From Microlunatus phosphovorus NM-1 (GTDB lineage Bacteria > Actinomycetota > Actinomycetes > Propionibacteriales > Propionibacteriaceae), in contig NC_015635.1 of the NCBI RefSeq assembly GCF_000270245.1, forward strand, positions 4,216,001 through 4,280,000: a DNA stretch of 64,000 nt. The letters run 5' to 3'. Of the stretch, positions 1 to 64,000 are shown one piece after another. The position numbers were made by a program, and so were the translations under genes. Below the pieces are notes generated by a model, which saw only the letters and a program-made list of their open reading frames with translations, was not told where the DNA came from and did not search any database. The stretch's first letter is position 1, and each line of letters starts with the position of its first letter.

Positions 1-442
1 GCAGCCGTTGCGCTCCGTAGAGATCGGCGACGATCGCGTCCAACAGCTCAGCCCGCTGCACCACCCCGGCCTCCACCGCCGACCACTCCCGCTCGGCAAG
101 CACCAACGGCAGCGGATCGAGTTGCCAGGGCTCCGGCTCCGCGAGCGGCGTTGCCGAGTCGGGACCCGCCGGCCGACCCGGCGGGGCGATGGTCGCATCG
201 ACGAAGGTGGTGGTGGAAGCCGGACCGGAGATATAGCTGACGCCGTCATCCTCGAGCAGCCGTACGACCTCGGCCCGAGCGCGCTCGAGGTCGACCGGAC
301 CAAAGGATTCCAAGCCCTGGGCCAGTCCCCGCCAGCCGTCCCGGACGCCCGATGGGCCGGCGAACTCGTCGTACGACGGCGCCGGGACCGCGAACATGTC
401 CGGCTGGATCTTGCGATCCAGATAGCGCTGCAGCACCGTCAT
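1..442 (-). CDS. circularly permuted ATP-grasp family protein (DUF404/407 type), N-terminal part
   Basis: This is the 5' end of a gene that runs off the left edge; 147 codons are visible with no stop. Reading leftwards from the ATG at 442 gives a protein beginning MTVLQRYLDRK, followed by SYDEFAGPSGVRDGW and LPLVLAEREWSAVEAGVVQR. These match my recollection of the N-terminal region of the circularly permuted ATP-grasp family, often encoded beside an alpha-E protein and a transglutaminase-like protein. The family is thought to form amide bonds in peptide-like products; the substrate is unknown here. The start lies 29 nt after the ahcY stop on the same strand, so the two may be co-transcribed. 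No strong Shine-Dalgarno is visible. Family call is fairly sure; function is open. Confidence 0.72.
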   Translation of the reverse strand, partial: MTVLQRYLDRKIQPDMFAVPAPSYDEFAGPSGVRDGWRGLAQGLESFGPVDLERARAEVVRLLEDDGVSYISGPASTTTFVDATIAPPGRPAGPDSATPLAEPEPWQLDPLPLVLAEREWSAVEAGVVQRAELLDAIVADLYGAQRL

Positions 443-471
443 CGTCGGCGGTCCGTCAGTAGTGGTGATGG

Positions 472-1935
472 TCAGTAGCGATAGTGGTCAGCCTTGTACG
501 GCCCCTGGACCGGCACGCCCAAGTAGTCGGCCTGAGTCTGGGTCAGCTCGGTGAGGTGGACACCGAGCGCCGCCAGATGCAGCCTCGCCACCGCCTCGTC
601 GAGCTTCTTGGGCAGCGTGTAGACACCCACCGGATAATCCGTCGTCTTGGTGAACAGCTCGATCTGCGCGAGCACCTGATTGGTGAAGGAGTTGCTCATC
701 ACGAAGCTGGGGTGACCGGTGGCATTGCCGAGGTTCATCAGCCGGCCCTCGCTGAGCACGATGATCGAGCGCTCGGCGTCGGTGCCGGTGTCGAAGGTCC
801 ACAGATCGACCTGCGGCTTGATGTTCGTCTTGACCACGCCCGGAACCCTGGACAGCCCGGCGATGTCGATCTCGTTGTCGAAGTGCCCGATGTTGGACAC
901 GATCGCCTGATGCTTCATCCGGCCCATCTGGTCGGCCGAGATGACGTCCAGGCAACCGGTGGCGGTGACATAGATGTCGGCCACCGGCAACGCCTCGTCC
1001 AGGGTCACCACCTGATAGCCGTCCATCGCCGCCTGCAAGGCGCAGATCGGGTCGACCTCGGTGATCAGCACCCGAGCACCCTGACCGCGCAGCGAGTCCG
1101 CGCAGCCCTTGCCCACGTCGCCGTACCCGCAGACCACCGCAACCTTGCCGCCGATCAGCACATCGGTGGCGCGGTTCAAACCGTCGATCAGGGAGTGGCG
1201 GCAGCCGTACTTGTTGTCGAACTTGGACTTGGTCACCGAGTCGTTGACGTTGATCGCGGGGAACAGCAAGGCACCCCGGCGGAACATCTCGTAGAGCCGG
1301 TGGACGCCGGTCGTGGTCTCCTCGGTCACGCCCTTGATCGCGTTGGCTATCTCGGTCCAGTCACAGCCCTCGGCGATCGAGCGACGCAACAGCGCGAGCA
1401 GCACCCGCAGCTCCTCCGGATCGCTCTCGGCGGGCTCGGGCACCGCGCCCGCCTTGATGTACTCGACGCCCTTGTGCACCAGCAGGGTGGCGTCACCGCC
1501 GTCGTCGAGGATCATGTTCGCGAACTCACCGTCCGGCCAGACGAGGATCCGCTCGCTGCACCACCAGTAGTCCTCGATCGTCTCGCCCTTCCAGGCGAAG
1601 ACCGGCACCCCGGCGGGCCGCTCCGGCGTACCGTCCGGACCGACCACCACCGCGGCGGCGGCGTGGTCCTGGGTGGAGAAGATGTTGCACGACGCCCAGC
1701 GCACCTCGGCTCCCAGCGCCACCAGCGTCTCGATCAAGACGGCGGTCTGCACGGTCATGTGCAGTGAGCCGGCGATCCGGGCACCGGCCAGTGGCTTGGA
1801 CTCCCCGAACTGGGCGCGCATCGCCATCAGCCCAGGCATCTCGTGCTCGGCGAGGGTGATCTCCTTGCGTCCGAAATCGGCCAGACCCAGATCCGCCACT
1901 TTGTAGTCGAAGGTGGATGCTGCAGGAACCGTCAT
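472..1935 (-). CDS. ahcY: S-adenosylhomocysteine hydrolase
   Basis: This enzyme cleaves S-adenosylhomocysteine to adenosine and homocysteine, closing the methyl cycle in the cytoplasm. The 487-residue length fits the actinobacterial form, which carries the insertion of about 40 residues in the catalytic domain. The NAD site [10 protein letters not shown] lies at residues 269-278. The protein ends in KADHYRY, the conserved tail whose Lys and Tyr reach into the neighbouring subunit's NAD site. The open frame extends further upstream to 2163, but that part has no similarity and overlaps the next gene. The ATG at 1935, giving [16 protein letters not shown], is therefore chosen. No SAH riboswitch is evident in the 60 bp upstream. 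Confidence 0.96.
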
Positions 1936-1996
1936 ACCTGGCAGCCTAGGGCGCGCCGCTGACACCCACCAATGCCGGCGCGGGCGTGGGACAGCG

Positions 1997-2326
1997 TCAG
2001 CTGGAGAAGAACAGGCCTCCGAACCCCTTGCGCCGATAGTGCTTGCCGCCCCGGTGACCCCATTCGGGGCCGCTTCCGTACCCAGGTTGTCCATATCCGG
2101 GAGCCGGTGGTGGCGGCGCGGCAGCGTAGCGGCTCTCCATCTGGGTGAGGTGCTCCAGTTCACCGAAGTCGAGGAAGACGCCGCGGCAACTCATGCACTG
2201 TTCGATATGCACGCCGTTGCGGTCAAAGGTCCGCATGGTGCCACGACACTTCGGACAGACCATGGCTCCCGGCTGGCCCCCGCCCGGGTTGTACGGCTCG
2301 TAGGCGGGCATCGGGTCGTTGGTCAT
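1997..2326 (-). CDS. TFIIB-type zinc ribbon protein
   Basis: A small cytosolic protein of 109 residues. Near residues 22-45 it has two CxxC pairs, CPKC and CMSC, with the context [12 protein letters not shown] typical of the zf-TFIIB (COG3809) family of zinc-binding proteins. The rest is Pro/Gly/Tyr-rich low complexity, and it ends in a basic-aromatic tail [15 protein letters not shown]. The ATG at 2326 is preceded by GAGAGG. The biological role of this family is not established. It sits between ahcY and the phosphotransferase gene on the same strand. Confidence 0.8.
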
Positions 2327-2482
2327 GAGTGGAGCCTCTCGGGAGTGCAGGAGTGATTCTGGGCGACGTGCCTGCGAGTAAAGCGAGCAGGCGCGCCAGA
2401 GCCGTCGCACGGAATCGCGACGAACGAGCGAGATCTCGCGGAACTCATGACCGCGGAGCGCGGAGCGCGACCATTGACAGGG

Positions 2483-3298
2483 TCATAGGGACAACTGTGC
2501 CATCCGTCGGCAGGCCTCCGCCAATGCTTGGGCGGTGTCGGAGGGATGTGCGTCGGGATGCATCGCGGCCACGTACACCGCGCAGCGGGCCGGTAGGTCC
2601 AATACCGGCCACGGATCCCCCGCCGCCGGGATCGCGATGCCCCCCGCTGCCCGGTAGCCATCGAGAAACTCCTGCCAGTCGGCGTCGGGCAGCAGATCCG
2701 CAGCCCAGAAGCCGGCTGGCCGGGCCAGGTCCCAGGCGGGGTCGCCCCGCCCGAGATCCTCGGGATCCAGCAGGCACCACCCTGCTGCAGTGCGGCCGAG
2801 CTGCCCCAGATGCCAGTCGCCGTGCAACAGCCGCTGCGGCTCATTCCTGCGGTACACCTGGTGAAGCAGCGATCGACCCAGATCGGCCAGCTCGGCCGGA
2901 GCGAGCGCGACGGCCCGGGCCAACCGGGCCGGCCAGCCGTGGCCCGGAACCGGGGTGGTGATCCTGGTCTCGTGCACTCGAGCCAGCAACCGCGCGGACT
3001 CCGTCCACGGAGGCGTCGCCTCGGGGGACAGCACCTCGACGATCGGCCAGCGGGTCACCAGTCCCGGCGGACGATCCGGGCCATCGACGAGCAGCAGTCG
3101 GGGAATCGGGTCCAGCGGCGTCAGCAGCGGACCACGACAGTACGCAAGGCGCTGGCCGAGCTCGGCCGCGTCCGTGGCCGGCCGGTGCACCTTCACCAGC
3201 AGATCGGCGAAGAAGTACAGCCGACTGCCGGAGCGGGTCCGCAGCTGACGCGGAGCATCGTCTCTGCCGGTGAGCTCCGCCAGCCAAGGCTCGATCAC
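2483..3298 (-). CDS. aminoglycoside phosphotransferase/kinase-fold protein
   Basis: A 271-residue protein of the APH/choline-kinase fold. The catalytic loop LLHGDWHLGQLG (HGDxHxxQ) and the metal-binding LLDPEDLGRGDPAWDLARP lie in the expected order in the second half. The early segment LYFFADLLVKVHRP resembles the ATP-binding Lys strand. The substrate cannot be read from sequence; sugar or small-metabolite kinases share this pattern. The GTG at 3298 is chosen because a very strong Shine-Dalgarno run (GGGGGGAA) stands 5 nt before it and similarity starts directly after it. The upstream reading frame to 3592 is a shadow of the next gene. It follows the DMT gene by 14 bp, so the two are probably co-transcribed. 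Confidence 0.8.
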   Translation of the reverse strand: MIEPWLAELTGRDDAPRQLRTRSGSRLYFFADLLVKVHRPATDAAELGQRLAYCRGPLLTPLDPIPRLLLVDGPDRPPGLVTRWPIVEVLSPEATPPWTESARLLARVHETRITTPVPGHGWPARLARAVALAPAELADLGRSLLHQVYRRNEPQRLLHGDWHLGQLGRTAAGWCLLDPEDLGRGDPAWDLARPAGFWAADLLPDADWQEFLDGYRAAGGIAIPAAGDPWPVLDLPARCAVYVAAMHPDAHPSDTAQALAEACRRMAQLSL

Positions 3299-3312
3299 TG
3301 TTCCCCCCAATC

Positions 3313-4152
3313 TCAGCCGCTGCTGACCTGGAGCACGACCGCGCCGCAACAGGCCAAGACGATCGCCAAAGCCTCCCGACCGACCAACCGTTCGCCGAGG
3401 AAGACCCGGCCGATCAGCACGGCCCAGATCACGCTGGTCTCTCGCAATCCCGAGACGACGGCCAACGGTGCGCGACTCTGCGCCCAGACCACCGTGCCGT
3501 ACGTGATGACCGACAGCAGTCCGCCGGTCAGCCCGCGCACCGCATGTCGACGCAGCCGGACCGGCAGCCCAGGACCGCCCTGCCACCAGCACACGCCGAT
3601 CAGAACCGGCGCCTGGAGGGCGAACATCCAGCCGATGTAGGCCATCGGCTGGTCACCGATCCGGACGCCGATGCCGTCGGAGACGGTGTAGCTGGCGATG
3701 ATCACCCCGGTCAGCACGGCCAGACCCAGGCCGTCACCCCGCCGTGGCAGCCCTCGACCGACCGCGAGCAGCCCGATCCCCGCCACCAGCACCGTGAGAC
3801 CGAGCCAGGAGGAGGGGCTCAGTTGCTCATTCAGAACCAGTACCGAGACCGCGGTCACCAGCACCGGGGCCGTGCCCCGCATGATCGGGTAGAGCCGCGA
3901 CAGGTCGCCGTGCCGGTAGGCCGAGGTGAGGGTCAGCAGATAGACCGCCTGCAGCAGCGCCGACACCACCAGGAAGGGCCAGGCACCCGGGGCCGGCAGT
4001 CCGAAGACGAGGATGCACGCAATCCCCCCGATCCCGTTGACCACCCCGATCAGGGTCGAGGCGACCCAGCGATCACCGACCGATTTGGCCAGCGCGTTCC
4101 ACCCGGCGTGCAGGACCGCGGTGCCCAGCACCAACCACAGGACGTACGTCAA
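3313..4152 (-). CDS. EamA/DMT-family permease
   Basis: A 279-residue integral membrane protein with about ten hydrophobic segments arranged as two EamA repeats. An example is YPIMRGTAPVLVTAVSVLVLNE at the end of the first half, with a similar PLAVVSGLRETSVIWAVLIGRVFLGE in the second. Members of the drug/metabolite transporter superfamily export or exchange amino acids, nucleotides or drugs; the substrate here is unknown. Its ATG overlaps the stop of the upstream CDF gene in an ATGA junction, so translation is coupled and the pair forms one operon. Confidence 0.87.
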   Translation of the reverse strand: MTYVLWLVLGTAVLHAGWNALAKSVGDRWVASTLIGVVNGIGGIACILVFGLPAPGAWPFLVVSALLQAVYLLTLTSAYRHGDLSRLYPIMRGTAPVLVTAVSVLVLNEQLSPSSWLGLTVLVAGIGLLAVGRGLPRRGDGLGLAVLTGVIIASYTVSDGIGVRIGDQPMAYIGWMFALQAPVLIGVCWWQGGPGLPVRLRRHAVRGLTGGLLSVITYGTVVWAQSRAPLAVVSGLRETSVIWAVLIGRVFLGERLVGREALAIVLACCGAVVLQVSSG

Positions 4153-5132
4153 TGGCTGGGCGCGCCGGGACGCTCGGGACGCGGCGCCGGTGTGTAGTCG
4201 ACGTTGTAGATGTCAGGCTCGAGATAGAGGTCGGTGACCATCGGCTCGGCCGCCCGGATGGCCACCTCGGCTGCGTCGATCGTGGTGGCGACCTCCTGCG
4301 CCGACGAGGTGGGCCGCACCGCGATCTTGGCGGCGACCAGGATCTCCTCCGGACCCAGGTGCAGTGTCTTCATGTGGATGACCCGCTCCACCCCGTCTGC
4401 CGCCGTCAACGCGGTCTCGATGCGTCGGATCGACTCCGGGCTGGCCGACTCACCCAGCAGCAGACTCTTGGTCTCGGTAGCGAGCGTCACCGCGACCGCC
4501 ACGAGCAGCAGGCCGATCATTGCGGTGCCGAACACGTCGAAGATCGCATTGTGGGTGAGCAGGGTCATTCCGACGCCGAACAGCGCGAACAGCAGTCCGA
4601 GCAGCGCGGCAAAGTCCTCGAGCAACACCACCGGCAGCTCCGGCGCCTTGGCCGATCGGATGAAGCGCGACCAGGACTGGCGGCCCTTCGTCTTGGACGA
4701 TTCTCGGATCGCCGTCCGGAACGAGAGGCTCTCGGCGACAACGGCCGCGCCCAGCACGACCAGCGGGACCCACCACCACGCGCTCTCCAGCAGGCCGCCC
4801 GAATGCCCAGCACGCAATTCGTGCCACTTGTGATACGCCTCGTACAGAGCAAACAGGCCACCGACCGAGAACAGCACGATGGCCACCAGAAACGCATAGA
4901 TGTAGCGGTCTCGGCCGTATCCGAACGGGTGCTCCGGCGTCGCCGCCCGCTTTGCCCGTTTGCCGCCGATCAGCAGCAGCGCCTGATTGCCCGAGTCCGC
5001 GACGGAGTGGATCGCCTCGGCGAGCATCGACGAAGCCCCGGTGAGTGCCCAGGCCCCGAACTTCGTGGCGGCGATGAAGAGGTTCGCCGTCAGCGCGGCC
5101 ACCACCGCCTTGGTTCCGCCCTCTGTACTCAT
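4149..5132 (-). CDS. cation diffusion facilitator, ZnT9-like subgroup
   Basis: A 327-residue membrane transporter of the CDF family, which exchanges divalent metal ions (Zn, Mn, Fe, Co) for protons. Membrane helices fill residues 10-210 and a cytosolic domain (about 230-300) follows. TM2 carries HSVAD, the usual metal ligands. The matching site in TM5 reads EDFAA rather than HxxxD, which is the pattern of the SLC30A9/ZnT9-like subgroup. A basic loop with SSKTKGRQSW separates the halves. It overlaps the DMT gene by 4 nt. The start follows a TGA-rich spacer; ATG at 5132. Confidence 0.88.
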   Translation of the reverse strand: MSTEGGTKAVVAALTANLFIAATKFGAWALTGASSMLAEAIHSVADSGNQALLLIGGKRAKRAATPEHPFGYGRDRYIYAFLVAIVLFSVGGLFALYEAYHKWHELRAGHSGGLLESAWWWVPLVVLGAAVVAESLSFRTAIRESSKTKGRQSWSRFIRSAKAPELPVVLLEDFAALLGLLFALFGVGMTLLTHNAIFDVFGTAMIGLLLVAVAVTLATETKSLLLGESASPESIRRIETALTAADGVERVIHMKTLHLGPEEILVAAKIAVRPTSSAQEVATTIDAAEVAIRAAEPMVTDLYLEPDIYNVDYTPAPRPERPGAPSH

Positions 5133-5164
5133 CCCTTTGTGCTCATCCGTGATCAGCCCTCATC

Positions 5165-6187
5165 TCAGCTTTGGAGGTAGCGTCCGAGACCGACCGCCAG
5201 ATAGACCGCGGCGTACATGCCTGTCTGCAGCACGGTGGCATAGCGCTCCACATCGGAGCCACTGGCATGCTGCACCACGCATACTCGGATGTCATTGCGT
5301 TCGGCGGCAGTCCGCAGCCTGGCATGAGCGTGGCGAATCGGCGGTTCCGGGTTTCCGTCGTCGAGGATCAACAGCACAGGTCGCCGATCGGCCGACACAG
5401 CATCCTCGAACGGGTCAGCGAAGGGGTCGCGAGGCGCTGCGGACTCCAACACGGTGATCAGCTCGTCAGCGTCGGCGGCCAACGCGGCCCGGCCGCTCGC
5501 GGCACGCAATGCTTCGGCGACCCGCCGACTCGCTCGAGCGGCCAGCACCGAACCGCCCCAGACCAGCGGGTGCGCCTCAGCCAGCCCCATCGCCAGGTCC
5601 TTGGCAGGGTTCTCGGCGACATTCACGTACGGAGAGCAGTCGGTGGCCACCTGATCCATCGCATCCGCCACCTGCCACGGGTCCACCTCCGGCCCTAGCT
5701 GCAGCCGGTGCAACGCGGCCAGTGTGACGATCGCCGCGGCCAGCGGATCGGCGGTCGAGGTGGGCAACAGAATGGTCGAGCTGGAGACCGCGTGATCGGC
5801 GATGATCGAAGCCGGTGGACAGGCGATCAGCAGCTGGGCGCCGCGGCGTACCGCCTCGTGCACGGTTGCGAGCAACGCGGGGGTCACCAGATCGCTGGCC
5901 ATCACCACGACCAGATCCAGGGCCCCCACCCAACCTGGCAGCCCATGCGCCGGCCAGGCCACGAACGGGACCGGACAGGCCGGCTCCAGCATCGCGCGGA
6001 TGAACCGGGCTTCGCTGCCCACCGCGATCACTGCCCGAGGACGCTCGAGCACCGACATCTGCAGCAGCGGCTCCTCCGCCCCACCGAACTCCCGGCGCAG
6101 CCGAGCGCCCGCCTCAGCGAGGCGCCGTAGACCGGCGTCGGCGTCGCGAAGAGCCCGCTGATCCTCCAGCCAGGAGTCGTCGAACAT
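5165..6187 (-). CDS. SIS-domain protein, phosphoglucose/phosphomannose isomerase-like
   Basis: A 340-residue cytosolic protein with a SIS (sugar isomerase) layout: an N-terminal domain with PRAVIAVGSEARFIRAML and DLVVVMASDLVTPALL, and a C-terminal half with HPLVWGGSVLAARASRRVAEALR. It resembles the bifunctional PGI/PMI family, but I cannot see clear catalytic residues, so enzymatic activity is uncertain. Position supports a sugar-phosphate role: it lies 4 bp downstream of the Trm112-like gene and close to phosphomannomutase on the same strand. Mycobacteria have a comparable gene next to manB (from memory). Confidence 0.8.
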   Translation of the reverse strand: MFDDSWLEDQRALRDADAGLRRLAEAGARLRREFGGAEEPLLQMSVLERPRAVIAVGSEARFIRAMLEPACPVPFVAWPAHGLPGWVGALDLVVVMASDLVTPALLATVHEAVRRGAQLLIACPPASIIADHAVSSSTILLPTSTADPLAAAIVTLAALHRLQLGPEVDPWQVADAMDQVATDCSPYVNVAENPAKDLAMGLAEAHPLVWGGSVLAARASRRVAEALRAASGRAALAADADELITVLESAAPRDPFADPFEDAVSADRRPVLLILDDGNPEPPIRHAHARLRTAAERNDIRVCVVQHASGSDVERYATVLQTGMYAAVYLAVGLGRYLQS

Positions 6188-6191
6188 CGGT

Positions 6192-6518
6192 CTAGGTGCG
6201 CTCGACGCCGTCCGCGGCGGACGTCCCCGTCGCCGGCCCTGCTGCCGAGCCCTCGGACTCGGCTGGATCGCCCGAGCTGACCGGAGCCGCGGACGATGCA
6301 GAGGCTGCCGACACTGCGGACGAGGCCGACAGATCCGCGCCGGGGCGACGGGCCTCGTCGATCAGCAGCACCGGGATGCCTTGGCGGACCGGATAGGCCA
6401 GTCCGCAGTCGGCGGCCAGGCAGACCAGCTCGTCGCGGTCATGGTCGACCGCGAGCGACCCGTGGCAGTTGGGGCAGGCCAAGATGTCGAGCAACTCGGG
6501 TGCCAGGTCGATGGCCAT
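6192..6518 (-). CDS. Trm112-like zinc-ribbon protein
   Basis: A 108-residue protein whose first 60 residues match the bacterial Trm112/YcaR family: LLDILACPNCHGSL, then ELVCLAADCGLAYPVRQGIPVLL with the cysteines of a zinc ribbon. The C-terminal half is Ala/Ser/Gly-rich low complexity (DLSASSAVSAASASS) and probably disordered. Trm112 proteins act as partners or activators of methyltransferases; here the partner is unknown. The ATG at 6518 has a perfect AAGGAGG five to six bases upstream, which fixes the start. It lies between manB and the SIS gene, all leftward. Confidence 0.85.
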   Translation of the reverse strand: MAIDLAPELLDILACPNCHGSLAVDHDRDELVCLAADCGLAYPVRQGIPVLLIDEARRPGADLSASSAVSAASASSAAPVSSGDPAESEGSAAGPATGTSAADGVERT

Positions 6519-6622
6519 GCGGCCTCCTTGACTGGGTTCGGAACGCTTCTGTTCTATCGCATCTCGCTGACAATCGCGTCGCCCTGTCACGCCGACGCAC
6601 TGCCACGCGGACATTCAGGCAT

Positions 6623-7987
6623 TCAGGCTCGGATGATCGCCAGCGCCTCGTCACGGAGAGCATCGACCTCCGCGGCCGTGGGCGCCTCCACGTTGAGCCG
6701 CAGCAATGGCTCGGTGTTGCTGGGCCGTACGTTCACCCACCAGCCATCGCCGGTGAGAGTCAGACCGTCCACCCGATCCGGAACGGCCCGGCCGGCAAAC
6801 TGCTGCTCCAGCTGGGCGAGCACCGGCTCGACGTCGGCGACCGTGGAGTTGATCTCCCCCGACGCTGCGAAATGGGTGTACTGCTCGACCAAGGCCGACA
6901 GCGGCTCGGTGGTCGTCCCGACCGCGGCCAGCACATGCAACGCCGCGAGCATCCCCGTGTCGGCACCCCAGAAATCCCGGAAATAGAAGTGCGCTGAATG
7001 CTCTCCGCCGAAGACCGCACCGTGCTCGGCCATCGCAGCCTTCACGAACGTGTGCCCCACCCGGGTGATCACCGTCCGACCCCCGGCGGCCGAGACCAGC
7101 TTCGGCACCGATTGAGAGGTGATCTTGTTGATCACGATCGCGCCGCCTGGATCACGGGCGAGCTCGCGGACCGCGATCAACGCCGTGATCGCCGAGGGCG
7201 AGACCACCTCTCCCCGTTCGTCGATCACGAAACAGCGGTCGGCATCGCCGTCGAACACCACCGCCAGATCGGCCCCGTGTTCACGTACCGCAGCCTGTGC
7301 ATCCACCAGGTTCGCCGGCTCCAGCGGATTCGGCGGATGGTTCGGGAAACCGCCGTCCAGGTCGAGATAGAGCCCGATCAACTCCAGATTCGCCGAGCCC
7401 AGCACCGCCGGCGTGGTCAGCCCGCCCATACCGTTGCCGGCATCCACCACCACCTTGAGCCGGCGGATCCCGCTCAGGTCGACCAGCGAGTGGAGGTGTT
7501 CCGCGTACGCGGGCAGCAGGTCACGCTGAGTCAACCGGCCTGGGGTGGCTGCCGGCTCACTCGGTTCGTCTGACAGCGCGAGCGCCCGGTCTCGGATCGC
7601 AACCAGTTCAGCCGGCTGCATCGGGCGGGCCTGCGCATGACAGAACTTCGCCCCGTTGTAATTGCCCGGGTTGTGGCTCGCGGTGAACATCACCCCCGGC
7701 AGATCGAGGTGGCCCGAGGCGAACCACAGCTCGTCCGTGCTCGCCAACCCGATGTCGATGACATTGCCGCCCCGGCTCAGCACGCCGTCGGCGAATGCGG
7801 CGGCGAACTCCGGGCTGGTGGTACGCATGTCGCGCCCCAGCACGAGAGCACCGTTGCCGTCGGCGATCCCCAGCACCTCCGCAGCAGCAATTCCGATCGC
7901 GTGTGCCCCCGCCAGATCCCACTCCGGGCTGAGCCCGGTCACCACGCCACGGATGTCATTGGCCTTGAAGATACGCGAATCGATCAT
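6623..7987 (-). CDS. manB: phosphomannomutase/phosphoglucomutase
   Basis: A 454-residue alpha-D-phosphohexomutase, which interconverts mannose-6-phosphate and mannose-1-phosphate and so feeds GDP-mannose synthesis with manC at 17,885. All four signature loops are present in order: the phosphoserine loop MFTASHNPGNYNGAK, the metal loop VVFDGDADRCFV, the sugar-specificity loop FGGEHSAHFYF and the phosphate loop RPSNTEPLLRL. The usual EMSG(H/A) is EHSA here, a modest change in the sugar-binding loop. The ATG at 7985-7987 starts MIDSRIFKANDIRG, the normal family N-terminus. The specificity for mannose or glucose cannot be settled from sequence. Confidence 0.92.
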   Translation of the reverse strand: MIDSRIFKANDIRGVVTGLSPEWDLAGAHAIGIAAAEVLGIADGNGALVLGRDMRTTSPEFAAAFADGVLSRGGNVIDIGLASTDELWFASGHLDLPGVMFTASHNPGNYNGAKFCHAQARPMQPAELVAIRDRALALSDEPSEPAATPGRLTQRDLLPAYAEHLHSLVDLSGIRRLKVVVDAGNGMGGLTTPAVLGSANLELIGLYLDLDGGFPNHPPNPLEPANLVDAQAAVREHGADLAVVFDGDADRCFVIDERGEVVSPSAITALIAVRELARDPGGAIVINKITSQSVPKLVSAAGGRTVITRVGHTFVKAAMAEHGAVFGGEHSAHFYFRDFWGADTGMLAALHVLAAVGTTTEPLSALVEQYTHFAASGEINSTVADVEPVLAQLEQQFAGRAVPDRVDGLTLTGDGWWVNVRPSNTEPLLRLNVEAPTAAEVDALRDEALAIIRA

Positions 7988-8004
7988 GGTCCGACGATCC
8001 TAAT

Positions 8005-8105
8005 GCCCGTCGCGAGCGGCCGTGAGCGGAGCGCGGCTCTGCCTGGACGACCCGAATGAGCGTCAGCGAGTGAGCCCGTCGCGAGCGGCCGTGAAGCGGA
8101 GCGCC
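8005..8105. repeat. two copies of a dispersed GC-rich intergenic motif
   Basis: The motif GCCCGTCGCGAGCGGCCGTG begins at 8005 and again at 8075, each followed by A or AA and GCGGAGCGC. Further copies occur at 46,115-46,140 and, diverged, at 46,183-46,209; a weaker relative is near 20,990. Together with the 52-bp downstream stretch it fills the gap between manB and DUF3499. It does not encode a recognisable peptide. It may be a REP-like element. Confidence 0.6.
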
Positions 8106-8207
8106 CGGTTCCGTCTGGACTGAGGAGAGAGCAGACAACGCTTTATCGTCTGCGATCGACGAGGAAAGACAGGACCAATCGGCGCGCAGCGGAGCAGCGG
8201 GTGACGA

Positions 8208-8594
8208 TTACCGCGCGTCGGGGTCGGCGAGGACGGTCAGGTGACCGCGCCGCCCCAACTCGACGATCCCCGGGCGTTGCTCGCGCGGGCGTACCTCGGC
8301 CGGGCGGTCATGCACCGGCTGGTCGTAGGAGAATCCGACCTCGCGGACCGCGTTGGCCAGGGCGAGCAGGTCGTCGCTGCTCGGCTCCGGCTCGGTCGGG
8401 ATCTCCTTGCGGATCACCTCCCAGCCACGCGGGGCGCGCAGGTTCTCGGCATGGGTATGGCACAGGTCGTAGCCGTGCGGCTCGTTGCGGGCGGCTAGTG
8501 GTCCCAGGACTGCGGTCGAGTCGCTGTAGACATACGTCAAGGTCGCCACAGCCGCCCCCGGGCAGCCCGCTCGTGAACACCGACGCGACACCAC
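8208..8594 (-). CDS. DUF3499 family protein
   Basis: A 128-residue actinobacterial protein of unknown function. The N-terminal RRCSRAGCPGAAVATLTYVYSDSTAVLGPLA, then HGYDLCHTHAENLRAPRGWEVIR, is the DUF3499 signature. The cysteines and histidine (C-x4-C, C-x2-H) suggest a small zinc site. The start is one of two adjacent GTG codons at 8594/8591. It is divergent from the metallopeptidase-family gene, with 35 bp between the starts, so the two share a promoter region. The same divergent pair is found next to whiB2 in other actinobacteria, from memory. Confidence 0.87.
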   Translation of the reverse strand: MVSRRCSRAGCPGAAVATLTYVYSDSTAVLGPLAARNEPHGYDLCHTHAENLRAPRGWEVIRKEIPTEPEPSSDDLLALANAVREVGFSYDQPVHDRPAEVRPREQRPGIVELGRRGHLTVLADPDAR

Positions 8595-8629
8595 GGCCGA
8601 GACGCTACCCGCGGACTAGAGTGCACGCC

Positions 8630-9070
8630 ATGTCGACTCGCCGGAAGGACCGCCACCAGCGCGGCCTGCGGGGCCCGTTGGCGCTGCCGAACCCGTACGG
8701 AGCGCGTGCCCGCCCACCCCGACCCGCCAATCGAGCCGCCTTCTTCGACGACTCCGTCCACGCCGCCGTCGACCGAATCGCCGCGACTTGCCCGGACGCA
8801 TTGCTCGGGGTGACCTTCGGCATCGAGGACGTACCGCAGTTGCCGCCGTCCTGGGCCGGCGACCGCGTCCCCCTCGCCGCCGCAGTCGCCGCGGACGCCG
8901 AACAGTTGGCTCAGGTGGTCATCTATCGCCGGCCCTTGGAGCATCGGGCCGCCAGCCGTCGAGGACTGCAAATCCTGGTCTATCGCACGATCGTGGAACA
9001 GCTCTCCGCCCTCACCGGTCGCCCGGTCTCCGACTTCGACGACGAAGGCGCCGCCCCCGACGACGACTGA
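8630..9070 (+). CDS. metallopeptidase-family (DUF1025-like) protein lacking HExxH
   Basis: A 146-residue protein starting MSTRRKDRHQRGLRGPL. The core AAVDRIAATCPDALLGVTFGIEDVPQLPP followed by VVIYRRPLEHRA fits the minimal zincin-like family found divergent from DUF3499. In active members a zinc-binding HExxH lies in the helix near the C-terminus. Here that helix reads LVYRTIVEQLSALTG, with no His pair, so hydrolytic activity is doubtful. The ATG at 8630 is chosen over the longer open frame because similarity starts there. The acidic tail EGAAPDDD ends the protein. Confidence 0.75.
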   Translation: MSTRRKDRHQRGLRGPLALPNPYGARARPPRPANRAAFFDDSVHAAVDRIAATCPDALLGVTFGIEDVPQLPPSWAGDRVPLAAAVAADAEQLAQVVIYRRPLEHRAASRRGLQILVYRTIVEQLSALTGRPVSDFDDEGAAPDDD

Positions 9071-9116
9071 GCCGCGACCCTCCGAGAGGTCAGGCGGCCG
9101 TCGTGTGGGAGGCCAC

Positions 9117-9142
9117 GATTCTCCTGTGGACACATGAGAATC
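9117..9142. terminator. small stem-loop after the metallopeptidase-family gene
   Basis: GATTCTC at 9117-9123 is complementary to GAGAATC at 9136-9142, with a 12-nt loop. It lies 46 bp after the stop at 9070 and before the tandem repeat block. There is no U-run, so a terminator role is only possible. Confidence 0.35.
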
Positions 9143-9197
9143 TCGCCGCCACCGTCGGGTTGTCTGGTGTCTTCGGGTAGGCGTCTGTAGCGGGGAC

Positions 9198-9416
9198 GCG
9201 AAACGTACCCGCCGCCCGCGTGACCTGCGATCGTGTGTGGCCCGCGGGCGCGAAACGTACTCAGCGCCCGTGTGACCCGCGATCATCTATGGCCCGGCGG
9301 CGCGAAACGCACCCATCGCCCGCGTGACCTGCGATCGTGTGTGGCCCGCGGGCGCGAAACGTACCCGCCGCCCGCGTGACCTGCGATCGTGTGTGGCCCG
9401 CGGGCGCGAAACGTAG
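9198..9416. repeat. 52-bp tandem repeat, about 4.2 units
   Basis: Units begin at 9198, 9250, 9302 and 9354, with a partial copy at 9406; the spacing is exactly 52 bp each time. Each unit starts GCGAAACGTACCC and contains GCGTGACCTGCGATCGTGTG and CCCGCGGGC. Units 1 and 4 are nearly identical; units 2 and 3 carry a few substitutions. The block fills the convergent gap between the genes ending at 9070 and 9420. It ends 4 bp before the DUF5719 stop. There are no spacers, so it is not a CRISPR array. It looks like a VNTR/MIRU-type locus. Confidence 0.9.
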
Positions 9417-9419
9417 GAG

Positions 9420-10871
9420 TCAGCGGGCGACCGAGGGGTCGAAGGTCACCTGGGGAGCCCGACTGGCGACGTCGGGCGAGGTGACCGGGAGGGTGGCCAC
9501 CCCGGCGATGCCACCGGAGTTGGCCAGGAAGGTGACGCCACCCATCACGGTGGCGCCGGCGGGCGCCGAGACGACCAGGTACGCCGCCTCCCCCATGGTC
9601 AGCCGCCTGGTAGCGGTGGCGTGCGGGACCAGCAGCACATCGTCGTCGTGGATCTTGACGCCGTCGTAGCCGTACACCTCGAAGGTGAGCGGCACGTCGC
9701 CGTCGCCACCGTTGCTGAGCACCAACTGGGCATCGGTCTTGTCCAGATAGACCAGCGGGACGACACCGGTGCGCACGATCGGCGCGGCCGCGGACTGGAT
9801 GGCGATGTCGGGCAGCGCGTCCTTGCCGATCGCCTCCGAGATCACCGAGCCGGTGATCGGCTGATCGCTGGTCAGCTGAATCCCGGCGGCGGCGCCCGCC
9901 AGTCCCTGGGCCACCGACACTTCGGCGGTGCTCTCCGGCGGCACCTCGACCGTCTCGGCGCCGGCCGGTGCGAACCCACCTGCCGCGCCCAGCACCGACA
10001 CGCTCACCTGGGCCCGGTTGGTGCCGGGGTTGGCGACCAGCAGCGTACGGGTGCCGGAGCCCTCGGGAATGCCGGGAATGACGACCGAGTGCGCCGGCGG
10101 CACGGCAGAGACCTGCCAGTCTGCGCCGGTGGGCGCGAAGTCGAGGCTCCGGCGGTTCAGCGCGACGGCCGACACTCGGCCCGTGCTCGCCCGCACCGAC
10201 ACGGTGAGTGGACCTTGCACGGTGACCAGGGTGTCCAGCGAGACGGTTCTGCTGGTCCCACCCTCGATCATCAGACCAGGACTTCCCGGCACCACCACGA
10301 TGCCGTCCCGGCCGTAGAAGCGGAGATCCACCTCGGCCTGACCGGCGTCGGGATTGGTCAGCACCAGCTCAGTACGGTACGCCGGATTGGCGCCCACACC
10401 TACGAACCACTGCTCCGTCGCCGGTGCCGCACACGGCGCCGCCATCAGGCCGGACTGCTCGCCCTTGGTGGCCCGACTGCTGACCGCGCCGCTGCCGGCG
10501 GTGGCCATCACGCCCTCCCCGGTGAGCAGCGCCGGCTTGGCGGGCGCATCCTTCTGCTCGCCGAAGCCCTGCTTCTCGATGGTGAGCAGCGGCGAGCCGC
10601 TGTCGAGCTCGGTCGCGGTCAAGGCGCCCTCCCGGCCCGGTGCTTTGCGGACCGCAATCGCAGACAAGGTAGCCGTGGCTTCCTTGTCGGGAGTGGTGGT
10701 GCAGACCGTCGTGGTCCGGCCTACCAGCGGCGCCTGGGCGACGGTGACCGGCGCGGCCTGCGGCTGCAGCACCGTGCCGCCGGCCACGACGAGCGCCACG
10801 GCGGCCAGTGCCGCGGAAACCGTCACGACCTGCCGGAACGGGCCGGTGGCTTGGCTGCGACGTGGACTCAC
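9420..10871 (-). CDS. DUF5719 family exported protein
   Basis: A 483-residue protein with a single hydrophobic segment near residues 13-36 (VVTVSAALAAVALVVAGGTV) after a basic start, so it is probably anchored to or secreted across the membrane. The remainder is rich in beta-type repeats such as TELVLTNPDAGQAEVDLRFYGRDG and RTLLVANPGTNRAQVSVSVLG, consistent with the actinobacterial DUF5719 family. Function unknown. It overlaps the stop of the large glycosyltransferase gene by 4 nt, so the two are translationally coupled and probably act together at the cell surface. Confidence 0.83.
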   Translation of the reverse strand: MSPRRSQATGPFRQVVTVSAALAAVALVVAGGTVLQPQAAPVTVAQAPLVGRTTTVCTTTPDKEATATLSAIAVRKAPGREGALTATELDSGSPLLTIEKQGFGEQKDAPAKPALLTGEGVMATAGSGAVSSRATKGEQSGLMAAPCAAPATEQWFVGVGANPAYRTELVLTNPDAGQAEVDLRFYGRDGIVVVPGSPGLMIEGGTSRTVSLDTLVTVQGPLTVSVRASTGRVSAVALNRRSLDFAPTGADWQVSAVPPAHSVVIPGIPEGSGTRTLLVANPGTNRAQVSVSVLGAAGGFAPAGAETVEVPPESTAEVSVAQGLAGAAAGIQLTSDQPITGSVISEAIGKDALPDIAIQSAAAPIVRTGVVPLVYLDKTDAQLVLSNGGDGDVPLTFEVYGYDGVKIHDDDVLLVPHATATRRLTMGEAAYLVVSAPAGATVMGGVTFLANSGGIAGVATLPVTSPDVASRAPQVTFDPSVAR

Positions 10872-13800
10872 TGGGCCCGACCTCCCACGAATGCCGCCCG
10901 GCGGGCGGTCCGGACCGGGTCACGAACCTCAGGTCGCCGGATTCCAGGGGCGGCAAGCACCAGCCCGACCGCGACGATCACGCCCTGAGCGACGAGCAGC
11001 CAGACCGTCGGCGAGGCAAGCCTGATGGTCACGGTTCCGCCGGCCTCGGGCAGTTCGAATGCCTGCTGCCAGCCCTCGGTCGTTGGGGTCAGCGGTGTGC
11101 CGTCGATGCTGGCTCGCCAGCGCGGATCGGACGGTTCTCCCAACCGGAGCTGACGGTTCGCCGAGCCTGCAGCCACCGCCGGGGGCAGCGTGTCGATCCC
11201 GTTGAGCTGTTGGCCGTCCGCGACGACGACCCGGGTGACCGGTGGCTGTAGCTGCCACACCGTCGCCTCCAGGTTGCCGCTGGCGGTGCCGAGCTGCGGG
11301 GTGTTGTCGATCCGGGCGATCTCCTCGGTGGTCGCACCGTGCACCCACACATAGCCGATCCCGAGACTGCGCAGCTGCGGGGCGATGTCGGAGTCGGCCG
11401 TCCCTGCCACCAGGCCTTGGACAAGGTCGCCGATCTGGGCCGGAGCCGTGGTCGAGCCGCCGAAGGCGAAGCCTCGGTCGGCGTCGCCGAGTCGCAGCTG
11501 GTCGCCGGCAACAACCGAATAGTGCGCGACGCCGACCGTTCCGGTCGTCGGATCAGGGTCGTCTCCCAGATCGATGGCCAGCACCCGTACGCCGGCGTCG
11601 GAGAGCATGGCGTTCTGCAGGTACGGAGGCAGCGCGTCCAGCTGCTGCCGTCCGATCGGCCCGCTGGCTCCAGCCCAGACCCACCAGCCTGCGGCGCCCA
11701 CCACGGTCACCACGGCGAGCACGCCCGCGATCACGCTGGTCGGCTGCAGCCAGCCGAAGCTCCGGCGGCGCAGCTCGGCGGCCAGTCCGTCGGTGCCGAC
11801 GGCCGCCGCGAGCAGCAGCGCGGCGAACCCGATCAACAGATAGGCACCCGTCCAGGGCCGGATCTCACTGCCGATCGGCGGTACCGCGACCACCAGCCGG
11901 CTGAGCAGCACCGAGCCGATCATGGCGATGATCCCGGCCAGCCAGGAGCCGACCACCACCCCACTGCGAGGGCGTCGGCCGAGGCCGACCAGCGCCGCCA
12001 ACCAGATCACCCCGAACACGACCGCGCCCAGCCACAACGGCGGCAGACCCGGCCCGATCTCCCGTCCGAGCAGCAGCTCCCACACCTGGGGTGCATTGCC
12101 GGCCGCGACCAGAGCCGCATCCGGACCGGCGAACAGCCGCCCCGGGAAGGCGATCAGGGTCGGCCACCACGGTGCCCAGACCAGCAGCGGCAGACCGAGG
12201 GCGAGACCGATCCGGCCGACCTTGCGCGGCGTACGCCGCAGCCAGATGGCACCGATCAGCCCCAACAGCAAAGCGACCAGGATCAGCGACGGCTCGAAGG
12301 CGGTGAGTCCGACCAGCACCACGCCGGCGCCCCATCCGCCACGCCAGGCCTCGGGAGCCCGCGGCCGGCGCTCCACCAGTCCTCGCAACGCGAGCACCAG
12401 CATCGGCAGCAGGATGACCACCACGCTCAGTGTCAACCGGCCCTGGTTGGTGCCGCCGAGCAGCGCCGGCAGCAGCGCGTACGCGGCCGCCGCGAGAATC
12501 CGGATCCGCCGGTCGTCAACCAGCGAACGAAGCAATGGATAGACCGCCAGGTAGCCCGACGGCACGACGCCGAGCAGCAGCGAGGTGACCAGCCATTCCG
12601 GCTGACCGGCCAGGATCGTCGAGCCGAGCGCTACCAGCGCCAGCCATGGCGGGGCCATCTCACCCGGTGCTCCGACGACCGGGCTGGCCGCCGATCGCCA
12701 GAGCTCGCCGAGTCGATCGGGCGCGGGCAACAGCGCCGGCGCATCGAGATGCCCGAGGCCGAGCAGTCCGCGAGCCGCGATCACGCTCGCGATCACCAGG
12801 ACCGCGCCGACGACCACCGCCGGTGCCAGCCAGGGATGCTTCGAGCGGTCCTCACCGGTGCCGGCGAACTCGTCCCCGGTGAGCTCGTCCAGGCTGGCGG
12901 CCTCGCTGTCGCCGGCAAGCTCGCGGTAGCGATCGGAGACCGTACCGGTCAACGACTCGAAAGCCAGCCGGATACTCGCCCACCATGGCGGGCGCAGGGT
13001 GCGGATCAGTTGCGCGCTGCCCGGCTCGACGGGTTGACCCGCCAATCGATGTCGATAGGCGCGGATGCGCCCAGGATGGGCGACCAGCCAGCCGAGACCG
13101 GCCAGCTCGTCGCGAGCTCGGGCCGGAGCTTTGCCGAGCAGGTAGCCGAGCGCGCGCAACAGACAGTCGAGCGCCAGCCGCAGCCAGGTGAAGGGCAGTC
13201 GCCACGCCGGTGCGCGACCGGCGACGATCAGCATGCCGAGCTGCTGGTCGACCCGGTCCGGGTGCCGGCCACCCGCACCACGCGGTCGCAGGCCCGCGCG
13301 TCCGACCTGGCGGTGCACCATCGCGGCCTCAGGGGTCGTGACGACCCGTAGACCACGGGCGGTAGCCCGCCAACCGAGCTCGACACCGTCGCGGAAGCAC
13401 GGCACATCAGGATCGAGTCCGCCGAGATCGCGCCAGGTGGTCAGCCGCAGCAGCATGCCGCAGGTCGACACGCCCAGGGTCTGCTTGGCGCGGTCGCGCT
13501 GACCCTGGTCGATCTCTTCCAGATCGAGCCCCATCTCACGGCGCCCTGTGCCGGAGATGCTGACGCCGAGCTCACTGAGCTGATGACCGCCGCGGTGACG
13601 CCGGCGCGGGAAGAGCAGCTTGGGGCCGGTGATGTCGACGCTCGGGTCGGAGACCAGGTGGGCCAGCAGACGTTGGAGCGCGTCGGGCCGAGGAACGGCG
13701 TCGTCGTGGAGCAGCCAGAGGAAGTGGTTATCGAGGTGTTCGGGGTCCTCAACCGAGTCCTCGTCCTCGTCGGCCTGGTCCTCGTCGGCCTGGTCGGCAT

Positions 13801-14293
13801 TGGCCGGGGCCTCGTCGGCCTGGTCGGCATTGGCCGGGGCCTCGTTCTCTGGATCTTCGCCGGGAGCATCGTGATCCGGGCTCTCTTGATCCTCGTCGGC
13901 TGGACTCTCCGCGGCGAGTGCCGCAGCCACACCGGCACCGAACCCGCCGGCCGCAGGCCCTTCGACGACCGCATCGAGCACGCCGTGCCGGTGTGCTCGC
14001 TCCAGCAGTTCAAGCGTGGAGTCGGTGCTGCCGTTGTCGACCGCGATCAGTCGGGACGGTTTGACCGTGAGCCGAGAGAGGGCCGCCAACGTGTCGGGCA
14101 GCCAGTCCTCCGCATCCAGCGTGACCAGCACAGCGGTGACCGTGCAGTGCGACACGTCCGGCGGGGCCGGCTCGTCGGACTGCTCGTGGAGCCACGCCCA
14201 GCGGTCCGGCTCGTCCTCGATGATCGGAATCCGCAGATCGTCCCAGCCGTCGCCGGAGAGATTCTGGGTCTCCTCGCTCACGTCGTTGTCCAT
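10868..14293 (-). CDS. large membrane glycosyltransferase (GT2 domain plus multi-TM region)
   Basis: A 1141-residue protein. Residues about 50-330 form a GT-A family 2 domain: VTAVLVTLDAEDWLPDTLAAL, AVDNGSTDSTLELL and FLWLLHDDAVPRPDAL, with a late GLDPDVPCFRDGVELGWRATARG acceptor-side motif. From about residue 470 there are a dozen or more hydrophobic helices, then a long exported C-terminal domain and a last TM helix. The architecture matches actinobacterial wall or membrane glycan enzymes encoded by whiB2. A highly acidic repeat insertion interrupts the GT domain (nt 13,727-13,906). The ATG at 14,293 is preferred; a TTG at 14,347 is possible. It overlaps the DUF5719 gene by 4 nt. Confidence 0.85.
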   Translation of the reverse strand: MDNDVSEETQNLSGDGWDDLRIPIIEDEPDRWAWLHEQSDEPAPPDVSHCTVTAVLVTLDAEDWLPDTLAALSRLTVKPSRLIAVDNGSTDSTLELLERAHRHGVLDAVVEGPAAGGFGAGVAAALAAESPADEDQESPDHDAPGEDPENEAPANADQADEAPANADQADEDQADEDEDSVEDPEHLDNHFLWLLHDDAVPRPDALQRLLAHLVSDPSVDITGPKLLFPRRRHRGGHQLSELGVSISGTGRREMGLDLEEIDQGQRDRAKQTLGVSTCGMLLRLTTWRDLGGLDPDVPCFRDGVELGWRATARGLRVVTTPEAAMVHRQVGRAGLRPRGAGGRHPDRVDQQLGMLIVAGRAPAWRLPFTWLRLALDCLLRALGYLLGKAPARARDELAGLGWLVAHPGRIRAYRHRLAGQPVEPGSAQLIRTLRPPWWASIRLAFESLTGTVSDRYRELAGDSEAASLDELTGDEFAGTGEDRSKHPWLAPAVVVGAVLVIASVIAARGLLGLGHLDAPALLPAPDRLGELWRSAASPVVGAPGEMAPPWLALVALGSTILAGQPEWLVTSLLLGVVPSGYLAVYPLLRSLVDDRRIRILAAAAYALLPALLGGTNQGRLTLSVVVILLPMLVLALRGLVERRPRAPEAWRGGWGAGVVLVGLTAFEPSLILVALLLGLIGAIWLRRTPRKVGRIGLALGLPLLVWAPWWPTLIAFPGRLFAGPDAALVAAGNAPQVWELLLGREIGPGLPPLWLGAVVFGVIWLAALVGLGRRPRSGVVVGSWLAGIIAMIGSVLLSRLVVAVPPIGSEIRPWTGAYLLIGFAALLLAAAVGTDGLAAELRRRSFGWLQPTSVIAGVLAVVTVVGAAGWWVWAGASGPIGRQQLDALPPYLQNAMLSDAGVRVLAIDLGDDPDPTTGTVGVAHYSVVAGDQLRLGDADRGFAFGGSTTAPAQIGDLVQGLVAGTADSDIAPQLRSLGIGYVWVHGATTEEIARIDNTPQLGTASGNLEATVWQLQPPVTRVVVADGQQLNGIDTLPPAVAAGSANRQLRLGEPSDPRWRASIDGTPLTPTTEGWQQAFELPEAGGTVTIRLASPTVWLLVAQGVIVAVGLVLAAPGIRRPEVRDPVRTARRAAFVGGRAQ
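13727..13906 (-). repeat. in-frame acidic repeat within the GT2 domain
   Basis: About 60 codons inside the glycosyltransferase gene encode Asp/Glu/Ala/Asn-rich sequence, with APANADQADE repeated directly and then DQADEDED. It is placed just before the DNHFLWLLHDDAVP nucleotide-sugar loop. The DNA repeat unit is about 30 bp (30-bp spacing), so replication slippage could change its length in frame. Confidence 0.85.
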
Positions 14294-14410
14294 GAGTCTC
14301 GGAAGAACCTCGCGATGTCGTACGGCCAGTGATGCGGCCCCGCGCAACGGCGCAGGGCGACGACCACTGTATGCGAGGTCAGCGCGCCCCAGCGAGCACG
14401 ACCATCCGGA

Positions 14411-14659
14411 TCAGACGGCGCGCTTCTTCAGTTTGCGGCGCTCGCGCTCCGACAGGCCACCCCAGATGCCGAACCGCTCGTCATGCCGCAACGCATACTC
14501 CAGGCACTCGGCCCGGACATCGCAGGAAAGGCACACCTTCTTGGCCTCGCGGGTGGATCCACCCTTTTCAGGAAAGAAGGCCTCCGGATCAGTCTGCGCG
14601 CACAGCGCACGCTCCTGCCAGCCAAATGCACCTTCATCGACGTCCGCCAGTTGCTCCAC
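14411..14659 (-). CDS. whiB2: WhiB-family iron-sulfur regulator, WhiB2-like
   Basis: An 82-residue regulator carrying a [4Fe-4S] cluster. The four cysteines are in ALCAQTDPEAFF, VCLSC and AECLEYALRHDERFGIWGG, followed by the basic helix ERERRKLKKRAV. The central half is nearly the same as mycobacterial WhiB2/WhmD, an essential cell-division and septation regulator related to WhiB of Streptomyces; this is from memory. Most such proteins bind the primary sigma factor. The start is GTG at 14,659 with GAGGAGG seven bases upstream. It is alone, with its own promoter, facing away from the next gene. Confidence 0.92.
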   Translation of the reverse strand: MEQLADVDEGAFGWQERALCAQTDPEAFFPEKGGSTREAKKVCLSCDVRAECLEYALRHDERFGIWGGLSERERRKLKKRAV

Positions 14660-14782
14660 CGTCTTGCCTCCTCGACCCGGGGGTTTGTTGCCTGCCGAGG
14701 GGTTCGCGGCCCCACGGCAATCGTGTGTCGACCAGTGACCGTCGTCGACGCCCCCGCGCCCACGATGTCGTCTCAGTCGAAC

Positions 14783-14810
14783 AACATAGGTGAAATTACA
14801 TGCCTGTCAA
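14783..14810 (-). promoter_or_regulatory. sigma70-type promoter for whiB
   Basis: On the minus strand a TTGACA box (14,810-14,805) is followed by a 16-bp spacer and TATGTT (14,788-14,783). It points at whiB. Transcription would begin near 14,776, leaving a leader of about 117 nt. This is one of the best consensus promoters in the window. Confidence 0.7.
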
Positions 14811-14880
14811 TGCACGAAAGTCAAGGCCGAGTTTGGTATATGGTCAGTTGCCCCGCCCCGAGCGGCCCACCCCCAACCCC

Positions 14881-14953
14881 ACTTCGCACCATTTGGTGCT
14901 ACTGCGCATGGGGGGGTGTACGTGGTGCGAAGATGACCGAACTGGTGCGAAGT
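14881..14953. promoter_or_regulatory. inverted/direct repeat cluster upstream of whiB
   Basis: ACTTCGCACCA (14,881-14,891) is the exact reverse complement of TGGTGCGAAGT (14,943-14,953). A third copy TGGTGCGAAG sits at 14,923-14,932. The cluster lies 70-145 bp upstream of the whiB -35 box in an otherwise empty 342-bp gap (14,660-15,001), in which no gene is recognisable. It could be an operator array or a hairpin. The regulator is unknown. Confidence 0.5.
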
Positions 14954-15001
14954 CGCATCCGCCGAGGCGCACCCGCCGACGCGAGTGGCGACTGACACAG
15001 C

Positions 15002-15829
15002 TCAACGAAGATCGTCGTCATCCTCGGCCGACGGGCGGATCCGCCGCTGGGGCTCCGTTCCGGCCGGCCTCGCCTCGGCACGCCCGGCGTCAGCAGGAGC
15101 GGCGTCAGCAGGAGCGGCATCAGCAGGAGCGGCATCAGCGGGCAACTCGGATCCCGGCCGCGACCACGTCAGACCCGGGCGCCCTTGAGCCGCATCGTCG
15201 GCGGTCAGCCAGACCGCGCCGGCCGCATCGTCCACGTGCCACGCCGCCGGCAGTCGCTCCGGCTCGGTGTTGGCCGATGTCGTCTCGCCGTCAGCAGAGC
15301 TCCCAGCAGGCCTCTCGGGCAGCGCCGGCGTGGCAACTGACAGTTCGGCGCGTACGGGGTCGCCACGGCCCTGCCCTGCGGCGCTGGTCCGACCGGCCGC
15401 GAGCAATGCCAGGCCCAGAGCCACTGCCGGGATCGCCAGCCGCAGGACGCCCTCGATCACGAACAGCAGGTACCCGCTGTCCGGAGTCGGCCACCTGACC
15501 AGCTCGACCACGGCCCACATCGACAGCGCCAACCAGCCGAGCACCGTGAGACCGACGACCAGCAATCCCACGATGGCGATAGAGCGAGCATGCGGACTCG
15601 TCCCTGCCGGCTCCCCTTCCCGCACAACGACCGGAGTGGCACACCACAGCACCGCGCCAGCCGTTGCCAGCAGCAACAGCTCATCGCCTCCCGGGAGACC
15701 GCCCAGCGCGCCGTGCATGGTGGCGGCCTCGATCGCCTGCCACAGCGCGATCCCGCGTAGCACGAACATCATCGCCAAGACGACCAGCAGCAGTACGGCA
15801 AGGGGTTCCCGCCATCGGTGCCAGGGCAT
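15002..15829 (-). CDS. membrane protein of unknown function with Ala-Pro-Asp repeats
   Basis: A 275-residue protein not recognised. The N-terminal 150 residues have four likely membrane helices (AVLLLVVLAMMFVLRGIAL; ELLLLATAGAVLWCA; IAIVGLLVVGLTVLGWLAL; LFVIEGVLRLAIPAVALGL). The C-terminal half is cytosolic-looking, charged and repetitive. A PADAA unit is repeated by a 15-bp DNA repeat near 15,089-15,139, and it ends SAEDDDDLR. It is divergent from fbiA with 73 bp between starts. Neighbouring fbiA and whiB suggest nothing specific. Confidence 0.65.
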   Translation of the reverse strand: MPWHRWREPLAVLLLVVLAMMFVLRGIALWQAIEAATMHGALGGLPGGDELLLLATAGAVLWCATPVVVREGEPAGTSPHARSIAIVGLLVVGLTVLGWLALSMWAVVELVRWPTPDSGYLLFVIEGVLRLAIPAVALGLALLAAGRTSAAGQGRGDPVRAELSVATPALPERPAGSSADGETTSANTEPERLPAAWHVDDAAGAVWLTADDAAQGRPGLTWSRPGSELPADAAPADAAPADAAPADAGRAEARPAGTEPQRRIRPSAEDDDDLR

Positions 15830-15902
15830 GCCGTCACCCTAGTGCTTGCCTCCGCAGGCTCATCCCAGCCGTCAGTTCACGCCTGCATGGAACACTGGCC
15901 AC

Positions 15903-16889
15903 GTGCAGATCGTCGTCCTGGCCGGTGGTGTCGGTGGCTCCCGTTTCGTCTCCGGGGTCCGGGCCGCCTACCCCGATGCCCAGCTGACCGTCATCGTGAA
16001 CACCGCAGACGACGTGACCATGCACGGGCTGCGGATCTGTCCCGATCTGGACACCATGACCTACACCCTCGGGCGGGGCATCGACCCCGAGCGCGGGTGG
16101 GGCCGGGCCGGCGAGACCTGGCGAGTCAAGGAGGAGCTGGCGGCATACGGTCTGGAGCCCACCTGGTTCGGGCTAGGAGACCTGGACCTGGCCACGCATC
16201 TGGCCCGGACCCAGCTGTTGGCTGCCGGTTTGCCGCTGTCGGAGGTCACCCGCCGGATCACCGCGCGTTGGCTGGCCGACGACCCCCGGCTCATCCTGCT
16301 GCCGATGACCGACGATGTGGTCGAGACCGAGGTCGCGATCGCCGACCCGGCGGCCGACGGCGGGCGGCGATGGCTGCATTTCCAGGAATACTGGGTACGG
16401 CTCCGCGCCCAACCGGATGCGCTGGCGATCCGTCGGCGAGGGATCGAGGCAACCCGCCCGGCAGCAGGCGTTGCGGAGGCGATTGCCGCCGCCGACCTGA
16501 TCCTGATTGCCCCCAGCAACCCGGTGGTCTCGATCGGCCCGATTCTGGAGGTCCCTGGCATCCGCACCGCGCTGCGCACGGGCAATGCTCCCGTGGTCGG
16601 CTTCGCCGGCATCCTAGGAGGGGCGCCAGTGCTCGGCATGGCCCACCGGCTGCTGCCCGCGATCGGCGTCGAGGTGGACGCGGCTGCGGTCGGCCGGCAC
16701 TACGGCAGCCGCGCTGCCTGCGGTGTCCTGCACCTGTGGGTGATGGACTCCGCCGACGCCGCCAGCGCCGCCGGACTGGAGGCCGACGGGCTGCACGTGG
16801 CTGTCACCGGACTGATCATGAGCAGCCCCGACGCGACCGCAGAGTTCATTCGACTTGCGGTCAAGGCACTCCCCTCGTCTGCCCTGTGA
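15903..16889 (+). CDS. fbiA: 2-phospho-L-lactate/phosphoenolpyruvate transferase FbiA (CofD)
   Basis: This enzyme joins the phospho-carboxylate unit of LPPG or EPPG to the deazaflavin FO, the penultimate stage of coenzyme F420 synthesis. In mycobacteria the donor derives from phosphoenolpyruvate. The 328-residue protein begins VQIVVLAGGVGGSRFVSGV, has IVNTADDVTMHGLRICPDLDTM, and later ILIAPSNPVVSIGPIL and VGFAGILGG, the standard CofD signatures. The GTG at 15,903 places the glycine-rich loop immediately at the N-terminus, as in the family. The next gene is fbiB, 99 bp downstream. Confidence 0.94.
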   Translation: MQIVVLAGGVGGSRFVSGVRAAYPDAQLTVIVNTADDVTMHGLRICPDLDTMTYTLGRGIDPERGWGRAGETWRVKEELAAYGLEPTWFGLGDLDLATHLARTQLLAAGLPLSEVTRRITARWLADDPRLILLPMTDDVVETEVAIADPAADGGRRWLHFQEYWVRLRAQPDALAIRRRGIEATRPAAGVAEAIAAADLILIAPSNPVVSIGPILEVPGIRTALRTGNAPVVGFAGILGGAPVLGMAHRLLPAIGVEVDAAAVGRHYGSRAACGVLHLWVMDSADAASAAGLEADGLHVAVTGLIMSSPDATAEFIRLAVKALPSSAL

Positions 16890-16936
16890 TGCCGGGTGAT
16901 TTCGGCGAGGCCAGCCGCAGACACACTGTGCGGTTT

Positions 16937-16974
16937 TGCCGGGAACACCCGGCAGGATCGCACACCTTATTCGC
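16937..16974. repeat. 38-bp dispersed element, copy 1 (fbiA-fbiB gap)
   Basis: TGCCGG/CCGGCA forms a small stem with a 6-nt loop, followed by the conserved tail GATCGCACACCTT and TTCGC. A second copy in opposite orientation is at 56,038-56,075. They match at 32 of 38 positions, and the mismatches fall mainly in the loop. It separates fbiA from fbiB. Confidence 0.6.
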
Positions 16975-16988
16975 TGATCGGCCCGCTG

Positions 16989-17894
16989 ATGCCGACTGAC
17001 TCTGCGATAGCGCTCTTCGCCCCGGCGGGCATCGGGGAGGTGGCCCCCGGGACCGATCTGGTCGAGCTACTCACCGCCGCGATCAGCGCCGATGAGCACG
17101 GACCGCTGCGGCCCGGGGACATCGTCGTCGTCACTTCCAAGATCATCAGCAAGGCGGAGGACCGGTACGCCGACGCCGCCGATCGGGAGGCGGCGATCGC
17201 GGCCGAGAGCACCCGTACCGTGGTTCGGCGCGGGTCGATGCGCATCGTCCGTACCCGAACCGGGCTGACGATCGCGGCCGCGGGCGTGGACAACTCCAAC
17301 GTGGCACCAGGGCGGATCCTGCTGCTGCCCCTCGACCCGGACGCCTCCGCCGAGCGGCTGGCAGCCGGGCTCAGCGAAGCCGCGGGCGGCGACGTCGGGG
17401 TGATCGTCTCCGACACGGCCGGCCGGCCGTGGCGGCTCGGACAGACCGATCACGCGATCGGCGCGGCCCGGGTCCGAGTGCTGGAGAGCTATGCCGGCAA
17501 GACCGATCCGTACGGCAATGAGCTGGCCGTCACCACGATGGCGCTGGCGGACGAACTGGCCGCCGCTGCGGACCTGGTGAAACGCAAGCTGGCCGGCCGG
17601 CCGGTGGCAGTGATCCGCGGTCTGAGCGAGCTGGTCGGTCCGCAGCCTGAGGAAGCCGCCGGCGCGACCACGATTGTCCGGACCGGACCCGACGACCTGT
17701 TCAGCCACGGGTCGCGCGAGGCGGTGCTGGCTGCACTGTGCCGCGCGCTCGGCGTACCCGAGGCGTACGAGGAACTGGTCGGCGCCGGCCCGCAGACCGC
17801 GACCACACAACTGCTGCAAACCGGCACGCTGCCGGTCGATGCCGCAGACCTGATCCGCTCCCTGCTGCTCGATCAGCAGGCGCCTCAGGCGTAG
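16989..17894 (+). CDS. fbiB: F420:gamma-glutamyl ligase (CofE-type FbiB, short form)
   Basis: This enzyme adds gamma-linked glutamates to F420-0. The protein is 301 residues. Family motifs are PGDIVVVTSKIISKAEDR, GLTIAAAGVDNSNVAPG, GVIVSDTAGRPWRLGQTDHAIG and GKTDPYGNELAVT. Mycobacterial FbiB is about 450 residues because a C-terminal nitroreductase-like FMN domain is fused on. Here only some 50 extra residues follow the ligase domain (HGSREAVLAALCRALGVPEAYEE). The ATG at 16,989 is chosen; an upstream in-frame extension reaches 16,896 without similarity. The 3' end overlaps the convergent manC gene by 10 bp. Confidence 0.92.
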   Translation: MPTDSAIALFAPAGIGEVAPGTDLVELLTAAISADEHGPLRPGDIVVVTSKIISKAEDRYADAADREAAIAAESTRTVVRRGSMRIVRTRTGLTIAAAGVDNSNVAPGRILLLPLDPDASAERLAAGLSEAAGGDVGVIVSDTAGRPWRLGQTDHAIGAARVRVLESYAGKTDPYGNELAVTTMALADELAAAADLVKRKLAGRPVAVIRGLSELVGPQPEEAAGATTIVRTGPDDLFSHGSREAVLAALCRALGVPEAYEELVGAGPQTATTQLLQTGTLPVDAADLIRSLLLDQQAPQA

Positions 17895-18964
17895 TCAGGA
17901 CCCAATCGGGCGGTGACCTCGGCGACGAGCTCCTTGACGCGCTCGGCCTCGCCCAGCGGGCAGACGACGGTGATCTGGTCGGTCTGGACCATCACGGTGT
18001 CGTGCATGCCGATGGCGGCCAGCAGCCGACCATTGCCGGCCCGGTTGAGCACCAGGTTGTCGCGAGAACCAACGACCACCGTGGTCCCGGACACGGCGTT
18101 GCCGTGGTCGTCCCACGGCAGCTGACCGCGCAGCGACGGGAAGCCGCCGACGTCGTGCCAGGTGATCGGCAGCTGGACCGCGACCACGTGAGCGTTCGTT
18201 CGACCCTGGGAAGCCGGCTCCATGACTGCATAGTCCACGCTGATCTTGGCCAGCTTCGGATAGATCTCAGCCAACCGGTCGGGCTGGGCGGCAAGCTCGG
18301 TGACCAGCCGATGCGTATCGGGCAGCAGTTGGCGCAGCTGGTCGAGCACCGTGGTAGCCCGCCAGATGAACATGCCCGAGTTCCACCAGTACTCCCCCGA
18401 GTCGAGATAGCTCTCTGCCGTCGTCCGGTCGGGCTTCTCCTTGAACGCGAGCACTCGCCGAACATCCGGGTGGTCTGGCAGGCCCTCTCCCCAATGCAGG
18501 TAGCCGTAGCCGGTGTGCGGGGTCGTAGGCACCACGCCGAAGGTGACCAAGGCATGCTCGTCGGCCTCGGCGACCTCGAATCCTTCCCGCAGCGCCCGCT
18601 GGAAGGTCGAGGTGGGCCGCATGATCTGGTCGGAGGCGACGACCGCCATCACCGCGTCGGGGTCGGACGCAGCCAGCACGGCTGCGGTCCACGCGATCGC
18701 GTTGAGGGAGTCCCTGCCTTCGGGCTCACCCAGGATGTTCTCCGGTGGCAGCTCGGGCAGCTCCTCAGCCACCACGTGCGCATAGTCGGTGCCGGTGCAC
18801 ACCCACACCTGTTCAGGACCGACCAGGCCGTCCAACCGGTCGTACGCCAGTCGCAGCAGGCTCTTCCCACCGAGAATGCGGAGCAGCTGCTTGGGCATGT
18901 CCTGGCGCGACAGTGGCCACAGTCGCTTTCCGGAGCCGCCGGCCATGATGAGCACGTGACGCAT
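17885..18964 (-). CDS. manC: mannose-1-phosphate guanylyltransferase
   Basis: A 359-residue nucleotidyltransferase that makes GDP-mannose from mannose-1-phosphate and GTP, supplying mannosyl units for cell-envelope glycans. Signatures are LIMAGGSGKRLWPLSRQDMPKQLL at the N-terminus, TPHTGYGYLHWGE, VLAFKEKPDRTTAE and YWWNSGMFIWRA. It lacks a fused C-terminal PMI cupin domain, unlike many proteobacterial ManC proteins. The segment GEPEGRDSLNAIAW varies from the more usual ExxxRNTAPAI. The ATG is at 18,964. It is convergent with fbiB and divergent from TIGR03089. Confidence 0.93.
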   Translation of the reverse strand: MRHVLIMAGGSGKRLWPLSRQDMPKQLLRILGGKSLLRLAYDRLDGLVGPEQVWVCTGTDYAHVVAEELPELPPENILGEPEGRDSLNAIAWTAAVLAASDPDAVMAVVASDQIMRPTSTFQRALREGFEVAEADEHALVTFGVVPTTPHTGYGYLHWGEGLPDHPDVRRVLAFKEKPDRTTAESYLDSGEYWWNSGMFIWRATTVLDQLRQLLPDTHRLVTELAAQPDRLAEIYPKLAKISVDYAVMEPASQGRTNAHVVAVQLPITWHDVGGFPSLRGQLPWDDHGNAVSGTTVVVGSRDNLVLNRAGNGRLLAAIGMHDTVMVQTDQITVVCPLGEAERVKELVAEVTARLGPDYA

Positions 18965-19074
18965 CGCTCCAGGCTAATGAGAGATCGACGCCAGCCACGA
19001 GCGAATCCCGTCCGCGCGACGGACATCACATCGAGCACTCGCTGACTTCTCCGCCAGACCTTACGATCGCGCTC

Positions 19075-19809
19075 ATGCAGTTGATCTCTCGGCGGTTGCG
19101 TCAGCGTACGTCGGCGGCGGGTGCGGACCCCCTGATCACCTACTACGACCTCGGCTCCGGCGAGCGCACCGAGCTGTCGGCAGTCACGGTGTCGAACTGG
19201 GTCGAGAAGACCTGCTATCTGCTGACGGATGAGTACGGTCTCGATCTCGGCGACATCGTGCTGCTCGACGTCGCGCGCACCCATCCGGGGCACTGGGTGA
19301 CCGCCTGTCTGGAACTTGCCTGCTGGCGGATCGGTGCCACCGTTGCCGTCGATGGTGGTCACGATGCCGATGGTGGTGCCGACGCGCGTCTGGTGGTGGC
19401 GGGGCCCGACTATGGGGCCGTAGTAGCGCGGGCGGCGGAGCTGGGCGCGGACGTACTCGCGTGCAGTCTCCATCCGCTGGGGCTGCCGTTCACCGAGCGC
19501 CTGCCGGCGGGCGTCACCGACTACTCCCTCGATGTCCGCGCGCAACCCGATCAGTATGCGGCCATGCCGGTGCCGACCGATGCGCCGGCCTGGCGGTCGG
19601 CAGAGGTGGCGTTGACCCAGGCCGAGCTCGACAACGTGGCCGGCTCGGCGGATCGGCGGCTGATCCGACCGACAACCCCCTGGCCGACCGTACGCGACGG
19701 CATTCTGGCCGCCCTGATCGGCGGTGGCTCGGTGGTGGTCGTGGTGGGTGAGGACGACGCCGCGCTGGCGCGGATCCGAACCACCGAAAACGTCCAAGCG
19801 GAGGTTTGA
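19075..19809 (+). CDS. TIGR03089 family protein
   Basis: A 244-residue actinobacterial protein that looks like the N-terminal part of an AMP-binding (acyl-CoA synthetase-like) enzyme: DPLITYYDLGSGERTELSAVTVSNWVEKTCYLLTDEYGLDLGDIVLLD. It has no visible ATP/AMP-binding TSGTTG-type motif, so catalysis is doubtful and the function is unknown. The family is typically found near manC and LCP genes, as here. The stop codon TGA at 19,807-19,809 is already inside the left arm of a long hairpin. Confidence 0.82.
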   Translation: MQLISRRLRQRTSAAGADPLITYYDLGSGERTELSAVTVSNWVEKTCYLLTDEYGLDLGDIVLLDVARTHPGHWVTACLELACWRIGATVAVDGGHDADGGADARLVVAGPDYGAVVARAAELGADVLACSLHPLGLPFTERLPAGVTDYSLDVRAQPDQYAAMPVPTDAPAWRSAEVALTQAELDNVAGSADRRLIRPTTPWPTVRDGILAALIGGGSVVVVVGEDDAALARIRTTENVQAEV

Positions 19810-19863
19810 AAGGTGCGTGGATGTCGTTTCCCGGCGCTGAAACGACATCTGCGCACCTTTCAA
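19806..19863. terminator. long hairpin at the end of the TIGR03089 gene
   Basis: Two 24-nt arms (19,806-19,829 and 19,840-19,863) are complementary at 22 positions and enclose a 10-nt loop, CCCGGCGCTG. The only mismatch is a symmetric 2-nt internal bubble. A short TCTTTT follows at 19,868. It most likely ends transcription. The left arm overlaps the stop codon. Confidence 0.7.
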
Positions 19864-19878
19864 TCTGATCTTTTCCAA

Positions 19879-19895
19879 GCTGTCTGATAGACAGC
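19879..19895. promoter_or_regulatory. palindrome just before the DUF402 start
   Basis: GCTGTC and GACAGC flank a TGATA centre at 19,879-19,895, ending 4 bp before the ATG at 19,900. It could be an operator or a translation-control hairpin. It covers the place where a Shine-Dalgarno would lie. Confidence 0.4.
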
Positions 19896-19899
19896 AGGA

Positions 19900-20466
19900 A
19901 TGGTCCCTGGTCAGCAGATCCTCGTCGAGATGGCCAAGTGGGGCGATCGACCGCACTGGACATATCGCGGCATCTATCTCGGCACCGATGAGCACGGTGA
20001 CTGGCTCGGCTGCCCGGTCGGAACCCACTATCGCCGGCCCGAAGCAGAGTTCACCGCCGACTTCGCCGGCGTGGTGCTGGTGCCCGCCGGCGGAGTGGCC
20101 TATCTGCCGGCGTTCAACGACGAGCGGGCACAGGCCCGACACGGCGATCCTGGTTCGCCGGCGGAGGTCTATGTCGACATCGCCACACCGGCCGTCTGGG
20201 ATGGCGCGATTCTGCGCTCGATCGATCTCGACCTGGACGTGATCCGACGCCGGGACGGCACCGTCTATCTCGACGACAAGGACGAGTTCGCCGCACACCA
20301 GGTCGCCTACGGCTACCCGATCGAGGTGATCGAGTTGGCCGAACAGGCGGCAGCGGAAGTGCTCACTGCCGTACGCCGGCGCGACGCGCCATTCGACGGC
20401 ACCTCCGACCACTGGCTGGCCGAGCTCAACCGAGTCGATCCCAACAAGCTGCGTGATGGTCTCTGA
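19900..20466 (+). CDS. DUF402 (Ntdp/FomD-like) protein
   Basis: A 188-residue protein of the DUF402 family. The hallmark is VYVDIATPAVWDGAILRSIDLDLDVIRRRDGTVYLDDKDEF, with the acidic residues that bind metal and phosphate in characterised relatives such as a nucleoside tri/diphosphatase and FomD. The likely activity is therefore hydrolysis of a nucleotide phosphate ester or anhydride; the substrate is not known. The ATG at 19,900 has only a weak AGGA directly before it. A palindrome occupies the preceding bases. Confidence 0.82.
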   Translation: MVPGQQILVEMAKWGDRPHWTYRGIYLGTDEHGDWLGCPVGTHYRRPEAEFTADFAGVVLVPAGGVAYLPAFNDERAQARHGDPGSPAEVYVDIATPAVWDGAILRSIDLDLDVIRRRDGTVYLDDKDEFAAHQVAYGYPIEVIELAEQAAAEVLTAVRRRDAPFDGTSDHWLAELNRVDPNKLRDGL

Positions 20467-20520
20467 TGTCGGAGATGATCACGCAGCTAGTGTGCGACAG
20501 CTCGGGATTAACCTGGCGGC

Positions 20521-20964
20521 ATGCCCCTTTCCGGAGAATATGAGCCGAGCCCGCAGCAATGGGTCCGGGACCAGGTCGAGACCTATGAGCGCACCGGTGG
20601 TCGCGAGGCGAACACCCTGCGCGATACCGGGATGCCGGTCGTCATCTACACCACCCGCGGCGCCAAGTCGGGCAAGCTGCGCAAGACCCCGTTGATGCGG
20701 GTCGAACACGACGGCAAGTACGCAATGGTGGCCTCCCAGGGCGGCGCACCGACTCACCCGCAGTGGTACTGGAATCTCAAGGCCGACCCGACCGCCCTGA
20801 CGGTCCAGGACGGCCCGGAGCCCTTCGACGCCGTAGCCCGCGAGCTGACCGGAGCCGAGCGGGACGAGTGGTGGGCCCGTGCCGTCGCCACCTTCCCGCC
20901 CTACGCGGGCTATCAGGAGCGCGTCGATCGAGTGATCCCGGTGCTGCTGGCCGAACGAGCCTGA
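20521..20964 (+). CDS. nitroreductase/quinone reductase family (DUF385), F420-dependent type
   Basis: A 147-residue protein like the deazaflavin-dependent nitroreductase Ddn and related split beta-barrel enzymes, which use reduced F420 to reduce quinones or nitro compounds. The conserved core is MPVVIYTTRGAKSGKLRKTPLMRVEHDGKYAMVASQGGAPTHPQWYWNLKADP. The C-terminal helix contains WWARAVATFPPYAGYQERVDRVIPVLLAE. Having it 3 kb from fbiA/fbiB fits an organism that makes F420. The ATG is at 20,521. The physiological substrate is not known. Confidence 0.87.
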   Translation: MPLSGEYEPSPQQWVRDQVETYERTGGREANTLRDTGMPVVIYTTRGAKSGKLRKTPLMRVEHDGKYAMVASQGGAPTHPQWYWNLKADPTALTVQDGPEPFDAVARELTGAERDEWWARAVATFPPYAGYQERVDRVIPVLLAERA

Positions 20965-21268
20965 TCAGAGTCAACGGGCCCGCGAGCGAGCCCTGAGCGC
21001 GAGCGGCCGGAGCCGCGGGTTCCCGCCCTCCGGCCGACTTTGGTCAGATAACGGACTCGAGCGGGGCGTCGCCGTCCGGGTCCAACACGAGGTTCCCGTC
21101 CTCCGGCCGACTGTTGGTCAGACAACCCCATCAGGTCGAGATACCTGACCAAAAGTCACCCGATCGGGGTTCCGGTCAGGTTCCCCACTGTGATCGGGTC
21201 TTCTGACCAGAAGTTGCCCCACCCCGGACGGAGACGGCTCCAGCGGCTGCAGTGGGTTCAGGGCGAGC
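20965..21268. repeat. convergent gap with direct and inverted repeats
   Basis: This 304-bp gap has no gene. A 35-bp direct repeat occurs at 21,018-21,052 and 21,091-21,126 (GGTTCCCG, CTCCGGCCGACT, TGGTCAGA; 73-bp period). The inverse of its last part appears twice more, as CTGACCAAAAGTC (21,145-21,157) and CTGACCAGAAGT (21,203-21,214). The result can fold into several alternative stems. It lies between the 3' ends of the DUF385 and mmsA genes. Confidence 0.65.
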
Positions 21269-22762
21269 TCAGGTGTTCTGCGGAAAGCCCAGGTTCAGGC
21301 CACCATGGCTCGGGTCGAGCCAACGGGAGGTGATCACCTTGCCGCGGGTGAAGAAATGCACACCCTCCACACCATGGGCGTGGGTGTCACCGAACAGTGA
21401 CGCCTTCCAGCCACCGAAGGAGTAGTAGGCCATCGGCACCGGGACCGGCACATTGATCCCGACCATGCCGACCGAGACCTCGTTCTGGAACCGCCGCGCC
21501 GCGCCGCCGTCGTTGGTGAAGATCGCCACCCCGTTGCCGTACCGGTTCGAGTTGATCAGCTCCACGCCCTCGTCATAGGAGTCGACCCGCACCACCGACA
21601 GCACCGGACCGAAGATCTCATCGGTATAGATGCTCATCTCGGTGCTGACATGGTCGAACAGGGTCGGGCCGACGAAGAACCCCTCGCCGTCCGCGTCCGG
21701 CTCCACGGTCCGCCCGTCCACCACCAGCGTGGCGCCGGCCGCCTCGCCGGCATCGATGTAGCCCGACACCCGGTCCCGCGCCGCCGCGGTCACCAACGGG
21801 CCCATGTCACAACCTCGGGTCCCGTCGCCGGTGCGCAGACCGACCGTGCGCTCCTTGATCTTGGTCACCAGCTCGTCACCGATGCCGCCGACCGCGACCA
21901 CCGCCGAGATCGCCATGCACCGCTCCCCCGCCGACCCATACCCGGCGTTCACCGCCTGGTCCGCCGCCAGATCGAGGTCGGCATCGGGCAGCACCAGCAT
22001 GTGGTTCTTCGCCCCACCCAACGCCTGGACCCGCTTCCCATGCCGGGTGCCGGTCTCGTAGACGTACTGAGCGATCGGCGTCGACCCGACGAAGCTGATC
22101 GAGGCAACATCCGGATGCGCCAGCAGCCCGTCAACGGCCACCTTGTCCCCGTTCAAGACGTTGAACACGCCATCCGGCAGACCGGCTTCCTGCCACAGCT
22201 CCGCGATCCACAACACCGAGGTCGGATCCTTCTCCGACGGCTTGACCACCACCGTGTTCCCCGCCGCGATCGCGATCGGGAAGAACCACATCGGCACCAT
22301 CGCCGGGAAGTTGAACGGCGAGATGATCCCGGCCACCCCCAACGGCTGCCGGATCGAATGCACATCCACCTTGGTGGAGGCGTTCTCGGTGAAGGCGCCC
22401 TTGATCAGGTGCGGCATCCCGCACGCGAACTCCACCACCTCCTGGCCGCGCGACACCTCACCGTAGGCGTCCGACAACACCTTGCCGTGCTCGGCGGTGA
22501 TGATCGCGGCAAGTTCTTCCTTGCGTGCGTTCAGCAGTTCCCGGAACGCGAACAACACCTGGGTACGCTTCGCCAGCGACGTGTCCCGCCACGCCGGGAA
22601 CGCGGCTGCGGCAGCAGCCACCACGGCATCGACATCGGCCTCGTTGGCCAACGCCAGCTGCGCCGTCACCTCACCCGTCGCCGGGTTCGTCACATCCGAG
22701 AACCGACCCGACGTGCCCTCGTAGACCGCGCCGTTCTTCCAGTGCTGCAGGGTTGTTGCCAT
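21269..22762 (-). CDS. mmsA: methylmalonate-semialdehyde dehydrogenase (CoA-acylating)
   Basis: A 497-residue aldehyde dehydrogenase. In inositol catabolism it turns malonic semialdehyde into acetyl-CoA and CO2; in valine breakdown it makes propionyl-CoA. The catalytic cysteine is in GYGSAGERCMAISAVV, and FNFPAMVPMWFFPIAIAAGNTVVVKPSE is the NAD-binding segment. QALGGAKNH stands where hydrolytic ALDHs have ELGGK with the general-base Glu, which marks the CoA-dependent subgroup. The ATG at 22,762 follows AGAGGAAG. It is the last gene of the leftward iol operon, after a 58-bp gap. Confidence 0.94.
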   Translation of the reverse strand: MATTLQHWKNGAVYEGTSGRFSDVTNPATGEVTAQLALANEADVDAVVAAAAAAFPAWRDTSLAKRTQVLFAFRELLNARKEELAAIITAEHGKVLSDAYGEVSRGQEVVEFACGMPHLIKGAFTENASTKVDVHSIRQPLGVAGIISPFNFPAMVPMWFFPIAIAAGNTVVVKPSEKDPTSVLWIAELWQEAGLPDGVFNVLNGDKVAVDGLLAHPDVASISFVGSTPIAQYVYETGTRHGKRVQALGGAKNHMLVLPDADLDLAADQAVNAGYGSAGERCMAISAVVAVGGIGDELVTKIKERTVGLRTGDGTRGCDMGPLVTAAARDRVSGYIDAGEAAGATLVVDGRTVEPDADGEGFFVGPTLFDHVSTEMSIYTDEIFGPVLSVVRVDSYDEGVELINSNRYGNGVAIFTNDGGAARRFQNEVSVGMVGINVPVPVPMAYYSFGGWKASLFGDTHAHGVEGVHFFTRGKVITSRWLDPSHGGLNLGFPQNT

Positions 22763-22820
22763 CGTGATCTTCCTCTGGGTGAATGAATGTCTGGGGTGAG
22801 TGAGTGGGGTCGGACGGAAA

Positions 22821-23738
22821 CTACTGCAGGGTGCCCATGTCGATGGACACGGGGCTGCAGGAGGAGAGATAGCGCTTGGTCCGCTTCGCGATCGGCAGCG
22901 GCACATCCGGCGCACAGGGGTAAAGGTCGTGCTCGATGATGCCTTTGATCTCCCGGTCGAGGCCGGCGAGCGCCTCCAGCACCGGCGGCATCTCCGGCAG
23001 GCCGAGTGGCGGCTCGATCATCGCGCCCCGGCGTACGGCCTCGGGGAAGGACAGATCCTTCTCCAACACCTCGCTGACCACCGTGGGATCGACCTGCTTC
23101 AGGTGGACGTAGCCGATCCGCTCCGGGTACTTCGTGATCAGGCCGACGCAGTCGCCGCCGTAGTAGGCCACGTGCCCGGTGTCCAGGCAGAGGTTCACGT
23201 ACTCCGGGTTGGTCGACTCCAGGAACCGCTCGATCTCGGCCTGGTAGCCGACGTGGGTGTCGGCATGGGAGTGGAACTGCACGTGCAGGCCATACTCCTC
23301 GAGGATCCGCCGACCCAGCTCGTCGTGACCGGAGGTGAGCAGTTGCCACTGATCATCGGTCAGCGTCGAGCTCTCCTTGGGCTCACCGGTCTTGTGGTCC
23401 CGCCACGGCTCCGGAATCACGACGATGTGCTCGCCGCCGACCGCCTTGGTCAAGGCCGCGACGTCGGTGACCTGCTTCCAGGTGTAGTCCCACGCACCCG
23501 GCTGGTGGAGATGCGAGAACACGGTCCCCGCCAGCACGCTCAACCCATGCTCGGCCAGCACCTCCTGCAGTTCAGCGGGGTCGCTGGGCAGATACCCGTA
23601 CGGGCCCAGCTCGATGGCCTCGTAGCCGGCCTCGGCGACCTCGGCAAGGAACTGGCTGGCCGACACCTGCTCTGGGTCGCTGGGGAACCAGACACCCCAG
23701 GAGTCCGGGGCGGTGCCGATGGTGAGGGTGGACGTCAC
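22821..23738 (-). CDS. sugar phosphate isomerase/epimerase (IolE/IolH-like TIM barrel)
   Basis: A 305-residue xylose-isomerase-like TIM barrel, probably the 2-keto-myo-inositol dehydratase step (IolE) or the accessory IolH. It begins TLTIGTAPDSWGVWFPSDPEQ. Metal-binding acids and histidines are visible in HVQFHSHADTHVG, NLCLDTGHVAYYGGD and GIIEHDLYPC. The GTSPDSWG-type start is shared by many actinobacterial iol-cluster proteins, but I cannot decide between IolE and IolH. The start is GTG at 23,738 with AAGGAAGAG upstream. It lies 66 bp after iolD in the same operon. Confidence 0.83.
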   Translation of the reverse strand: MTSTLTIGTAPDSWGVWFPSDPEQVSASQFLAEVAEAGYEAIELGPYGYLPSDPAELQEVLAEHGLSVLAGTVFSHLHQPGAWDYTWKQVTDVAALTKAVGGEHIVVIPEPWRDHKTGEPKESSTLTDDQWQLLTSGHDELGRRILEEYGLHVQFHSHADTHVGYQAEIERFLESTNPEYVNLCLDTGHVAYYGGDCVGLITKYPERIGYVHLKQVDPTVVSEVLEKDLSFPEAVRRGAMIEPPLGLPEMPPVLEALAGLDREIKGIIEHDLYPCAPDVPLPIAKRTKRYLSSCSPVSIDMGTLQ

Positions 23739-23804
23739 GGTTGCTTCTCTTCCTTGCTGCCTTGGTCAGTGGAGGGTTGGTCGGTGCTGTGTTGCTCGGC
23801 GTGA

Positions 23805-25703
23805 TCAGGCCGTCGGAGTGAGGTAGGGCCGCTGTTCGGCCTTCTTCCCTCGGTAGAACTCGCTGGCCTGCTGGGTCGAGGTCAGCGTGGAGGTCTCGCT
23901 GACCGGCACGTCCCACCAAGACTGCGAGGACGGCGCGTCGATCAGCGGATCGGTCTCGACATAGATCACGATCGGGTGCTCGGCCGCCTTGGCAGTCTTG
24001 ATCGCCTCGGCGAACTCGGCCTTGGTGGTCGCCTTGAGCACTTCGAGCCCGAAACTGGCGGCGTTGGCGGCCAGGTCGATCGGCAGCTTCGCACCGTCGA
24101 GCCGACCGGTCTCGGCATCGCGCCGCCGGTAGGCGGTGCCGAAGCGCTGGGAGCCCAGCGACTCCGACAGCGAGCCGATCGAGGCGAACCCGTGGTTCTG
24201 CACCAGCACGGTGATGATCTTGATGCCTTCCTGCACGGCGGTCGCCAACTCCGTGGCCATCATCAGGTATGAGCCGTCACCGACCATCACGAACACATCT
24301 CGGTCGGGGCACGCCATCCGAACGCCGAGGCCGCCGGCGACCTCATAGCCCATGCAGGAATAGCCGTACTCGACGTGATAGCCCTTGGGGTCCCTGGTCC
24401 GCCAGAGCTTGTGCAGGTCACCGGGCATCGAACCGGCCGCACACACCACGACATCGCGCGGATCGGACAGCTCGTTGACCAGCCCGATCACCGAGTTCTG
24501 AGTGAGCAGGCCCGGTGCCGGCTCCTCCTGGGCGTAGGCGTCCGTGACGGTCGCATCCCACTCGGCATCCAGCTCGGTGTAGCGGGCTCGGTAAGAGTCG
24601 TCGACCGCATAACCGTCGAGCAGACCGGTCAGGGCACCGAGAGCCTCGCGGGCATCGGCTTGGACGGCGAGACCGGCGTGCTTGACGGCATCGATCGGGG
24701 CGACATTGACGTTGACGAACTTCACGTCCGGATTGGCGAACGCGGTCCGGCTGGCCGTGGTGAAGTCCTCGTAGCGGGTGCCGATGCCGATCACCACGTC
24801 GGCCTCGTGCGCGATCGCGTTGGAGGCGGTGGTGCCGGTCGAGCCGATGGCGCCCAGGCATTGCGGATGGTCGTACGCCAGCGTGCCCTTGCCGGCCTGC
24901 GTCTGGCCGACCGGGATGCCGGTCGCCTCCACGAAGCTGGCCAGGGCCTCGGTCGCGCCGGAGTAGTGCACCCCGCCACCGGCCACGACCAGCGGCTTGC
25001 CGGCGCCGCGGATGATCTCGGCGGCCCGGCCGATGATCGCGGACTCGGGCAGCGGCCGGGAGACGTGCCAAACCCGCTTGGCGAACAGCTCGACCGGCCA
25101 GTCGTACGCCTGCGCCTGGACGTCCTGCGGGAAGCAGACGGTGACCGCGCCGGTCTCGACCGGATCGGTCAGCACCCGCATCGCCGACAGCAGCGCGGCC
25201 GGCAGCTGTTCGGGCCGCCAGACCCGGTCGAAGTACTTGCTGACCGGGCGGAACGCGTCGTTGACGGTGACATCGCCGGCGGTCGGCAGCTCCAACTCCT
25301 GCAGCAGCGGCGAGGCACTGCGGTCGGCGAAAGTGTCGGCCGGCAGCAGCAGCACCGGCAGCCGGTTGATCGTCGCCAACGCCGCGCCGGTAACCATGTT
25401 GGTCGCACCCGGCCCGACGCTGGAGGACACGGCATAGGCCTGCAGCCGGTTCCGCATCCGAGCGAACGCGACGGCGGAGTGCACCATGGCCTGCTCATTG
25501 CGGCCCAGCACGTACGGGAGCGTGCCCGGCTCCTCGATCTCGGCCTGCAGCAGCGCCTGGCCGAGCCCTGCCACATTGCCGTGACCGAAGATGCCGAAGC
25601 AGCCCTCGAAGAACTTGCGCTCGACACCGTCGGACTCGCTGTATTGCCGGCTGAGGAACTTGATGGTCGCCTGCGCCACCGTCAGGTGAACAGTCTCGGC
25701 CAT
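23805..25703 (-). CDS. iolD: 3D-(3,5/4)-trihydroxycyclohexane-1,2-dione hydrolase
   Basis: A 632-residue thiamine-diphosphate enzyme that opens the ring of the inositol-derived dione to give 5-deoxy-glucuronate. Typical TPP-enzyme parts are the N-terminal GCFGIFGHGNVAGLGQAL, the central NAD/FAD-like region VAGGGVHYSGATEAL and the TPP/Mg loop VMVGDGSYLMMATELATAVQEGIKIITVLVQNHGFASIG. The catalytic Glu equivalent is in the early helix region. The ATG at 25,703 starts 2 bp after the iolB stop at 25,706. No frameshift or missing segment is evident. Confidence 0.95.
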   Translation of the reverse strand: MAETVHLTVAQATIKFLSRQYSESDGVERKFFEGCFGIFGHGNVAGLGQALLQAEIEEPGTLPYVLGRNEQAMVHSAVAFARMRNRLQAYAVSSSVGPGATNMVTGAALATINRLPVLLLPADTFADRSASPLLQELELPTAGDVTVNDAFRPVSKYFDRVWRPEQLPAALLSAMRVLTDPVETGAVTVCFPQDVQAQAYDWPVELFAKRVWHVSRPLPESAIIGRAAEIIRGAGKPLVVAGGGVHYSGATEALASFVEATGIPVGQTQAGKGTLAYDHPQCLGAIGSTGTTASNAIAHEADVVIGIGTRYEDFTTASRTAFANPDVKFVNVNVAPIDAVKHAGLAVQADAREALGALTGLLDGYAVDDSYRARYTELDAEWDATVTDAYAQEEPAPGLLTQNSVIGLVNELSDPRDVVVCAAGSMPGDLHKLWRTRDPKGYHVEYGYSCMGYEVAGGLGVRMACPDRDVFVMVGDGSYLMMATELATAVQEGIKIITVLVQNHGFASIGSLSESLGSQRFGTAYRRRDAETGRLDGAKLPIDLAANAASFGLEVLKATTKAEFAEAIKTAKAAEHPIVIYVETDPLIDAPSSQSWWDVPVSETSTLTSTQQASEFYRGKKAEQRPYLTPTA

Positions 25704-25705
25704 GG

Positions 25706-26584
25706 TCAGGAGTCCTTTCGAGTCAGTCGGGGGTCCACCGCCTGGTCGACCCAGGTGCCCCGCACCCAGGTCTGATCGGGATGGTCGGAGATCTTCCAGG
25801 CCCGGTCGCCGCCATCAGGGTTGGGCGGACCGGCCATCACGTTCAGGTAGTACATGTCGTAGCCCGGCGCCGCGACGCAGGGACCGTGCCAGCCGTACGG
25901 CACCAGCACCGTGTCGCGGTCATGGACCTCTTCGCAGATGTCGATCTCGTGACCCGGCGAAGACGAGGTCCGCATGAAACCCAAACCGGGTTCGCCATTC
26001 GGACCGGCCGCGATCTCGAAGTAGTAGATCTCCTCCAGCTCCGACTCGGTCTCGGTCGCCTCGTCGTGCTTGTGCGCCGGATAGGACGACCAGTTGCCGC
26101 CCGGGGTGATCACCTCGCAGGCGATGATCGCGCCGGCCTCGAGGGCGCCGGGGGTGCCGAAGTTGCGGACCTGTCGGCTCGACTGGCCCGCGCCACGCAG
26201 CTCGACCGGGATCTCGGCCGCCGGCGAGTAGTGAGCAGGCAGCTCGGCGGTGGACACCGCACCGCACAGCGCGTACCGGCCACCATCGGCCGAGGTGAGC
26301 GTGGCACCCGAGCCGGCCGGCAGGTAGACGATGTCGGTCGGCCCGGCGAACACGTGCGGTCGACCGATGAGGATGAAGCTCTGCTCACCGGTGCTGACGG
26401 TCGCGCTGCCCGCCAGGGGCACCACGATGATCTCCTCGCCATCACAGGTGAAGTCGTGGCTGGCACCAGCGGCGAGCGTGATCGTGCGCAGGCTCGAGTA
26501 GCCCCAGCCGGCCGAGGTCGGCGTGACCTCGAGGTCATACGGTCCACTGGCGCCCGCGCCAGCAGGGAGGAACAACTCACTCAT
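25706..26584 (-). CDS. iolB: 5-deoxy-glucuronate isomerase
   Basis: A 292-residue bicupin that converts 5-deoxy-glucuronate to 2-deoxy-5-keto-gluconate. Conserved parts are GWGYSSLRTITLAAG near the start, SSYPAHKHDE with metal-binding His and Glu, and LEEIYYFEI in the second barrel, followed by VLVPYGWHGPCVAAPGYDMYYLNVMAGP. The start at 26,584 (MSELFLPAG) has AAAGGT upstream and follows the aldolase stop by 14 bp. The longer open frame into the aldolase gene is spurious. Confidence 0.94.
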   Translation of the reverse strand: MSELFLPAGAGASGPYDLEVTPTSAGWGYSSLRTITLAAGASHDFTCDGEEIIVVPLAGSATVSTGEQSFILIGRPHVFAGPTDIVYLPAGSGATLTSADGGRYALCGAVSTAELPAHYSPAAEIPVELRGAGQSSRQVRNFGTPGALEAGAIIACEVITPGGNWSSYPAHKHDEATETESELEEIYYFEIAAGPNGEPGLGFMRTSSSPGHEIDICEEVHDRDTVLVPYGWHGPCVAAPGYDMYYLNVMAGPPNPDGGDRAWKISDHPDQTWVRGTWVDQAVDPRLTRKDS

Positions 26585-26598
26585 CGATTGGGGACCTT

Positions 26599-27543
26599 TC
26601 AGCGCACCAGGGATACGGCGGTGTCGACCGCCTTCGCTACGTCGTCGTCGGCCGGGTAGAGCATGGTGCGGCCGACCACCAGACCGCGCACCGAGGGCAG
26701 CGCCAGCGCGGCCTGCCACGACGCGTACGTCTCGTCGGGATCGTTGTCCGGATCGCCGCCCAGCAGCAGGGTCGGCAAGGTGGTGGCGGCCATCACCCGC
26801 TCCATCTCATGGACCACCGGCAGTTTCATCCAGGTGTAGGCGCTGGAAGCCCCCAGGCCCTGGGCGATCGCGATCGACCTGATCACCGCGTCGGGGCTGA
26901 GGTCGTTGACGACCCGGCCGTTGACCCGCTTGGACAGGAACGGCTCGACCATGGCGATCAGGCGAGCCCGGTTGAGTTCGGTGATCACCTTGCCCTGGGC
27001 CTCCAGGGTGGCCACGGTGGCGGGATCGTCCAGATCGATCCGGGTGAGCATCTTGGCCCCGTCGAAGCCGGCCTCGATGGTGCCCCGGACGTCGTAGCCG
27101 GTGTTGCGATCGTCGATCTCGAAGGCTGAGCCCTGGATCCCACCTCGGTTGATCGAGGAGAAGACCAGCTTGTCCTCCAACGCGCCGAGCAGCAGCAGAT
27201 CCTCGGCGATGTCGGCCGTGGCCAACAGTCCATCGACTCCAGGTCGCGCCAGCGCGGTGACGAGCCGCTCCAGCAGCTCGGTCCGGTTGGCCATGGCCAT
27301 CCGGTTGCCGGTCGCCCCGAGCGCGCCTCGGGCCGGGTGATCGCAGGCCACGATCATCAGCCGGCCGTCGCTGCCGGCGATGGTACGTCGGCGCCGGGTG
27401 GCCAGCAGCTCACCGATCCGCTCCGGCTCGGCAAACCGGACGTCGCTGATCTCGGCGATCGAGGAGACGAACCGCTGAGGCGCAGGGGTCTCTGTCGAGG
27501 ATGCCGATCGAGAGGTCGTGAGGGGCGCCTCGGTCACGCTCAT
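26599..27543 (-). CDS. Cgl0159-family (beta/alpha)8 aldolase-like protein
   Basis: A 314-residue TIM-barrel protein of the class I aldolase-like family found in actinobacterial iol operons (Cgl0159 in Corynebacterium). Motifs are GRLMIVACDHPARGALG and VDGLLATADIAEDLLLLGALEDK. Later parts are KMLTRIDLDD, the run YTWMKLPVV with a candidate Schiff-base Lys, and TLLLGGDP. It most likely performs or substitutes for the IolJ aldolase step that cleaves 2-deoxy-5-keto-gluconate-6-phosphate. The ATG at 27,543 overlaps the iolC stop by 4 nt (ATGA), so the pair is translationally coupled. The family call is sure; the reaction is inferred. Confidence 0.85.
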   Translation of the reverse strand: MSVTEAPLTTSRSASSTETPAPQRFVSSIAEISDVRFAEPERIGELLATRRRRTIAGSDGRLMIVACDHPARGALGATGNRMAMANRTELLERLVTALARPGVDGLLATADIAEDLLLLGALEDKLVFSSINRGGIQGSAFEIDDRNTGYDVRGTIEAGFDGAKMLTRIDLDDPATVATLEAQGKVITELNRARLIAMVEPFLSKRVNGRVVNDLSPDAVIRSIAIAQGLGASSAYTWMKLPVVHEMERVMAATTLPTLLLGGDPDNDPDETYASWQAALALPSVRGLVVGRTMLYPADDDVAKAVDTAVSLVR

Positions 27544-28580
27544 GAGGTCGCCCCCACCGTCTCGAAGTGCACGGCGAGCTGATCGGCGATCCGCTCGTTG
27601 GGATCGCCGCCGGCCAGCAGCAGGTCGATCTCCTCGCTGGTCGGCATGGCAGTCGAGCACTCCAGGCGCGAGGCGACGATGGCTCCCGCCGCGTTCGCCC
27701 GCGCCAGCACCTTCTCCAGCGGCCAGCCGGCGAGCAGCCCATGACACAGCGAGCCGCCGAAGGAGTCGCCGGCACCCAGGCCGTTCAGCGGCTTGATCAT
27801 GATCGGTGGCGAGACCACCCGCTCCGTACGGGTCTTGGCCAGCACACCCTTCGAACCCTGCTTGACGATGGCCAGCTCGACGCCGGCATCCAGCAGCGCA
27901 TCGGCCGCCCGCTCTGGATCGGTCTCCCCGACCGCGACCTCGCACTCCTCACGGTTGCCGACGGCCACCGTCACGTACGGCAGCGCCTTGCGTACCTGCT
28001 CGCCGGCGTGAGCAGGGGATTCCCAGAACATCGGTCGGTAGTCCAGATCGAGGGCGGTGATCGGCTTGCGGTTGCGCGCCTCGAGGACGGCGAAGTGCGC
28101 CGAGCGGCTCGGCTCCTGGCTGAATCCGCTGACCGACAGCCACATCAGTTGGGTTGCCCGGACCGCGTCGAAGTCGATGTCGTCGACCCTGACCTGCATG
28201 TCGGGCGACGTCGGCTTGCGATAGAACCAGAGCGGAAAGTCGTCCGGCGGGAAGATCTCACAGAAGGTGACCGGCGTGGGGTACTCGTTGTTGGTCACCA
28301 CCTGGGAGTCGTCGACCCCGAGCTCGGTGAGGGCGCGGCGCACGAAGCGTCCGAACGGGTCGTTGCCGACCCCGGTGATGATCCCCGACCGTCGCCCCAG
28401 TCGTGCGGCGGCGACCGCCACATTGGCGGTGGTGCCGCCGAGGTATTTGCCGAAGGAGCTGACATCCTCCAAGCCCACCCCGATCTGGTGCGGGTAGATG
28501 TCTACGCCACTGCGGCCGAACGTCAACACCTCCAGCGGTGTCGAAGCTACGTCCGGACTGTGCTGAGGTGCGCTGCTCAT
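27540..28580 (-). CDS. iolC: 5-dehydro-2-deoxygluconokinase
   Basis: A 346-residue PfkB-family sugar kinase that phosphorylates 2-deoxy-5-keto-gluconate. It starts with LEVLTFGRSGVDIYPHQIGVGLEDVSSFGKYLGGTTANVAVAAARLG. It carries the ATP/anion-hole motif NGLGAGDSFGGSLCHGLL with the catalytic Asp near the C-terminus. The ATG at 28,580 has AAGGAG six bases upstream. It is the first gene of the leftward operon, and a promoter with an operator lies immediately before it. Confidence 0.94.
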   Translation of the reverse strand: MSSAPQHSPDVASTPLEVLTFGRSGVDIYPHQIGVGLEDVSSFGKYLGGTTANVAVAAARLGRRSGIITGVGNDPFGRFVRRALTELGVDDSQVVTNNEYPTPVTFCEIFPPDDFPLWFYRKPTSPDMQVRVDDIDFDAVRATQLMWLSVSGFSQEPSRSAHFAVLEARNRKPITALDLDYRPMFWESPAHAGEQVRKALPYVTVAVGNREECEVAVGETDPERAADALLDAGVELAIVKQGSKGVLAKTRTERVVSPPIMIKPLNGLGAGDSFGGSLCHGLLAGWPLEKVLARANAAGAIVASRLECSTAMPTSEEIDLLLAGGDPNERIADQLAVHFETVGATS

Positions 28581-28602
28581 CACTCTCCTTCGATTCTGTC
28601 CG

Positions 28603-28631
28603 ACGGTAGTGCCGGTCCGGCCGGCAGTCAA
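28603..28631 (-). promoter_or_regulatory. promoter of the iol operon
   Basis: On the minus strand TTGACT (28,631-28,626) and TACCGT (28,608-28,603) are separated by 17 bp. Transcription would begin near 28,596, about 16 nt before the iolC ATG, leaving just room for the Shine-Dalgarno. The operator at 28,633 directly touches the -35 side. Confidence 0.6.
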
Positions 28632-28632
28632 G

Positions 28633-28648
28633 ATTTGTACGGACAAAT
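28633..28648. promoter_or_regulatory. operator-like palindrome next to the iol promoter
   Basis: ATTTGTACGGACAAAT is an imperfect 16-bp palindrome; the arms ATTTGT/ACAAAT are perfect. It lies one base beyond the -35 hexamer. The AT-rich arms stand out against the GC-rich background. A GntR-, LacI- or DeoR-type inositol regulator is likely to bind; none is encoded adjacent. Confidence 0.6.
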
Positions 28649-28693
28649 TATCGAAGTGATGAACTCCGTTGTGGAGTCAGAGCAGAATGTCGA

Positions 28694-30127
28694 TCAGGTG
28701 GATGGCTGGGCCATTCCCTCCACCAACGACACCGCCCGATCGCCATCAGCCAGCACCACGACGGCCACCCGCTTGGCATCAAGCTCCAAGACGACTCCCG
28801 CCGAGCCCACCTGCCAGGCAAAGCTCCCTGTGGTGAGCGAGGCAAACTGCGCCTGCTGCCCGCCGAAACGTGCCCTCAGACCATCCTTCAGCTGACGCGC
28901 GTACGCCGTGGCGCCGGACAGGTCATCGATCTCACCACCGGTGGGCACCAACTCGACGGCGACGTCGTAACCGGTACCAGACCGCTGGCACTGAACGAAC
29001 CCGAGCCGCAGCACCCCATGCCACCGCTCGTCGAGGACCGTTCCCCACGCCGCGAGCACAGCCGGCACATCGTGGTTGTTCAGGGCCAGCTGACCAGCCA
29101 GTTCGACGGCATGCTCCGGCGGCATCGTCGCGACGAACGCTGCCGGCGATGGCTTGGCACGCCTGCGCCACCACGGCTTACGTGCCGGCGCCTCCGGTGC
29201 AGCAGGCACTTCTATGACCAAGGGCGGTGCTGGGGGCTCGACCGGTGCGACCGGCTCGACCGGTGCGACCGGCTCGGCAGGCGCCGGATCGGCGACCGCA
29301 GCGAGAGTGGTCGACTCGGGCTCAGGCGCAGGGGCGAGGAGGGCGCGCGCTTGATCGACAGTCTGGAGGTGCTTGGGCTTGCCTGGGTCGGGAAAGTCGT
29401 CCGGATCGAACATCGGATCGCCCGGCTCCATCCCGGTGGGAAAGACGTCCATCACCGTCTGGTTCTCGAAGAACTGGAGCTCGCGGTAGTTGCCGTTGGC
29501 GGTCAGCGACGCCAGGATCGCGGGCACGCTCACCTGCTTGGGTCCGAGACGGTCGGCAGGGATCTGCAGCAGCAAGGGCTCGTCGCCATAGCACTCCATC
29601 GTGATCCCGGTGTCCGAGACGGCGATGCTGGCACTTCCGTACGTCGGCCCGTCAATGTTCCACATCGAGGTGACGATCTCGCCCGCCGGCCGCCACGCAG
29701 GCGGAATCAGCTGGAGGTCACTCGGCAGACGATCCAGGCACTTCTCGAAGCAGGTGAAGAACGCCCGCCAGCTCGTCGCCACCGGCGCACCTGGACCCCA
29801 CTCGAGCCCGCCCGCGATCGGCAGCCGCCACAGATACGGCAGATCGGGGACCTCACCCCACTTGAAGTCGCGATACTTCTCGTCGTCGTGCTCAGCCCAG
29901 TCGAACGTGTCGTGTGACAGCGAAAGCCGGTCGCGGAACCGGTAGACCGAAACGGTCTGCCCACGGTCACCGAGTCGCCAGATGAACTCTGGTCCGGGTC
30001 CGGTCACCGCCTGCGGTTTGCCTCCGCTGATCTCGGCGACGCGCAGCAACAGGTCGTGTATCTGACCCACGCCGAGCTCATCGCCCGCTCCATCGATGAG
30101 GTCCTGGACCTGCTGCTCGATGCTCAT
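28694..30127 (-). CDS. two-part protein of unknown function with Pro-rich linker
   Basis: A 477-residue soluble protein I do not recognise. Residues 1-275 form a folded-looking region with many Trp (FIWRLGDRGQTVSVYRF, EWGPGAPVATSWRAFFTCFEKCLDRLPSDLQLIPPAWRP). About 285-345 is a Pro/Ala/Glu linker with VAPVEP repeats and a basic patch ARKPWWRRRAKPSP. The C-terminal 130 residues (HAVELAGQLALNNHDVPAVLAAWGTVLDERWHGVLRLGFVQC) look like a second domain. No signal peptide or membrane segment. The ATG at 30,127 begins MSIEQQVQDLIDGAGDE. Context with a glycosyltransferase upstream suggests nothing firm. Confidence 0.6.
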   Translation of the reverse strand: MSIEQQVQDLIDGAGDELGVGQIHDLLLRVAEISGGKPQAVTGPGPEFIWRLGDRGQTVSVYRFRDRLSLSHDTFDWAEHDDEKYRDFKWGEVPDLPYLWRLPIAGGLEWGPGAPVATSWRAFFTCFEKCLDRLPSDLQLIPPAWRPAGEIVTSMWNIDGPTYGSASIAVSDTGITMECYGDEPLLLQIPADRLGPKQVSVPAILASLTANGNYRELQFFENQTVMDVFPTGMEPGDPMFDPDDFPDPGKPKHLQTVDQARALLAPAPEPESTTLAAVADPAPAEPVAPVEPVAPVEPPAPPLVIEVPAAPEAPARKPWWRRRAKPSPAAFVATMPPEHAVELAGQLALNNHDVPAVLAAWGTVLDERWHGVLRLGFVQCQRSGTGYDVAVELVPTGGEIDDLSGATAYARQLKDGLRARFGGQQAQFASLTTGSFAWQVGSAGVVLELDAKRVAVVVLADGDRAVSLVEGMAQPST

Positions 30128-30153
30128 TGTCCGGAACTTACCGGACGACCAGC

Positions 30154-31161
30154 TCAGCGCCGTCCGACCAAGAAGCCGGCACCCCAGGACAGGTGGGTGG
30201 CGGCCAGCACCGCGGGCAGCCATCGCCGGGCTTCGGGCGTCAAGGTCCGGGGCGCGGTCGCGGTCACGTACCCCACGAAGGCCCCGTAGCCCAGCGGCGC
30301 CAACACGCCCAACTGAAGCAGCCGCGAGCCGATCACCGTGCCCACGAAGGCGCCGACCAACCCGACAGCGATCGCCAGCACGGCGCCTGGCGGGGCCAGA
30401 TAGCGCACGCTGGCAGTCTTGGGATAGCGCCGGACGACTTCCCGACGCCACTTGCCGGTGTCGTACATCTGCTTCACGAGCGCCCGCAACGACGACCGCG
30501 GTCGATAGGTCACCCGCAGCTCCGGCGAGAACCAGACCACGCGCCCCGACTGCCGGAGTCGGTAGTTGAGTTCCCAGTCCTGTGCCCGGTGCATGGTCTC
30601 GTCGAAGCCGCCCACCGCCTTCAGCTCGCGCTTGTCGAACACCCCGAGGAAGACCGTCTCCGCCGGGCCGGCGGGCACATCGCCCTGGTGGAACGCCGCA
30701 CCCCCCAAACCCCATCGGCTGGTGTAGACGAAGGCGACGGCTTCCTCGAACGGTGTCTGCCCTTGCGCTTCCATCACGCCGCCGACGTTGGCCGCGCCGG
30801 TCTCCTCGAGCAGCTCGACGGCCCGCTCGATATAGCGCTCTCCCAGCTCACCGTGCCCGTCGACCCTGACCAGGATGTCGTGCCGAGCCGCTTCGATAGC
30901 CAGGTTCAGCGCATGTGGCGTACGGCCGGCGGGGTTGTCGACGATCCTGAGCCGAGGATCGTCGGCCACCAACTCCTCGGCTATCTCATGGGTGCGGTCG
31001 CGGCACGGCCCGATCGCCATGATCAGCTCGAGGTCGCCTGGATAGTGCTGATCCAGCACCCCCGCCACGGCGGCGCGCAGATGCCGCTCCTCGTTCAGGA
31101 TCGGCATCACGACACTCACTCCGGGCCAGGTGCGCACCGGCTCATTCTGCCGATCGTTCAC
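30154..31161 (-). CDS. family 2 glycosyltransferase with C-terminal membrane segments
   Basis: A 335-residue GT-A enzyme. The nucleotide-sugar domain has VSVVMPILNEERHLRAAVAGVL, LELIMAIGPCRDRTHEIAEEL, the metal loop DILVRVDGHGEL (DxD-like) and the acceptor loop GGFDETMHRAQDWELNYRLRQSG. Two or three hydrophobic helices lie near residues 250-305, so it is membrane-associated. Such enzymes resemble succinoglycan-type glycosyltransferases; the product is unknown. The start is GTG at 31,161. It follows an LCP gene by 46 bp on the same strand, which points to wall-glycan synthesis. Confidence 0.85.
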   Translation of the reverse strand: MNDRQNEPVRTWPGVSVVMPILNEERHLRAAVAGVLDQHYPGDLELIMAIGPCRDRTHEIAEELVADDPRLRIVDNPAGRTPHALNLAIEAARHDILVRVDGHGELGERYIERAVELLEETGAANVGGVMEAQGQTPFEEAVAFVYTSRWGLGGAAFHQGDVPAGPAETVFLGVFDKRELKAVGGFDETMHRAQDWELNYRLRQSGRVVWFSPELRVTYRPRSSLRALVKQMYDTGKWRREVVRRYPKTASVRYLAPPGAVLAIAVGLVGAFVGTVIGSRLLQLGVLAPLGYGAFVGYVTATAPRTLTPEARRWLPAVLAATHLSWGAGFLVGRR

Positions 31162-31207
31162 CGCTGACGGCGTCTCAACTCGCGGAGCAGGTCAACTCGC
31201 CGGCAGA

Positions 31208-32755
31208 TCAACTCGCGGAGCAGACCGACGCCAGGTCCTCGGTCTGCTGACCCGCCTTCAACGTCGCCGTCTTCTTCTTGGGCTTCTTGCTGGCCGACGG
31301 GCTCGGCGACGAGGATGACGAGGATGACGAGGACGGCGCGTCGGTCGGCTGTTCCGCCGGAGTGGGAGCGGCGGTCGGATTGTCCTTGGCCTCGGCCTTG
31401 GCGATCTTCTTCGCCACCATCGAGTGCATCTTGGCGATGTCCGGGCTGCCCGGATAGATCGCCGGCGGCACGAAGGAGACGCTGGCGATCGGCTTCGTCT
31501 TGGCTTGGAGGGCGAGGGTGACCATGGTGTCGACCTTGCTCGGCGGGATGTCGGTTTCCACGACCTGTTTGCCGGCCGCGGCGATCTGGTTGAAGTTCGT
31601 CAGCACGGTCACCGGATCCAGCTGCTTCAGCATGGCGGTCATCACGCACTTCTGCCGCGCCATCCGGTCATAGTCGGAGGAGTCGGATCGAGACCGGGCG
31701 AACCACAAGGCCGAGCGGCCGTTCAGCAACTGGTTCTTGCCCTTCTTCACATACCCGTACAGCTTGGCCTCGCCGCCACCGATCGGGATGTCTCGGTTGA
31801 CGTCGATCCGGACCCCGCCAACGGCATCGATCAGTGCCTCGAAGCCCTTCAGGTCGACCATCGCGTAGTAGTTGATCTTGAGCCCGGTCGCACCCTCGAC
31901 CGCTTCCTTGGTCGCCTGGACACCCGGGTCCTTGACACTCTTGGGGTAGAGACCCGGGTGCGTCGAGGCATAGGTGTAGACGGCGTTCAGCATGCAGCTG
32001 TGGTCCTCACAACCGAAGCCCTTCGGGAACTTCTTGTGCATCGGCGAGCTCTCCGGGAAGGGCACGTCCTCCATGTTGCGCGGCAGGCCGATCAGCACCG
32101 TACGACCGGTCTCCGCATCCACACTCGCGACCGTGAGGCTGTCGGGGCGAAGGCCCGTCCGGCCCTTCCCCGCATCGCCACCGAGCAGCAGGATGTTGTA
32201 GCGCCCAGCCTGGGCCTTCGTCTCACCGCCGCCCGCGAACACGGTCGACATCAGGCTGCGCTGGCTCGCCACGATCGACGCCGACGAGACCAGCCCGCCG
32301 ACCACGACGAACACCAGCACCCCGGCCAATGCGGCGAAGCCGAGCCGATGCCGACGAGCCAGCTCCGGCGGACGCGCGAGTCGCCAGGCGTCGACGAACA
32401 GCAGGCCCCAGCCGATGCCGAGGAGCACCAGCAACACCTGAAGGAGGAGCAGGACGGTCGAGTTGGTGAACAGGCCGATCACTGCGGAACGCCAGACCAG
32501 GGCGCCGATCCCCAAGAGCAGCAGCACTGCCCACAACCCCACCCAGATCCGCAGCGCCACCCGGCCGAGCGTTCTGTTGCCGGCCGCGAGCTGTGCCGAA
32601 CCCGGGGCGATCAGCGTCATGCCGAGAAAGCCGAGGGCGCGACGCAGCTTCACCCGCTCGCTGCGCTGCTGCGAGGTGCGCAGCGACGGAGGCGGCAGGT
32701 GCGAGTCGCGAGGTGCCTGTGGCTGCTGCGTCTCGTCCTCTCCGGTGTCCGACAC
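31208..32755 (-). CDS. LytR-CpsA-Psr (LCP) family protein with four N-terminal TM helices
   Basis: A 515-residue membrane protein. Four hydrophobic helices occur before residue 180, then the extracytoplasmic LCP domain: RYNILLLGGDAGKGRTGLRPDSLTVASVDAETGRTVLIGLPRN, ALWFARSRSDSSDYDRMARQKCVM. LCP enzymes ligate glycopolymers from polyprenyl phosphate carriers to peptidoglycan. The usual PRD is PRN here. A run of nine serines and a Lys-rich stretch follow near the C-terminus. The GTG at 32,755 has AAAGG upstream. It is divergent from a second LCP gene. Confidence 0.88.
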   Translation of the reverse strand: MSDTGEDETQQPQAPRDSHLPPPSLRTSQQRSERVKLRRALGFLGMTLIAPGSAQLAAGNRTLGRVALRIWVGLWAVLLLLGIGALVWRSAVIGLFTNSTVLLLLQVLLVLLGIGWGLLFVDAWRLARPPELARRHRLGFAALAGVLVFVVVGGLVSSASIVASQRSLMSTVFAGGGETKAQAGRYNILLLGGDAGKGRTGLRPDSLTVASVDAETGRTVLIGLPRNMEDVPFPESSPMHKKFPKGFGCEDHSCMLNAVYTYASTHPGLYPKSVKDPGVQATKEAVEGATGLKINYYAMVDLKGFEALIDAVGGVRIDVNRDIPIGGGEAKLYGYVKKGKNQLLNGRSALWFARSRSDSSDYDRMARQKCVMTAMLKQLDPVTVLTNFNQIAAAGKQVVETDIPPSKVDTMVTLALQAKTKPIASVSFVPPAIYPGSPDIAKMHSMVAKKIAKAEAKDNPTAAPTPAEQPTDAPSSSSSSSSSPSPSASKKPKKKTATLKAGQQTEDLASVCSAS

Positions 32756-32883
32756 GTGGAACCTTTCGTCATCTCGGCCAGTCAGCTCAATGAAGAACCT
32801 CGGCCAGTATTGTCGCCAGACCAAGGCCCTTCCGGCGCGCCACGCCGGGGCAACCTGGAACTGCTACAGGTACGCTCGCTGCC

Positions 32884-34140
32884 ATGGCATCCGGCCGCGA
32901 CGACGACCTCGACTGGCTGTACGGGCGCGACAACCCTCGTGCCAGTGAGCCAGAACCGACTCGCATGCTGCCTCCGGTGCCCCCGCAGGCCGGTCAGGCC
33001 CGGCCGTCGCCACCGCCGCAGCAATTTCCTCCACCGCCGGTCGTGCGCCCGCAGCCGGCGCCGCCTCCCCAGCCTGCCCCGTACGGATCGGGAGGCACCG
33101 GCGGACCCGGAGGGCCGGCCGGGCCAGGCGGCCCTCCCGGACCGGGCGGGCCCGGTGGTCGACCGAAGAGTCCCAAGAAGAAGCACCCCGTACGCCGGTT
33201 CTTCACCTGGGTCGCGATCATCCTGGCGGCCTTGCTGGTCTGGCTGATCGCCGTCCCGGTCTACGCCTGGATTCGGATCGATCGCGTGGATGCGGCACCG
33301 AGCGGCGACCGACCGGCCAACCAGCCCGGCACCACCTTCCTGCTGGTCGGGTCCGACTCCCGAGAGGGGCTGTCCAAGGCTGAGCAGAAGAAGCTCGGTA
33401 CGGGCAGCACAGAGGGCCTGCGCACCGACACGATCATGATCTTGTCCATTCCGCCCGGCGGGAAGCCGGCGCTGATCTCGGTGCCCCGCGACTCCTACGT
33501 TCCGATCCCCGGTCACGGCACCAACAAGATCAACGCCGCGTACGCCCTCGGCGGGCCGGAGTTGCTGGTGCAGACGGTCGAGCAGAACACCGGGCTGCGG
33601 ATCGACGCCTACACCGAGATCGGCTTCGGCGGCTTCGTGAACGTGATCGACGCTCTCGGCGGGATTGAGATGTGCCTGCCGAAGGCGATCAAGGACAAGG
33701 ACTCGCACCTCGATCTGCCCAAAGGCTGCCAGAACCTGGACGGCAAGAACGCCCTGGGCTATGTCCGGATGCGCAAGGCTGACCCGCTCGGCGATCTGGG
33801 CCGGGTGAAGCGGCAACGAGAGATGCTGGCCGCCATCGCCAAGGACGCCGCCTCGCCGGTGACGGTGATCAATCCGGTGCGCTATTTCAGGCTGATGACG
33901 TCCGGCTTCGACGCGATCACCATCGGAGAGGACACCTCGTTCCTCGAGGTGGTCAAGATGGGCAACGCGATGCGCAAGGTCTCCTCCGGGCAGGGCCTGA
34001 CCCTGACCGTCCCGGTGTCGAACCCTGGGGCGTACACGCCGGTCGGATCCGCGGTGATCTGGGACGAGCAGGAGGCGAAGTCGATGTTCGAGGACATCGC
34101 CCGCGGGGACACCTCGAATCTGAAGAAGTACGCCCAGTAG
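32884..34140 (+). CDS. LytR-CpsA-Psr (LCP) family protein with Pro/Gly-rich N-terminus
   Basis: A 418-residue protein. The first 100 residues are cytosolic Pro/Gln/Gly low complexity with collagen-like GGPGGPAGPGGPPGPGG. One TM helix (FTWVAIILAALLVWLIAVPVYAW) follows, then the full LCP domain outside the membrane: FLLVGSDSREGL, RTDTIMILSIPP, ISVPRDSYVPIPGHGTNKINAAYALGG and LGYVRMRKADPLGDLGRVKRQREML. These contain the Arg and Asp residues of the pyrophosphate-binding pocket. It probably attaches a wall polymer. It is divergent from the other LCP gene (128 bp apart). Its stop codon lies inside the first unit of a 16-bp tandem repeat. Confidence 0.92.
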   Translation: MASGRDDDLDWLYGRDNPRASEPEPTRMLPPVPPQAGQARPSPPPQQFPPPPVVRPQPAPPPQPAPYGSGGTGGPGGPAGPGGPPGPGGPGGRPKSPKKKHPVRRFFTWVAIILAALLVWLIAVPVYAWIRIDRVDAAPSGDRPANQPGTTFLLVGSDSREGLSKAEQKKLGTGSTEGLRTDTIMILSIPPGGKPALISVPRDSYVPIPGHGTNKINAAYALGGPELLVQTVEQNTGLRIDAYTEIGFGGFVNVIDALGGIEMCLPKAIKDKDSHLDLPKGCQNLDGKNALGYVRMRKADPLGDLGRVKRQREMLAAIAKDAASPVTVINPVRYFRLMTSGFDAITIGEDTSFLEVVKMGNAMRKVSSGQGLTLTVPVSNPGAYTPVGSAVIWDEQEAKSMFEDIARGDTSNLKKYAQ

Positions 34141-34202
34141 TTTCGTGCGGCGGGAGTTTCGTGCGGCGAGAGTTTCGTGCGGCGGGAGTTTCGCGCGGTC
34201 GG
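34139..34202. repeat. 16-bp tandem repeat, 4 units
   Basis: AGTTTCGTGCGGCGGG is repeated without gaps four times (34,139, 34,155, 34,171, 34,187). The fourth unit differs at two or more places. The first two bases belong to the TAG stop of the LCP gene. It ends 9 bp before the convergent gene's stop at 34,211. Confidence 0.85.
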
Positions 34203-34210
34203 CGATCGAC

Positions 34211-35167
34211 TCACGGGTTCGGGATGCCCGATTGATCCGTCTTCGCGGGCGGCGTGGCAGGGTCACGGGCGATGATGGTGGTCGCCCAGCGCTCGTTGAA
34301 GCCCGCCAGGAAACCGACCGCGGCCCAGAAGAACCAACTGCCCACGATCACGGCCGGAGTGTCGTTGGTCGGATCGGCGTCCAACAGTGCCCCGCTCGGG
34401 TCGTGGAACAGGTCCGCCGCGATCCCGCTCTTGACCAGGGCGAGCAGCGCAAGGGCGAAGAACCAGCCGAGCAGGATCCGCACCATCGCGGTGCTGGCTC
34501 GGACGGTCTCGACCTTCAGGTCCGGCACCCGGTTGAGCCGCAGCAACACGCTGACCGCCGCGCCCGCAGCGCCACCACCGATCGCCACCAGCGTGTCGCG
34601 TAGGGCGAGCCAGTTGTACGAGCCGACCACGATGGTGTCGGCTCCTTCATGGGTCAGCTGCAGCCAGGATCGGATGACCACCGGAGCCAGATAGCCGACC
34701 AAAGCGAGCACCAGCACGCTGAACGCGACCCCCAAGCCGAGCCCGGTTGCGTACTTCCGACGAGCGATCTCACCCTCCCGCCGGGAGACGAAGCGGCAGA
34801 CGAAGGTAACCCGGTTCTTCAGGGCGGTCTCGGCCTTCACCCGTACGGCCTTGTCGGTCGTGGCCATTGCGGGGGTCAGGGTGCGTACGCCTTCGTTGAC
34901 CAGCTCGGCCAAGTGGACCCGATCATCGCCGTCGAGCGCTCGCTGCCCCCGGATGAGCGCCTCGCCCAGTCGCTCCGCGTCGACGGGATGGGTCTCCGCC
35001 AACTGCTCGAGCACATCCCGCTTGACCGTCCCGGCGACCGGCATGATCGTCGGCAACGGCGCCCGCCGGATCCGGCGCGGATGCTCGGGCTCGAGTTCGT
35101 CAGGCTTGCCGCCGGCAACTGCCGGTGGACTCGTGGCATGACTCCGGTCAGCGATGGTCGCGGTCAC
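34211..35167 (-). CDS. membrane protein of unknown function
   Basis: A 318-residue protein with three or four hydrophobic segments after residue 140 (GLGVAFSVLVLALVGYLAPVVI; LVAIGGGAAGAAVSVLL; ILLGWFFALALLALVKSGIAA; IVGSWFFWAAVGFLAGF). The N-terminal half is soluble and charged, with LVNEGVRTLTPAMATTDKAVRVKAE. A short Pro-rich tail ends in SGIPNP. Family unknown. The GTG at 35,167 has GGGGGAGG 6-7 bases upstream. It is convergent with the LCP gene. Confidence 0.72.
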   Translation of the reverse strand: MTATIADRSHATSPPAVAGGKPDELEPEHPRRIRRAPLPTIMPVAGTVKRDVLEQLAETHPVDAERLGEALIRGQRALDGDDRVHLAELVNEGVRTLTPAMATTDKAVRVKAETALKNRVTFVCRFVSRREGEIARRKYATGLGLGVAFSVLVLALVGYLAPVVIRSWLQLTHEGADTIVVGSYNWLALRDTLVAIGGGAAGAAVSVLLRLNRVPDLKVETVRASTAMVRILLGWFFALALLALVKSGIAADLFHDPSGALLDADPTNDTPAVIVGSWFFWAAVGFLAGFNERWATTIIARDPATPPAKTDQSGIPNP

Positions 35168-35233
35168 GATCTGCCTCCCCCGCGGGTGTGCACCTCAAGG
35201 ACACTCGCGGGGGCGCGTTTGATACCTCGGGAG

Positions 35234-35662
35234 CTACGGCAGGCCAACGAGTTCGGCGTCGATGCCCATCGCACGATAGGTGGCCATCGCACGGGCATCT
35301 CGGCTCACCAATAACAACGCGTGTTCGCCTGCCGCCGCGGCCACCAGAGCGTCGTACACGGCTCCGCCAGCCACCCCTCGGCGACCGACTTCGGTCAGCA
35401 ACAGTTCTGCGGCGGTGCGCGAAAGGTGCCGAGTCTCGGGGAACCCAATCTGGATCAGCCTGATCGCCGCCTCCGGCGCGACCCGCTTCGCACCCGGAAG
35501 CCTGGTGAGGACTGAGAAGGTCTCGAACTCGGCATGACCCGCGAGTCCGAGTCGATGGCCCCGGACCCGATCACGAACCGCGTCATGAGCCACATGGTCC
35601 GGATCGACCAGAGCAACCGCCGCGCTGGTGTCGAGGAGCAGCAGTTCAGCGCTGGTCGGCAA
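35234..35662 (-). CDS. vapC: PIN-domain toxin (VapC-like)
   Basis: A 142-residue PIN-domain ribonuclease. The acidic cluster is visible as LLLLDTSAAVALVD (Asp 11), HAEFETFSVLTRL (Glu), AVYDALVAAAA (Asp) and LVSRDARA (Asp). VapC toxins cleave tRNA or rRNA. The frame also opens further upstream, but the antitoxin stop lies at 35,646, so the toxin probably begins at the TTG at 35,662, overlapping the antitoxin by 17 nt. A CTG or other codon nearby cannot be excluded. Confidence 0.83.
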   Translation of the reverse strand: MPTSAELLLLDTSAAVALVDPDHVAHDAVRDRVRGHRLGLAGHAEFETFSVLTRLPGAKRVAPEAAIRLIQIGFPETRHLSRTAAELLLTEVGRRGVAGGAVYDALVAAAAGEHALLLVSRDARAMATYRAMGIDAELVGLP

Positions 35663-35888
35663 GCCGCATCTCCCGTACGTCGTTGTCAGTCGTCGGGACC
35701 CCGGTTCTGGGGAGGGTCGGGATGCCATCCACCAATTCGAGGTCGTCGAACTCCACGGCACCACTCGGTCTGATCCGCAACGCGTTGCCATCCACCACGA
35801 TCTCGACCGGCCCCGGCACGAGACCGATCTCCAGCCGCAGGGCTTTGGGGATCACAAGCCTCCCGGCCCGATCGATGGTTGTCTTCAT
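35646..35888 (-). CDS. vapB: AbrB/MazE-type antitoxin (VapB-like)
   Basis: An 80-residue protein with an N-terminal SpoVT-AbrB fold: MKTTIDRAGRLVIPKALRLEIGLVPGPVEIVVDGNALRIRP. The C-terminal part (DLELVDGIPTLPRTGVPTTDNDVREMRLADQR) should wrap around the toxin. It represses the operon through DNA binding and neutralises the toxin by direct contact. The ATG at 35,888 lies 10 bp from a perfect palindromic operator. It overlaps the toxin gene. Confidence 0.85.
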   Translation of the reverse strand: MKTTIDRAGRLVIPKALRLEIGLVPGPVEIVVDGNALRIRPSGAVEFDDLELVDGIPTLPRTGVPTTDNDVREMRLADQR

Positions 35889-35897
35889 GCCATTACT

Positions 35898-35915
35898 CTA
35901 CCATTGGAATGGTAG
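35898..35915. promoter_or_regulatory. palindromic operator of the vapBC pair
   Basis: CTACCATTGGAATGGTAG has perfect 8-bp arms around a 2-bp centre and ends 9 bp before the antitoxin start. AbrB-type antitoxins use such sites for autorepression. The palindrome also contains the sequence that would act as the Shine-Dalgarno. Confidence 0.75.
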
Positions 35916-36112
35916 GTCGTATGGTTTCGATCGGGTGTGCGTCAGGACTGTGGTAGGCAACCCGACCGCCTCAAGTCCGGGCAGCGGGCTCGACTGCCCT
36001 GCGCGAAGCAACCAGTAGTCGCCACTCGATGACGGGGTGACCGTACGCCGCAATCCACGACTCACACCCGTTTCGATCTGGCAACGGCTGCCAGACAGAC
36101 TCTCGGCATGGA

Positions 36113-36862
36113 TCACGGCAGGACGTGGCGAAGGTAGCGCCGTGGTGCATCCAGGAAGCGGCGATAGTGGTCGACCACCGCCAGGTCCTCCCAGGCCGTC
36201 GGATGCAGACCGGTTTCGTCGAGCTGCAGAACGGTCGCACCCGGCACCGCGGCCAGCACCGGCGAGTGGGTGGCCATCAGGACTTGGGCGCGCGGATCTC
36301 CGGCCAACTCGGCCAACAGGCCGACCAGGGCGAGTTGACCGGTGAAGGAGAGCCCCGACTCCGGCTCATCGAGGACGAAGAAGCCGGCGTCGAGGAATCG
36401 CCGGGTGCCAACCATGCGCAGGAACGACTCGCCATGGCTCAGCTCGTGGAATCGCGGATCATCCCGCCCCGGGTTGTCCTCCAGGTAGGAGAACAGCCCG
36501 TGCATGGTCTCGGCCCGTAGGAAGTAGCCCCACTTCGTGGCGCCGGCGCCCCGAGTCAGCTGCAGATAGTCACTCAAAGATGACTCGCTCGGACGGGTGG
36601 AATGTCGCGCGCCGGTCGAGCCGCCCTCCGGCGACAGTCCGTACGCGATCGCCACCGCCTCGACGATCGTCGACTTCCCGGTGCCGTTCTCCCCTACCAG
36701 GATGGTCAGCCCGCCGAGGTCGAGACCATCGTCCAGCAACTGCCGGACCGGCGCGAGCGTGGCCGGCCACCGGTCCCGCGCGAGCCGGCGATTGTCGCGC
36801 TCCGAGATTCTCCGAACTGGATGCTGGTCAATCAGCCATCGGTCGACGCCCACGAACCCCAT
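36113..36862 (-). CDS. AAA/ABC-type ATPase of unknown function
   Basis: A 249-residue cytosolic ATPase similar to the AAA_15/SbcC-like group: Walker A LVGENGTGKST (near residue 55), signature-like ELSHGESFLRMVG, Walker B AGFFVLDEPESGLSF, and a switch His in LMATHSPVL. No coiled coil is present. Such small proteins act in anti-phage or repair systems or stand alone; there is no partner here. The ATG at 36,862 is chosen (MGFVGVDRWLID); a TTG 30 bp upstream is less likely. The 224 bp between it and the antitoxin gene has no recognisable feature except the operator. Confidence 0.8.
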   Translation of the reverse strand: MGFVGVDRWLIDQHPVRRISERDNRRLARDRWPATLAPVRQLLDDGLDLGGLTILVGENGTGKSTIVEAVAIAYGLSPEGGSTGARHSTRPSESSLSDYLQLTRGAGATKWGYFLRAETMHGLFSYLEDNPGRDDPRFHELSHGESFLRMVGTRRFLDAGFFVLDEPESGLSFTGQLALVGLLAELAGDPRAQVLMATHSPVLAAVPGATVLQLDETGLHPTAWEDLAVVDHYRRFLDAPRRYLRHVLP

Positions 36863-36903
36863 ACTGGACCCCGGCCCACTCGCAGGACTCAAGGAGCGCA
36901 GGT

Positions 36904-37791
36904 ATGTCAGGCAGCGTCCGCCAGTTCGAAGTCATCGGAGCACCGTTCGACGGCGCCTCGACGCTCGGCTACCCCGGGTCCCGCTATGCCCCGGATCGCA
37001 TCCGCCACCAACTCAAGTGGATCACCCAGCGGGTCGAATCCGGCGAGGTCTTCTCGCTCGAGACCGGCGAGTTGCACGCGGCCCCGCAACTCGTCGACGG
37101 CGGGAACGCCGATGTCGTGGCGCACGATCTGATGACCACGCTGGAGCGTACGAGTGCGCGAGTGTCGGACAGCATTCGCGCCGGGAACGTGCCGATCCTG
37201 CTCGGCGGTGACGACTGCTTTCTCTATGCCGGTTCGAAAGGACTGCACGACGCCACCGACGGCACCCTGGCGATCATCCACTTCGACGCGCACCTGGACG
37301 TGATGGATCGCAACCGGCAGCAAGGCACCCACAGTCAGTCGAGCGGCATGCGTCGATCACTCGAGCTCGACCGGGCGAGCACCGAGCACAGCATCCAGGT
37401 GGGCCTGCGCCACTTCAACTTCCCCTCCTCACGGGCCTACCTGGAGGATTCCGGACTGGCCCGGATCACCGCAGCCGCCTTCGACGACATCGGCACCAGT
37501 GCGGCAGTGGATCGCATCCTGGCGCGGATCTCCGGCGCCGATCACGTGCATTGCAGCTTCGACATCGACGCGATCGATCCCGCCCACGCACCCGGGGCCG
37601 GCGCACTCGAACCGGGCGGCCTCACCTCGCGCCAGGCGATCGACACGATCATCGCGCTCGCACCGCACTGCGACTCGTTCGCGGTGACCGAAGTCAACCC
37701 GATGACCGACCACCAAGACATGACCGCGACGCTCGCCGCCTATCTCTGCTACTACTTCGCCGTCTTCGGCCAGCAGCGCGTCAGCGACTGA
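36904..37791 (+). CDS. ureohydrolase (agmatinase/arginase family)
   Basis: A 295-residue binuclear-manganese hydrolase. Metal-binding motifs are LGGDDCFLYA, IIHFDAHLDVMD and CSFDIDAIDPAHAPG. Such enzymes release urea from guanidino compounds (agmatine, guanidinobutyrate, arginine and others); the substrate is open. In the first motif the usual GGDH is GGDD, which removes one histidine ligand seen in classical members, although some relatives carry Asp here. The ATG at 36,904 has AAGGAG eight bases upstream. It is divergent from the AAA ATPase gene, with 41 bp between starts. Confidence 0.85.
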   Translation: MSGSVRQFEVIGAPFDGASTLGYPGSRYAPDRIRHQLKWITQRVESGEVFSLETGELHAAPQLVDGGNADVVAHDLMTTLERTSARVSDSIRAGNVPILLGGDDCFLYAGSKGLHDATDGTLAIIHFDAHLDVMDRNRQQGTHSQSSGMRRSLELDRASTEHSIQVGLRHFNFPSSRAYLEDSGLARITAAAFDDIGTSAAVDRILARISGADHVHCSFDIDAIDPAHAPGAGALEPGGLTSRQAIDTIIALAPHCDSFAVTEVNPMTDHQDMTATLAAYLCYYFAVFGQQRVSD

Positions 37792-37816
37792 CCGCGGAGG
37801 AAGTGAGCGCGCACTC

Positions 37817-37869
37817 ACTGGTGCGCCAGAGTGGCTTCGACTGACTTGAAGCCACTCCAGCGCACCAGT
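37817..37869. terminator. long hairpin at a convergent junction
   Basis: Arms 37,817-37,838 and 37,848-37,869 (22 nt each) pair at 20 positions and enclose a 9-nt loop. As in the hairpin at 19,806, the only mismatch is a symmetric 2-nt bubble in the middle. It lies between the stops at 37,791 and 37,898, so it can serve both strands. Confidence 0.7.
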
Positions 37870-37897
37870 CGATGAGCCCAGTCGCCGATCAGGCAGC

Positions 37898-39067
37898 TCA
37901 GACCTGAGGCAGGCCGGCCAGCAGTTGGCGGGCCATCACGATCCGCTGGACCTGGTTGGTGCCCTCGTAGATCTGGGTGATCTTGGCGTCCCGCATCATC
38001 CGCTCGACCGGGTAGTCCTTGGTGTAGCCATAGCCGCCGAGCAGCTGCACCGCATCGGTGGTGATCTCCATCGCCACGTCGGAGGCAAAGCACTTGGCCG
38101 CCGCGCCGAAATAGGTGAGATCGGCGTCGCCCCGCTCGGACTTGGCAGCGGCGACGTAGGTGAGCTGACGAGCCGCCTCCAGCTTCATACCCATGTCGGC
38201 GAGCATGAACTGCAGCCCTTGGAACTCGGCGATGGCCTTGCCGAACTGCTGCCGCTGCTTGACATAGCCGAGCGCATAGTCGAGGGCGCCCTGGGCGATG
38301 CCGATCGCCTGGGCGGCGATGGTGACCCGGGTGTGGTCGAGGGTCTTCATGGCCGTACCGAAGCCGGTGCCTTCGGCGCCGATCAGCCGGTCGCCGGGAA
38401 TCCGTACGTGGTCGAGATAGACCTCCCGGGTCGGCGAGCCCTTGATGCCGAGCTTCTTCTCCGGTGCCCCGAACGACACACCCTGATCGGACTTCTCCAC
38501 CACGAACGCGCTGATACCCCTGGAGCGCTTGTCCGGATCGGTGACGGCGAAGACCGTGTAGACCTCGGAGACGCCGGCATTGGTGATCCAGCGTTTGGTG
38601 CCGTTCAGCACCCAGTCGTCGCCGTCGCGTACGGCACGGGTCTTCATGCTGGCCGCGTCCGAACCAGCCTCCGGCTCGGAGAGGCAATAGGAGGCCATCG
38701 CCTCGCCGGTGGCCATCCCTGGGAAGTAGCGGGACTTGAGCTCCTCGGATCCGGCCAGCAGCCAGGGCACCGAGGCGAGCTTGTTGACCGCCGGGATCAG
38801 AGCCGACGAGGCGCAGACCCGGGCGATCTCCTCGATAACGATGGCCACCGCGAGCGCGTCCCCACCCGCACCGCCGTACGGCTCCGGCACATGCGGGGCG
38901 TGGAAGTCCGCGGCACGCAGCGCTTCGAACGACGCCTTGGGGAACTCCCCAAGTTCGTCGGCCTCGGCGGCGTGCGGCGCGATCTTCGCCTCGCACAGCT
39001 CCCGGACCGCCTCCCGGAGCGCCTGGTGATCCTCGGTCGGAGTGTAGATCTCGTCAAACGCGCTCAC
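37898..39067 (-). CDS. acyl-CoA dehydrogenase, FadE25-like
   Basis: A 389-residue flavoenzyme for the first step of beta-oxidation or a related desaturation. It has CLSEPEAGSDAASMKTRA, RWITNAGVSEVYTVFAVTDP, the FAD-binding REVYLDHVRIPGDR, and the catalytic Glu in ITQIYEGTNQVQRIVMARQLL. The whole length is close to mycobacterial FadE25 (Rv3274c) by memory. That gene belongs to the same larger neighbourhood as the manB-fbi block. The start is GTG at 39,067 after a CGTGAGCG context; the upstream open frame is spurious. Confidence 0.92.
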   Translation of the reverse strand: MSAFDEIYTPTEDHQALREAVRELCEAKIAPHAAEADELGEFPKASFEALRAADFHAPHVPEPYGGAGGDALAVAIVIEEIARVCASSALIPAVNKLASVPWLLAGSEELKSRYFPGMATGEAMASYCLSEPEAGSDAASMKTRAVRDGDDWVLNGTKRWITNAGVSEVYTVFAVTDPDKRSRGISAFVVEKSDQGVSFGAPEKKLGIKGSPTREVYLDHVRIPGDRLIGAEGTGFGTAMKTLDHTRVTIAAQAIGIAQGALDYALGYVKQRQQFGKAIAEFQGLQFMLADMGMKLEAARQLTYVAAAKSERGDADLTYFGAAAKCFASDVAMEITTDAVQLLGGYGYTKDYPVERMMRDAKITQIYEGTNQVQRIVMARQLLAGLPQV

Positions 39068-39119
39068 GATGCCAGCGTAGACCCCGCAACCTACTGGCAA
39101 GTAACATGCCTGGCGACGA

Positions 39120-40472
39120 TCAATCGCCGCAGATCGCGACCATCTCTTCCCGTGGAACCACCTTGATCCGGCGACGCCCAGCTGCCTCGCCCAGGGCGAT
39201 CTCATGGCTGTCCAGCCGCTCCCAGCCGTCGTAGCTGGTGAAAGCGATGCCGCGGCCGCGCAGATGCTGCACAATGGAACTCGGGTTCGCGTACTCGGGC
39301 CGAGGCAGTTCGTCGATATCGGCCAGCAGGCTGTCGATTGTCTCGGCTGCGTCGGACTTTGTGTGCCCGATCAGTCCGACCGGCCCTCGCTTGATCCAGC
39401 CGGTGGTGTAGACGCCCGTGACGGCGAAGTCGTCGAGATCGAGCACCCGCCCCGCCTGGTTCGGGATCACACCCCCGACGTGATCGAACGGGACGTCGGC
39501 CAGCGGCGAGGACAGATAGCCGACGGCCCGATAGACCGCCTGCACTGGCCAATCGGTGAACTCTCCGGTGCCTCGGACCTGCCCGTCGCCGACCAACTCG
39601 GTGCGCTCGGTCCGCAGTCCTTCGACTCGATCGACGCCGAGGATCGCAGCCGGAGCCGCGCAGAAATGGATGTGGATACGATGCGGTGCGCCCTTCGGCA
39701 ACTTGTCGATCCAGCCGAACAACGTGTTGACCACCATCCTGGCCTGCCGGCTCTTCTGAACCGTGCGCTCGCTCGCCTCGTCCAACTCGAACCCCTCCGG
39801 ATGGACGATCACGTCGACATTCGGCGAGTGGTCGAGCTCGCGCAGTTCCAATGGCGTGAACTTGATCTGCGCCGGGCCGCGGCGGGCGAAGACGTGCACA
39901 TCGGTTGCCTGGTTTGCCTTCAGGCCCTGATAGACGTTGTCCGGGATCTCGGTGACCAACTGTTCATCGGCGGTCTTGGCCAGCACCCGGGCGATGTCCA
40001 GGGCCACGTTGCCGGCCCCGATCACGGCGACCTCACGGGCATCCAGCGGCCAGGTCCGCGGCACGTCAGGATGCCCGTCATACCAGGAGACGAAATCCGC
40101 CGCACCGTAGCTGCCGGGCAGCTCGATGCCCGGGATCTCCAACGGGCGGTCGGCGGCAGCGCCGGTAGCGAAGATCACCGCGTCGTAGTGCTGGCGCAGG
40201 TCAGCGAGCTTGACGTCGACCCCGTACGTGACGTTGCCGAAGAACCGGAGCCCGGGCTTGCTGAGGATCCGGCGGAGCGCGGTGATGATCTCCTTGATCC
40301 GGGGATGGTCGGGTGCCACGCCGTAGCGAACCAGGCCGTACGGCGCGGGCAGGCGCTCGAACAGGTCGACGCCGGCCCGACTCTCGCGCTCCTCGCAAGC
40401 CTTGGTCAAGATGTCGGCGGCATAGATGCCCGCCGGGCCGGCACCAACCACGGCAACACGCAGATCTCTCAC
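39120..40472 (-). CDS. fprA: ferredoxin/adrenodoxin-NADP+ reductase, FprA type
   Basis: A 450-residue FAD/NADPH oxidoreductase that passes electrons to ferredoxins, for example for cytochrome P450 enzymes and iron mobilisation. It begins LRVAVVGAGPAGIYAADIL and continues with GLVRYGVAPDHPRIKEI, PGSYGAADFVSWYDGHPD, EVAVIGAGNVALDIARVL, VFARRGPAQIKFTPLELREL and GWIKRGPVGLIGHTKSDA, all typical of FprA. The GTG at 40,472 is chosen because the FAD loop follows immediately. It is 52 bp from fadE25 on the same strand. The 267 bp upstream contain an iron box. Confidence 0.93.
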   Translation of the reverse strand: MRDLRVAVVGAGPAGIYAADILTKACEERESRAGVDLFERLPAPYGLVRYGVAPDHPRIKEIITALRRILSKPGLRFFGNVTYGVDVKLADLRQHYDAVIFATGAAADRPLEIPGIELPGSYGAADFVSWYDGHPDVPRTWPLDAREVAVIGAGNVALDIARVLAKTADEQLVTEIPDNVYQGLKANQATDVHVFARRGPAQIKFTPLELRELDHSPNVDVIVHPEGFELDEASERTVQKSRQARMVVNTLFGWIDKLPKGAPHRIHIHFCAAPAAILGVDRVEGLRTERTELVGDGQVRGTGEFTDWPVQAVYRAVGYLSSPLADVPFDHVGGVIPNQAGRVLDLDDFAVTGVYTTGWIKRGPVGLIGHTKSDAAETIDSLLADIDELPRPEYANPSSIVQHLRGRGIAFTSYDGWERLDSHEIALGEAAGRRRIKVVPREEMVAICGD

Positions 40473-40583
40473 AACTTCGCTCTCACTCGATCCAACAGAC
40501 AAGAGGGCACATTTACGAAACAGTGTCCTTGCTAAAATCCTAGGCGGGAGCGGCGGCCGACTGCGGGTGATCTTGATCACGCA

Positions 40584-40602
40584 TGAGGTAAGCCTAACCT
40601 TA
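40584..40602. promoter_or_regulatory. DtxR/IdeR-type iron box
   Basis: TGAGGTAAGCCTAACCTTA matches the DtxR/IdeR consensus TTAGGTTAGCCTAACCTAA at 16 of 19 positions. It lies 112 bp upstream of fprA and 138 bp before the mannosidase gene on the other strand. A plausible rightward -35/-10 pair (TTGATC, 16 bp, TAACCT) is covered by the box. It suggests iron repression of fprA, possibly of both genes. Confidence 0.72.
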
Positions 40603-40739
40603 GTAGGAGCGCTCGGAGTGCGCCTGACCTCCAGCCGATGGGAACCCCATTGCCGCCCTCCGACCCTTGTCCACACTTAACCGGTCAAGTAGCGTCCCGG
40701 AATGTGCCCCCGACGACGATGTCACCAACGCTGCGCTGC

Positions 40740-43256
40740 ATGTCGCTGAACACCGCTGACTCCCCCGCCGGAGTCTCCTGGACCCTCATCCCGCTCACCC
40801 CACCGCCCGCCGAGTGGAGCCGAGTCGCCGTGGCCCCGATTCCGGCGACGGTGCCGGGAGAGGTGTACGCGGACCTGTTCGCCGCCGAGCTGATTCCCGA
40901 CCCTTTCAACGGCGACAACGAGCGCCGGCTGCATTGGATCGGAAGCGTCGACTGGTCCTATCGCACCAGCTTCACCTTCGCACCCGGGGACGAGCAGCGG
41001 CACGACCTGGTTTTCGACGGTCTCGACACCATCGCGACCGTGCTGCTCAACGGCATCGAGGTCGGCCGGACCGCGAACCAGCATCGCAGCTACCGCTTCG
41101 ATGTCGGCGACCTGGTCCGGACGGGCGAGAACGTCCTGGAGGTGCGCTTCGAGGGTCCGGTGACCGCAGCCCAGCGACTGTCGGAGGAGCTGGGCGAGCG
41201 ACCGCGGGCATACGGTCATCCGTTCAACGCGATCCGCAAGATGGCCGCCGGTTACGGCTGGGACTGGGGGCCCGACCTGGCCGGGGTCGGGATCTGGAAG
41301 TCGGTCCGGATCGAGTCCTGGAGCACCGTCCGACTCGGGTCGGTACGACCGCTGGCGCTGGTGGACGGCACGACGGGACGGCTGGAGACGCACGTCGATT
41401 TGGAGTGGGCCGATCCAGTGGCCACGGATGTCGTTGAGGTGGTCGTCACTCTGGCTGATCAGACCATCGCCGTCCCGGTCATCCCTGGCGACACCGAAGC
41501 GACAGTCGAGCTCTCCGTCGACGATGTCGAACTCTGGTGGCCGATCGGTTACGGATCCCAGTCCCGCTACGACGTGACGGTGCAAGTCGGCGAGCAGTCC
41601 CACGCCGCCAAGGTCGGCTTCCGCACCGTCGAGCTGTCACACACCCCGGACGAGCACGGCACCGGGTTCGCGATCGTGGTCAACGGCACCCTGATCTATG
41701 TCAAGGGCTTCAACTGGATCCCGGACGATGCGTTGCTCACCCGGCTGTCACCGGCCACCTATCGCACCTCGATCGACGAGGCAGTCGCCGCCGGTGCGAA
41801 CCTGCTGCGGGTCTGGGGCGGCGGCCTCTACGAGAGCGACGACTTCTACGAGGTCTGCGATGAGCTCGGGATCCTGGTTTGGCAGGACTTCTTGTTCGCC
41901 TGCGCCGCGTACGCCGAGGAGGAGCCGCTGCGCAGCGAGGTGATCGCGGAAGCCCGCGAGGCGGTCACCCGACTGTCGTCTCATCCCAGCCTGGCGGTCT
42001 GGAACGGCAACAACGAGAACATCTGGGGTTACGTGGAGTGGGGCTGGCGGCAGCCGCTGGCCGGTCGGACCTGGGGTGACGGCTACTACTCCGAGATCCT
42101 GCCGTCGATCGTGGCCGAGCTGGACCCGCCCGTGCCGTACTCCCCCGGCAGCCCTTACTCGTACGCGAAGTATCACCACCCGAACGACTTCCGCAGCGGC
42201 ACCATGCACATCTGGGATGTCTGGAACCAGCTGGACTACAACCACTACCGGGACTACCCGGCCCGGTTCGTGTCGGAGTTCGGCTTTCAGGGCCCGCCCG
42301 GCTGGTCGACCTTGTTCTCGGTCGTCCACGACGAGCCCGCAGACCCGTACGGCGAACAGATGTTGGTGCACCAGAAGGCACACCAGGGCAACCTGAAGCT
42401 GGAGCGTGGGCTGGGCGACCATCTGCCGATGTGGTCGACGACGCCGACCCCGAACCTGGATGACTGGCACTGGCTGACCTCGCTCAACCAGGCACGAGCG
42501 GTCAGCTTCGGCGTGGAGCATCTGCGCAGCTACTACCCGCGCAACCGCGGCGCCATCGTGTGGCAGCTGAACGACAACTGGCCGGTGATCTCCTGGGCGG
42601 CCGTCGACTACGCCGGCATCCGCAAGCCGTTATGGCATGCGCTCCATCGGGCGTACGCCGACCGGCTGCTGACCTTCCAGCCCCGGCAGGACGAGGACGG
42701 CACCGACGTGCAAGCGCTGATCGCACACAACGACTCCGCAGACGTCTGGAGCGGTGAACTGGTGATCACCCGCCGCGGAACCGGAGTCGGTACGCCGGTG
42801 CTGGCCGAGCAGCGACTGCCACTGCATCTGGACGCCCGCTCGGCCCTCACCATCGCCCTGGATGCCGATGTGCTCAGCCCCGCCGACCCGACCGCAGAGT
42901 TCCTGACCGCGACTGGGACTTCGGAGGATAGGTCGGCGACGACGGCGTACGGGTACTTCGTCGAGGACACTGCCCTACAGCTGGTCGACCCGGCGGCGGC
43001 GTACCAGGTCACAGTGGTGCCGACCGAAGACGGCTACGACGTACGCCTGGAGGCAAAGGCCCTGGTCAAGGACGCCACCCTGTTCCCGGACCGGCTGGAC
43101 CCCCGGGCCCGGGTGGACACCGCCCTGGTCACCCTCCCGGCCGGCGCCATGCACACTTTCCGGGTGACCGGCACCGAGTCCGACGGGATCGCAGGGCTGG
43201 GCGAGGTCGCCCTCACCGCCAAGCCCGTCCTCCGCAGCGTCAACGACCTCGCCTGA
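40740..43256 (+). CDS. family 2 glycoside hydrolase, beta-mannosidase
   Basis: An enzyme of about 838 residues that removes terminal beta-mannose. Domains in order: a GH2 sugar-binding N-terminal domain (SYRTSFTFAPGDE, VLLNGIEVGRTANQHRSYRFDV), an immunoglobulin-like domain and the TIM barrel. The acid/base Glu is in LAVWNGNNENIWG and the nucleophile Glu in ARFVSEFGFQG; ANLLRVWGGGLYESDDFYEVCDELGILVWQDF is the mannosidase-specific sequence. A C-terminal beta domain follows. No signal peptide, so it is cytosolic. The start is uncertain: ATG 40,740 is chosen, 40,719 and 40,638 are also open, and no strong Shine-Dalgarno is present. Confidence 0.9.
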   Translation: MSLNTADSPAGVSWTLIPLTPPPAEWSRVAVAPIPATVPGEVYADLFAAELIPDPFNGDNERRLHWIGSVDWSYRTSFTFAPGDEQRHDLVFDGLDTIATVLLNGIEVGRTANQHRSYRFDVGDLVRTGENVLEVRFEGPVTAAQRLSEELGERPRAYGHPFNAIRKMAAGYGWDWGPDLAGVGIWKSVRIESWSTVRLGSVRPLALVDGTTGRLETHVDLEWADPVATDVVEVVVTLADQTIAVPVIPGDTEATVELSVDDVELWWPIGYGSQSRYDVTVQVGEQSHAAKVGFRTVELSHTPDEHGTGFAIVVNGTLIYVKGFNWIPDDALLTRLSPATYRTSIDEAVAAGANLLRVWGGGLYESDDFYEVCDELGILVWQDFLFACAAYAEEEPLRSEVIAEAREAVTRLSSHPSLAVWNGNNENIWGYVEWGWRQPLAGRTWGDGYYSEILPSIVAELDPPVPYSPGSPYSYAKYHHPNDFRSGTMHIWDVWNQLDYNHYRDYPARFVSEFGFQGPPGWSTLFSVVHDEPADPYGEQMLVHQKAHQGNLKLERGLGDHLPMWSTTPTPNLDDWHWLTSLNQARAVSFGVEHLRSYYPRNRGAIVWQLNDNWPVISWAAVDYAGIRKPLWHALHRAYADRLLTFQPRQDEDGTDVQALIAHNDSADVWSGELVITRRGTGVGTPVLAEQRLPLHLDARSALTIALDADVLSPADPTAEFLTATGTSEDRSATTAYGYFVEDTALQLVDPAAAYQVTVVPTEDGYDVRLEAKALVKDATLFPDRLDPRARVDTALVTLPAGAMHTFRVTGTESDGIAGLGEVALTAKPVLRSVNDLA

Positions 43257-43269
43257 CCCTCCACCTCAC

Positions 43270-43335
43270 TCCTGCTCGGGTTTGTCGGCTTTGCTCGATC
43301 TACAGATCGAGCAGGACCGACAAACCCGAGCAGGA
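43270..43335. terminator. dispersed long palindrome, copy 1
   Basis: Arms 43,270-43,301 and 43,304-43,335 (32 nt) pair except for a 3-nt patch that can form two G-U pairs. The arm contains CTGCTCGGGTTTGTCGG. It lies between the mannosidase stop and the convergent nucleoside phosphorylase stop. A second, almost identical copy is at 46,221-46,284. The structure can end transcripts from both sides. Confidence 0.82.
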
Positions 43336-43369
43336 AGTAAGGAGTACGTCGGCGGTACGCGACTTGGGC

Positions 43370-43681
43370 TCAGAGATCCAGGTGACCGAGGAACTCGCCG
43401 GTGTACGGGCAGAGATAGGCGACCGTGTCCTTGATCCGGACGGTGAAGTCGGTGCCACCGGGGACCTCGAACTGCTCGCCTTCGCGGTAGGTCTTCCACT
43501 CACCCTGGCCGGCAGGCTGCTGCACGTCCCAGCTGCCACGAACGAGGTGCATCCACTCCTTGACCGGCGCCTCGAACGTCCACTCGCCGGGCTCCATGAC
43601 GCCAACGGTGAAGTTGCCCTGCTCATTGCAGAACTCGAGGCTGCGTACCTGCCCGTCGAAGTACTCGTTCTGGCCGATCAT
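43370..43681 (-). CDS. ppnP: pyrimidine/purine nucleoside phosphorylase (PpnP, cupin)
   Basis: A 103-residue single-cupin protein. MIGQNEYFDGQVRSLEFCNEQGNFTVGVMEPGEWTF matches the N-terminal half of E. coli PpnP (YaiE, DUF1255), and EQFEVPGGTDFTVRIKDTVAYLCPYTGEF the C-terminal half. PpnP splits nucleosides with phosphate to free base and ribose-1-phosphate. The ATG at 43,681 has GGAG six bases upstream; the open frame beyond is not conserved. It is alone, next to a dispersed hairpin. Confidence 0.9.
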   Translation of the reverse strand: MIGQNEYFDGQVRSLEFCNEQGNFTVGVMEPGEWTFEAPVKEWMHLVRGSWDVQQPAGQGEWKTYREGEQFEVPGGTDFTVRIKDTVAYLCPYTGEFLGHLDL

Positions 43682-43855
43682 CTGAACTCCTGCTTGGTTG
43701 TCGGTGAGTGGCTGCGTGGTCCGCGGCCCCGCCCAGGTTAGGAATCTGCTCCGGGTCGGTCTATCGCCACCATGGCGATGGCCACTTCCGTCAAGTGGCC
43801 GCAGCGGCGAAAACAGCGTGGTTCCCCGTAACACGAGCTTGCTAGGTTGACCGCT

Positions 43856-44523
43856 GTGACCGCCGACACACCGCCCGAGGCCTACCAGGCGCTCGTCCGG
43901 TCACTGGAGCTCCAGATCGATCTGACGGCGATCGTCGCCCGCGGCGGCGGCATCGAGCGGCTGCTGCGCGGTTGGCAGCAGCAGACCGGCGAACCGGTCG
44001 CGGCATTCCACCGGCTCGGCCACATCGGGACCGGCTCGTCGAGTGTCTGGTCGGCGCCGACCCACGACGCGCACTACGGGAGTACGGACTCGAGGTGCCA
44101 CTGGGAGTCGGCGTCGCTGTCGCCCCGTGGCACGCGGCCCGGAGCATGCAGCAGGCCGGCGTCGCCCTCGAGACGAGTCGCCGGCTGGGCACCCCGATCG
44201 AGTACGTGGACGGCGCCTCCCACGAATTCCTGATCCGAGCCGCTCCGGCGGACTACCTGGAGTCCTTCGCCGACGCCACCCTGGCGCCGATCGAGTCGGC
44301 TCGCGGCGGAGCGGCCCTGCTGCTCACCCTGCACACCTGGCTCGTCGAGCGGCGCTCGGTGGATGCGACGGCGGACCGGCTGAACGTGCATCGACACACG
44401 GTGCGCAACCGTCTGCAGCGGATCGCCCAGCTGACCGGTCACGACATCGAGGCGATCGATGCGCAGACCGAACTCTGGCTGGCCCTGAAGGCGCGCGGAT
44501 TCCGCGATCACCACCTGGACTGA
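43856..44523 (+). pseudogene. PucR/CdaR-type regulator, disrupted
   Basis: A remnant of a PucR-family transcription factor. From the GTG at 43,856 the first frame reads LVRSLELQIDLTAIVARGGGIERLLRGWQQQTGEPVAAFHRLGHIG, like the N-terminal domain. Downstream homology continues in another frame: PLGVGVAVAPWHAARSMQQAGVALETSRR, LLLTLHTWLVERRSVDATADRLNVHRHTVRNRLQRIAQLTG (HTH). The switch falls near 44,030-44,060. Total coding is about 220 codons, while intact members are around 400-550, so a central deletion with a frameshift is likely. It may still yield a C-terminal DNA-binding fragment. The 201 bp after it hold no gene; CTGACAG is repeated before the MFS gene. Confidence 0.72.
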
Positions 44524-44724
44524 CCAGGCCGAACAACGAACCGACCGACCAGCACGCGAGGCCGCTCCCGATTCGCCGCAACGTACATCGTGCTGTGCCG
44601 GAACTGGCCGCGCGGCCATTCCCCCATGCCGACACCGATTGAAACCATATCCGGCAACACCCGTTCCCGAAGGTCCCTCGACTGGTACCTGACAGCTCCA
44701 CCCGGCATCTGACAGGAGTCATCC

Positions 44725-46101
44725 ATGTCCAACGCGCCCGACACCACCGAGCAGGAGAACCGCTCGGTGCTTCGCCGAGTCCTGATCGCCGGCGGCCTCG
44801 GCACCCTGCTGGAGTATTTCGACTACGCCAGCTACAGCTACCTCGCCACCACGATCGCGGTGGTCTTCTTCGCCTCCGAGGACCGTACGGTCGCGCTGAT
44901 GAGCACCTTCGCGGTGTTCGCGCTCGCGTTCCTGGTGCGCCCGATCGGCGCCTTCGTCTGGGGCAGCCTGGGCGACCGGGTCGGCCGCAAGACCATCCTG
45001 TCCACCACGATCCTGCTCATGTCCGGGTCGACCTTCCTGATCGGCTTCCTGCCCGGGTACGCGACCATCGGCGTCCTCGCCCCGATTCTGCTGTTGCTGC
45101 TGCGGATGACGCAGAGCTTCGCTGCTTCGGGCGAGTACGCCGGCGCAGGCACCTTCATCGCCGAGTACGCGCCGCCCCACCGGAGAGGGCTGCTGACCAG
45201 CGTCGTGCCCCTGGGTTCGGCCGCCGGCTTCCTGCTCGCCTCGCTGATGGCGACGGTCTTCTACGCGACGATGTCCCCCGAGTTCCTCCATTCCTGGGGC
45301 TGGCGGATCCCCTTCCTCATCGCCGGACCGCTCGGCATCCTGGGTCTGTGGCTGCGGACCCGGCTGGAGGACACTCCCCAGTTCCGTCACGTGCAGGAGC
45401 TCGAACGCCAGCAGCGCGAGGTGGACGCGGCGGAACGTGCGGCGCTCTCCCGGGCCCACCGCTGGGCGGAGGTGCGCAGGAGTCTGCCGTCGATGCTCAA
45501 GGTGCTGCTCGTGATGTCGCTCAACGCAGGTGCGTACTATCTGCTGCTCAGCTACACGCCCACCTTCCTGATCGAGCAGGCGCACATGAGCGAGGCAAGC
45601 TCGAACCTGGTGGTCACGATCAGCCTGGTCGCCTATCTCGTCATCATCCCGGTCATCGCGCACTTCTCCGACCGTTTCGGGCGCAAACGCACCCTGCTGG
45701 TTTCGAGCATCGCGTTCATCGTGTTGTCGTACCCGATGATGAGCCTGTTCACCCGGGGCGGCGTGCTGCTGGCGACGACGGTGCTCATCGTCGGCCTGAT
45801 CTTCTTCGCGATGAACGACGCGGTCTTCCCATCCTTCTTCACCGAGATGTTCGGCACTCGCTCCCGCTACCTCGGCTTCGCCCTGCCGTTCAACGTCGGC
45901 GCGTTGCTCTTCGGTGGCGTGGCGCCACTGATCGGCACCTGGCTCATCGCGGTGACCGGCAACTCCAGCGCCCCGGCGTTCTTCCTGATCTTCGTCGGAG
46001 TGCTGTCGCTGATCGGCCTGCTGCTCAGCCGCGAGACCGCGCGTACCGAACTGGTCGATGCCCAGAGCGAGGTCGGCAAGCATCCCGTCCCGTCCGCCTA
46101 A
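44725..46101 (+). CDS. MFS transporter, metabolite:proton symporter (MHS) family
   Basis: A 458-residue transporter with 12 membrane helices. Signatures are GTLLEYFDYASYSYLATTIAVVFF in the first helix, VWGSLGDRVGRKTIL (the MFS loop 2-3), LRMTQSFAASGEYAGAGTFIAEYAPPHRRGL, a central cytosolic loop rich in Arg and Glu, and AHFSDRFGRKRTLL. Substrates in this family are often dicarboxylates, betaines, aromatic or sugar acids; none can be assigned. The ATG at 44,725 has AGGAG seven bases upstream. The broken PucR-like regulator upstream may once have controlled it. Confidence 0.9.
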   Translation: MSNAPDTTEQENRSVLRRVLIAGGLGTLLEYFDYASYSYLATTIAVVFFASEDRTVALMSTFAVFALAFLVRPIGAFVWGSLGDRVGRKTILSTTILLMSGSTFLIGFLPGYATIGVLAPILLLLLRMTQSFAASGEYAGAGTFIAEYAPPHRRGLLTSVVPLGSAAGFLLASLMATVFYATMSPEFLHSWGWRIPFLIAGPLGILGLWLRTRLEDTPQFRHVQELERQQREVDAAERAALSRAHRWAEVRRSLPSMLKVLLVMSLNAGAYYLLLSYTPTFLIEQAHMSEASSNLVVTISLVAYLVIIPVIAHFSDRFGRKRTLLVSSIAFIVLSYPMMSLFTRGGVLLATTVLIVGLIFFAMNDAVFPSFFTEMFGTRSRYLGFALPFNVGALLFGGVAPLIGTWLIAVTGNSSAPAFFLIFVGVLSLIGLLLSRETARTELVDAQSEVGKHPVPSA

Positions 46102-46114
46102 GGGCGCTGCGTCC

Positions 46115-46209
46115 CCCGTCGCGAGCGGCCGTGAGGCGGAGGGAGTCCTGGGAGCGCAGCCGAACAGCGAGTCGACGACCAACACCGCGAGCGGCCGCGA
46201 GGCGAGCGA
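46115..46209. repeat. two further copies of the GAGCGGCCGTGA motif
   Basis: CCCGTCGCGAGCGGCCGTGA with GGCGGA lies at 46,115-46,140, and a diverged ACCGCGAGCGGCCGCGAGGC starts at 46,183. These match the pair at 8005-8105. They sit just after the MFS gene's stop. Confidence 0.55.
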
Positions 46210-46220
46210 CGACAGAGTTG

Positions 46221-46284
46221 CTGCTCGGGTTTGTCGGCTTTGCTCGATCTGCAGATAGAGCAGGACCGACAAACCCGAGCAGCT
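46221..46284. terminator. dispersed long palindrome, copy 2
   Basis: Arms 46,221-46,251 and 46,254-46,284 (31 nt) share almost all bases with the palindrome at 43,270. The inner loop is GC instead of AC and one base in the arm differs. It lies between the convergent stops at 46,101 and 46,341. Confidence 0.82.
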
Positions 46285-46340
46285 TCGATGGGGCCCGGCG
46301 GACGTACGGAGCCGGGCGGGCTGAACCAGCGGGCGGTACC

Positions 46341-47441
46341 TCAGAGGGTCGCGGCCAGCGGATCCCAATCGGCAGGCAGCGGCGCGGACGGCTGCACCGT
46401 GCTCTCGACCTGGACGACCTCACCGGACTCCGCCGACTCGGCCATCGAGACCATGATGTCGAGCACGTGGTACGCCAGATCGCCGGTCGCGCGGTGCGGC
46501 CGACCCTCACGGATGGCGCGAGCCATGTCGAGCGCACCGGTGCCCCGGGCCGACTTCGCCTTGGTGGTGCCCAGGCTCTCCCAGTCGACACCCGGCCGAC
46601 GCAGCTTGAGTTCGCCGTCGAACATGTTCGGATCCGGCATCTCCAGCACCGCATCGGTGCCGGTCACCTCGAGCAGGATCCGCTCCACCGCCGAGTCGAA
46701 GCTGAGCACCAGGGTCAGCGCCTGGCCGCTCTCGAACCTGGCCAGTGCCACCGTCTGGCTGGGCACGGTGACGTCGAACTCCTCACCGGCCTTGGGACCG
46801 GCCATGATCGTCCGGCGCTCCCGGGCCTTGGTGCCGATCGAGGCGACCGAAGCCACCGGACCGAAGAGCTGCACCAGCGCGGTCAGATAGTACGGGCCGA
46901 TGTCGAACAGCGGGCCGGCACCATACTGGAACAGGAACGCCGGATTCGGATGCCACAGGTCGGGACCGGGCTGCTGCATCAAGAACAGCGCGCTCAGCGG
47001 CTGGCCGATCACACCGTCGGCCAGGGCCGCCTTGACCGCCTGCATGCCGGAACCGAGGAAGGTGTCCGGCGCACACCCGACGCGTACGCCAGCCGCGGCC
47101 GCCGCCTCGAGCGTGGCCTTGCCGGCCTCCCGATCCAAGGCCAGCGGCTTCTCGTTCCAGACGTTCTTGCCAGCCGCGATCGCCTGCGCAGCCACCTCCG
47201 CATGAGCCGACGGCACCGTCAGGTTGATGACGATCTCGATATCGGGGTTGTTCAGCACGACCTCTGAGCCGCCGGCGGAGGCGATGCCGTACTCAGCGGC
47301 CTTCGCCTCGGCGATCTCCGGGTAGAGGTCGCCGATCGCCAACAGCTCCGTGTCGGGGAACGACTTCAGATTCTCGATGTAGGTGCCACTGATCACGCCG
47401 GCGCCGATGATGCCGACACCGACGGGTCCACGACCGGCCAT
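46341..47441 (-). CDS. Gfo/Idh/MocA family oxidoreductase
   Basis: A 366-residue NAD(P)-dependent sugar dehydrogenase-like protein. The dinucleotide loop is GVGIIGAGVISGTYIENL, the conserved Lys is in VWNEKPLALDREAG, and GPLFDIGPYYLTALVQLFGP is the Gfo/Idh C-terminal-domain motif with catalytic Asp/His-region residues. It might be a myo-inositol dehydrogenase or a 3-keto-sugar enzyme; the sequence does not decide. The ATG at 47,441 overlaps the upstream TIM-barrel gene's stop by one base, so they are coupled. Confidence 0.88.
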   Translation of the reverse strand: MAGRGPVGVGIIGAGVISGTYIENLKSFPDTELLAIGDLYPEIAEAKAAEYGIASAGGSEVVLNNPDIEIVINLTVPSAHAEVAAQAIAAGKNVWNEKPLALDREAGKATLEAAAAAGVRVGCAPDTFLGSGMQAVKAALADGVIGQPLSALFLMQQPGPDLWHPNPAFLFQYGAGPLFDIGPYYLTALVQLFGPVASVASIGTKARERRTIMAGPKAGEEFDVTVPSQTVALARFESGQALTLVLSFDSAVERILLEVTGTDAVLEMPDPNMFDGELKLRRPGVDWESLGTTKAKSARGTGALDMARAIREGRPHRATGDLAYHVLDIMVSMAESAESGEVVQVESTVQPSAPLPADWDPLAATL

Positions 47442-48187
47442 CAGAGCGCACCTCCCATCAGGAATTCCCGGCTCGCCCCGACGGCAGTCATCAGGTCGCC
47501 CTCGGAGTCGTCCAACTCGACCACGAACAGCGCGCTCGGCGCGGCCGCCAGGTAGTCGTTGACCGGTAGCGAACCGCTGCCGACCGCTACCTGCTTCTTG
47601 TCATCCAATGAACCGTCTCCATCCTTGACGTGCAGCGCGACGACCCGATCGCCGAGCCGCTCCAACAATGCCGGGACATCGGCGCCACCGGCATAGGCCC
47701 AATAGGTGTCCACTTCCAGCACCACGGCGGGATCGAGTTGCTCGGCCAGCACCTCCAGGCCGTGCCTGCCGTCGATCCTCGACTCCAGTTCGAAGTGGTG
47801 ATTGTGATAGCCGACCGTCAGACCGTACTCGGCGGCCTTGCCGGCCACCGCATTCAGCTCCGCGGCGATCTCGGCGATACCTTCGGCGCTCTGCCAGCGG
47901 GCTGGGTCGGTGGACGGCACGATCACCGTCTCCATCCCGAGCTCCTTGGCCTTGACGAAGACATCGTCGACGTCCTCGGCGGTCAGCAATCCGATGTGGG
48001 TGGTCGGCGCCGACAACCCGTACGCGGCCAGCCCCGTCTTCAGATCGTCGAAGTACGTCACGAAGCTGAACGGCTCGACCTGGGTGTAGCCGAACTCGGC
48101 GATCCGCGCCAGGGTGCCGTCGAAGTCCTCCTCGAGCGCCCCACGCACGGTGTAGAGCTGGACCGACAGCTGGTCAGGGTTGGGCAT
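47441..48187 (-). CDS. sugar phosphate isomerase/epimerase (xylose isomerase-like TIM barrel)
   Basis: A 248-residue TIM barrel. It begins LSVQLYTVRGALEEDFDGTLARIAEFGYTQVEPF and has metal-binding positions in VGYHNHHFELE, VLEVDTYWAYAGG, VALHVKDGDG and FVVELDD. These proteins often work with a Gfo/Idh oxidoreductase on oxidised sugars or polyols, such as 3-keto sugars. The ATG at 48,187 has GAGGAGAG six bases upstream. It is divergent from a LacI gene, with a 98-bp operator region between. Confidence 0.87.
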   Translation of the reverse strand: MPNPDQLSVQLYTVRGALEEDFDGTLARIAEFGYTQVEPFSFVTYFDDLKTGLAAYGLSAPTTHIGLLTAEDVDDVFVKAKELGMETVIVPSTDPARWQSAEGIAEIAAELNAVAGKAAEYGLTVGYHNHHFELESRIDGRHGLEVLAEQLDPAVVLEVDTYWAYAGGADVPALLERLGDRVVALHVKDGDGSLDDKKQVAVGSGSLPVNDYLAAAPSALFVVELDDSEGDLMTAVGASREFLMGGAL

Positions 48188-48256
48188 GCTCTCTCCTCGA
48201 GAGCCGGGCAGACCGGCTCGATGTCACTTGGTGTCTCCGGTCACAGCTGTTCCACC

Positions 48257-48266
48257 GAACCGGTTC
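48257..48266. promoter_or_regulatory. LacI-type operator
   Basis: GAACCGGTTC is a perfect palindrome centred on CG, as preferred by LacI-family repressors. It lies in the 98-bp divergent space, 70 bp from the isomerase start and 20 bp from the lacI start, so it can control both directions. Confidence 0.6.
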
Positions 48267-48285
48267 AGTCGCTACCGTACGCGAT

Positions 48286-49299
48286 GTGAAGCGCGTCACG
48301 ATCAACGACATCGCGCAGCGAGCGGGGGTGTCGAAGGGTGCGGTGTCGTATGCGCTGAACGGACGCCCCGGAGTATCCCAACAGACCCGCGACAAGATCC
48401 TCGAGGTGGCCCGCGAACTCGGCTGGGCACCCAGCCGCACCGCCCGGATGCTGTCCGGCTCACGGACCGAGACCTTCGGGTTGATCCTCGCTCGCGATCC
48501 TCGCATCCTCGGCTCCGAACCGTTCCACATGATGTTCATCGCCGGACTGCAGGCCGAGCTCTCCCGGCGCGGGTACGCATTGCTGCTCCAGCTCACGGCG
48601 ACCGCGGCAGAAGAGCTCGAGCTCTACCCCCGCTGGTCGTCGGAACGGCGCGTGGATGCGGTGATCGTCGTGGACATGCGGGTCGACGACCCCCGAGTGG
48701 GAACCCTGTGCGCTCTCGGGATGCCGGCCGTCTTCGTCGGCGATCCGAGTCAGACCGGCGGCTTCACGACCGTCTGGACCGACGACGCCGCCGCGATGAC
48801 GGCCGCAATCCGCCGACTGGTCGAGCTCGGCCATCGACGGTTCGGCCGGGTGGCCGGTACGCCGGAATTCAGCCATACCCGGGTACGCGACCGCGCGTTC
48901 GAGCAGGTGATCACCGCAGAAGGCGTCACCGGCACCATCATCCACGCCGACTACTCCGACGCCGCCGGGCGTCAGGCGACCCGGGATCTGTGGGCACTGC
49001 CGGAGCGACCCACCGCGATCGTCTACGACAACGACCTGATGGCGGTCGCCGGTTTGTCGGCGTTCTCCGAGATGGGGGTCGAGGTGCCCGCCGAGGTCAG
49101 TCTGCTGGCCTGGGACGACTCCCATCTGTGCGCCATCACCCATCCGCAGCTGTCGGCTCTGCATCACGACGTGATGGCTTTCGGCGCCCACGTCGGACGC
49201 CGTCTGTTCGAGCTGCTGGACGGCGCCGAGCCTGCCGCGCATGCCGACTCGACGCCGGGGCTGCTGGAACGCGAGAGCACCGGCCCACCACCCTGCTGA
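48286..49299 (+). CDS. LacI-family transcriptional regulator
   Basis: A 337-residue repressor. The HTH and hinge are VTINDIAQRAGVSKGAVSYALNGRPGVSQQTRDKILEVARELGW. The effector domain runs from TFGLILARDPRILGSEPF to SLLAWDDSHLCAITHPQLSAL. The ligand is probably a sugar related to the divergent oxidoreductase/isomerase pair. The start is GTG at 48,286 (VKRVTINDIA); no longer start is available with homology. Autoregulation through the operator just upstream is likely. Confidence 0.93.
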   Translation: MKRVTINDIAQRAGVSKGAVSYALNGRPGVSQQTRDKILEVARELGWAPSRTARMLSGSRTETFGLILARDPRILGSEPFHMMFIAGLQAELSRRGYALLLQLTATAAEELELYPRWSSERRVDAVIVVDMRVDDPRVGTLCALGMPAVFVGDPSQTGGFTTVWTDDAAAMTAAIRRLVELGHRRFGRVAGTPEFSHTRVRDRAFEQVITAEGVTGTIIHADYSDAAGRQATRDLWALPERPTAIVYDNDLMAVAGLSAFSEMGVEVPAEVSLLAWDDSHLCAITHPQLSALHHDVMAFGAHVGRRLFELLDGAEPAAHADSTPGLLERESTGPPPC

Positions 49300-49406
49300 G
49301 TCTTTGGCGGCCTGCCGACTCGTCGGAGGCGAAAACCAGCTGACCGGAGAGGGCTAGGTTGAGGGGACAACCAACTCCCACGGTGCCCTGGAAAGGACTC
49401 GTGCTC

Positions 49407-50042
49407 ATGTCCGACGCAGCAACCGGCCTCACCCTCGACCCCGCCACTACTGCCGTGGTGCTGATCGAGTACCAGAACGACTTCACCAGCGAGGGCGGCG
49501 CGCTGCACGGCGCCGTTGCCGAGGTGATGGGATCCACCGACATGCTCGCCAAGACGAAAGCGCTGGCGAGCGCGGCACGATCTGCCGGCGCGACGATCAT
49601 GCATGCCCCGATCACCTTCGTCGCCGGGTATCACGAGATCTCCTCGCACCCGTACGGGATCTTGAAGGGGGTGGTGGACGGCAACGCCTTCGTCAAGGAC
49701 ACCTGGGGCGCCGCGATCGTCGACGACCTCGCACCGCAACCAGGAGACATCGTGATCGAAGGCAAGCGCGGGCTGGACACATTCGCCAGCACCAACCTGG
49801 ACTTCATCCTGCGCAGCAAGGGAATCACCACGATCGTGCTGGGCGGCTTCCTGACCAACTGCTGCGTGGAATCGACCATGCGCACCGGATACGAGAACGG
49901 CTATCGGGTGGTCACCGTGACCGACTGCACCGCCGCGACATCGACGGCCGAGCACGAGAGCGCGATTCGATTCGACTATCCGATGTTCTCGCTTCCGGTC
50001 AGCGCCGACGACGTGATCAACGCCTTGGCCGGAGCCGCATGA
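49407..50042 (+). CDS. isochorismatase-family cysteine hydrolase
   Basis: A 211-residue hydrolase. The catalytic triad is present: Asp 25 in VLIEYQNDF, Lys in VIEGKRGLDTF and Cys in GGFLTNCCVESTMRTGYENGYRV. Such enzymes act on amides or vinyl ethers (nicotinamidase, ureidoacrylate, carbamoyl-sarcosine hydrolases); the substrate is unknown. The ATG at 49,407 is preferred over an upstream frame and has AAAGGA nine bases before. The stop overlaps the MBL gene's start by 4 nt, so the two enzymes are made together. Confidence 0.88.
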   Translation: MSDAATGLTLDPATTAVVLIEYQNDFTSEGGALHGAVAEVMGSTDMLAKTKALASAARSAGATIMHAPITFVAGYHEISSHPYGILKGVVDGNAFVKDTWGAAIVDDLAPQPGDIVIEGKRGLDTFASTNLDFILRSKGITTIVLGGFLTNCCVESTMRTGYENGYRVVTVTDCTAATSTAEHESAIRFDYPMFSLPVSADDVINALAGAA

Positions 50043-50707
50043 TGGCTGGTCTCAACCATGTCGAGCCAGGCGGCCCCCCGCTGACCCTTCAGCTGTCCGA
50101 CGACGTCACCATGACCAAGATCAGCGTCGGACCAATGGACAACAACGCGTACCTGATCGTGCCGGACAGCGGCGGCGCGGTGCTCATCGACGCCGCTGAC
50201 GACGACACCCGGCTGCTGGAGCTGATCGGCGAGCGCGAGGTCGCGGTGATCATCACCACCCACCGGCACGGTGATCACTGGCAGGCACTGCCGTCGGTCG
50301 CGGAGGCCACGAAGGCCGAACTGGTGTGCGGCCGGCCCGACGTCGGTGCCATCGCCACCGGCGCCTGGGTCGAGGGCCTCGTCGGCGCCTGGGACGGCGA
50401 TGCGGTGACCGTGGGCGACGGCGAGCTGAAGGTCATCGGCCTGGTGGGCCACACGCCCGGGTCGATCGCCCTCGCCTACACCGGCGCGGACGGCGTGGTG
50501 CATCTGTTTACCGGCGACAGTCTCTTCCCGGGCGGTCCCGGACGCACGCTGAGTCCGGCCGACTTCACCTCGTTGATGGACGACCTGGAGGCAAAGATCT
50601 TCGCGCGCTTCGACGACCGTGCGGTGGTGCATCCGGGCCACGGGGACGACACCACGCTCGGTGCCGAACGGCCGCAGCTGACCGAGTGGCGAGCACGCGG
50701 CTGGTAG
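50039..50707 (+). CDS. MBL-fold metallohydrolase (glyoxalase II-like)
   Basis: A 222-residue zinc hydrolase. The metal site is THRHGDHW (His 75, His 77, Asp 79, His 80). GLVGHTPGSIAL, FTGDSLFPGG and VVHPGHGDDTTLG follow, which resembles hydroxyacylglutathione hydrolase-like proteins. It probably hydrolyses a thioester or a related bond. The ATG lies within the ATGATG that overlaps the stop of the isochorismatase-family gene. The two genes look like a short catabolic or detoxification operon. Confidence 0.88.
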   Translation: MMAGLNHVEPGGPPLTLQLSDDVTMTKISVGPMDNNAYLIVPDSGGAVLIDAADDDTRLLELIGEREVAVIITTHRHGDHWQALPSVAEATKAELVCGRPDVGAIATGAWVEGLVGAWDGDAVTVGDGELKVIGLVGHTPGSIALAYTGADGVVHLFTGDSLFPGGPGRTLSPADFTSLMDDLEAKIFARFDDRAVVHPGHGDDTTLGAERPQLTEWRARGW

Positions 50708-50726
50708 TCGCGTCTGGTGGGCCCGG

Positions 50727-51485
50727 CTATAGCGGCAGTCGGTTGCGCAGATCGGCGGGCAGCAGCAGACCGGCACGAATCAGCCGAGAGGCCACCACCA
50801 CCGTGATGGTCTGCGCCGACAGCAGCCCGATGAGAACCAACAGCTGAGCAGCGCCGGCCTGCACCGGCGTACCACCGCCGAGCAGGACACCGACGAAGGC
50901 ACCGGGCAGCGTCACCAGGCCCACCGTCCGGGTCTGGTCCAGACCGGGGACGAGCGCCTCGGGCAGATGGCGCCTGATCACCTCGTCGATCGCCTCCGGA
51001 CGAGTCAGTCCGATCGACAGACCGGCCTCGAGAGTGCCGTACTCGTCACGCATCGCGGTGAACACCCGGCGGCCGGTCAGCGAACTGGCCGTCATCGCCC
51101 CGCCGATCACGATGCCGGCCACCGGGACCAGTGAGGCCCCAGTGAACGGCACCGCGCCGGAGGCGAAGATGATCGCCAGCGTCGGAACCACCCCGGTCAA
51201 GATGGCGACCCCCACCCATGGCCAGGTACGGGGTGCCTCGATGCGACGGGACGAGGTGAAGACCGCGATCCCGAGCATGAACGCGCCGAAGAGCAGCGAC
51301 CACCACACCGAGCCGAGGACGGCTGTGATCACCAGGGCGACCACGGCGAGCTGAATCGTGGCGCGTACGGCCGCCGTGGCGATCTGCTTCTGGTGCCTCA
51401 GGCCGCCGAGCCAGGAGATGGTGACGGCCAGCAGCAGCAAGGCAATCAAGGCGACGACGAGCGCTGGACCTGGTTCGTTGGGCAT
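50727..51485 (-). CDS. FetB-like (UPF0014) ABC permease
   Basis: A 252-residue protein with about seven membrane helices. The family hallmarks are AAVRATIQLAVVALVITAVLG and PVAGIVIGGAMTASSLTGRRVFTAMRDEYGTLEAGLSIGLTRPEAI; RTVGLVTLPGAFVGVLLGGGTPVQAGAAQLLVLIGLLSA follows. UPF0014/FetB normally works with the ATPase FetA in iron export or stress resistance. No ATPase gene is next to it here. It ends 19 bp after the MBL gene's stop (convergent), and its ATG at 51,485 directly follows the LssY-C gene's stop. Confidence 0.86.
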   Translation of the reverse strand: MPNEPGPALVVALIALLLLAVTISWLGGLRHQKQIATAAVRATIQLAVVALVITAVLGSVWWSLLFGAFMLGIAVFTSSRRIEAPRTWPWVGVAILTGVVPTLAIIFASGAVPFTGASLVPVAGIVIGGAMTASSLTGRRVFTAMRDEYGTLEAGLSIGLTRPEAIDEVIRRHLPEALVPGLDQTRTVGLVTLPGAFVGVLLGGGTPVQAGAAQLLVLIGLLSAQTITVVVASRLIRAGLLLPADLRNRLPL

Positions 51486-51486
51486 G

Positions 51487-52854
51487 TCAGGGAGTGATCT
51501 CGTCTAGTCGTTGGCTGCCGAGCGTCTTCGGGTGATAGCGACCGCGTACGGCGAATTCGCGGGCTCGATGACTGGACAAAGCCAGGAGCACCAATGTGCC
51601 GGTGGCAATGGTCGGCAGTTGGGAGATGCCGATCAGCTGGGATCCGCTGAGGTCGGCGAAGAAGGCACTGAGGATCGTGAGCACCGAATAGACCATCAGC
51701 AGCAGCCGAGACCAGTTGCGACCGACCCACGTCGCTGCTCCGAGGAGGATGTCCAGCACCGCCCCCGCTGCGATGATGGCTGCCGCGATGGTCACCAGCG
51801 TGGTCTGGTTGATCCCATCCGTGTCACCCACCTCCGCCTGGGTCCCTACCAGCCTGGGAGCGAGGACCATGACCAGCGCGAGCAGCAGAGTGCCGAAGCC
51901 ACGGACGACCGCTACCCCGCCGCCGAACACGGTCTGCGCGGGCCGCTTGTCCCGGCTATCGCTCTGCTGCTCGGACGGCACCGGTGCGGCCGGCACAGCT
52001 CGCAGATCCATGATCGGAAGATCACCGTCGGTCTGGATCAGGTCGCCGCCGCCGTTGCGCGAGTGATAGCCGCTGGAGAAGTCCTTGATCACCCGGACGG
52101 AGGAGTCCGGGTTCGCCTCGGTCACCGTATGCACCACGAAGTCTCGTTCGATGTCGGTGTTCGCCTCGATCTTGTGGGTGATCTGGAAGGTGAACAGCGA
52201 GAGCCCCACACTCTTGTCGAAGGTCCCGGCGGCGAGCCAGTCAACCGCATAGCCGCCGGGCAGCATCCAGCCGTCCGGACAGCGCCAGAACCGGACATGA
52301 TGACGCTGCGACGTACTGCCACCAACCTCTTGCTGGTAAGCGAAATCCTGCTGCCGATCGAACAGCAGCAGTGGGCTGACCGGCGCGTTCGGATAGCTCC
52401 GGCGCGCCACGGTGGCCGTGATCATCTTGCGACCGGACTTGGCATCGAGATCGTCGGCCCGGATCCAACCGGCCTTGGTCATCGCCTGGTGCAGTTGCCC
52501 CTCGTGCCCGAGCAGTGCGATGTTCACCGGGTCGCCGAGCAGCCCGTCCGCGGTGCGGGTCCGGCCGATGAAGTACCCCGGCACATAGATGACGGTGAGG
52601 ATCCGGTGCAGCCGCGGCAACAGCAGATAGGTGAACACGACCCAGAACGCCGCCAGCAACAGCAACGGCCAACCCGGGCGCACTCCCTGCCGCAGCAACA
52701 GGTACGCGAGCCACAGCGCAGCCAGCCCGGCGAACGCGAAGAACGCCGCGTCGATGTGGTCCATCAGGCTCGATCGTCGCCGGACAGACCGTCGGGTGGC
52801 AGTCACGGCGCTGAGTCTAGGATCCCACCGAGCTGTCTCCCGAACCGGTGACAT
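51487..52854 (-). CDS. LssY C-terminal domain membrane protein
   Basis: A 455-residue protein. Residues about 31-85 contain membrane helices (AAFFAFAGLAALWLAYLLL; WPLLLLAAFWVVFTYLLL). The middle (VNIALLGHEGQLHQAMTKAGWIRADDL, FAYQQEVGGSTSQRHHVRFWRCP) matches the LssY-C domain. Four hydrophobic segments lie at the end. LssY proteins occur next to PAP2 or DedA proteins in other bacteria; here it stands alone with FetB. Function unknown. The ATG at 52,854 has GAGG six bases upstream; the ATG at 52,764 is an alternative. Confidence 0.76.
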   Translation of the reverse strand: MSPVRETARWDPRLSAVTATRRSVRRRSSLMDHIDAAFFAFAGLAALWLAYLLLRQGVRPGWPLLLLAAFWVVFTYLLLPRLHRILTVIYVPGYFIGRTRTADGLLGDPVNIALLGHEGQLHQAMTKAGWIRADDLDAKSGRKMITATVARRSYPNAPVSPLLLFDRQQDFAYQQEVGGSTSQRHHVRFWRCPDGWMLPGGYAVDWLAAGTFDKSVGLSLFTFQITHKIEANTDIERDFVVHTVTEANPDSSVRVIKDFSSGYHSRNGGGDLIQTDGDLPIMDLRAVPAAPVPSEQQSDSRDKRPAQTVFGGGVAVVRGFGTLLLALVMVLAPRLVGTQAEVGDTDGINQTTLVTIAAAIIAAGAVLDILLGAATWVGRNWSRLLLMVYSVLTILSAFFADLSGSQLIGISQLPTIATGTLVLLALSSHRAREFAVRGRYHPKTLGSQRLDEITP

Positions 52855-52963
52855 CTCAGCCTCGACCTGGGCAGCTACCCGCGTAACTTCCTGCCTCGCA
52901 AGCGGTCGGAGCGCGAATCAATCAGTTGCTCAGGTCCATCGGCCGTTCAGGTCAATCAGCCGT

Positions 52964-53734
52964 TCAGGGCGCCCGATGAATCTCGATCCGCTCCCCGTCA
53001 GGATCGGTCAGCTCGATGTGCGGCGCGTCCTCGGTTACCAGCGTGGTCTCGAAGCCGGCGTCACGCAGACGCGCGTCCAGGACTTCGAGCGGCTCGTGAG
53101 TCTCGAACCCGATCCGCACCTCGTAAGCAGGCCCGAACAAGTCGTCGTCGGCCTCGCGGGCGCTTGGGGAGTCGACCTCGCCGGCATGGATGCCGATCAC
53201 CCCGGACCGCTCTCCCGCACGCAACCCGATCCACCAAGGATCGTCGTAGGACGATGCGACGAAGCCGAAGGAGGCGAACCAGGCCGCCTCGGCCTTCATC
53301 TCCGAAGTGACGCAGACCGCGACCACATCCAGACTCGGTGCCTCTTCCTCAGGGTGGGTGCGATAGCCCCCGTACAGGTCCTCCTGGCTGTCTCCGTTCA
53401 GCCCGATCACCCGGCCGTCGCGCGACGCCACGACCCCCTGCTTGCCGTACGTCTCGTCCCAGACCTTGACGTGGTGTCCCAGTTCGGTGAGTTCCTCGGC
53501 GGCCAACACGACATCCGTGGTCGCGAAGTTCAGCGCAGTATGTTGAGGCACCACGCCGGACTCGGTGTTGAGCGCATCGTGGACGCCCAGGGTCCCGGAA
53601 CGGCCATGGAAGGTCGCGAAGGTGCCGTTGTCGTGGCTGAACGACTTGTGCAGGCCGAGTCGGGTATAGAAGTCGATCATCGCCGGTGCGTTCGGCGAGA
53701 ACCGCAGGGGCCAGATCACGTACGGAAGAATCAT
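52964..53734 (-). CDS. two-domain VOC (glyoxalase/dioxygenase-fold) protein
   Basis: A 256-residue protein with two VOC units: residues 1-125 (VIWPLRFSPNAPAMIDFYTRLGL, HTALNFATTDVVLAAEELTELGHHVKVWDE) and 135-256 (VVAVCVTSEMKAEAAWFASFGFVA, APHIELTDPDGERIEIHRAP). Metal ligand candidates are visible in the second unit (Glu in HIELTDPDGERIEI). Substrate unknown: glyoxalase, antibiotic-binding and dioxygenase members share the fold. The ATG at 53,734 overlaps the stop of the ribbon-helix-helix gene by 4 nt, so expression is controlled by that upstream gene and its operator. Confidence 0.85.
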   Translation of the reverse strand: MILPYVIWPLRFSPNAPAMIDFYTRLGLHKSFSHDNGTFATFHGRSGTLGVHDALNTESGVVPQHTALNFATTDVVLAAEELTELGHHVKVWDETYGKQGVVASRDGRVIGLNGDSQEDLYGGYRTHPEEEAPSLDVVAVCVTSEMKAEAAWFASFGFVASSYDDPWWIGLRAGERSGVIGIHAGEVDSPSAREADDDLFGPAYEVRIGFETHEPLEVLDARLRDAGFETTLVTEDAPHIELTDPDGERIEIHRAP

Positions 53735-53889
53735 TGGGATTCCTTTCTGGACAGGTAGTCGGTGAGCGCGGACTGGACGACGGCCGACAGACTCCGGCCC
53801 TCGTCGATGGCTCGATGTTTGAAGGCTTTGACCAGGTCCGGCGGCAGATAGACGTTGAACTGGACCTTGGCGGGCGGCTTGTCCGGCAT
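53731..53889 (-). CDS. ribbon-helix-helix (CopG/Arc-type) DNA-binding protein
   Basis: A small protein of 52 residues. It reads MPDKPPAKVQFNVYLPPDLV, then KAFKHRAIDEGRSLSAVVQS and ALTDYLSRKESQ: an N-terminal beta strand (VQFNVYLPPDLV) followed by two helices, the typical RHH dimer fold. It is too short for most gene finders. The ATG lies 1 bp from a 22-bp near-palindrome that is very likely its operator. It overlaps the two-domain VOC gene (ATGA). The pair resembles an antitoxin-type regulator with its cargo, though the partner is an enzyme-fold protein, not a recognised toxin. Confidence 0.82.
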   Translation of the reverse strand: MPDKPPAKVQFNVYLPPDLVKAFKHRAIDEGRSLSAVVQSALTDYLSRKESQ

Positions 53890-53890
53890 A

Positions 53891-53912
53891 TCTAGAATGC
53901 TAGCAATCTAGA
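53891..53912. promoter_or_regulatory. 22-bp near-palindrome (RHH operator)
   Basis: Positions 53,891-53,912 form an inverted repeat with outer TCTAGA boxes and central TGCTAGCA; only one of eleven base pairs (A facing A) does not match. It is AT-rich in a GC-rich genome and ends 1 bp before the RHH gene's ATG. A further TCTAG is at 53,920. Confidence 0.75.
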
Positions 53913-54113
53913 GTCTTAGTGTCTAGCCGTGGCACGGCGAGCTGGCCGTGAATGCGGCGTCACCGTCCGTCTGGCGCCGCGGGGCCACGGATGATCGGCG
54001 ATTGAGCGTGCTGGGCGTACGTCTTGCGCCCCCGGGCCAAGGACGACCGCGGATCGACCGCAGCTCTCGCGCTGCACCGTGACTCGAGAGCGCTGGCCTC
54101 CGATCGCACAAGG

Positions 54114-55712
54114 TCAGCGGACGCTGATCGTCACGGTGTGCCAGCCGGTCGCGCCATCGGGGTCCGGTCGGGCCAACTCGGCGGTCTGTTGCTGGCCATC
54201 GGCATTCGTGGCCCGGACGGCGACCTCGTGGGTTCCGGGAGTCGCGTCCCAGCGATAGAGCCATTGCCGCCAGGTGTCGGGCCCGGTCGCCTCGGCCAGT
54301 TCCGCGGCGTGCCAGACGTCGTCGATGCCGACCTCGACCTTCGCGATCCCGGTGTGCTGATCCCAGGCCACGCCGGCGACCACCACCTGACCCGCGTCCA
54401 CGGTGTGTCTGCGAGGCACGTCGATCCGCGATGCCGTCTTGATCGGACCCTTGGCCGACCAACCAAGCGGAGTCCAATATCCCTGGTCTGCGTCGAACGT
54501 GGTGACCTTCAGCTGGCGTACCCACTTGGTGGCCGACACATAGCCGTAGAGCCCCGGCACCACCATCCGTACGGGATAGCCGTGCTCGAGCGGCAGCGCC
54601 TCGCCGTTCATACCGACCGCCAGCAGTGCTTGGCGATCCGGATCGGTCAGCACCGAAAGTGGCGTCCCGGCGGTCCAGCCATCCTGGCTGGTCGACAGCA
54701 CCATGTCAGCCCCGGCTTGCACGCCCGCCTGCGCCAGCAACTCGCGAATCGGGTAGCCCAGCCAGACCGCATTGCCGACCAGATCTCCGCCGACCTCGTT
54801 GGAGACGCACGTCAGTGTCGTGACGTGCTCGACCAACGGCTTGGCAATCAGGTCGCTGAAGGAGATGGTGACCTCACGCTCCACCATGCCCGTGACCGTG
54901 AGGGACCAGTCGGCGGCGGCGATGATCGGCAATTGCAGGGCCGTATCGATGCGATAGAAGTCCGCATTGGGCGTCAGGTAAGGCGACAGGTCGTCCACCC
55001 CCAAGTCAGCGCCGGCCGGGATCGGGTCGCGTCGGGTCGGGATCGGCAGCCGAAATCGTGACCGCGCCTCCTCCACCGCCCCGGCCGTCGCGATCAGCAA
55101 CCGTCCCGCGACTGCACTGGCAATGGCGACGGTTCCGACGACCGCGGTCCAGATCAGGAAGCTACGCCGGGCGAGCGTCGGCTCCAGCGGATCGGCAGTC
55201 TCTGATCCGGCTGCCGGGGCAGTCGCCGATGACCAGTCGGCCAGGCGACTCAGCAGGAGCCGCAGCACCAGATAGCCGACCGTGAGTCCGAGCACCGTGG
55301 GCACGATCGCGTCAAGCGATGCCTGATCGCCGGTCAGCACGGCCCCGATCCCGATGGCAGCCACGCCGGCGAAGACCAGCCCACCCGCGTACCGCCGTCG
55401 CTGCTCGAGTCGCCCGGCAAGCCCACAGAGGCCCAGCACGCCGAGCGCGACGATCACCAGCAGCACTGGCTTGTCCGCGGTGCCGAGCGTCTCCTTGCCC
55501 CAGTTGACCAAACCCGCCGGCAGCAGGTCGATGATCATGGAACCCACGGCGGCCACCGGGGAGCCGGCCGGAGCGATCAGGTACGCCGTCAGATCGGCGA
55601 CCGCCATCCCGGCCACTCCGCCGATCGCGCCACACAGCCAGCCCCAGCCGGCTCTGACTTCGGCTGCGGAACTGGCGGCGACCGGCTCCGCGCGAGGCGC
55701 CGTTTGTGTCAT
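54114..55712 (-). CDS. membrane-anchored sulfite oxidase-fold molybdopterin protein
   Basis: A 532-residue protein. The N-terminal 200 residues have about five membrane helices (WGWLCGAIGGVAGMAVADLTAYLI; PVLLVIVALGVLGLCGLAG; AGGLVFAGVAAIGIGAVL; VPTVLGLTVGYLVLRLLL; SFLIWTAVVGTVAIASAVAGRLL). The rest is the oxidoreductase domain with the molybdenum-ligand Cys in TLTCVSNEVGGDLVGNAVWLG, LEHGYPVRMVVPGLYGYVSATKWVRQLKVT and a C-terminal Mo-co dimerisation domain (VEVGIDDVWHAAELAEATGPDTWRQWLYRWDATPGTHEVAVRATNADG). It probably acts outside the membrane on an unknown oxyanion or sulfoxide. The ATG is at 55,712. Confidence 0.88.
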   Translation of the reverse strand: MTQTAPRAEPVAASSAAEVRAGWGWLCGAIGGVAGMAVADLTAYLIAPAGSPVAAVGSMIIDLLPAGLVNWGKETLGTADKPVLLVIVALGVLGLCGLAGRLEQRRRYAGGLVFAGVAAIGIGAVLTGDQASLDAIVPTVLGLTVGYLVLRLLLSRLADWSSATAPAAGSETADPLEPTLARRSFLIWTAVVGTVAIASAVAGRLLIATAGAVEEARSRFRLPIPTRRDPIPAGADLGVDDLSPYLTPNADFYRIDTALQLPIIAAADWSLTVTGMVEREVTISFSDLIAKPLVEHVTTLTCVSNEVGGDLVGNAVWLGYPIRELLAQAGVQAGADMVLSTSQDGWTAGTPLSVLTDPDRQALLAVGMNGEALPLEHGYPVRMVVPGLYGYVSATKWVRQLKVTTFDADQGYWTPLGWSAKGPIKTASRIDVPRRHTVDAGQVVVAGVAWDQHTGIAKVEVGIDDVWHAAELAEATGPDTWRQWLYRWDATPGTHEVAVRATNADGQQQTAELARPDPDGATGWHTVTISVR

Positions 55713-55764
55713 GCCTCCATCGTGCGCTCGTGCAAGTCAGCTGACAACGAACGATTCCCTTACG

Positions 55765-55998
55765 GTGGTGTGCGTCTCCGAGGAACTGTCTGCTCCCAAA
55801 CCGCCTCCGCTGGCCTTCGCGGCTGCCTGTGCCGCTCTGGGTCTGCCTGCGGACCAGGTGTTGATGGTCGGTGACAATCCGAAGACCGACATCGACGGCG
55901 CACTCGCGGCAGGGCTGCATGCTGCCTACATCTCTCGCGATGCCGTCGTCGAACGGCCGGGCTGGGGGAACCGCGTCCGCCAACTCTCTCGAACGTGA
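55765..55998 (+). pseudogene. C-terminal remnant of a HAD-superfamily hydrolase
   Basis: About 78 codons read VVCVSEELSAPKPPPLAFAAACAALGLPADQVLMVGDNPKTDIDGALAAGLHAAYISRD. This is motif III (the KP element) and motif IV (VGDNPKTDIDGA) of phosphoglycolate phosphatase-like HAD enzymes. The N-terminal nucleophile DxD, motif II and the cap domain are absent. The preceding sequence belongs to the opposite-strand molybdoenzyme gene. The fragment lies in a 445-bp gap (55,713-56,157) with no intact gene, so it is most probably a decayed gene. A GTG start at 55,765 or 55,768 is possible. Confidence 0.65.
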
Positions 55999-56037
55999 CC
56001 GAACTCAGGCTGTCTCCGATCGAAGCTTGAGGTGGCG

Positions 56038-56075
56038 GCGAACAAGGTGTGCGATCTTGCCGTGACATCCCGGCA
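56038..56075. repeat. 38-bp dispersed element, copy 2
   Basis: The reverse complement matches 16,937-16,974 at 32 of 38 positions. It keeps the TGCCG/CGGCA stem and the tail GATCGCACACCTT. It lies between the HAD remnant and the histidine kinase gene. Confidence 0.6.
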
Positions 56076-56157
56076 GAATCGCTCAGCTTCTGCGGGCCAC
56101 GGTGCAACATGCCAGCGGCACCGAGGCCCGTGCGGGCTGATGTAGGACTCTGGTCTG

Positions 56158-57438
56158 ATGTCTGATGAGAGCAACAGCCCTAGGCTGGCGCACGACATGA
56201 CCAGCTCGGGCGATCGCGTGAGAGACCCTGACCTGCCGGTCGCCCGTGGCCGAAGCTGGGCCCTCGACCTCATCCTCGCCGGCCTGGTCACCGGGATCTG
56301 TGTGCCGGCCAGCGATCCCTGGGGCCGGGACGCCATGGTGCTGTCGCTCCTGCTGACCTCCTCGCTGCTGGTGCGCCGCAGCCACCCCCGGGTTGCGCTC
56401 GCCTGGGCGACCACAGCGAGTCTGTTGCAGGTCTACTACCTGCCGACTCCGACGCTGAGCATCGTCGTCGTGCCGATGATCGTGTATGCGGTCACCCGCA
56501 ACGCCAGCCCTCGAACCGGCCTCGTCGCCTTGTGGATCGGACTTGCCGGCGCAGTCATCGGGCCGGCCAGATGGAGCGGTCTGACCGACAATCCGATCGC
56601 TTTCGCGGTGACGGCGACGGCCTGCGCTGCCATCGTGACCGGCGCCTATCTGCTCGGGCGCCAGCTCCGGGAACAGCAGATCAACCGCCGCCAGCGCGCC
56701 CAGGCCGAGCTGGAGCGACTACGGCTGCAGCAGTCGGAGCAGGAGCAGCGGGCCCGTGCGGTCGCCATCGACGAGCGGAGCCGGATCGCCCGGGAACTGC
56801 ACGACATCGTGGCCCACTCCCTGTCGGTGATCGTCGTGCAAGCCGAGGGCGGCCGGGCGGTGGTGCTGAAACGGCCGGAGGTAGGAGCCGAAGTGCTGGA
56901 CACGATCGCGGAGACCGGGCGTACTTCCCTGGCAGAGATGCGCCGCATCGTCGACGTCCTCCGTGGCGGTTCCGCAGAGGCCAGCTATCTGCCCTCCCCC
57001 GGCCTGGGAGATCTCGCCGAACTGGTGGCTCGCTCCGGTGATCGCTTCCAACTCCTCGTCCGGGGCACGACTCCGGCCGTCCCGGCGGCCATCGGACTCA
57101 CCGTCTATCGGGTCGTACAGGAGTCGATCACCAACGTGTTGAAGCATGCCGGGCCGGCGGCGACCGCTCAGATCCGGATCGACTATCTGCCTGCTTCGAT
57201 CGAGATCGAGGTCAGCGACGACGGCCGCGGCGCGGCCGCACACCATGCCGCCACGGACAGCCGAGCCGGCGCAGCCCCAGAGCCCGGGCACGGACTCCGC
57301 GGCATGGCCGAAAGGGTGTCGTTGATGCACGGCAGGCTCGATGCCAGGCCGCGGCCGGGCGGCGGCTTCGTTGTCCGAGCCTCGATCCCCCTGCCCGCCA
57401 CCACCACGACCGGCCCTGTATCTGGGAGCAGCTCATGA
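56158..57438 (+). CDS. NarL-type sensor histidine kinase
   Basis: A 426-residue membrane kinase. Four or five hydrophobic segments lie before residue 168, then a short coiled coil (RRQRAQAELERLRLQQSEQEQRARAVA) and the HisKA_3 phosphoacceptor His 215 in RIARELHDIVAHSLSVIVVQAEGG. The ATPase domain has VQESITNVLKHAG, VSDDGRGA and GHGLRGMAERVS. The first ATG at 56,158 is used. It overlaps the regulator gene by 4 nt. Together they probably sense cell-envelope or antibiotic stress and control the ABC exporter that follows. Confidence 0.93.
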   Translation: MSDESNSPRLAHDMTSSGDRVRDPDLPVARGRSWALDLILAGLVTGICVPASDPWGRDAMVLSLLLTSSLLVRRSHPRVALAWATTASLLQVYYLPTPTLSIVVVPMIVYAVTRNASPRTGLVALWIGLAGAVIGPARWSGLTDNPIAFAVTATACAAIVTGAYLLGRQLREQQINRRQRAQAELERLRLQQSEQEQRARAVAIDERSRIARELHDIVAHSLSVIVVQAEGGRAVVLKRPEVGAEVLDTIAETGRTSLAEMRRIVDVLRGGSAEASYLPSPGLGDLAELVARSGDRFQLLVRGTTPAVPAAIGLTVYRVVQESITNVLKHAGPAATAQIRIDYLPASIEIEVSDDGRGAAAHHAATDSRAGAAPEPGHGLRGMAERVSLMHGRLDARPRPGGGFVVRASIPLPATTTTGPVSGSSS

Positions 57439-58100
57439 TCACCGTCTTCCTGGTCGATGATCAGGCACTGGTCCGCAGCGGATTTGCCCTGTTGATCAAT
57501 GCCGAGGACGATCTCGAGGTCGTCGGTGAAGCGGCCGACGGTCAGCAGGCGGTGGATGCGCTCGCCCGACAACAGGTCGATGTGGTCCTGATGGACATCA
57601 GAATGCCGCGGATGGACGGCATCGAGGCCACCAGGTGCATCCTCGGCAGACCACAGCCACCCAAGATCTTGATCTTGACCACCTTCGATCTGGACGAGTA
57701 CGTCTACGCGGGTCTGCAAGCCGGGGCCAGCGGCTTCCTACTCAAGGACGCCCGTCCGACCGAGCTGCTCTCGGCCATCCGCAATGTCGCCGCCGGGGAT
57801 GCGGTCGTCGCACCGAGCGCAACCAGGAGACTGCTCGAGCATGTCCTGCCGACGCTGCCGGCGACCTCGCCGCCGAGCGGCCCGGACTCACGGCTGTCGG
57901 TGCTCACCGAACGCGAGATCGACGTTCTGGTGGAGATCGCCGATGGTGCGACCAACGCCGAGATCTGTCAGCGGCTCTATCTGGCCGAGGGCACGATGAA
58001 GACCCATATCGGCCGGCTGCTTTCCAAGCTCGGCATCCGGGACCGAGTCGGCCTGGTGCTGTTCGCGTACGAGACGGGGCTGGCACCGCGCGCGGGCTGA
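57435..58100 (+). CDS. NarL/LuxR-family response regulator
   Basis: A 221-residue regulator. The receiver domain has the acid pocket VDDQ, phospho-Asp 54 in VVLMDIRMPRMDG, and the conserved Thr in LILTTFDLDEYVYAGLQAGASGFLLKDA with Lys. The C-terminal LuxR helix-turn-helix is LTEREIDVLVEIADGATNAEICQRLYLAEGTMKTHIGRLLSKLGIRDR. It pairs with the kinase that overlaps it. The following ABC genes are the likely targets. Confidence 0.94.
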   Translation: MITVFLVDDQALVRSGFALLINAEDDLEVVGEAADGQQAVDALARQQVDVVLMDIRMPRMDGIEATRCILGRPQPPKILILTTFDLDEYVYAGLQAGASGFLLKDARPTELLSAIRNVAAGDAVVAPSATRRLLEHVLPTLPATSPPSGPDSRLSVLTEREIDVLVEIADGATNAEICQRLYLAEGTMKTHIGRLLSKLGIRDRVGLVLFAYETGLAPRAG

Positions 58101-58191
58101 TCACGATCAGCCCGTGGTCTGATCACGGGCGGAACAGGTCCCGACCGTGCTCCGATGTCACGCCGGGTCGGTGCCGACGAGGCTGATCGAC

Positions 58192-58959
58192 ATGTTCCTC
58201 ACCGCGCTACCACTCGAGCAGCCCAGCGTCGCGACCACGATCGCCGTCAGTGCTGTGAATCTCACCAAGACCTACGGCACCGGCGCGCGGAGCGTCCGGG
58301 CGGTGGACGGGATCAGCCTGGTCATCCCGCGCGGCACCTTCACCGCGATCATGGGACCGTCTGGGTCCGGCAAGTCCACCCTGATGCACTGCCTGGCCGG
58401 CCTCGACTCGGTCACCAGCGGACGGATCTTCCTTGGTGGACACGAGATCAGCCAGCTCCGCGATGCCGAGCTGACCAAGCTCCGCCGAGACCGGGTGGGC
58501 TTCGTGTTCCAGTCGTTCAACCTACTGCCCACGCTGACGGCACGGCAGAACATCCTGCTGCCGCTCGACCTGGCCGGCCGCCGAGTCGATGACCAGCGAT
58601 TGCAGAGCGTGGTGGCGTCGCTCGGCCTCACCGACCGGCTGCAACATCGACCCAGTGAGCTCTCCGGCGGGCAGCAGCAGCGGGTGGCGATCGCTCGGGC
58701 GCTGATCACCGAACCGGACGTGATCTTCGCCGATGAGCCCACCGGCGCCCTGGACTCGGTCAACGGCCAGGCATTACTCGCGCAGCTGCGGATGGCCAGC
58801 CGGGAACTCGGTCAGACAATCGTGATGGTCACCCACGATGCGGCCGCGGCCGCCTACGCGGACCGGGCGCTGCTGATCAACGACGGACAGTTGGTCGGCG
58901 ACCTCGATCATCCCGACGCCGACTCGATCCGGGTCGAGCTGAGCCAGGTCGGTGCCTGA
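58192..58959 (+). CDS. MacB/LolD-type ABC transporter ATPase
   Basis: A 255-residue ATPase. Walker A is [20 protein letters not shown] (near residue 55), the Q-loop [26 protein letters not shown], the signature [15 protein letters not shown], Walker [14 protein letters not shown] and the switch His VTHD. It energises the FtsX-like permease encoded next, probably exporting an antimicrobial or lipid compound or acting in mechanotransmission. The ATG at 58,192 is preferred; a GTG at 58,147 is possible. It is 91 bp after the response regulator gene and overlaps or abuts the permease gene. Confidence 0.93.
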
Positions 58960-58960
58960 G

Positions 58961-61399
58961 ATGCTGCGGGTCACGCTCTCCGAGGTACGGGCCCATCCGA
59001 CCCGGTTGCTCGGCATCGTGCTGGCGGTCGCACTCAGCGTCGGTTTCGTGGTCGCCAGCCTGGTCTTCGTCGACACCGAGGCTGCCGCGATCCGACGGGC
59101 GGTCTCCGCCCAGACAGCCGGCAGCAGCGTGGTCGTCCTGCCGACGACCGAACGTGACCTCACGCCCACGATCGCGAAGACGACCGGAGTGGAGCACGTC
59201 GAGGCATCCCGGAACACCGCGCTGGAGGCAACCCTCGGCGGCCGCAACACACTGCTGATGGTCACCACCTTGCCGGGCGATGCGCGACTGCGCTGGATGA
59301 CCTTGCACGACGGTTCCTGGCCCCGGATCGCCGATGAGATCATCATCGGCCGGCAGACTGCAGAGCGGGCGAAGGCAGTTGTCGGCGACACCATCGGCGT
59401 ACGCGGCATAGGTGGCGCCGGAGAAGACCGGCAGCTGCGCCTCACCGGTCTGATCGACGAGTCCGCCTCACTGTTCGCGAGCATGCAGAGCACCGCCTTC
59501 GCGCCGGCCTCCTCACCGATACTGGCCGACGGCGGCGTCGAATATCTGGTGATCGCCCGTCCCGGTGTCGATCCTCCCACGCTGGCGAGCACACTGCGGA
59601 CCCAGCTTCCGGCCGATACCGATGTCGTCACGTCTGCCGACCTGGCCCAGCAGCGGCTCGAGATGGTGACTGGCGGCGTCGACGTGATCCGCTATCTGCT
59701 GCTCACCTTCGGCAGCATCGCCGCCCTGGTCGGCTCCATGATCATCGCCAACATCTTCGCCATTGTCGTCGCCCAGCGGCGCCGCCAGATCGGACTGCTG
59801 CGCGCCGTCGGCGCCACGCGCGCCCAGGTACGCCGCAACCTCCTGCTCGAGGCAGCCGGCGCTGGTGTCCTAGGCGCGCTGTTGGGTGCGCTGATCGGCA
59901 TCGGCGTGGCTGCCGTGGGGGCTGCGGCGACGGGGTCACTGTCCAGCGGACTCGAGGTACGGATCGGGCTGGTGCTGCTCACCGGGCTCGCCGGTGTGGT
60001 GATCACCGTGCTGTCGGCGCTGGCTCCCGCGCGACGGGCCATGGTCGTGACTCCGCTCGACGCCTTGCGACCCGTGTCCGAGCCGGGGGCCGCCCGACGA
60101 GCGGGCCGGATTCGAGCGGTCGTCGGTGGCGCTCTGGGCCTGGGCGGGGTCGCCGCCATCGCCGCCGGACTGATCCGCGGCGGCAGCGGCACCCTGGTGC
60201 TCTGCATCGCAGGATCCGCACTGGCGGCCGCCGCCATCATCGCGCTGGCACCGCTGTTCCTCCCGCCGTTGCTGCGAGGTCTCGCACGACTGCTGCAACG
60301 GAGCCGGCCGACCGTCCGACTCGCCAGCGCCAACCTGGTCCGCAATCCCAGCCGGTCCGCTGCGGTGTGCACGGCCTTGATGTTGGGCGTAGGCCTGATC
60401 GTGACGCTGCAGGTGGGCGCCGCCAGCATCAAGAGCAGCACGGAGGCGTCCCTGCACCACGAGTTCCCGGTCGATGTCATCGTCCGATCCCAGTCCGGCG
60501 CACTCCCGAACTCGGTGCCCCGGGAAGTGCGTGAGCTGCCCGGCATCCGCGCCGCGATCACCGTCCCATCGGCGGAGACGCAGGTCGGTAACGGCACCGT
60601 ACGGCTGGACGGGCTGGGCCCCGATGCCGGCTCGGTGGTGGCCGGCGGACTCGACGTTCTCGATGACAACACCGCGCTGGTGCACCCCTTCACCTTGGAG
60701 ATGATCCGCAAGAATCCCGGTGACCGGGTCGAGATCCGGATCGGCGGCAGATCGCACTCCTTCGTCCTGCGGGCCAGCGATGTCGCGGATGCCGGCGCGC
60801 TGGCGATCACCTCGGACGCGCTGCACAAACTGGCGCCCGACGCGCCGATCACCGCGGTCTGGGCCACTGCCCAGCCTGACGCCGACCCGGCGGCATTGAT
60901 GGACGACGTGCGGACCATCGCCGATCGGCAGACCGGACTGGAGGTCTCCGGCTCGCTGCTGGATGTGGCGGCCATCAGCAAAGTGCTTGATCAGTTGTTG
61001 GCCATCAGCACCGCGCTGACCGCCGTCGCGGTCGTGATCGCGGTCGTCGGGTTGGGCAATGCGCTGGCGCTGTCGGTGATCGAGCGGAGCCATGAGTCGG
61101 CCTTGCTGCGAGCCCTGGGGCTGCAGCGGCGGCAGTTGCGCTCGATGCTCGCTGCGGAGGCCATCCTGCTGGCTCTCATCGGCGCCGCCGTCGGGGTGCT
61201 CGCCGGCATCGGCTTCGGCATGGTCGGCACCGCGGCCATGGCGGGCGAGGCCGGCTTTGCCGTGACTCGGTTCGCGATCTCGATCCCGCAGACGGTGATC
61301 GTGCTCGGGGCTGCCGTGGTGGCCGGTGCGGTCGCCTCCGTGCTTCCCGGGCGTCGGGCCGCCCGCGCCCACCCGGTGGAGGCCCTTGCTCAGGCCTGA
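58961..61399 (+). CDS. MacB/FtsX-family ABC permease
   Basis: An 812-residue permease with two FtsX-type repeats. An N-terminal helix (LLGIVLAVALSVGFVVASLVFV) is followed by a large exterior loop. Then come three helices with LLLTFGSIAALVGSMIIANIFAIVVAQRRRQIGLLRAVGATRAQVR, a second set of helices, a second exterior domain, and a C-terminal triple with LSVIERSHESALLRALGLQRRQLRSMLAAEAILLALIGAAVGVLAG. It pairs with the ATPase gene just upstream. The ATG at 58,961 is used; the GTG at 58,952, which would overlap the ATPase gene, is equally open. Confidence 0.92.
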   Translation: MLRVTLSEVRAHPTRLLGIVLAVALSVGFVVASLVFVDTEAAAIRRAVSAQTAGSSVVVLPTTERDLTPTIAKTTGVEHVEASRNTALEATLGGRNTLLMVTTLPGDARLRWMTLHDGSWPRIADEIIIGRQTAERAKAVVGDTIGVRGIGGAGEDRQLRLTGLIDESASLFASMQSTAFAPASSPILADGGVEYLVIARPGVDPPTLASTLRTQLPADTDVVTSADLAQQRLEMVTGGVDVIRYLLLTFGSIAALVGSMIIANIFAIVVAQRRRQIGLLRAVGATRAQVRRNLLLEAAGAGVLGALLGALIGIGVAAVGAAATGSLSSGLEVRIGLVLLTGLAGVVITVLSALAPARRAMVVTPLDALRPVSEPGAARRAGRIRAVVGGALGLGGVAAIAAGLIRGGSGTLVLCIAGSALAAAAIIALAPLFLPPLLRGLARLLQRSRPTVRLASANLVRNPSRSAAVCTALMLGVGLIVTLQVGAASIKSSTEASLHHEFPVDVIVRSQSGALPNSVPREVRELPGIRAAITVPSAETQVGNGTVRLDGLGPDAGSVVAGGLDVLDDNTALVHPFTLEMIRKNPGDRVEIRIGGRSHSFVLRASDVADAGALAITSDALHKLAPDAPITAVWATAQPDADPAALMDDVRTIADRQTGLEVSGSLLDVAAISKVLDQLLAISTALTAVAVVIAVVGLGNALALSVIERSHESALLRALGLQRRQLRSMLAAEAILLALIGAAVGVLAGIGFGMVGTAAMAGEAGFAVTRFAISIPQTVIVLGAAVVAGAVASVLPGRRAARAHPVEALAQA

Positions 61400-61437
61400 G
61401 GTCACATGGGGCCCGCGGGTCAGCCGCGTACATCGCG

Positions 61438-61445
61438 TATATAGT
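61438..61445 (+). promoter_or_regulatory. -10 region of the fluoride operon
   Basis: The AT-rich run TATATAGT stands in GC-rich DNA just before the riboswitch. A TATATA or TATAGT -10 box would start the transcript near 61,450, exactly where the aptamer begins. No convincing -35 is visible. Confidence 0.5.
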
Positions 61446-61449
61446 GAAT

Positions 61450-61511
61450 CGCGGCGATGGCGTCCGCCAGGGGTAGCTCCCCGAACCGCCCCGCAGGGCT
61501 GATGACTCCTG
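61450..61511 (+). ncRNA. fluoride riboswitch (crcB motif)
   Basis: The transcript contains all parts of the crcB aptamer in order. P1 is GGCG (61,453-61,456) with CGCC (61,465-61,468) enclosing AUGGCGUC. A variable extra stem GGGG/CCCC follows at 61,470-61,482, then the GAACCG joint. The second stem is GCCC (61,488) with GGGC (61,496), and then UGAUGACUCC. The loop GGCGUC can form the pseudoknot with GACUCC with one mismatch. It lies 32 bp before the stress protein gene, which precedes two crcB genes. Fluoride binding should relieve repression. A following stem AGACG/CGUCU (61,512-61,529) next to the Shine-Dalgarno is a possible expression platform. Confidence 0.9.
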
Positions 61512-61529
61512 AGACGATCGTTCGCGTCT
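61512..61529 (+). promoter_or_regulatory. hairpin between fluoride aptamer and Shine-Dalgarno
   Basis: AGACG (61,512-61,516) pairs with CGTCT (61,525-61,529), loop 8 nt. It directly precedes GAGGAG (61,530-61,535). It may block ribosome access or be the remnant of a terminator; there is no U-run. Confidence 0.45.
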
Positions 61530-61542
61530 GAGGAGCATGCCC

Positions 61543-62052
61543 ATGAGCCAGTCCCCACCCCATCGCAGCGTGGTCATCGCGGTGACCTCTCACCAGCCCG
61601 ATTCAGTCATCCGTACGGCGGCCTGGCTGGCCCGCTCGCTGGATGTCGAGCTGGTCTGTGCCCACGTGGATACCTCGGCCTATGTCGTCGAGGAGCATCC
61701 CGACGGAACCGTCGAGGCCCGACCGCTGGATCCGGATGCCCAAGAGTGGATCTGTGCCCAGTTCGACCCCGAACTGGCCGCACGGATCGACCGGCTCGTG
61801 GGCGACCAGGGCATCTCGGTGCGGACTGTCGAGCTGGCCGGCGAGGTGGCGCGGGCCATCGCGCGCCTGGCGGAGCTGGTTCGCGCCGAATTGATCGTGG
61901 TCGGCACCCGCTCCGGGGTCCGGGCGAGTGTGCGGGAGTACTTCAGCGGCTCGGTCGCGGTGCATCTCGCCCACCGGCAGACCATCCCCGTGGTGGTGGT
62001 GCCACTCACGGCACACGCCGAGGGACCGCTGCCCTGGGAGGACGAGCAGTGA
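61543..62052 (+). CDS. universal stress protein
   Basis: A 169-residue UspA-family protein. SVVIAVTSHQPDSVIRTAAWLARSLDVELVCAHVD starts the alpha/beta fold. The C-terminal half has ELIVVGTRSGVRASVREYFSGSVAVHLAHRQTIPVVVVP, a variant of the ATP-binding GxxG...GS pattern. The second of two ATG codons (61,543) is chosen because GGAG sits at the right distance; 61,537 is also open. The gene lies first under the fluoride riboswitch, so it is induced with crcB. Its role in fluoride stress is unknown. The stop overlaps the next start (GTGA). Confidence 0.88.
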   Translation: MSQSPPHRSVVIAVTSHQPDSVIRTAAWLARSLDVELVCAHVDTSAYVVEEHPDGTVEARPLDPDAQEWICAQFDPELAARIDRLVGDQGISVRTVELAGEVARAIARLAELVRAELIVVGTRSGVRASVREYFSGSVAVHLAHRQTIPVVVVPLTAHAEGPLPWEDEQ

Positions 62053-62603
62053 GCCACCGAGAAGTGAGCCACGGGGAAGCGAACCATCGGCAAGACGTGA
62101 AGCGTCGGGAACCGAAACACCAGGAGTCGCCGCCGTTCGACAGTGAACTGGTCACCGAGCGACCCAAGTCCCGACGTCCACGGGCAGCGCACCGCTCCCC
62201 CGCCAATATCGCTCTGGTTGCCGCGGGCGGTGCCATCGGCACCGGTCTGCGCTATGGCCTGATGTTGCTCATGCCACCGGTCGCCGGGGTGCCCGTCGCA
62301 ATCCTCACCGTCAATCTCGTGGGCGCCTTCCTCCTTGGCCTGCTCTTGGAGGCCTTGTCGGAGTTCGGCCCCGATCACGGTTGGAGCCGCCGGCTCCGGC
62401 TGGGGATCGGCACCGGTGTGATCAGCGGGTTCACGACCTACTCCACCTTGGCCGCGGACAGCGTCACGCTGGCGCTGGCCAGCCCGGTGATCGCCGTGGC
62501 GTACGGCGTCGGCACAGTGATCATCGGTGGGCTGGCGTCGGTTGCCGGCATCGCCACCGCTCGTCATCTGGTGCGCCCGCGGATCGCGAGGTCGGCCTCA
62601 TGA
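62049..62603 (+). CDS. crcB: fluoride channel subunit CrcB/Fluc (1)
   Basis: A 184-residue membrane protein that lets fluoride leave the cell. The first 55 residues are an unusual charged tail rich in His, Arg and Glu (REVSHGEANHRQDVKRREPKHQ), partly coded by a repeated GTGAGCCACxGxGAAG. The channel domain follows: ALVAAGGAIGTGLRYGLMLLM, TVNLVGAFLLGLLLEAL and GIGTGVISGFTTYSTLAADSVTL with the Gly/Thr/Phe-type motif of Fluc channels. The start overlaps the stress protein stop; a GTG at 62,064 may be used instead. It overlaps crcB2 by 4 nt. Confidence 0.92.
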   Translation: MSHREVSHGEANHRQDVKRREPKHQESPPFDSELVTERPKSRRPRAAHRSPANIALVAAGGAIGTGLRYGLMLLMPPVAGVPVAILTVNLVGAFLLGLLLEALSEFGPDHGWSRRLRLGIGTGVISGFTTYSTLAADSVTLALASPVIAVAYGVGTVIIGGLASVAGIATARHLVRPRIARSAS

Positions 62604-62974
62604 TCCTCGAGTTCCTGGCAGTCTGCGTAGCCGGCGGCATCGGCGCGGCGCTGCGCTTCATCGTCGACGGCGCAGTCCGACACCGCACACCGCCGAGCTT
62701 CCCGTACGCGACCATGATCATCAACATCACCGGGTCCCTGGTGCTTGGGCTGCTCGTCGGGCTCGTCCTGGGTCAGGTGGCCTCGCACTACTGGCAGTTG
62801 ATCGTCGGGACCGGGATGATGGGCGGCTACACGACCTTCAGCACAGCGAGTGTGGAAACGGTGCGCCTGGTCGAGGAAGGCCGGTGGCGGGCCGGCTTGA
62901 TCAACGGTTTCGGCATGCTGGTGCTGTGTACGGGCGCCGCCGCCGGCGGTCTCGCGCTCGGGCTCAGTCTGTAG
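62600..62974 (+). CDS. crcB: fluoride channel subunit CrcB/Fluc (2)
   Basis: A 124-residue protein, the usual length for a Fluc subunit, with four membrane helices. The signature GGIGAALRFIVDGAV, MIINITGSLVLGLLVGLVLG and GTGMMGGYTTFSTASVETVRLVEEGRW are all present. Fluc channels work as dual-topology dimers; two tandem genes usually mean antiparallel heterodimers. The ATG overlaps the crcB1 stop (ATGA). The 160 bp after it, before the convergent MFS gene, include the palindrome CCACCGCGGTGG and a short GGGG-CAT-CCCC stem that may terminate the operon. Confidence 0.95.
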   Translation: MILEFLAVCVAGGIGAALRFIVDGAVRHRTPPSFPYATMIINITGSLVLGLLVGLVLGQVASHYWQLIVGTGMMGGYTTFSTASVETVRLVEEGRWRAGLINGFGMLVLCTGAAAGGLALGLSL

Positions 62975-63134
62975 TCGGGCTTGGCAAGCGGCCTCGATCG
63001 GGGCATCCCCGGGAGAAGAACCGCCACCGCGGTGGTCCAGAGCCGGATGCGATCACCCTGGATGCCTTCGGCCGACCCATTCCAGAAGCCGACCCCTTCC
63101 AGAAGACTGAGCGCTTCCCCCTCTCGGCGGGAGG

Positions 63135-64000
63135 TCAGCGCGGCGAGACCGGCGGACGGCGCAGCGTCCGCACCAACAGCACGAGTGCGATCAGCTGCGT
63201 GGCGGCGACGTACGCGATCAGTGCGGGTGTCGAGTGGTCGTACAAGGCACCGGCGATGACACCGCCGAGGACGGCCGCACCCCCTTGGACGGCGGCGAAG
63301 AGTCCGTACGCCGTGCCTCGTCGCGGCGCCGGCACGAGGTCCGCGACGAGGGCTTTGACGGTCGAGTCCTGGAGTCCGCTGGCCGCTCCCCAGGCCAGGA
63401 CGCCGACCATGACCAAGGGCAGCGCGTCGGCGAAGGCGAACACCGGCACCGCCGCCACCAGGAGCGGCAGCACGAGCAGCACCCGGGCATGGATCCGGTC
63501 GAACAGGAAGCCGGTACCCAGCGCGGCAACCCCGGCGGCGGCCATCGCCGCGGCATAGATCACCGGTACGAGCGCAGCACTGGTCACCCGTCCGTCGACC
63601 AGGTGGTAGCCGATGACAGCGAACGTCACCAAGCCCGCTGTCGTGGCCCCGGCGGCTGCGGCGAAGGTCCAGAACTCGCTCGGCAGTCGATGCCGTGGGA
63701 GTGGCTGCGCGGTCGGGGTGGCACTCGGGATCGGCATGGCACTCGGGTTGGACACAACACCTGGGGTCGGACTGTCCGGCCCGTTGCTGGCCGTCCCGGT
63801 GTCGTTGCTGGCGCGGCGGAGCACCAGCAAGACGATGATCGACAGCGCACCGGGAATCGCGAGCACGACAAGTCCCGACCAGAGCGCGCCGGTCAGGCTG
63901 ATCACGGCGGCGACCAGCAGCGGACCGGCGAAAGCACCGAGTTGGTCGAGTGCCTTGTGCACGCCGAAGCCGCGGCCAAGCCCCACGACGCCCGAGGCTT
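63135..64000 (-). CDS. MFS transporter, C-terminal part
   Basis: A truncated gene that runs off the right edge. The visible 288 codons hold about eight membrane helices and the motif SGVVGLGRGFGVHKALDQLGAFAGPLL, an MFS motif seen in helix 4-5 loops. FLFDRIHARVLLVLPLLVAAVPVFAF and GAASGLQDSTVKALVADLVPAPRRGTAYGLFAAVQGGAAVLGGVIAGALYD follow in the C-terminal half. A cytosolic loop with Pro/Ser/Thr repeats (SNPSAMPIPSATPTAQPLP) separates the halves. Substrate unknown. A GTG at 63,986 is in frame but the reading frame continues upstream with conserved sequence, so that is not the start. Confidence 0.88.
   Translation of the reverse strand, partial: ASGVVGLGRGFGVHKALDQLGAFAGPLLVAAVISLTGALWSGLVVLAIPGALSIIVLLVLRRASNDTGTASNGPDSPTPGVVSNPSAMPIPSATPTAQPLPRHRLPSEFWTFAAAAGATTAGLVTFAVIGYHLVDGRVTSAALVPVIYAAAMAAAGVAALGTGFLFDRIHARVLLVLPLLVAAVPVFAFADALPLVMVGVLAWGAASGLQDSTVKALVADLVPAPRRGTAYGLFAAVQGGAAVLGGVIAGALYDHSTPALIAYVAATQLIALVLLVRTLRRPPVSPR

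Follow-up and report, generated by a model that had tools for sequence, protein, structure and literature searches.

A fluoride-riboswitch operon of Microlunatus phosphovorus NM-1 encodes a member of a dedicated, uncharacterised subfamily of universal stress proteins

Why should a universal stress protein (Usp) stand first in an operon whose other genes encode fluoride channels? The question is raised by a locus of Microlunatus phosphovorus NM-1 found towards the end of the 64,000-nucleotide stretch of DNA analysed in this work (hereafter the window), in which a riboswitch is followed by usp, crcB1 and crcB2. Fluoride export by Fluc channels is understood; the operon itself is ordinary and the Usp branch is its intriguing part. 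We consider it probable (about 0.85) that the locus is a fluoride-resistance operon whose translation is turned on by fluoride, with a heterodimeric exporter and a dedicated Usp.

The riboswitch, its operon and the mode of switching

The Rfam model of the crcB motif (RF01734, gathering score 34) was matched over its full length at 61444-61518 of the forward strand, with 47.4 bits and an E-value of 4.9e-10. This confirmed the fluoride riboswitch that a first-pass annotation of the sequence had proposed upstream of usp. The aptamer anatomy given at that time was right as well. Covariation among 52 distinct aptamers from the same family supports a structure that comprises P1 (61453-61456/61465-61468), a pseudoknot between the P1 loop and a 3' strand (61459-61464/61504-61509) and a 3' stem (61488-61490/61497-61499), all three being part of the RF01734 match. 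Standard pairs made up 92.7 % of paired cells in this structure, versus 27.6-57.2 % when the partners were slid, and doubly changed cells numbered 87, where shuffles averaged 27.6. The M. phosphovorus aptamer shares with RF01734 the full-length match, the conserved core and the covarying pseudoknot and stems, and differs from it in two features that are common in the M. phosphovorus clade. One is an additional hairpin (61470-61473/61479-61482) between P1 and the GAACC segment, where the model has an unpaired 12-nt insert; it covaries strongly in actinobacterial aptamers (37-42 of the 52 family aptamers have letters at those positions). The other is a mismatch in the middle of the pseudoknot, of which five of six pairs form. 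The C.U mismatch noticed earlier is indeed present (C61461 facing U61507) but has nothing special about it, since this pair is unpaired in 12/52 family aptamers and the next one in 25/52.

Three genes follow on the same strand: usp (61543-62052, 169 aa), crcB1 (62049-62603, 184 aa, with a GTG start and a long N-terminal tail) and crcB2 (62600-62974, 124 aa). Their order and their 4-nt overlaps (GTGA at 62049-62052, ATGA at 62600-62603) are as first described. The start of usp is more likely ATG 61543, at a spacing of 7 nt from the Shine-Dalgarno AGGAG (61531-61535), because ATG 61537, which an annotator may use, is only 1 nt from it. The genome has two crcB genes in all, both in this operon. 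An MFS gene on the minus strand, starting at 63135 and convergent to the operon, was dropped as a candidate member; its similarity to the MFS gene after crcB on plasmid pZXY21 of Arthrobacter sp. ZXY-2 is weak as well (36 % over 110 aa). Elsewhere in the genome, a second fluoride riboswitch (45.0 bits, L002:1501-1573, i.e. G000:C1:145014-145086) precedes a short, broken-looking open frame, pieces of which by eye resemble an MFS transporter; the one frame tested had no Pfam match.

Just 5' of the aptamer, the sequence TATATAGT (61438-61445, forward strand) is a possible -10 element, which would place the transcript start near 61451; we treat it as a candidate because a consensus scan returned no sigma-70 pair. 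At the other end of the aptamer, an expression platform hairpin is predicted at 61506-61535 of the same strand (fold of -19.0 kcal/mol, z -2.0). In this hairpin CUCCU (61506-61510) can pair with the Shine-Dalgarno AGGAG, and the stem is lengthened by AGACG/CGUCU, giving CUCCU-G-AGACG / CGUCU-G-AGGAG with 5+5 bp. As positions 61506-61509 are needed by the pseudoknot too, the two structures are mutually exclusive. The same hairpin was found in another member of the genus (G149_C280). Among 32 riboswitch-usp leaders of the family, the Shine-Dalgarno is paired somehow in 22, and in 13 its partner is the pseudoknot strand itself, both being raw counts with no shuffled control.

From this arrangement, the switch is likely translational, by sequestration of the Shine-Dalgarno. 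Without fluoride, pairing of 61506-61510 with 61531-61535 would form a stable hairpin and leave usp untranslated, and output of crcB1 and crcB2 would also be low through coupling across the 4-nt stop/start overlaps. Binding of Mg-fluoride would lock 61459-61464 with 61504-61509 and block the hairpin, so that Usp, CrcB1 and CrcB2 would be made. Overlap with intrinsic terminators is frequent among crcB RNAs (PMC2864571), and this speaks for the rival reading of transcriptional control through a terminator overlapped by the aptamer. Such control appears very unlikely here: no terminator-like site was found at 61380-63150, on which ground an intrinsic terminator was rejected, and the competing hairpin takes in the Shine-Dalgarno and is followed by no U-run.

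Distribution of the trio and its channel pair

The first-pass annotation had considered a Usp placed first under fluoride control to be uncommon. Fluoride riboswitches were present in 52 of 198 genomes sampled from the same family. Counting by hand from tables of riboswitch neighbours, this usp is the first gene behind 34 of the 79 family riboswitches, with the crcB pair immediately after it in 31 of these 34 cases. The same trio occurs in three genomes of other families within a separate class-wide sample. Loci were further retrieved by Usp sequence alone, using an alignment of 16 sequences (a subset of 36). The 80 named actinobacterial loci so obtained, which are the best-scoring matches and not a random sample, span Propionibacteriaceae, Cellulomonadaceae, Promicromonosporaceae, Dermacoccaceae, Intrasporangiaceae, Actinomycetaceae, Nocardiopsidaceae and others. 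Two crcB genes lie directly downstream in 65 of the 80, a riboswitch upstream in 35 and both in 32. On the family, class-wide and Usp-search counts, the trio is therefore standard in this lineage and widespread in Actinomycetes, contrary to the early impression. The trio is not everywhere under fluoride control, given that 45 of the 80 loci have no recognisable riboswitch, and the Usp subfamily is patchy phylum-wide (11/396 sampled genomes). No paper on the actinobacterial trio was found in the literature searched, most subscription journals lying outside its scope.

Both channel proteins carry the CRCB domain (PF02537, cut-off 32.9), with 71.3 bits for CrcB1 and 86.0 bits for CrcB2, the latter also scoring above the cut-off of TIGR00494. 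Their TM3 motifs are SGFTTYSTL and GGYTTFSTA, respectively. By motif alignment the central Phe positions are Y80/L83 in CrcB1 and F80/A83 in CrcB2, so that one of four phenylalanines is kept; in many relatives, the CrcB pair retains two or three of the four. Neither protein has the homodimer-type TM3 (GxxGGxTTFSTFxxE, with both central Phe per subunit), which excludes only the homodimer type because paired Flucs are known to deviate. Each of F80Y, F83L and F83A abolishes transport in the homodimer Ec2, and some central Phe are lost in paired Flucs such as the Mt pair (PMC5636608). In the trio, TTYS is found in 63 of 65 CrcB1, and TTFS together with A at the second Phe position in all 47 readable CrcB2 motifs; the asymmetry between CrcB1 and CrcB2 is near-universal there. 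We propose that the two proteins would form an antiparallel heterodimer, a Fluc channel exporting fluoride. In paired Flucs both subunits are required (PMC3755343). The pair resembles La1/La2 of Lactobacillus acidophilus in being encoded by two adjacent, divergent crcB genes (PMC3755343), and differs in that its central phenylalanines are largely replaced and that the channel is here a predicted one.

CrcB1 had also been singled out for a charged, His-rich N-terminal tail. Such a tail does exist (about 53 residues before the CRCB domain, with 5 His) but is not a conserved feature, because both its length and its composition vary among relatives: the median over 65 loci is 15 aa, and longer acidic tails occur in the genus. 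A role of the tail as a sensor was rejected on the same ground.

A distinct clade of fluoride-linked Usps

The window protein belongs to the Usp family by its domain (PF00582, 67.3 bits for a cut-off of 24) and by its structural model (mean pLDDT 86), the best PDB fold matches of which are all Usps. In a tree that also included 22 other Usp domains of the genome, all crcB- or riboswitch-linked actinobacterial Usps formed one clade (support 99/95 for 55 rows). Scored with a profile of the linked Usps, in which it is itself included, the window protein reached 211.6 bits; no other Usp of the genome exceeded 26.6 bits. Residues V22, A26, D54, G55, D65, L98, A99, G100, A110, G121, L142, Q146 and P154 are invariant. 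What is new here is that the fluoride-linked Usps group in a single, well-supported clade, which excludes the other Usps of the genome and lacks the canonical ATP motif. As this clade spans many actinobacterial families, it offers a defined protein set for addressing why stress proteins accompany fluoride exporters.

The motif G2xG9xG(S/T) marks the ATP-binding class of Usps (MJ0577/UspFG type). It was found in none of 56 clade members and in 2 of 23 further Usp domains taken for comparison; where a beta-1 Asp is usual, clade members have V, T, E, I, K or R. Since most other Usps of the genome also lack the motif, its absence is evidence against ATP sensing rather than a unique mark of the clade. 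The suggestion that this Usp senses ATP thus loses support, and a canonical ATP/AMP-binding energy sensor is improbable, even though the fold is the same as that of nucleotide-binding Usps. TeaD and MSMEG_3811 likewise have the Usp fold in common with the window protein, the clade of which differs from them by lacking the canonical ATP motif and by its conserved DG, DPD, LAG and QxRP residues.

Channel, enolase and the possible role of the Usp

A role of the Usp in fluoride damage, as originally suggested, is plausible. The protein would be a cytoplasmic component dedicated to the fluoride response. It would probably protect or regulate some process that fluoride inhibits, enolase being the partner most strongly hinted at, and would not act as a canonical ATP-binding Usp; taken alone, this role is a tentative proposal. 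Some loci suggest that usp takes part in the fluoride response independently of crcB. In Promicromonospora panici, Luteimicrobium album and L. xylanilyticum (L153, L158 and L159, respectively), usp stands behind a riboswitch and the 3-kb flank contains no crcB. In a genome of the same genus (G108), usp and the crcB pair are under separate riboswitches, and in genomes G121 and G131 no crcB pair follows usp.

These loci weigh against the Usp being a regulatory partner of CrcB1/CrcB2 that would control their assembly or gating, much as TeaD goes with the TeaABC transporter. Such a partnership would agree with the translational coupling and with the strictly kept neighbourhood of usp and the crcB pair (65/80 loci), and TeaD is among the PDB matches by both sequence and fold; this match is weak evidence because Usp folds all look alike, and the existence of an open frame joining enolase to a Usp speaks against the partnership as well, leaving it doubtful. 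That frame would rather point to a metabolic enzyme inhibited by fluoride, enolase first of all, as what the Usp protects or regulates. It belongs to an operon on pZXY21, with the order RF01734 riboswitch-gpmA-(eno-usp)-crcB-crcB-MFS, in which enolase and Usp are read as one in-frame ORF of 621 aa (L227:4612-6474). The fusion is a single record in which an internal AGGAG and ATG are retained, and it may have arisen through loss of a stop codon or an error in sequencing. Association of the two genes is also seen in a single fluoride-controlled operon eno-usp-crcB-crcB (G017) and in DHHA2-usp-eno-gpm-crcB on an Enterobacter plasmid. The value of the latter is lessened by its Usp, which does not group with the actinobacterial clade: its branch in the tree is long, isolated and of unsure placement, and the protein has no meaningful BLASTP match, so that we rejected it as a homologue of the actinobacterial Usp. 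Protection or regulation of enolase is accordingly a possibility short of even odds; we would rank action on the enolase side slightly above action on the channel side. A broader proposal, to which we give somewhat less than an even chance, is that a dedicated actinobacterial fluoride-response Usp subfamily without canonical ATP site acts directly on Fluc or enolase, and that in enterobacteria another Usp may have been recruited independently to the same task.

One of the closest known systems is the GI3 operon of Enterobacter cloacae FRM, ppaC-uspA-eno-gpmA-crcB, in which uspA is riboswitch-controlled and its transcripts rise 120-fold with fluoride (PMC5533749). As in the window, usp and crcB share a fluoride riboswitch; the FRM operon differs by its single crcB and its extra glycolytic genes, and the Enterobacter plasmid operon whose Usp falls outside the actinobacterial clade is similar to it. 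Strains deleted for uspA, crcB or both still grow at 1000 mg/L fluoride, with an MIC of 3000 mg/L in all (PMC5533749), and the contribution of the Usp may therefore be small.

Several relatives show further riboswitch matches or other genes behind them. In L159, two more matches lie at 5317-5709. In the G108 genome, a region of about 24 kb (L032, L033; G108:C14:52567-76907) contains nine matches to the fluoride riboswitch, seven of them at or above the cut-off, and one more lies elsewhere; they precede genes for MutS-V, dynamin-like, enolase and NADHdh-type membrane proteins as well as usp and crcB. Finally, genes for a NUDIX hydrolase and a histidine phosphatase were observed directly behind fluoride riboswitches of relatives (L048:11475-12002 and L036:14933-15568).
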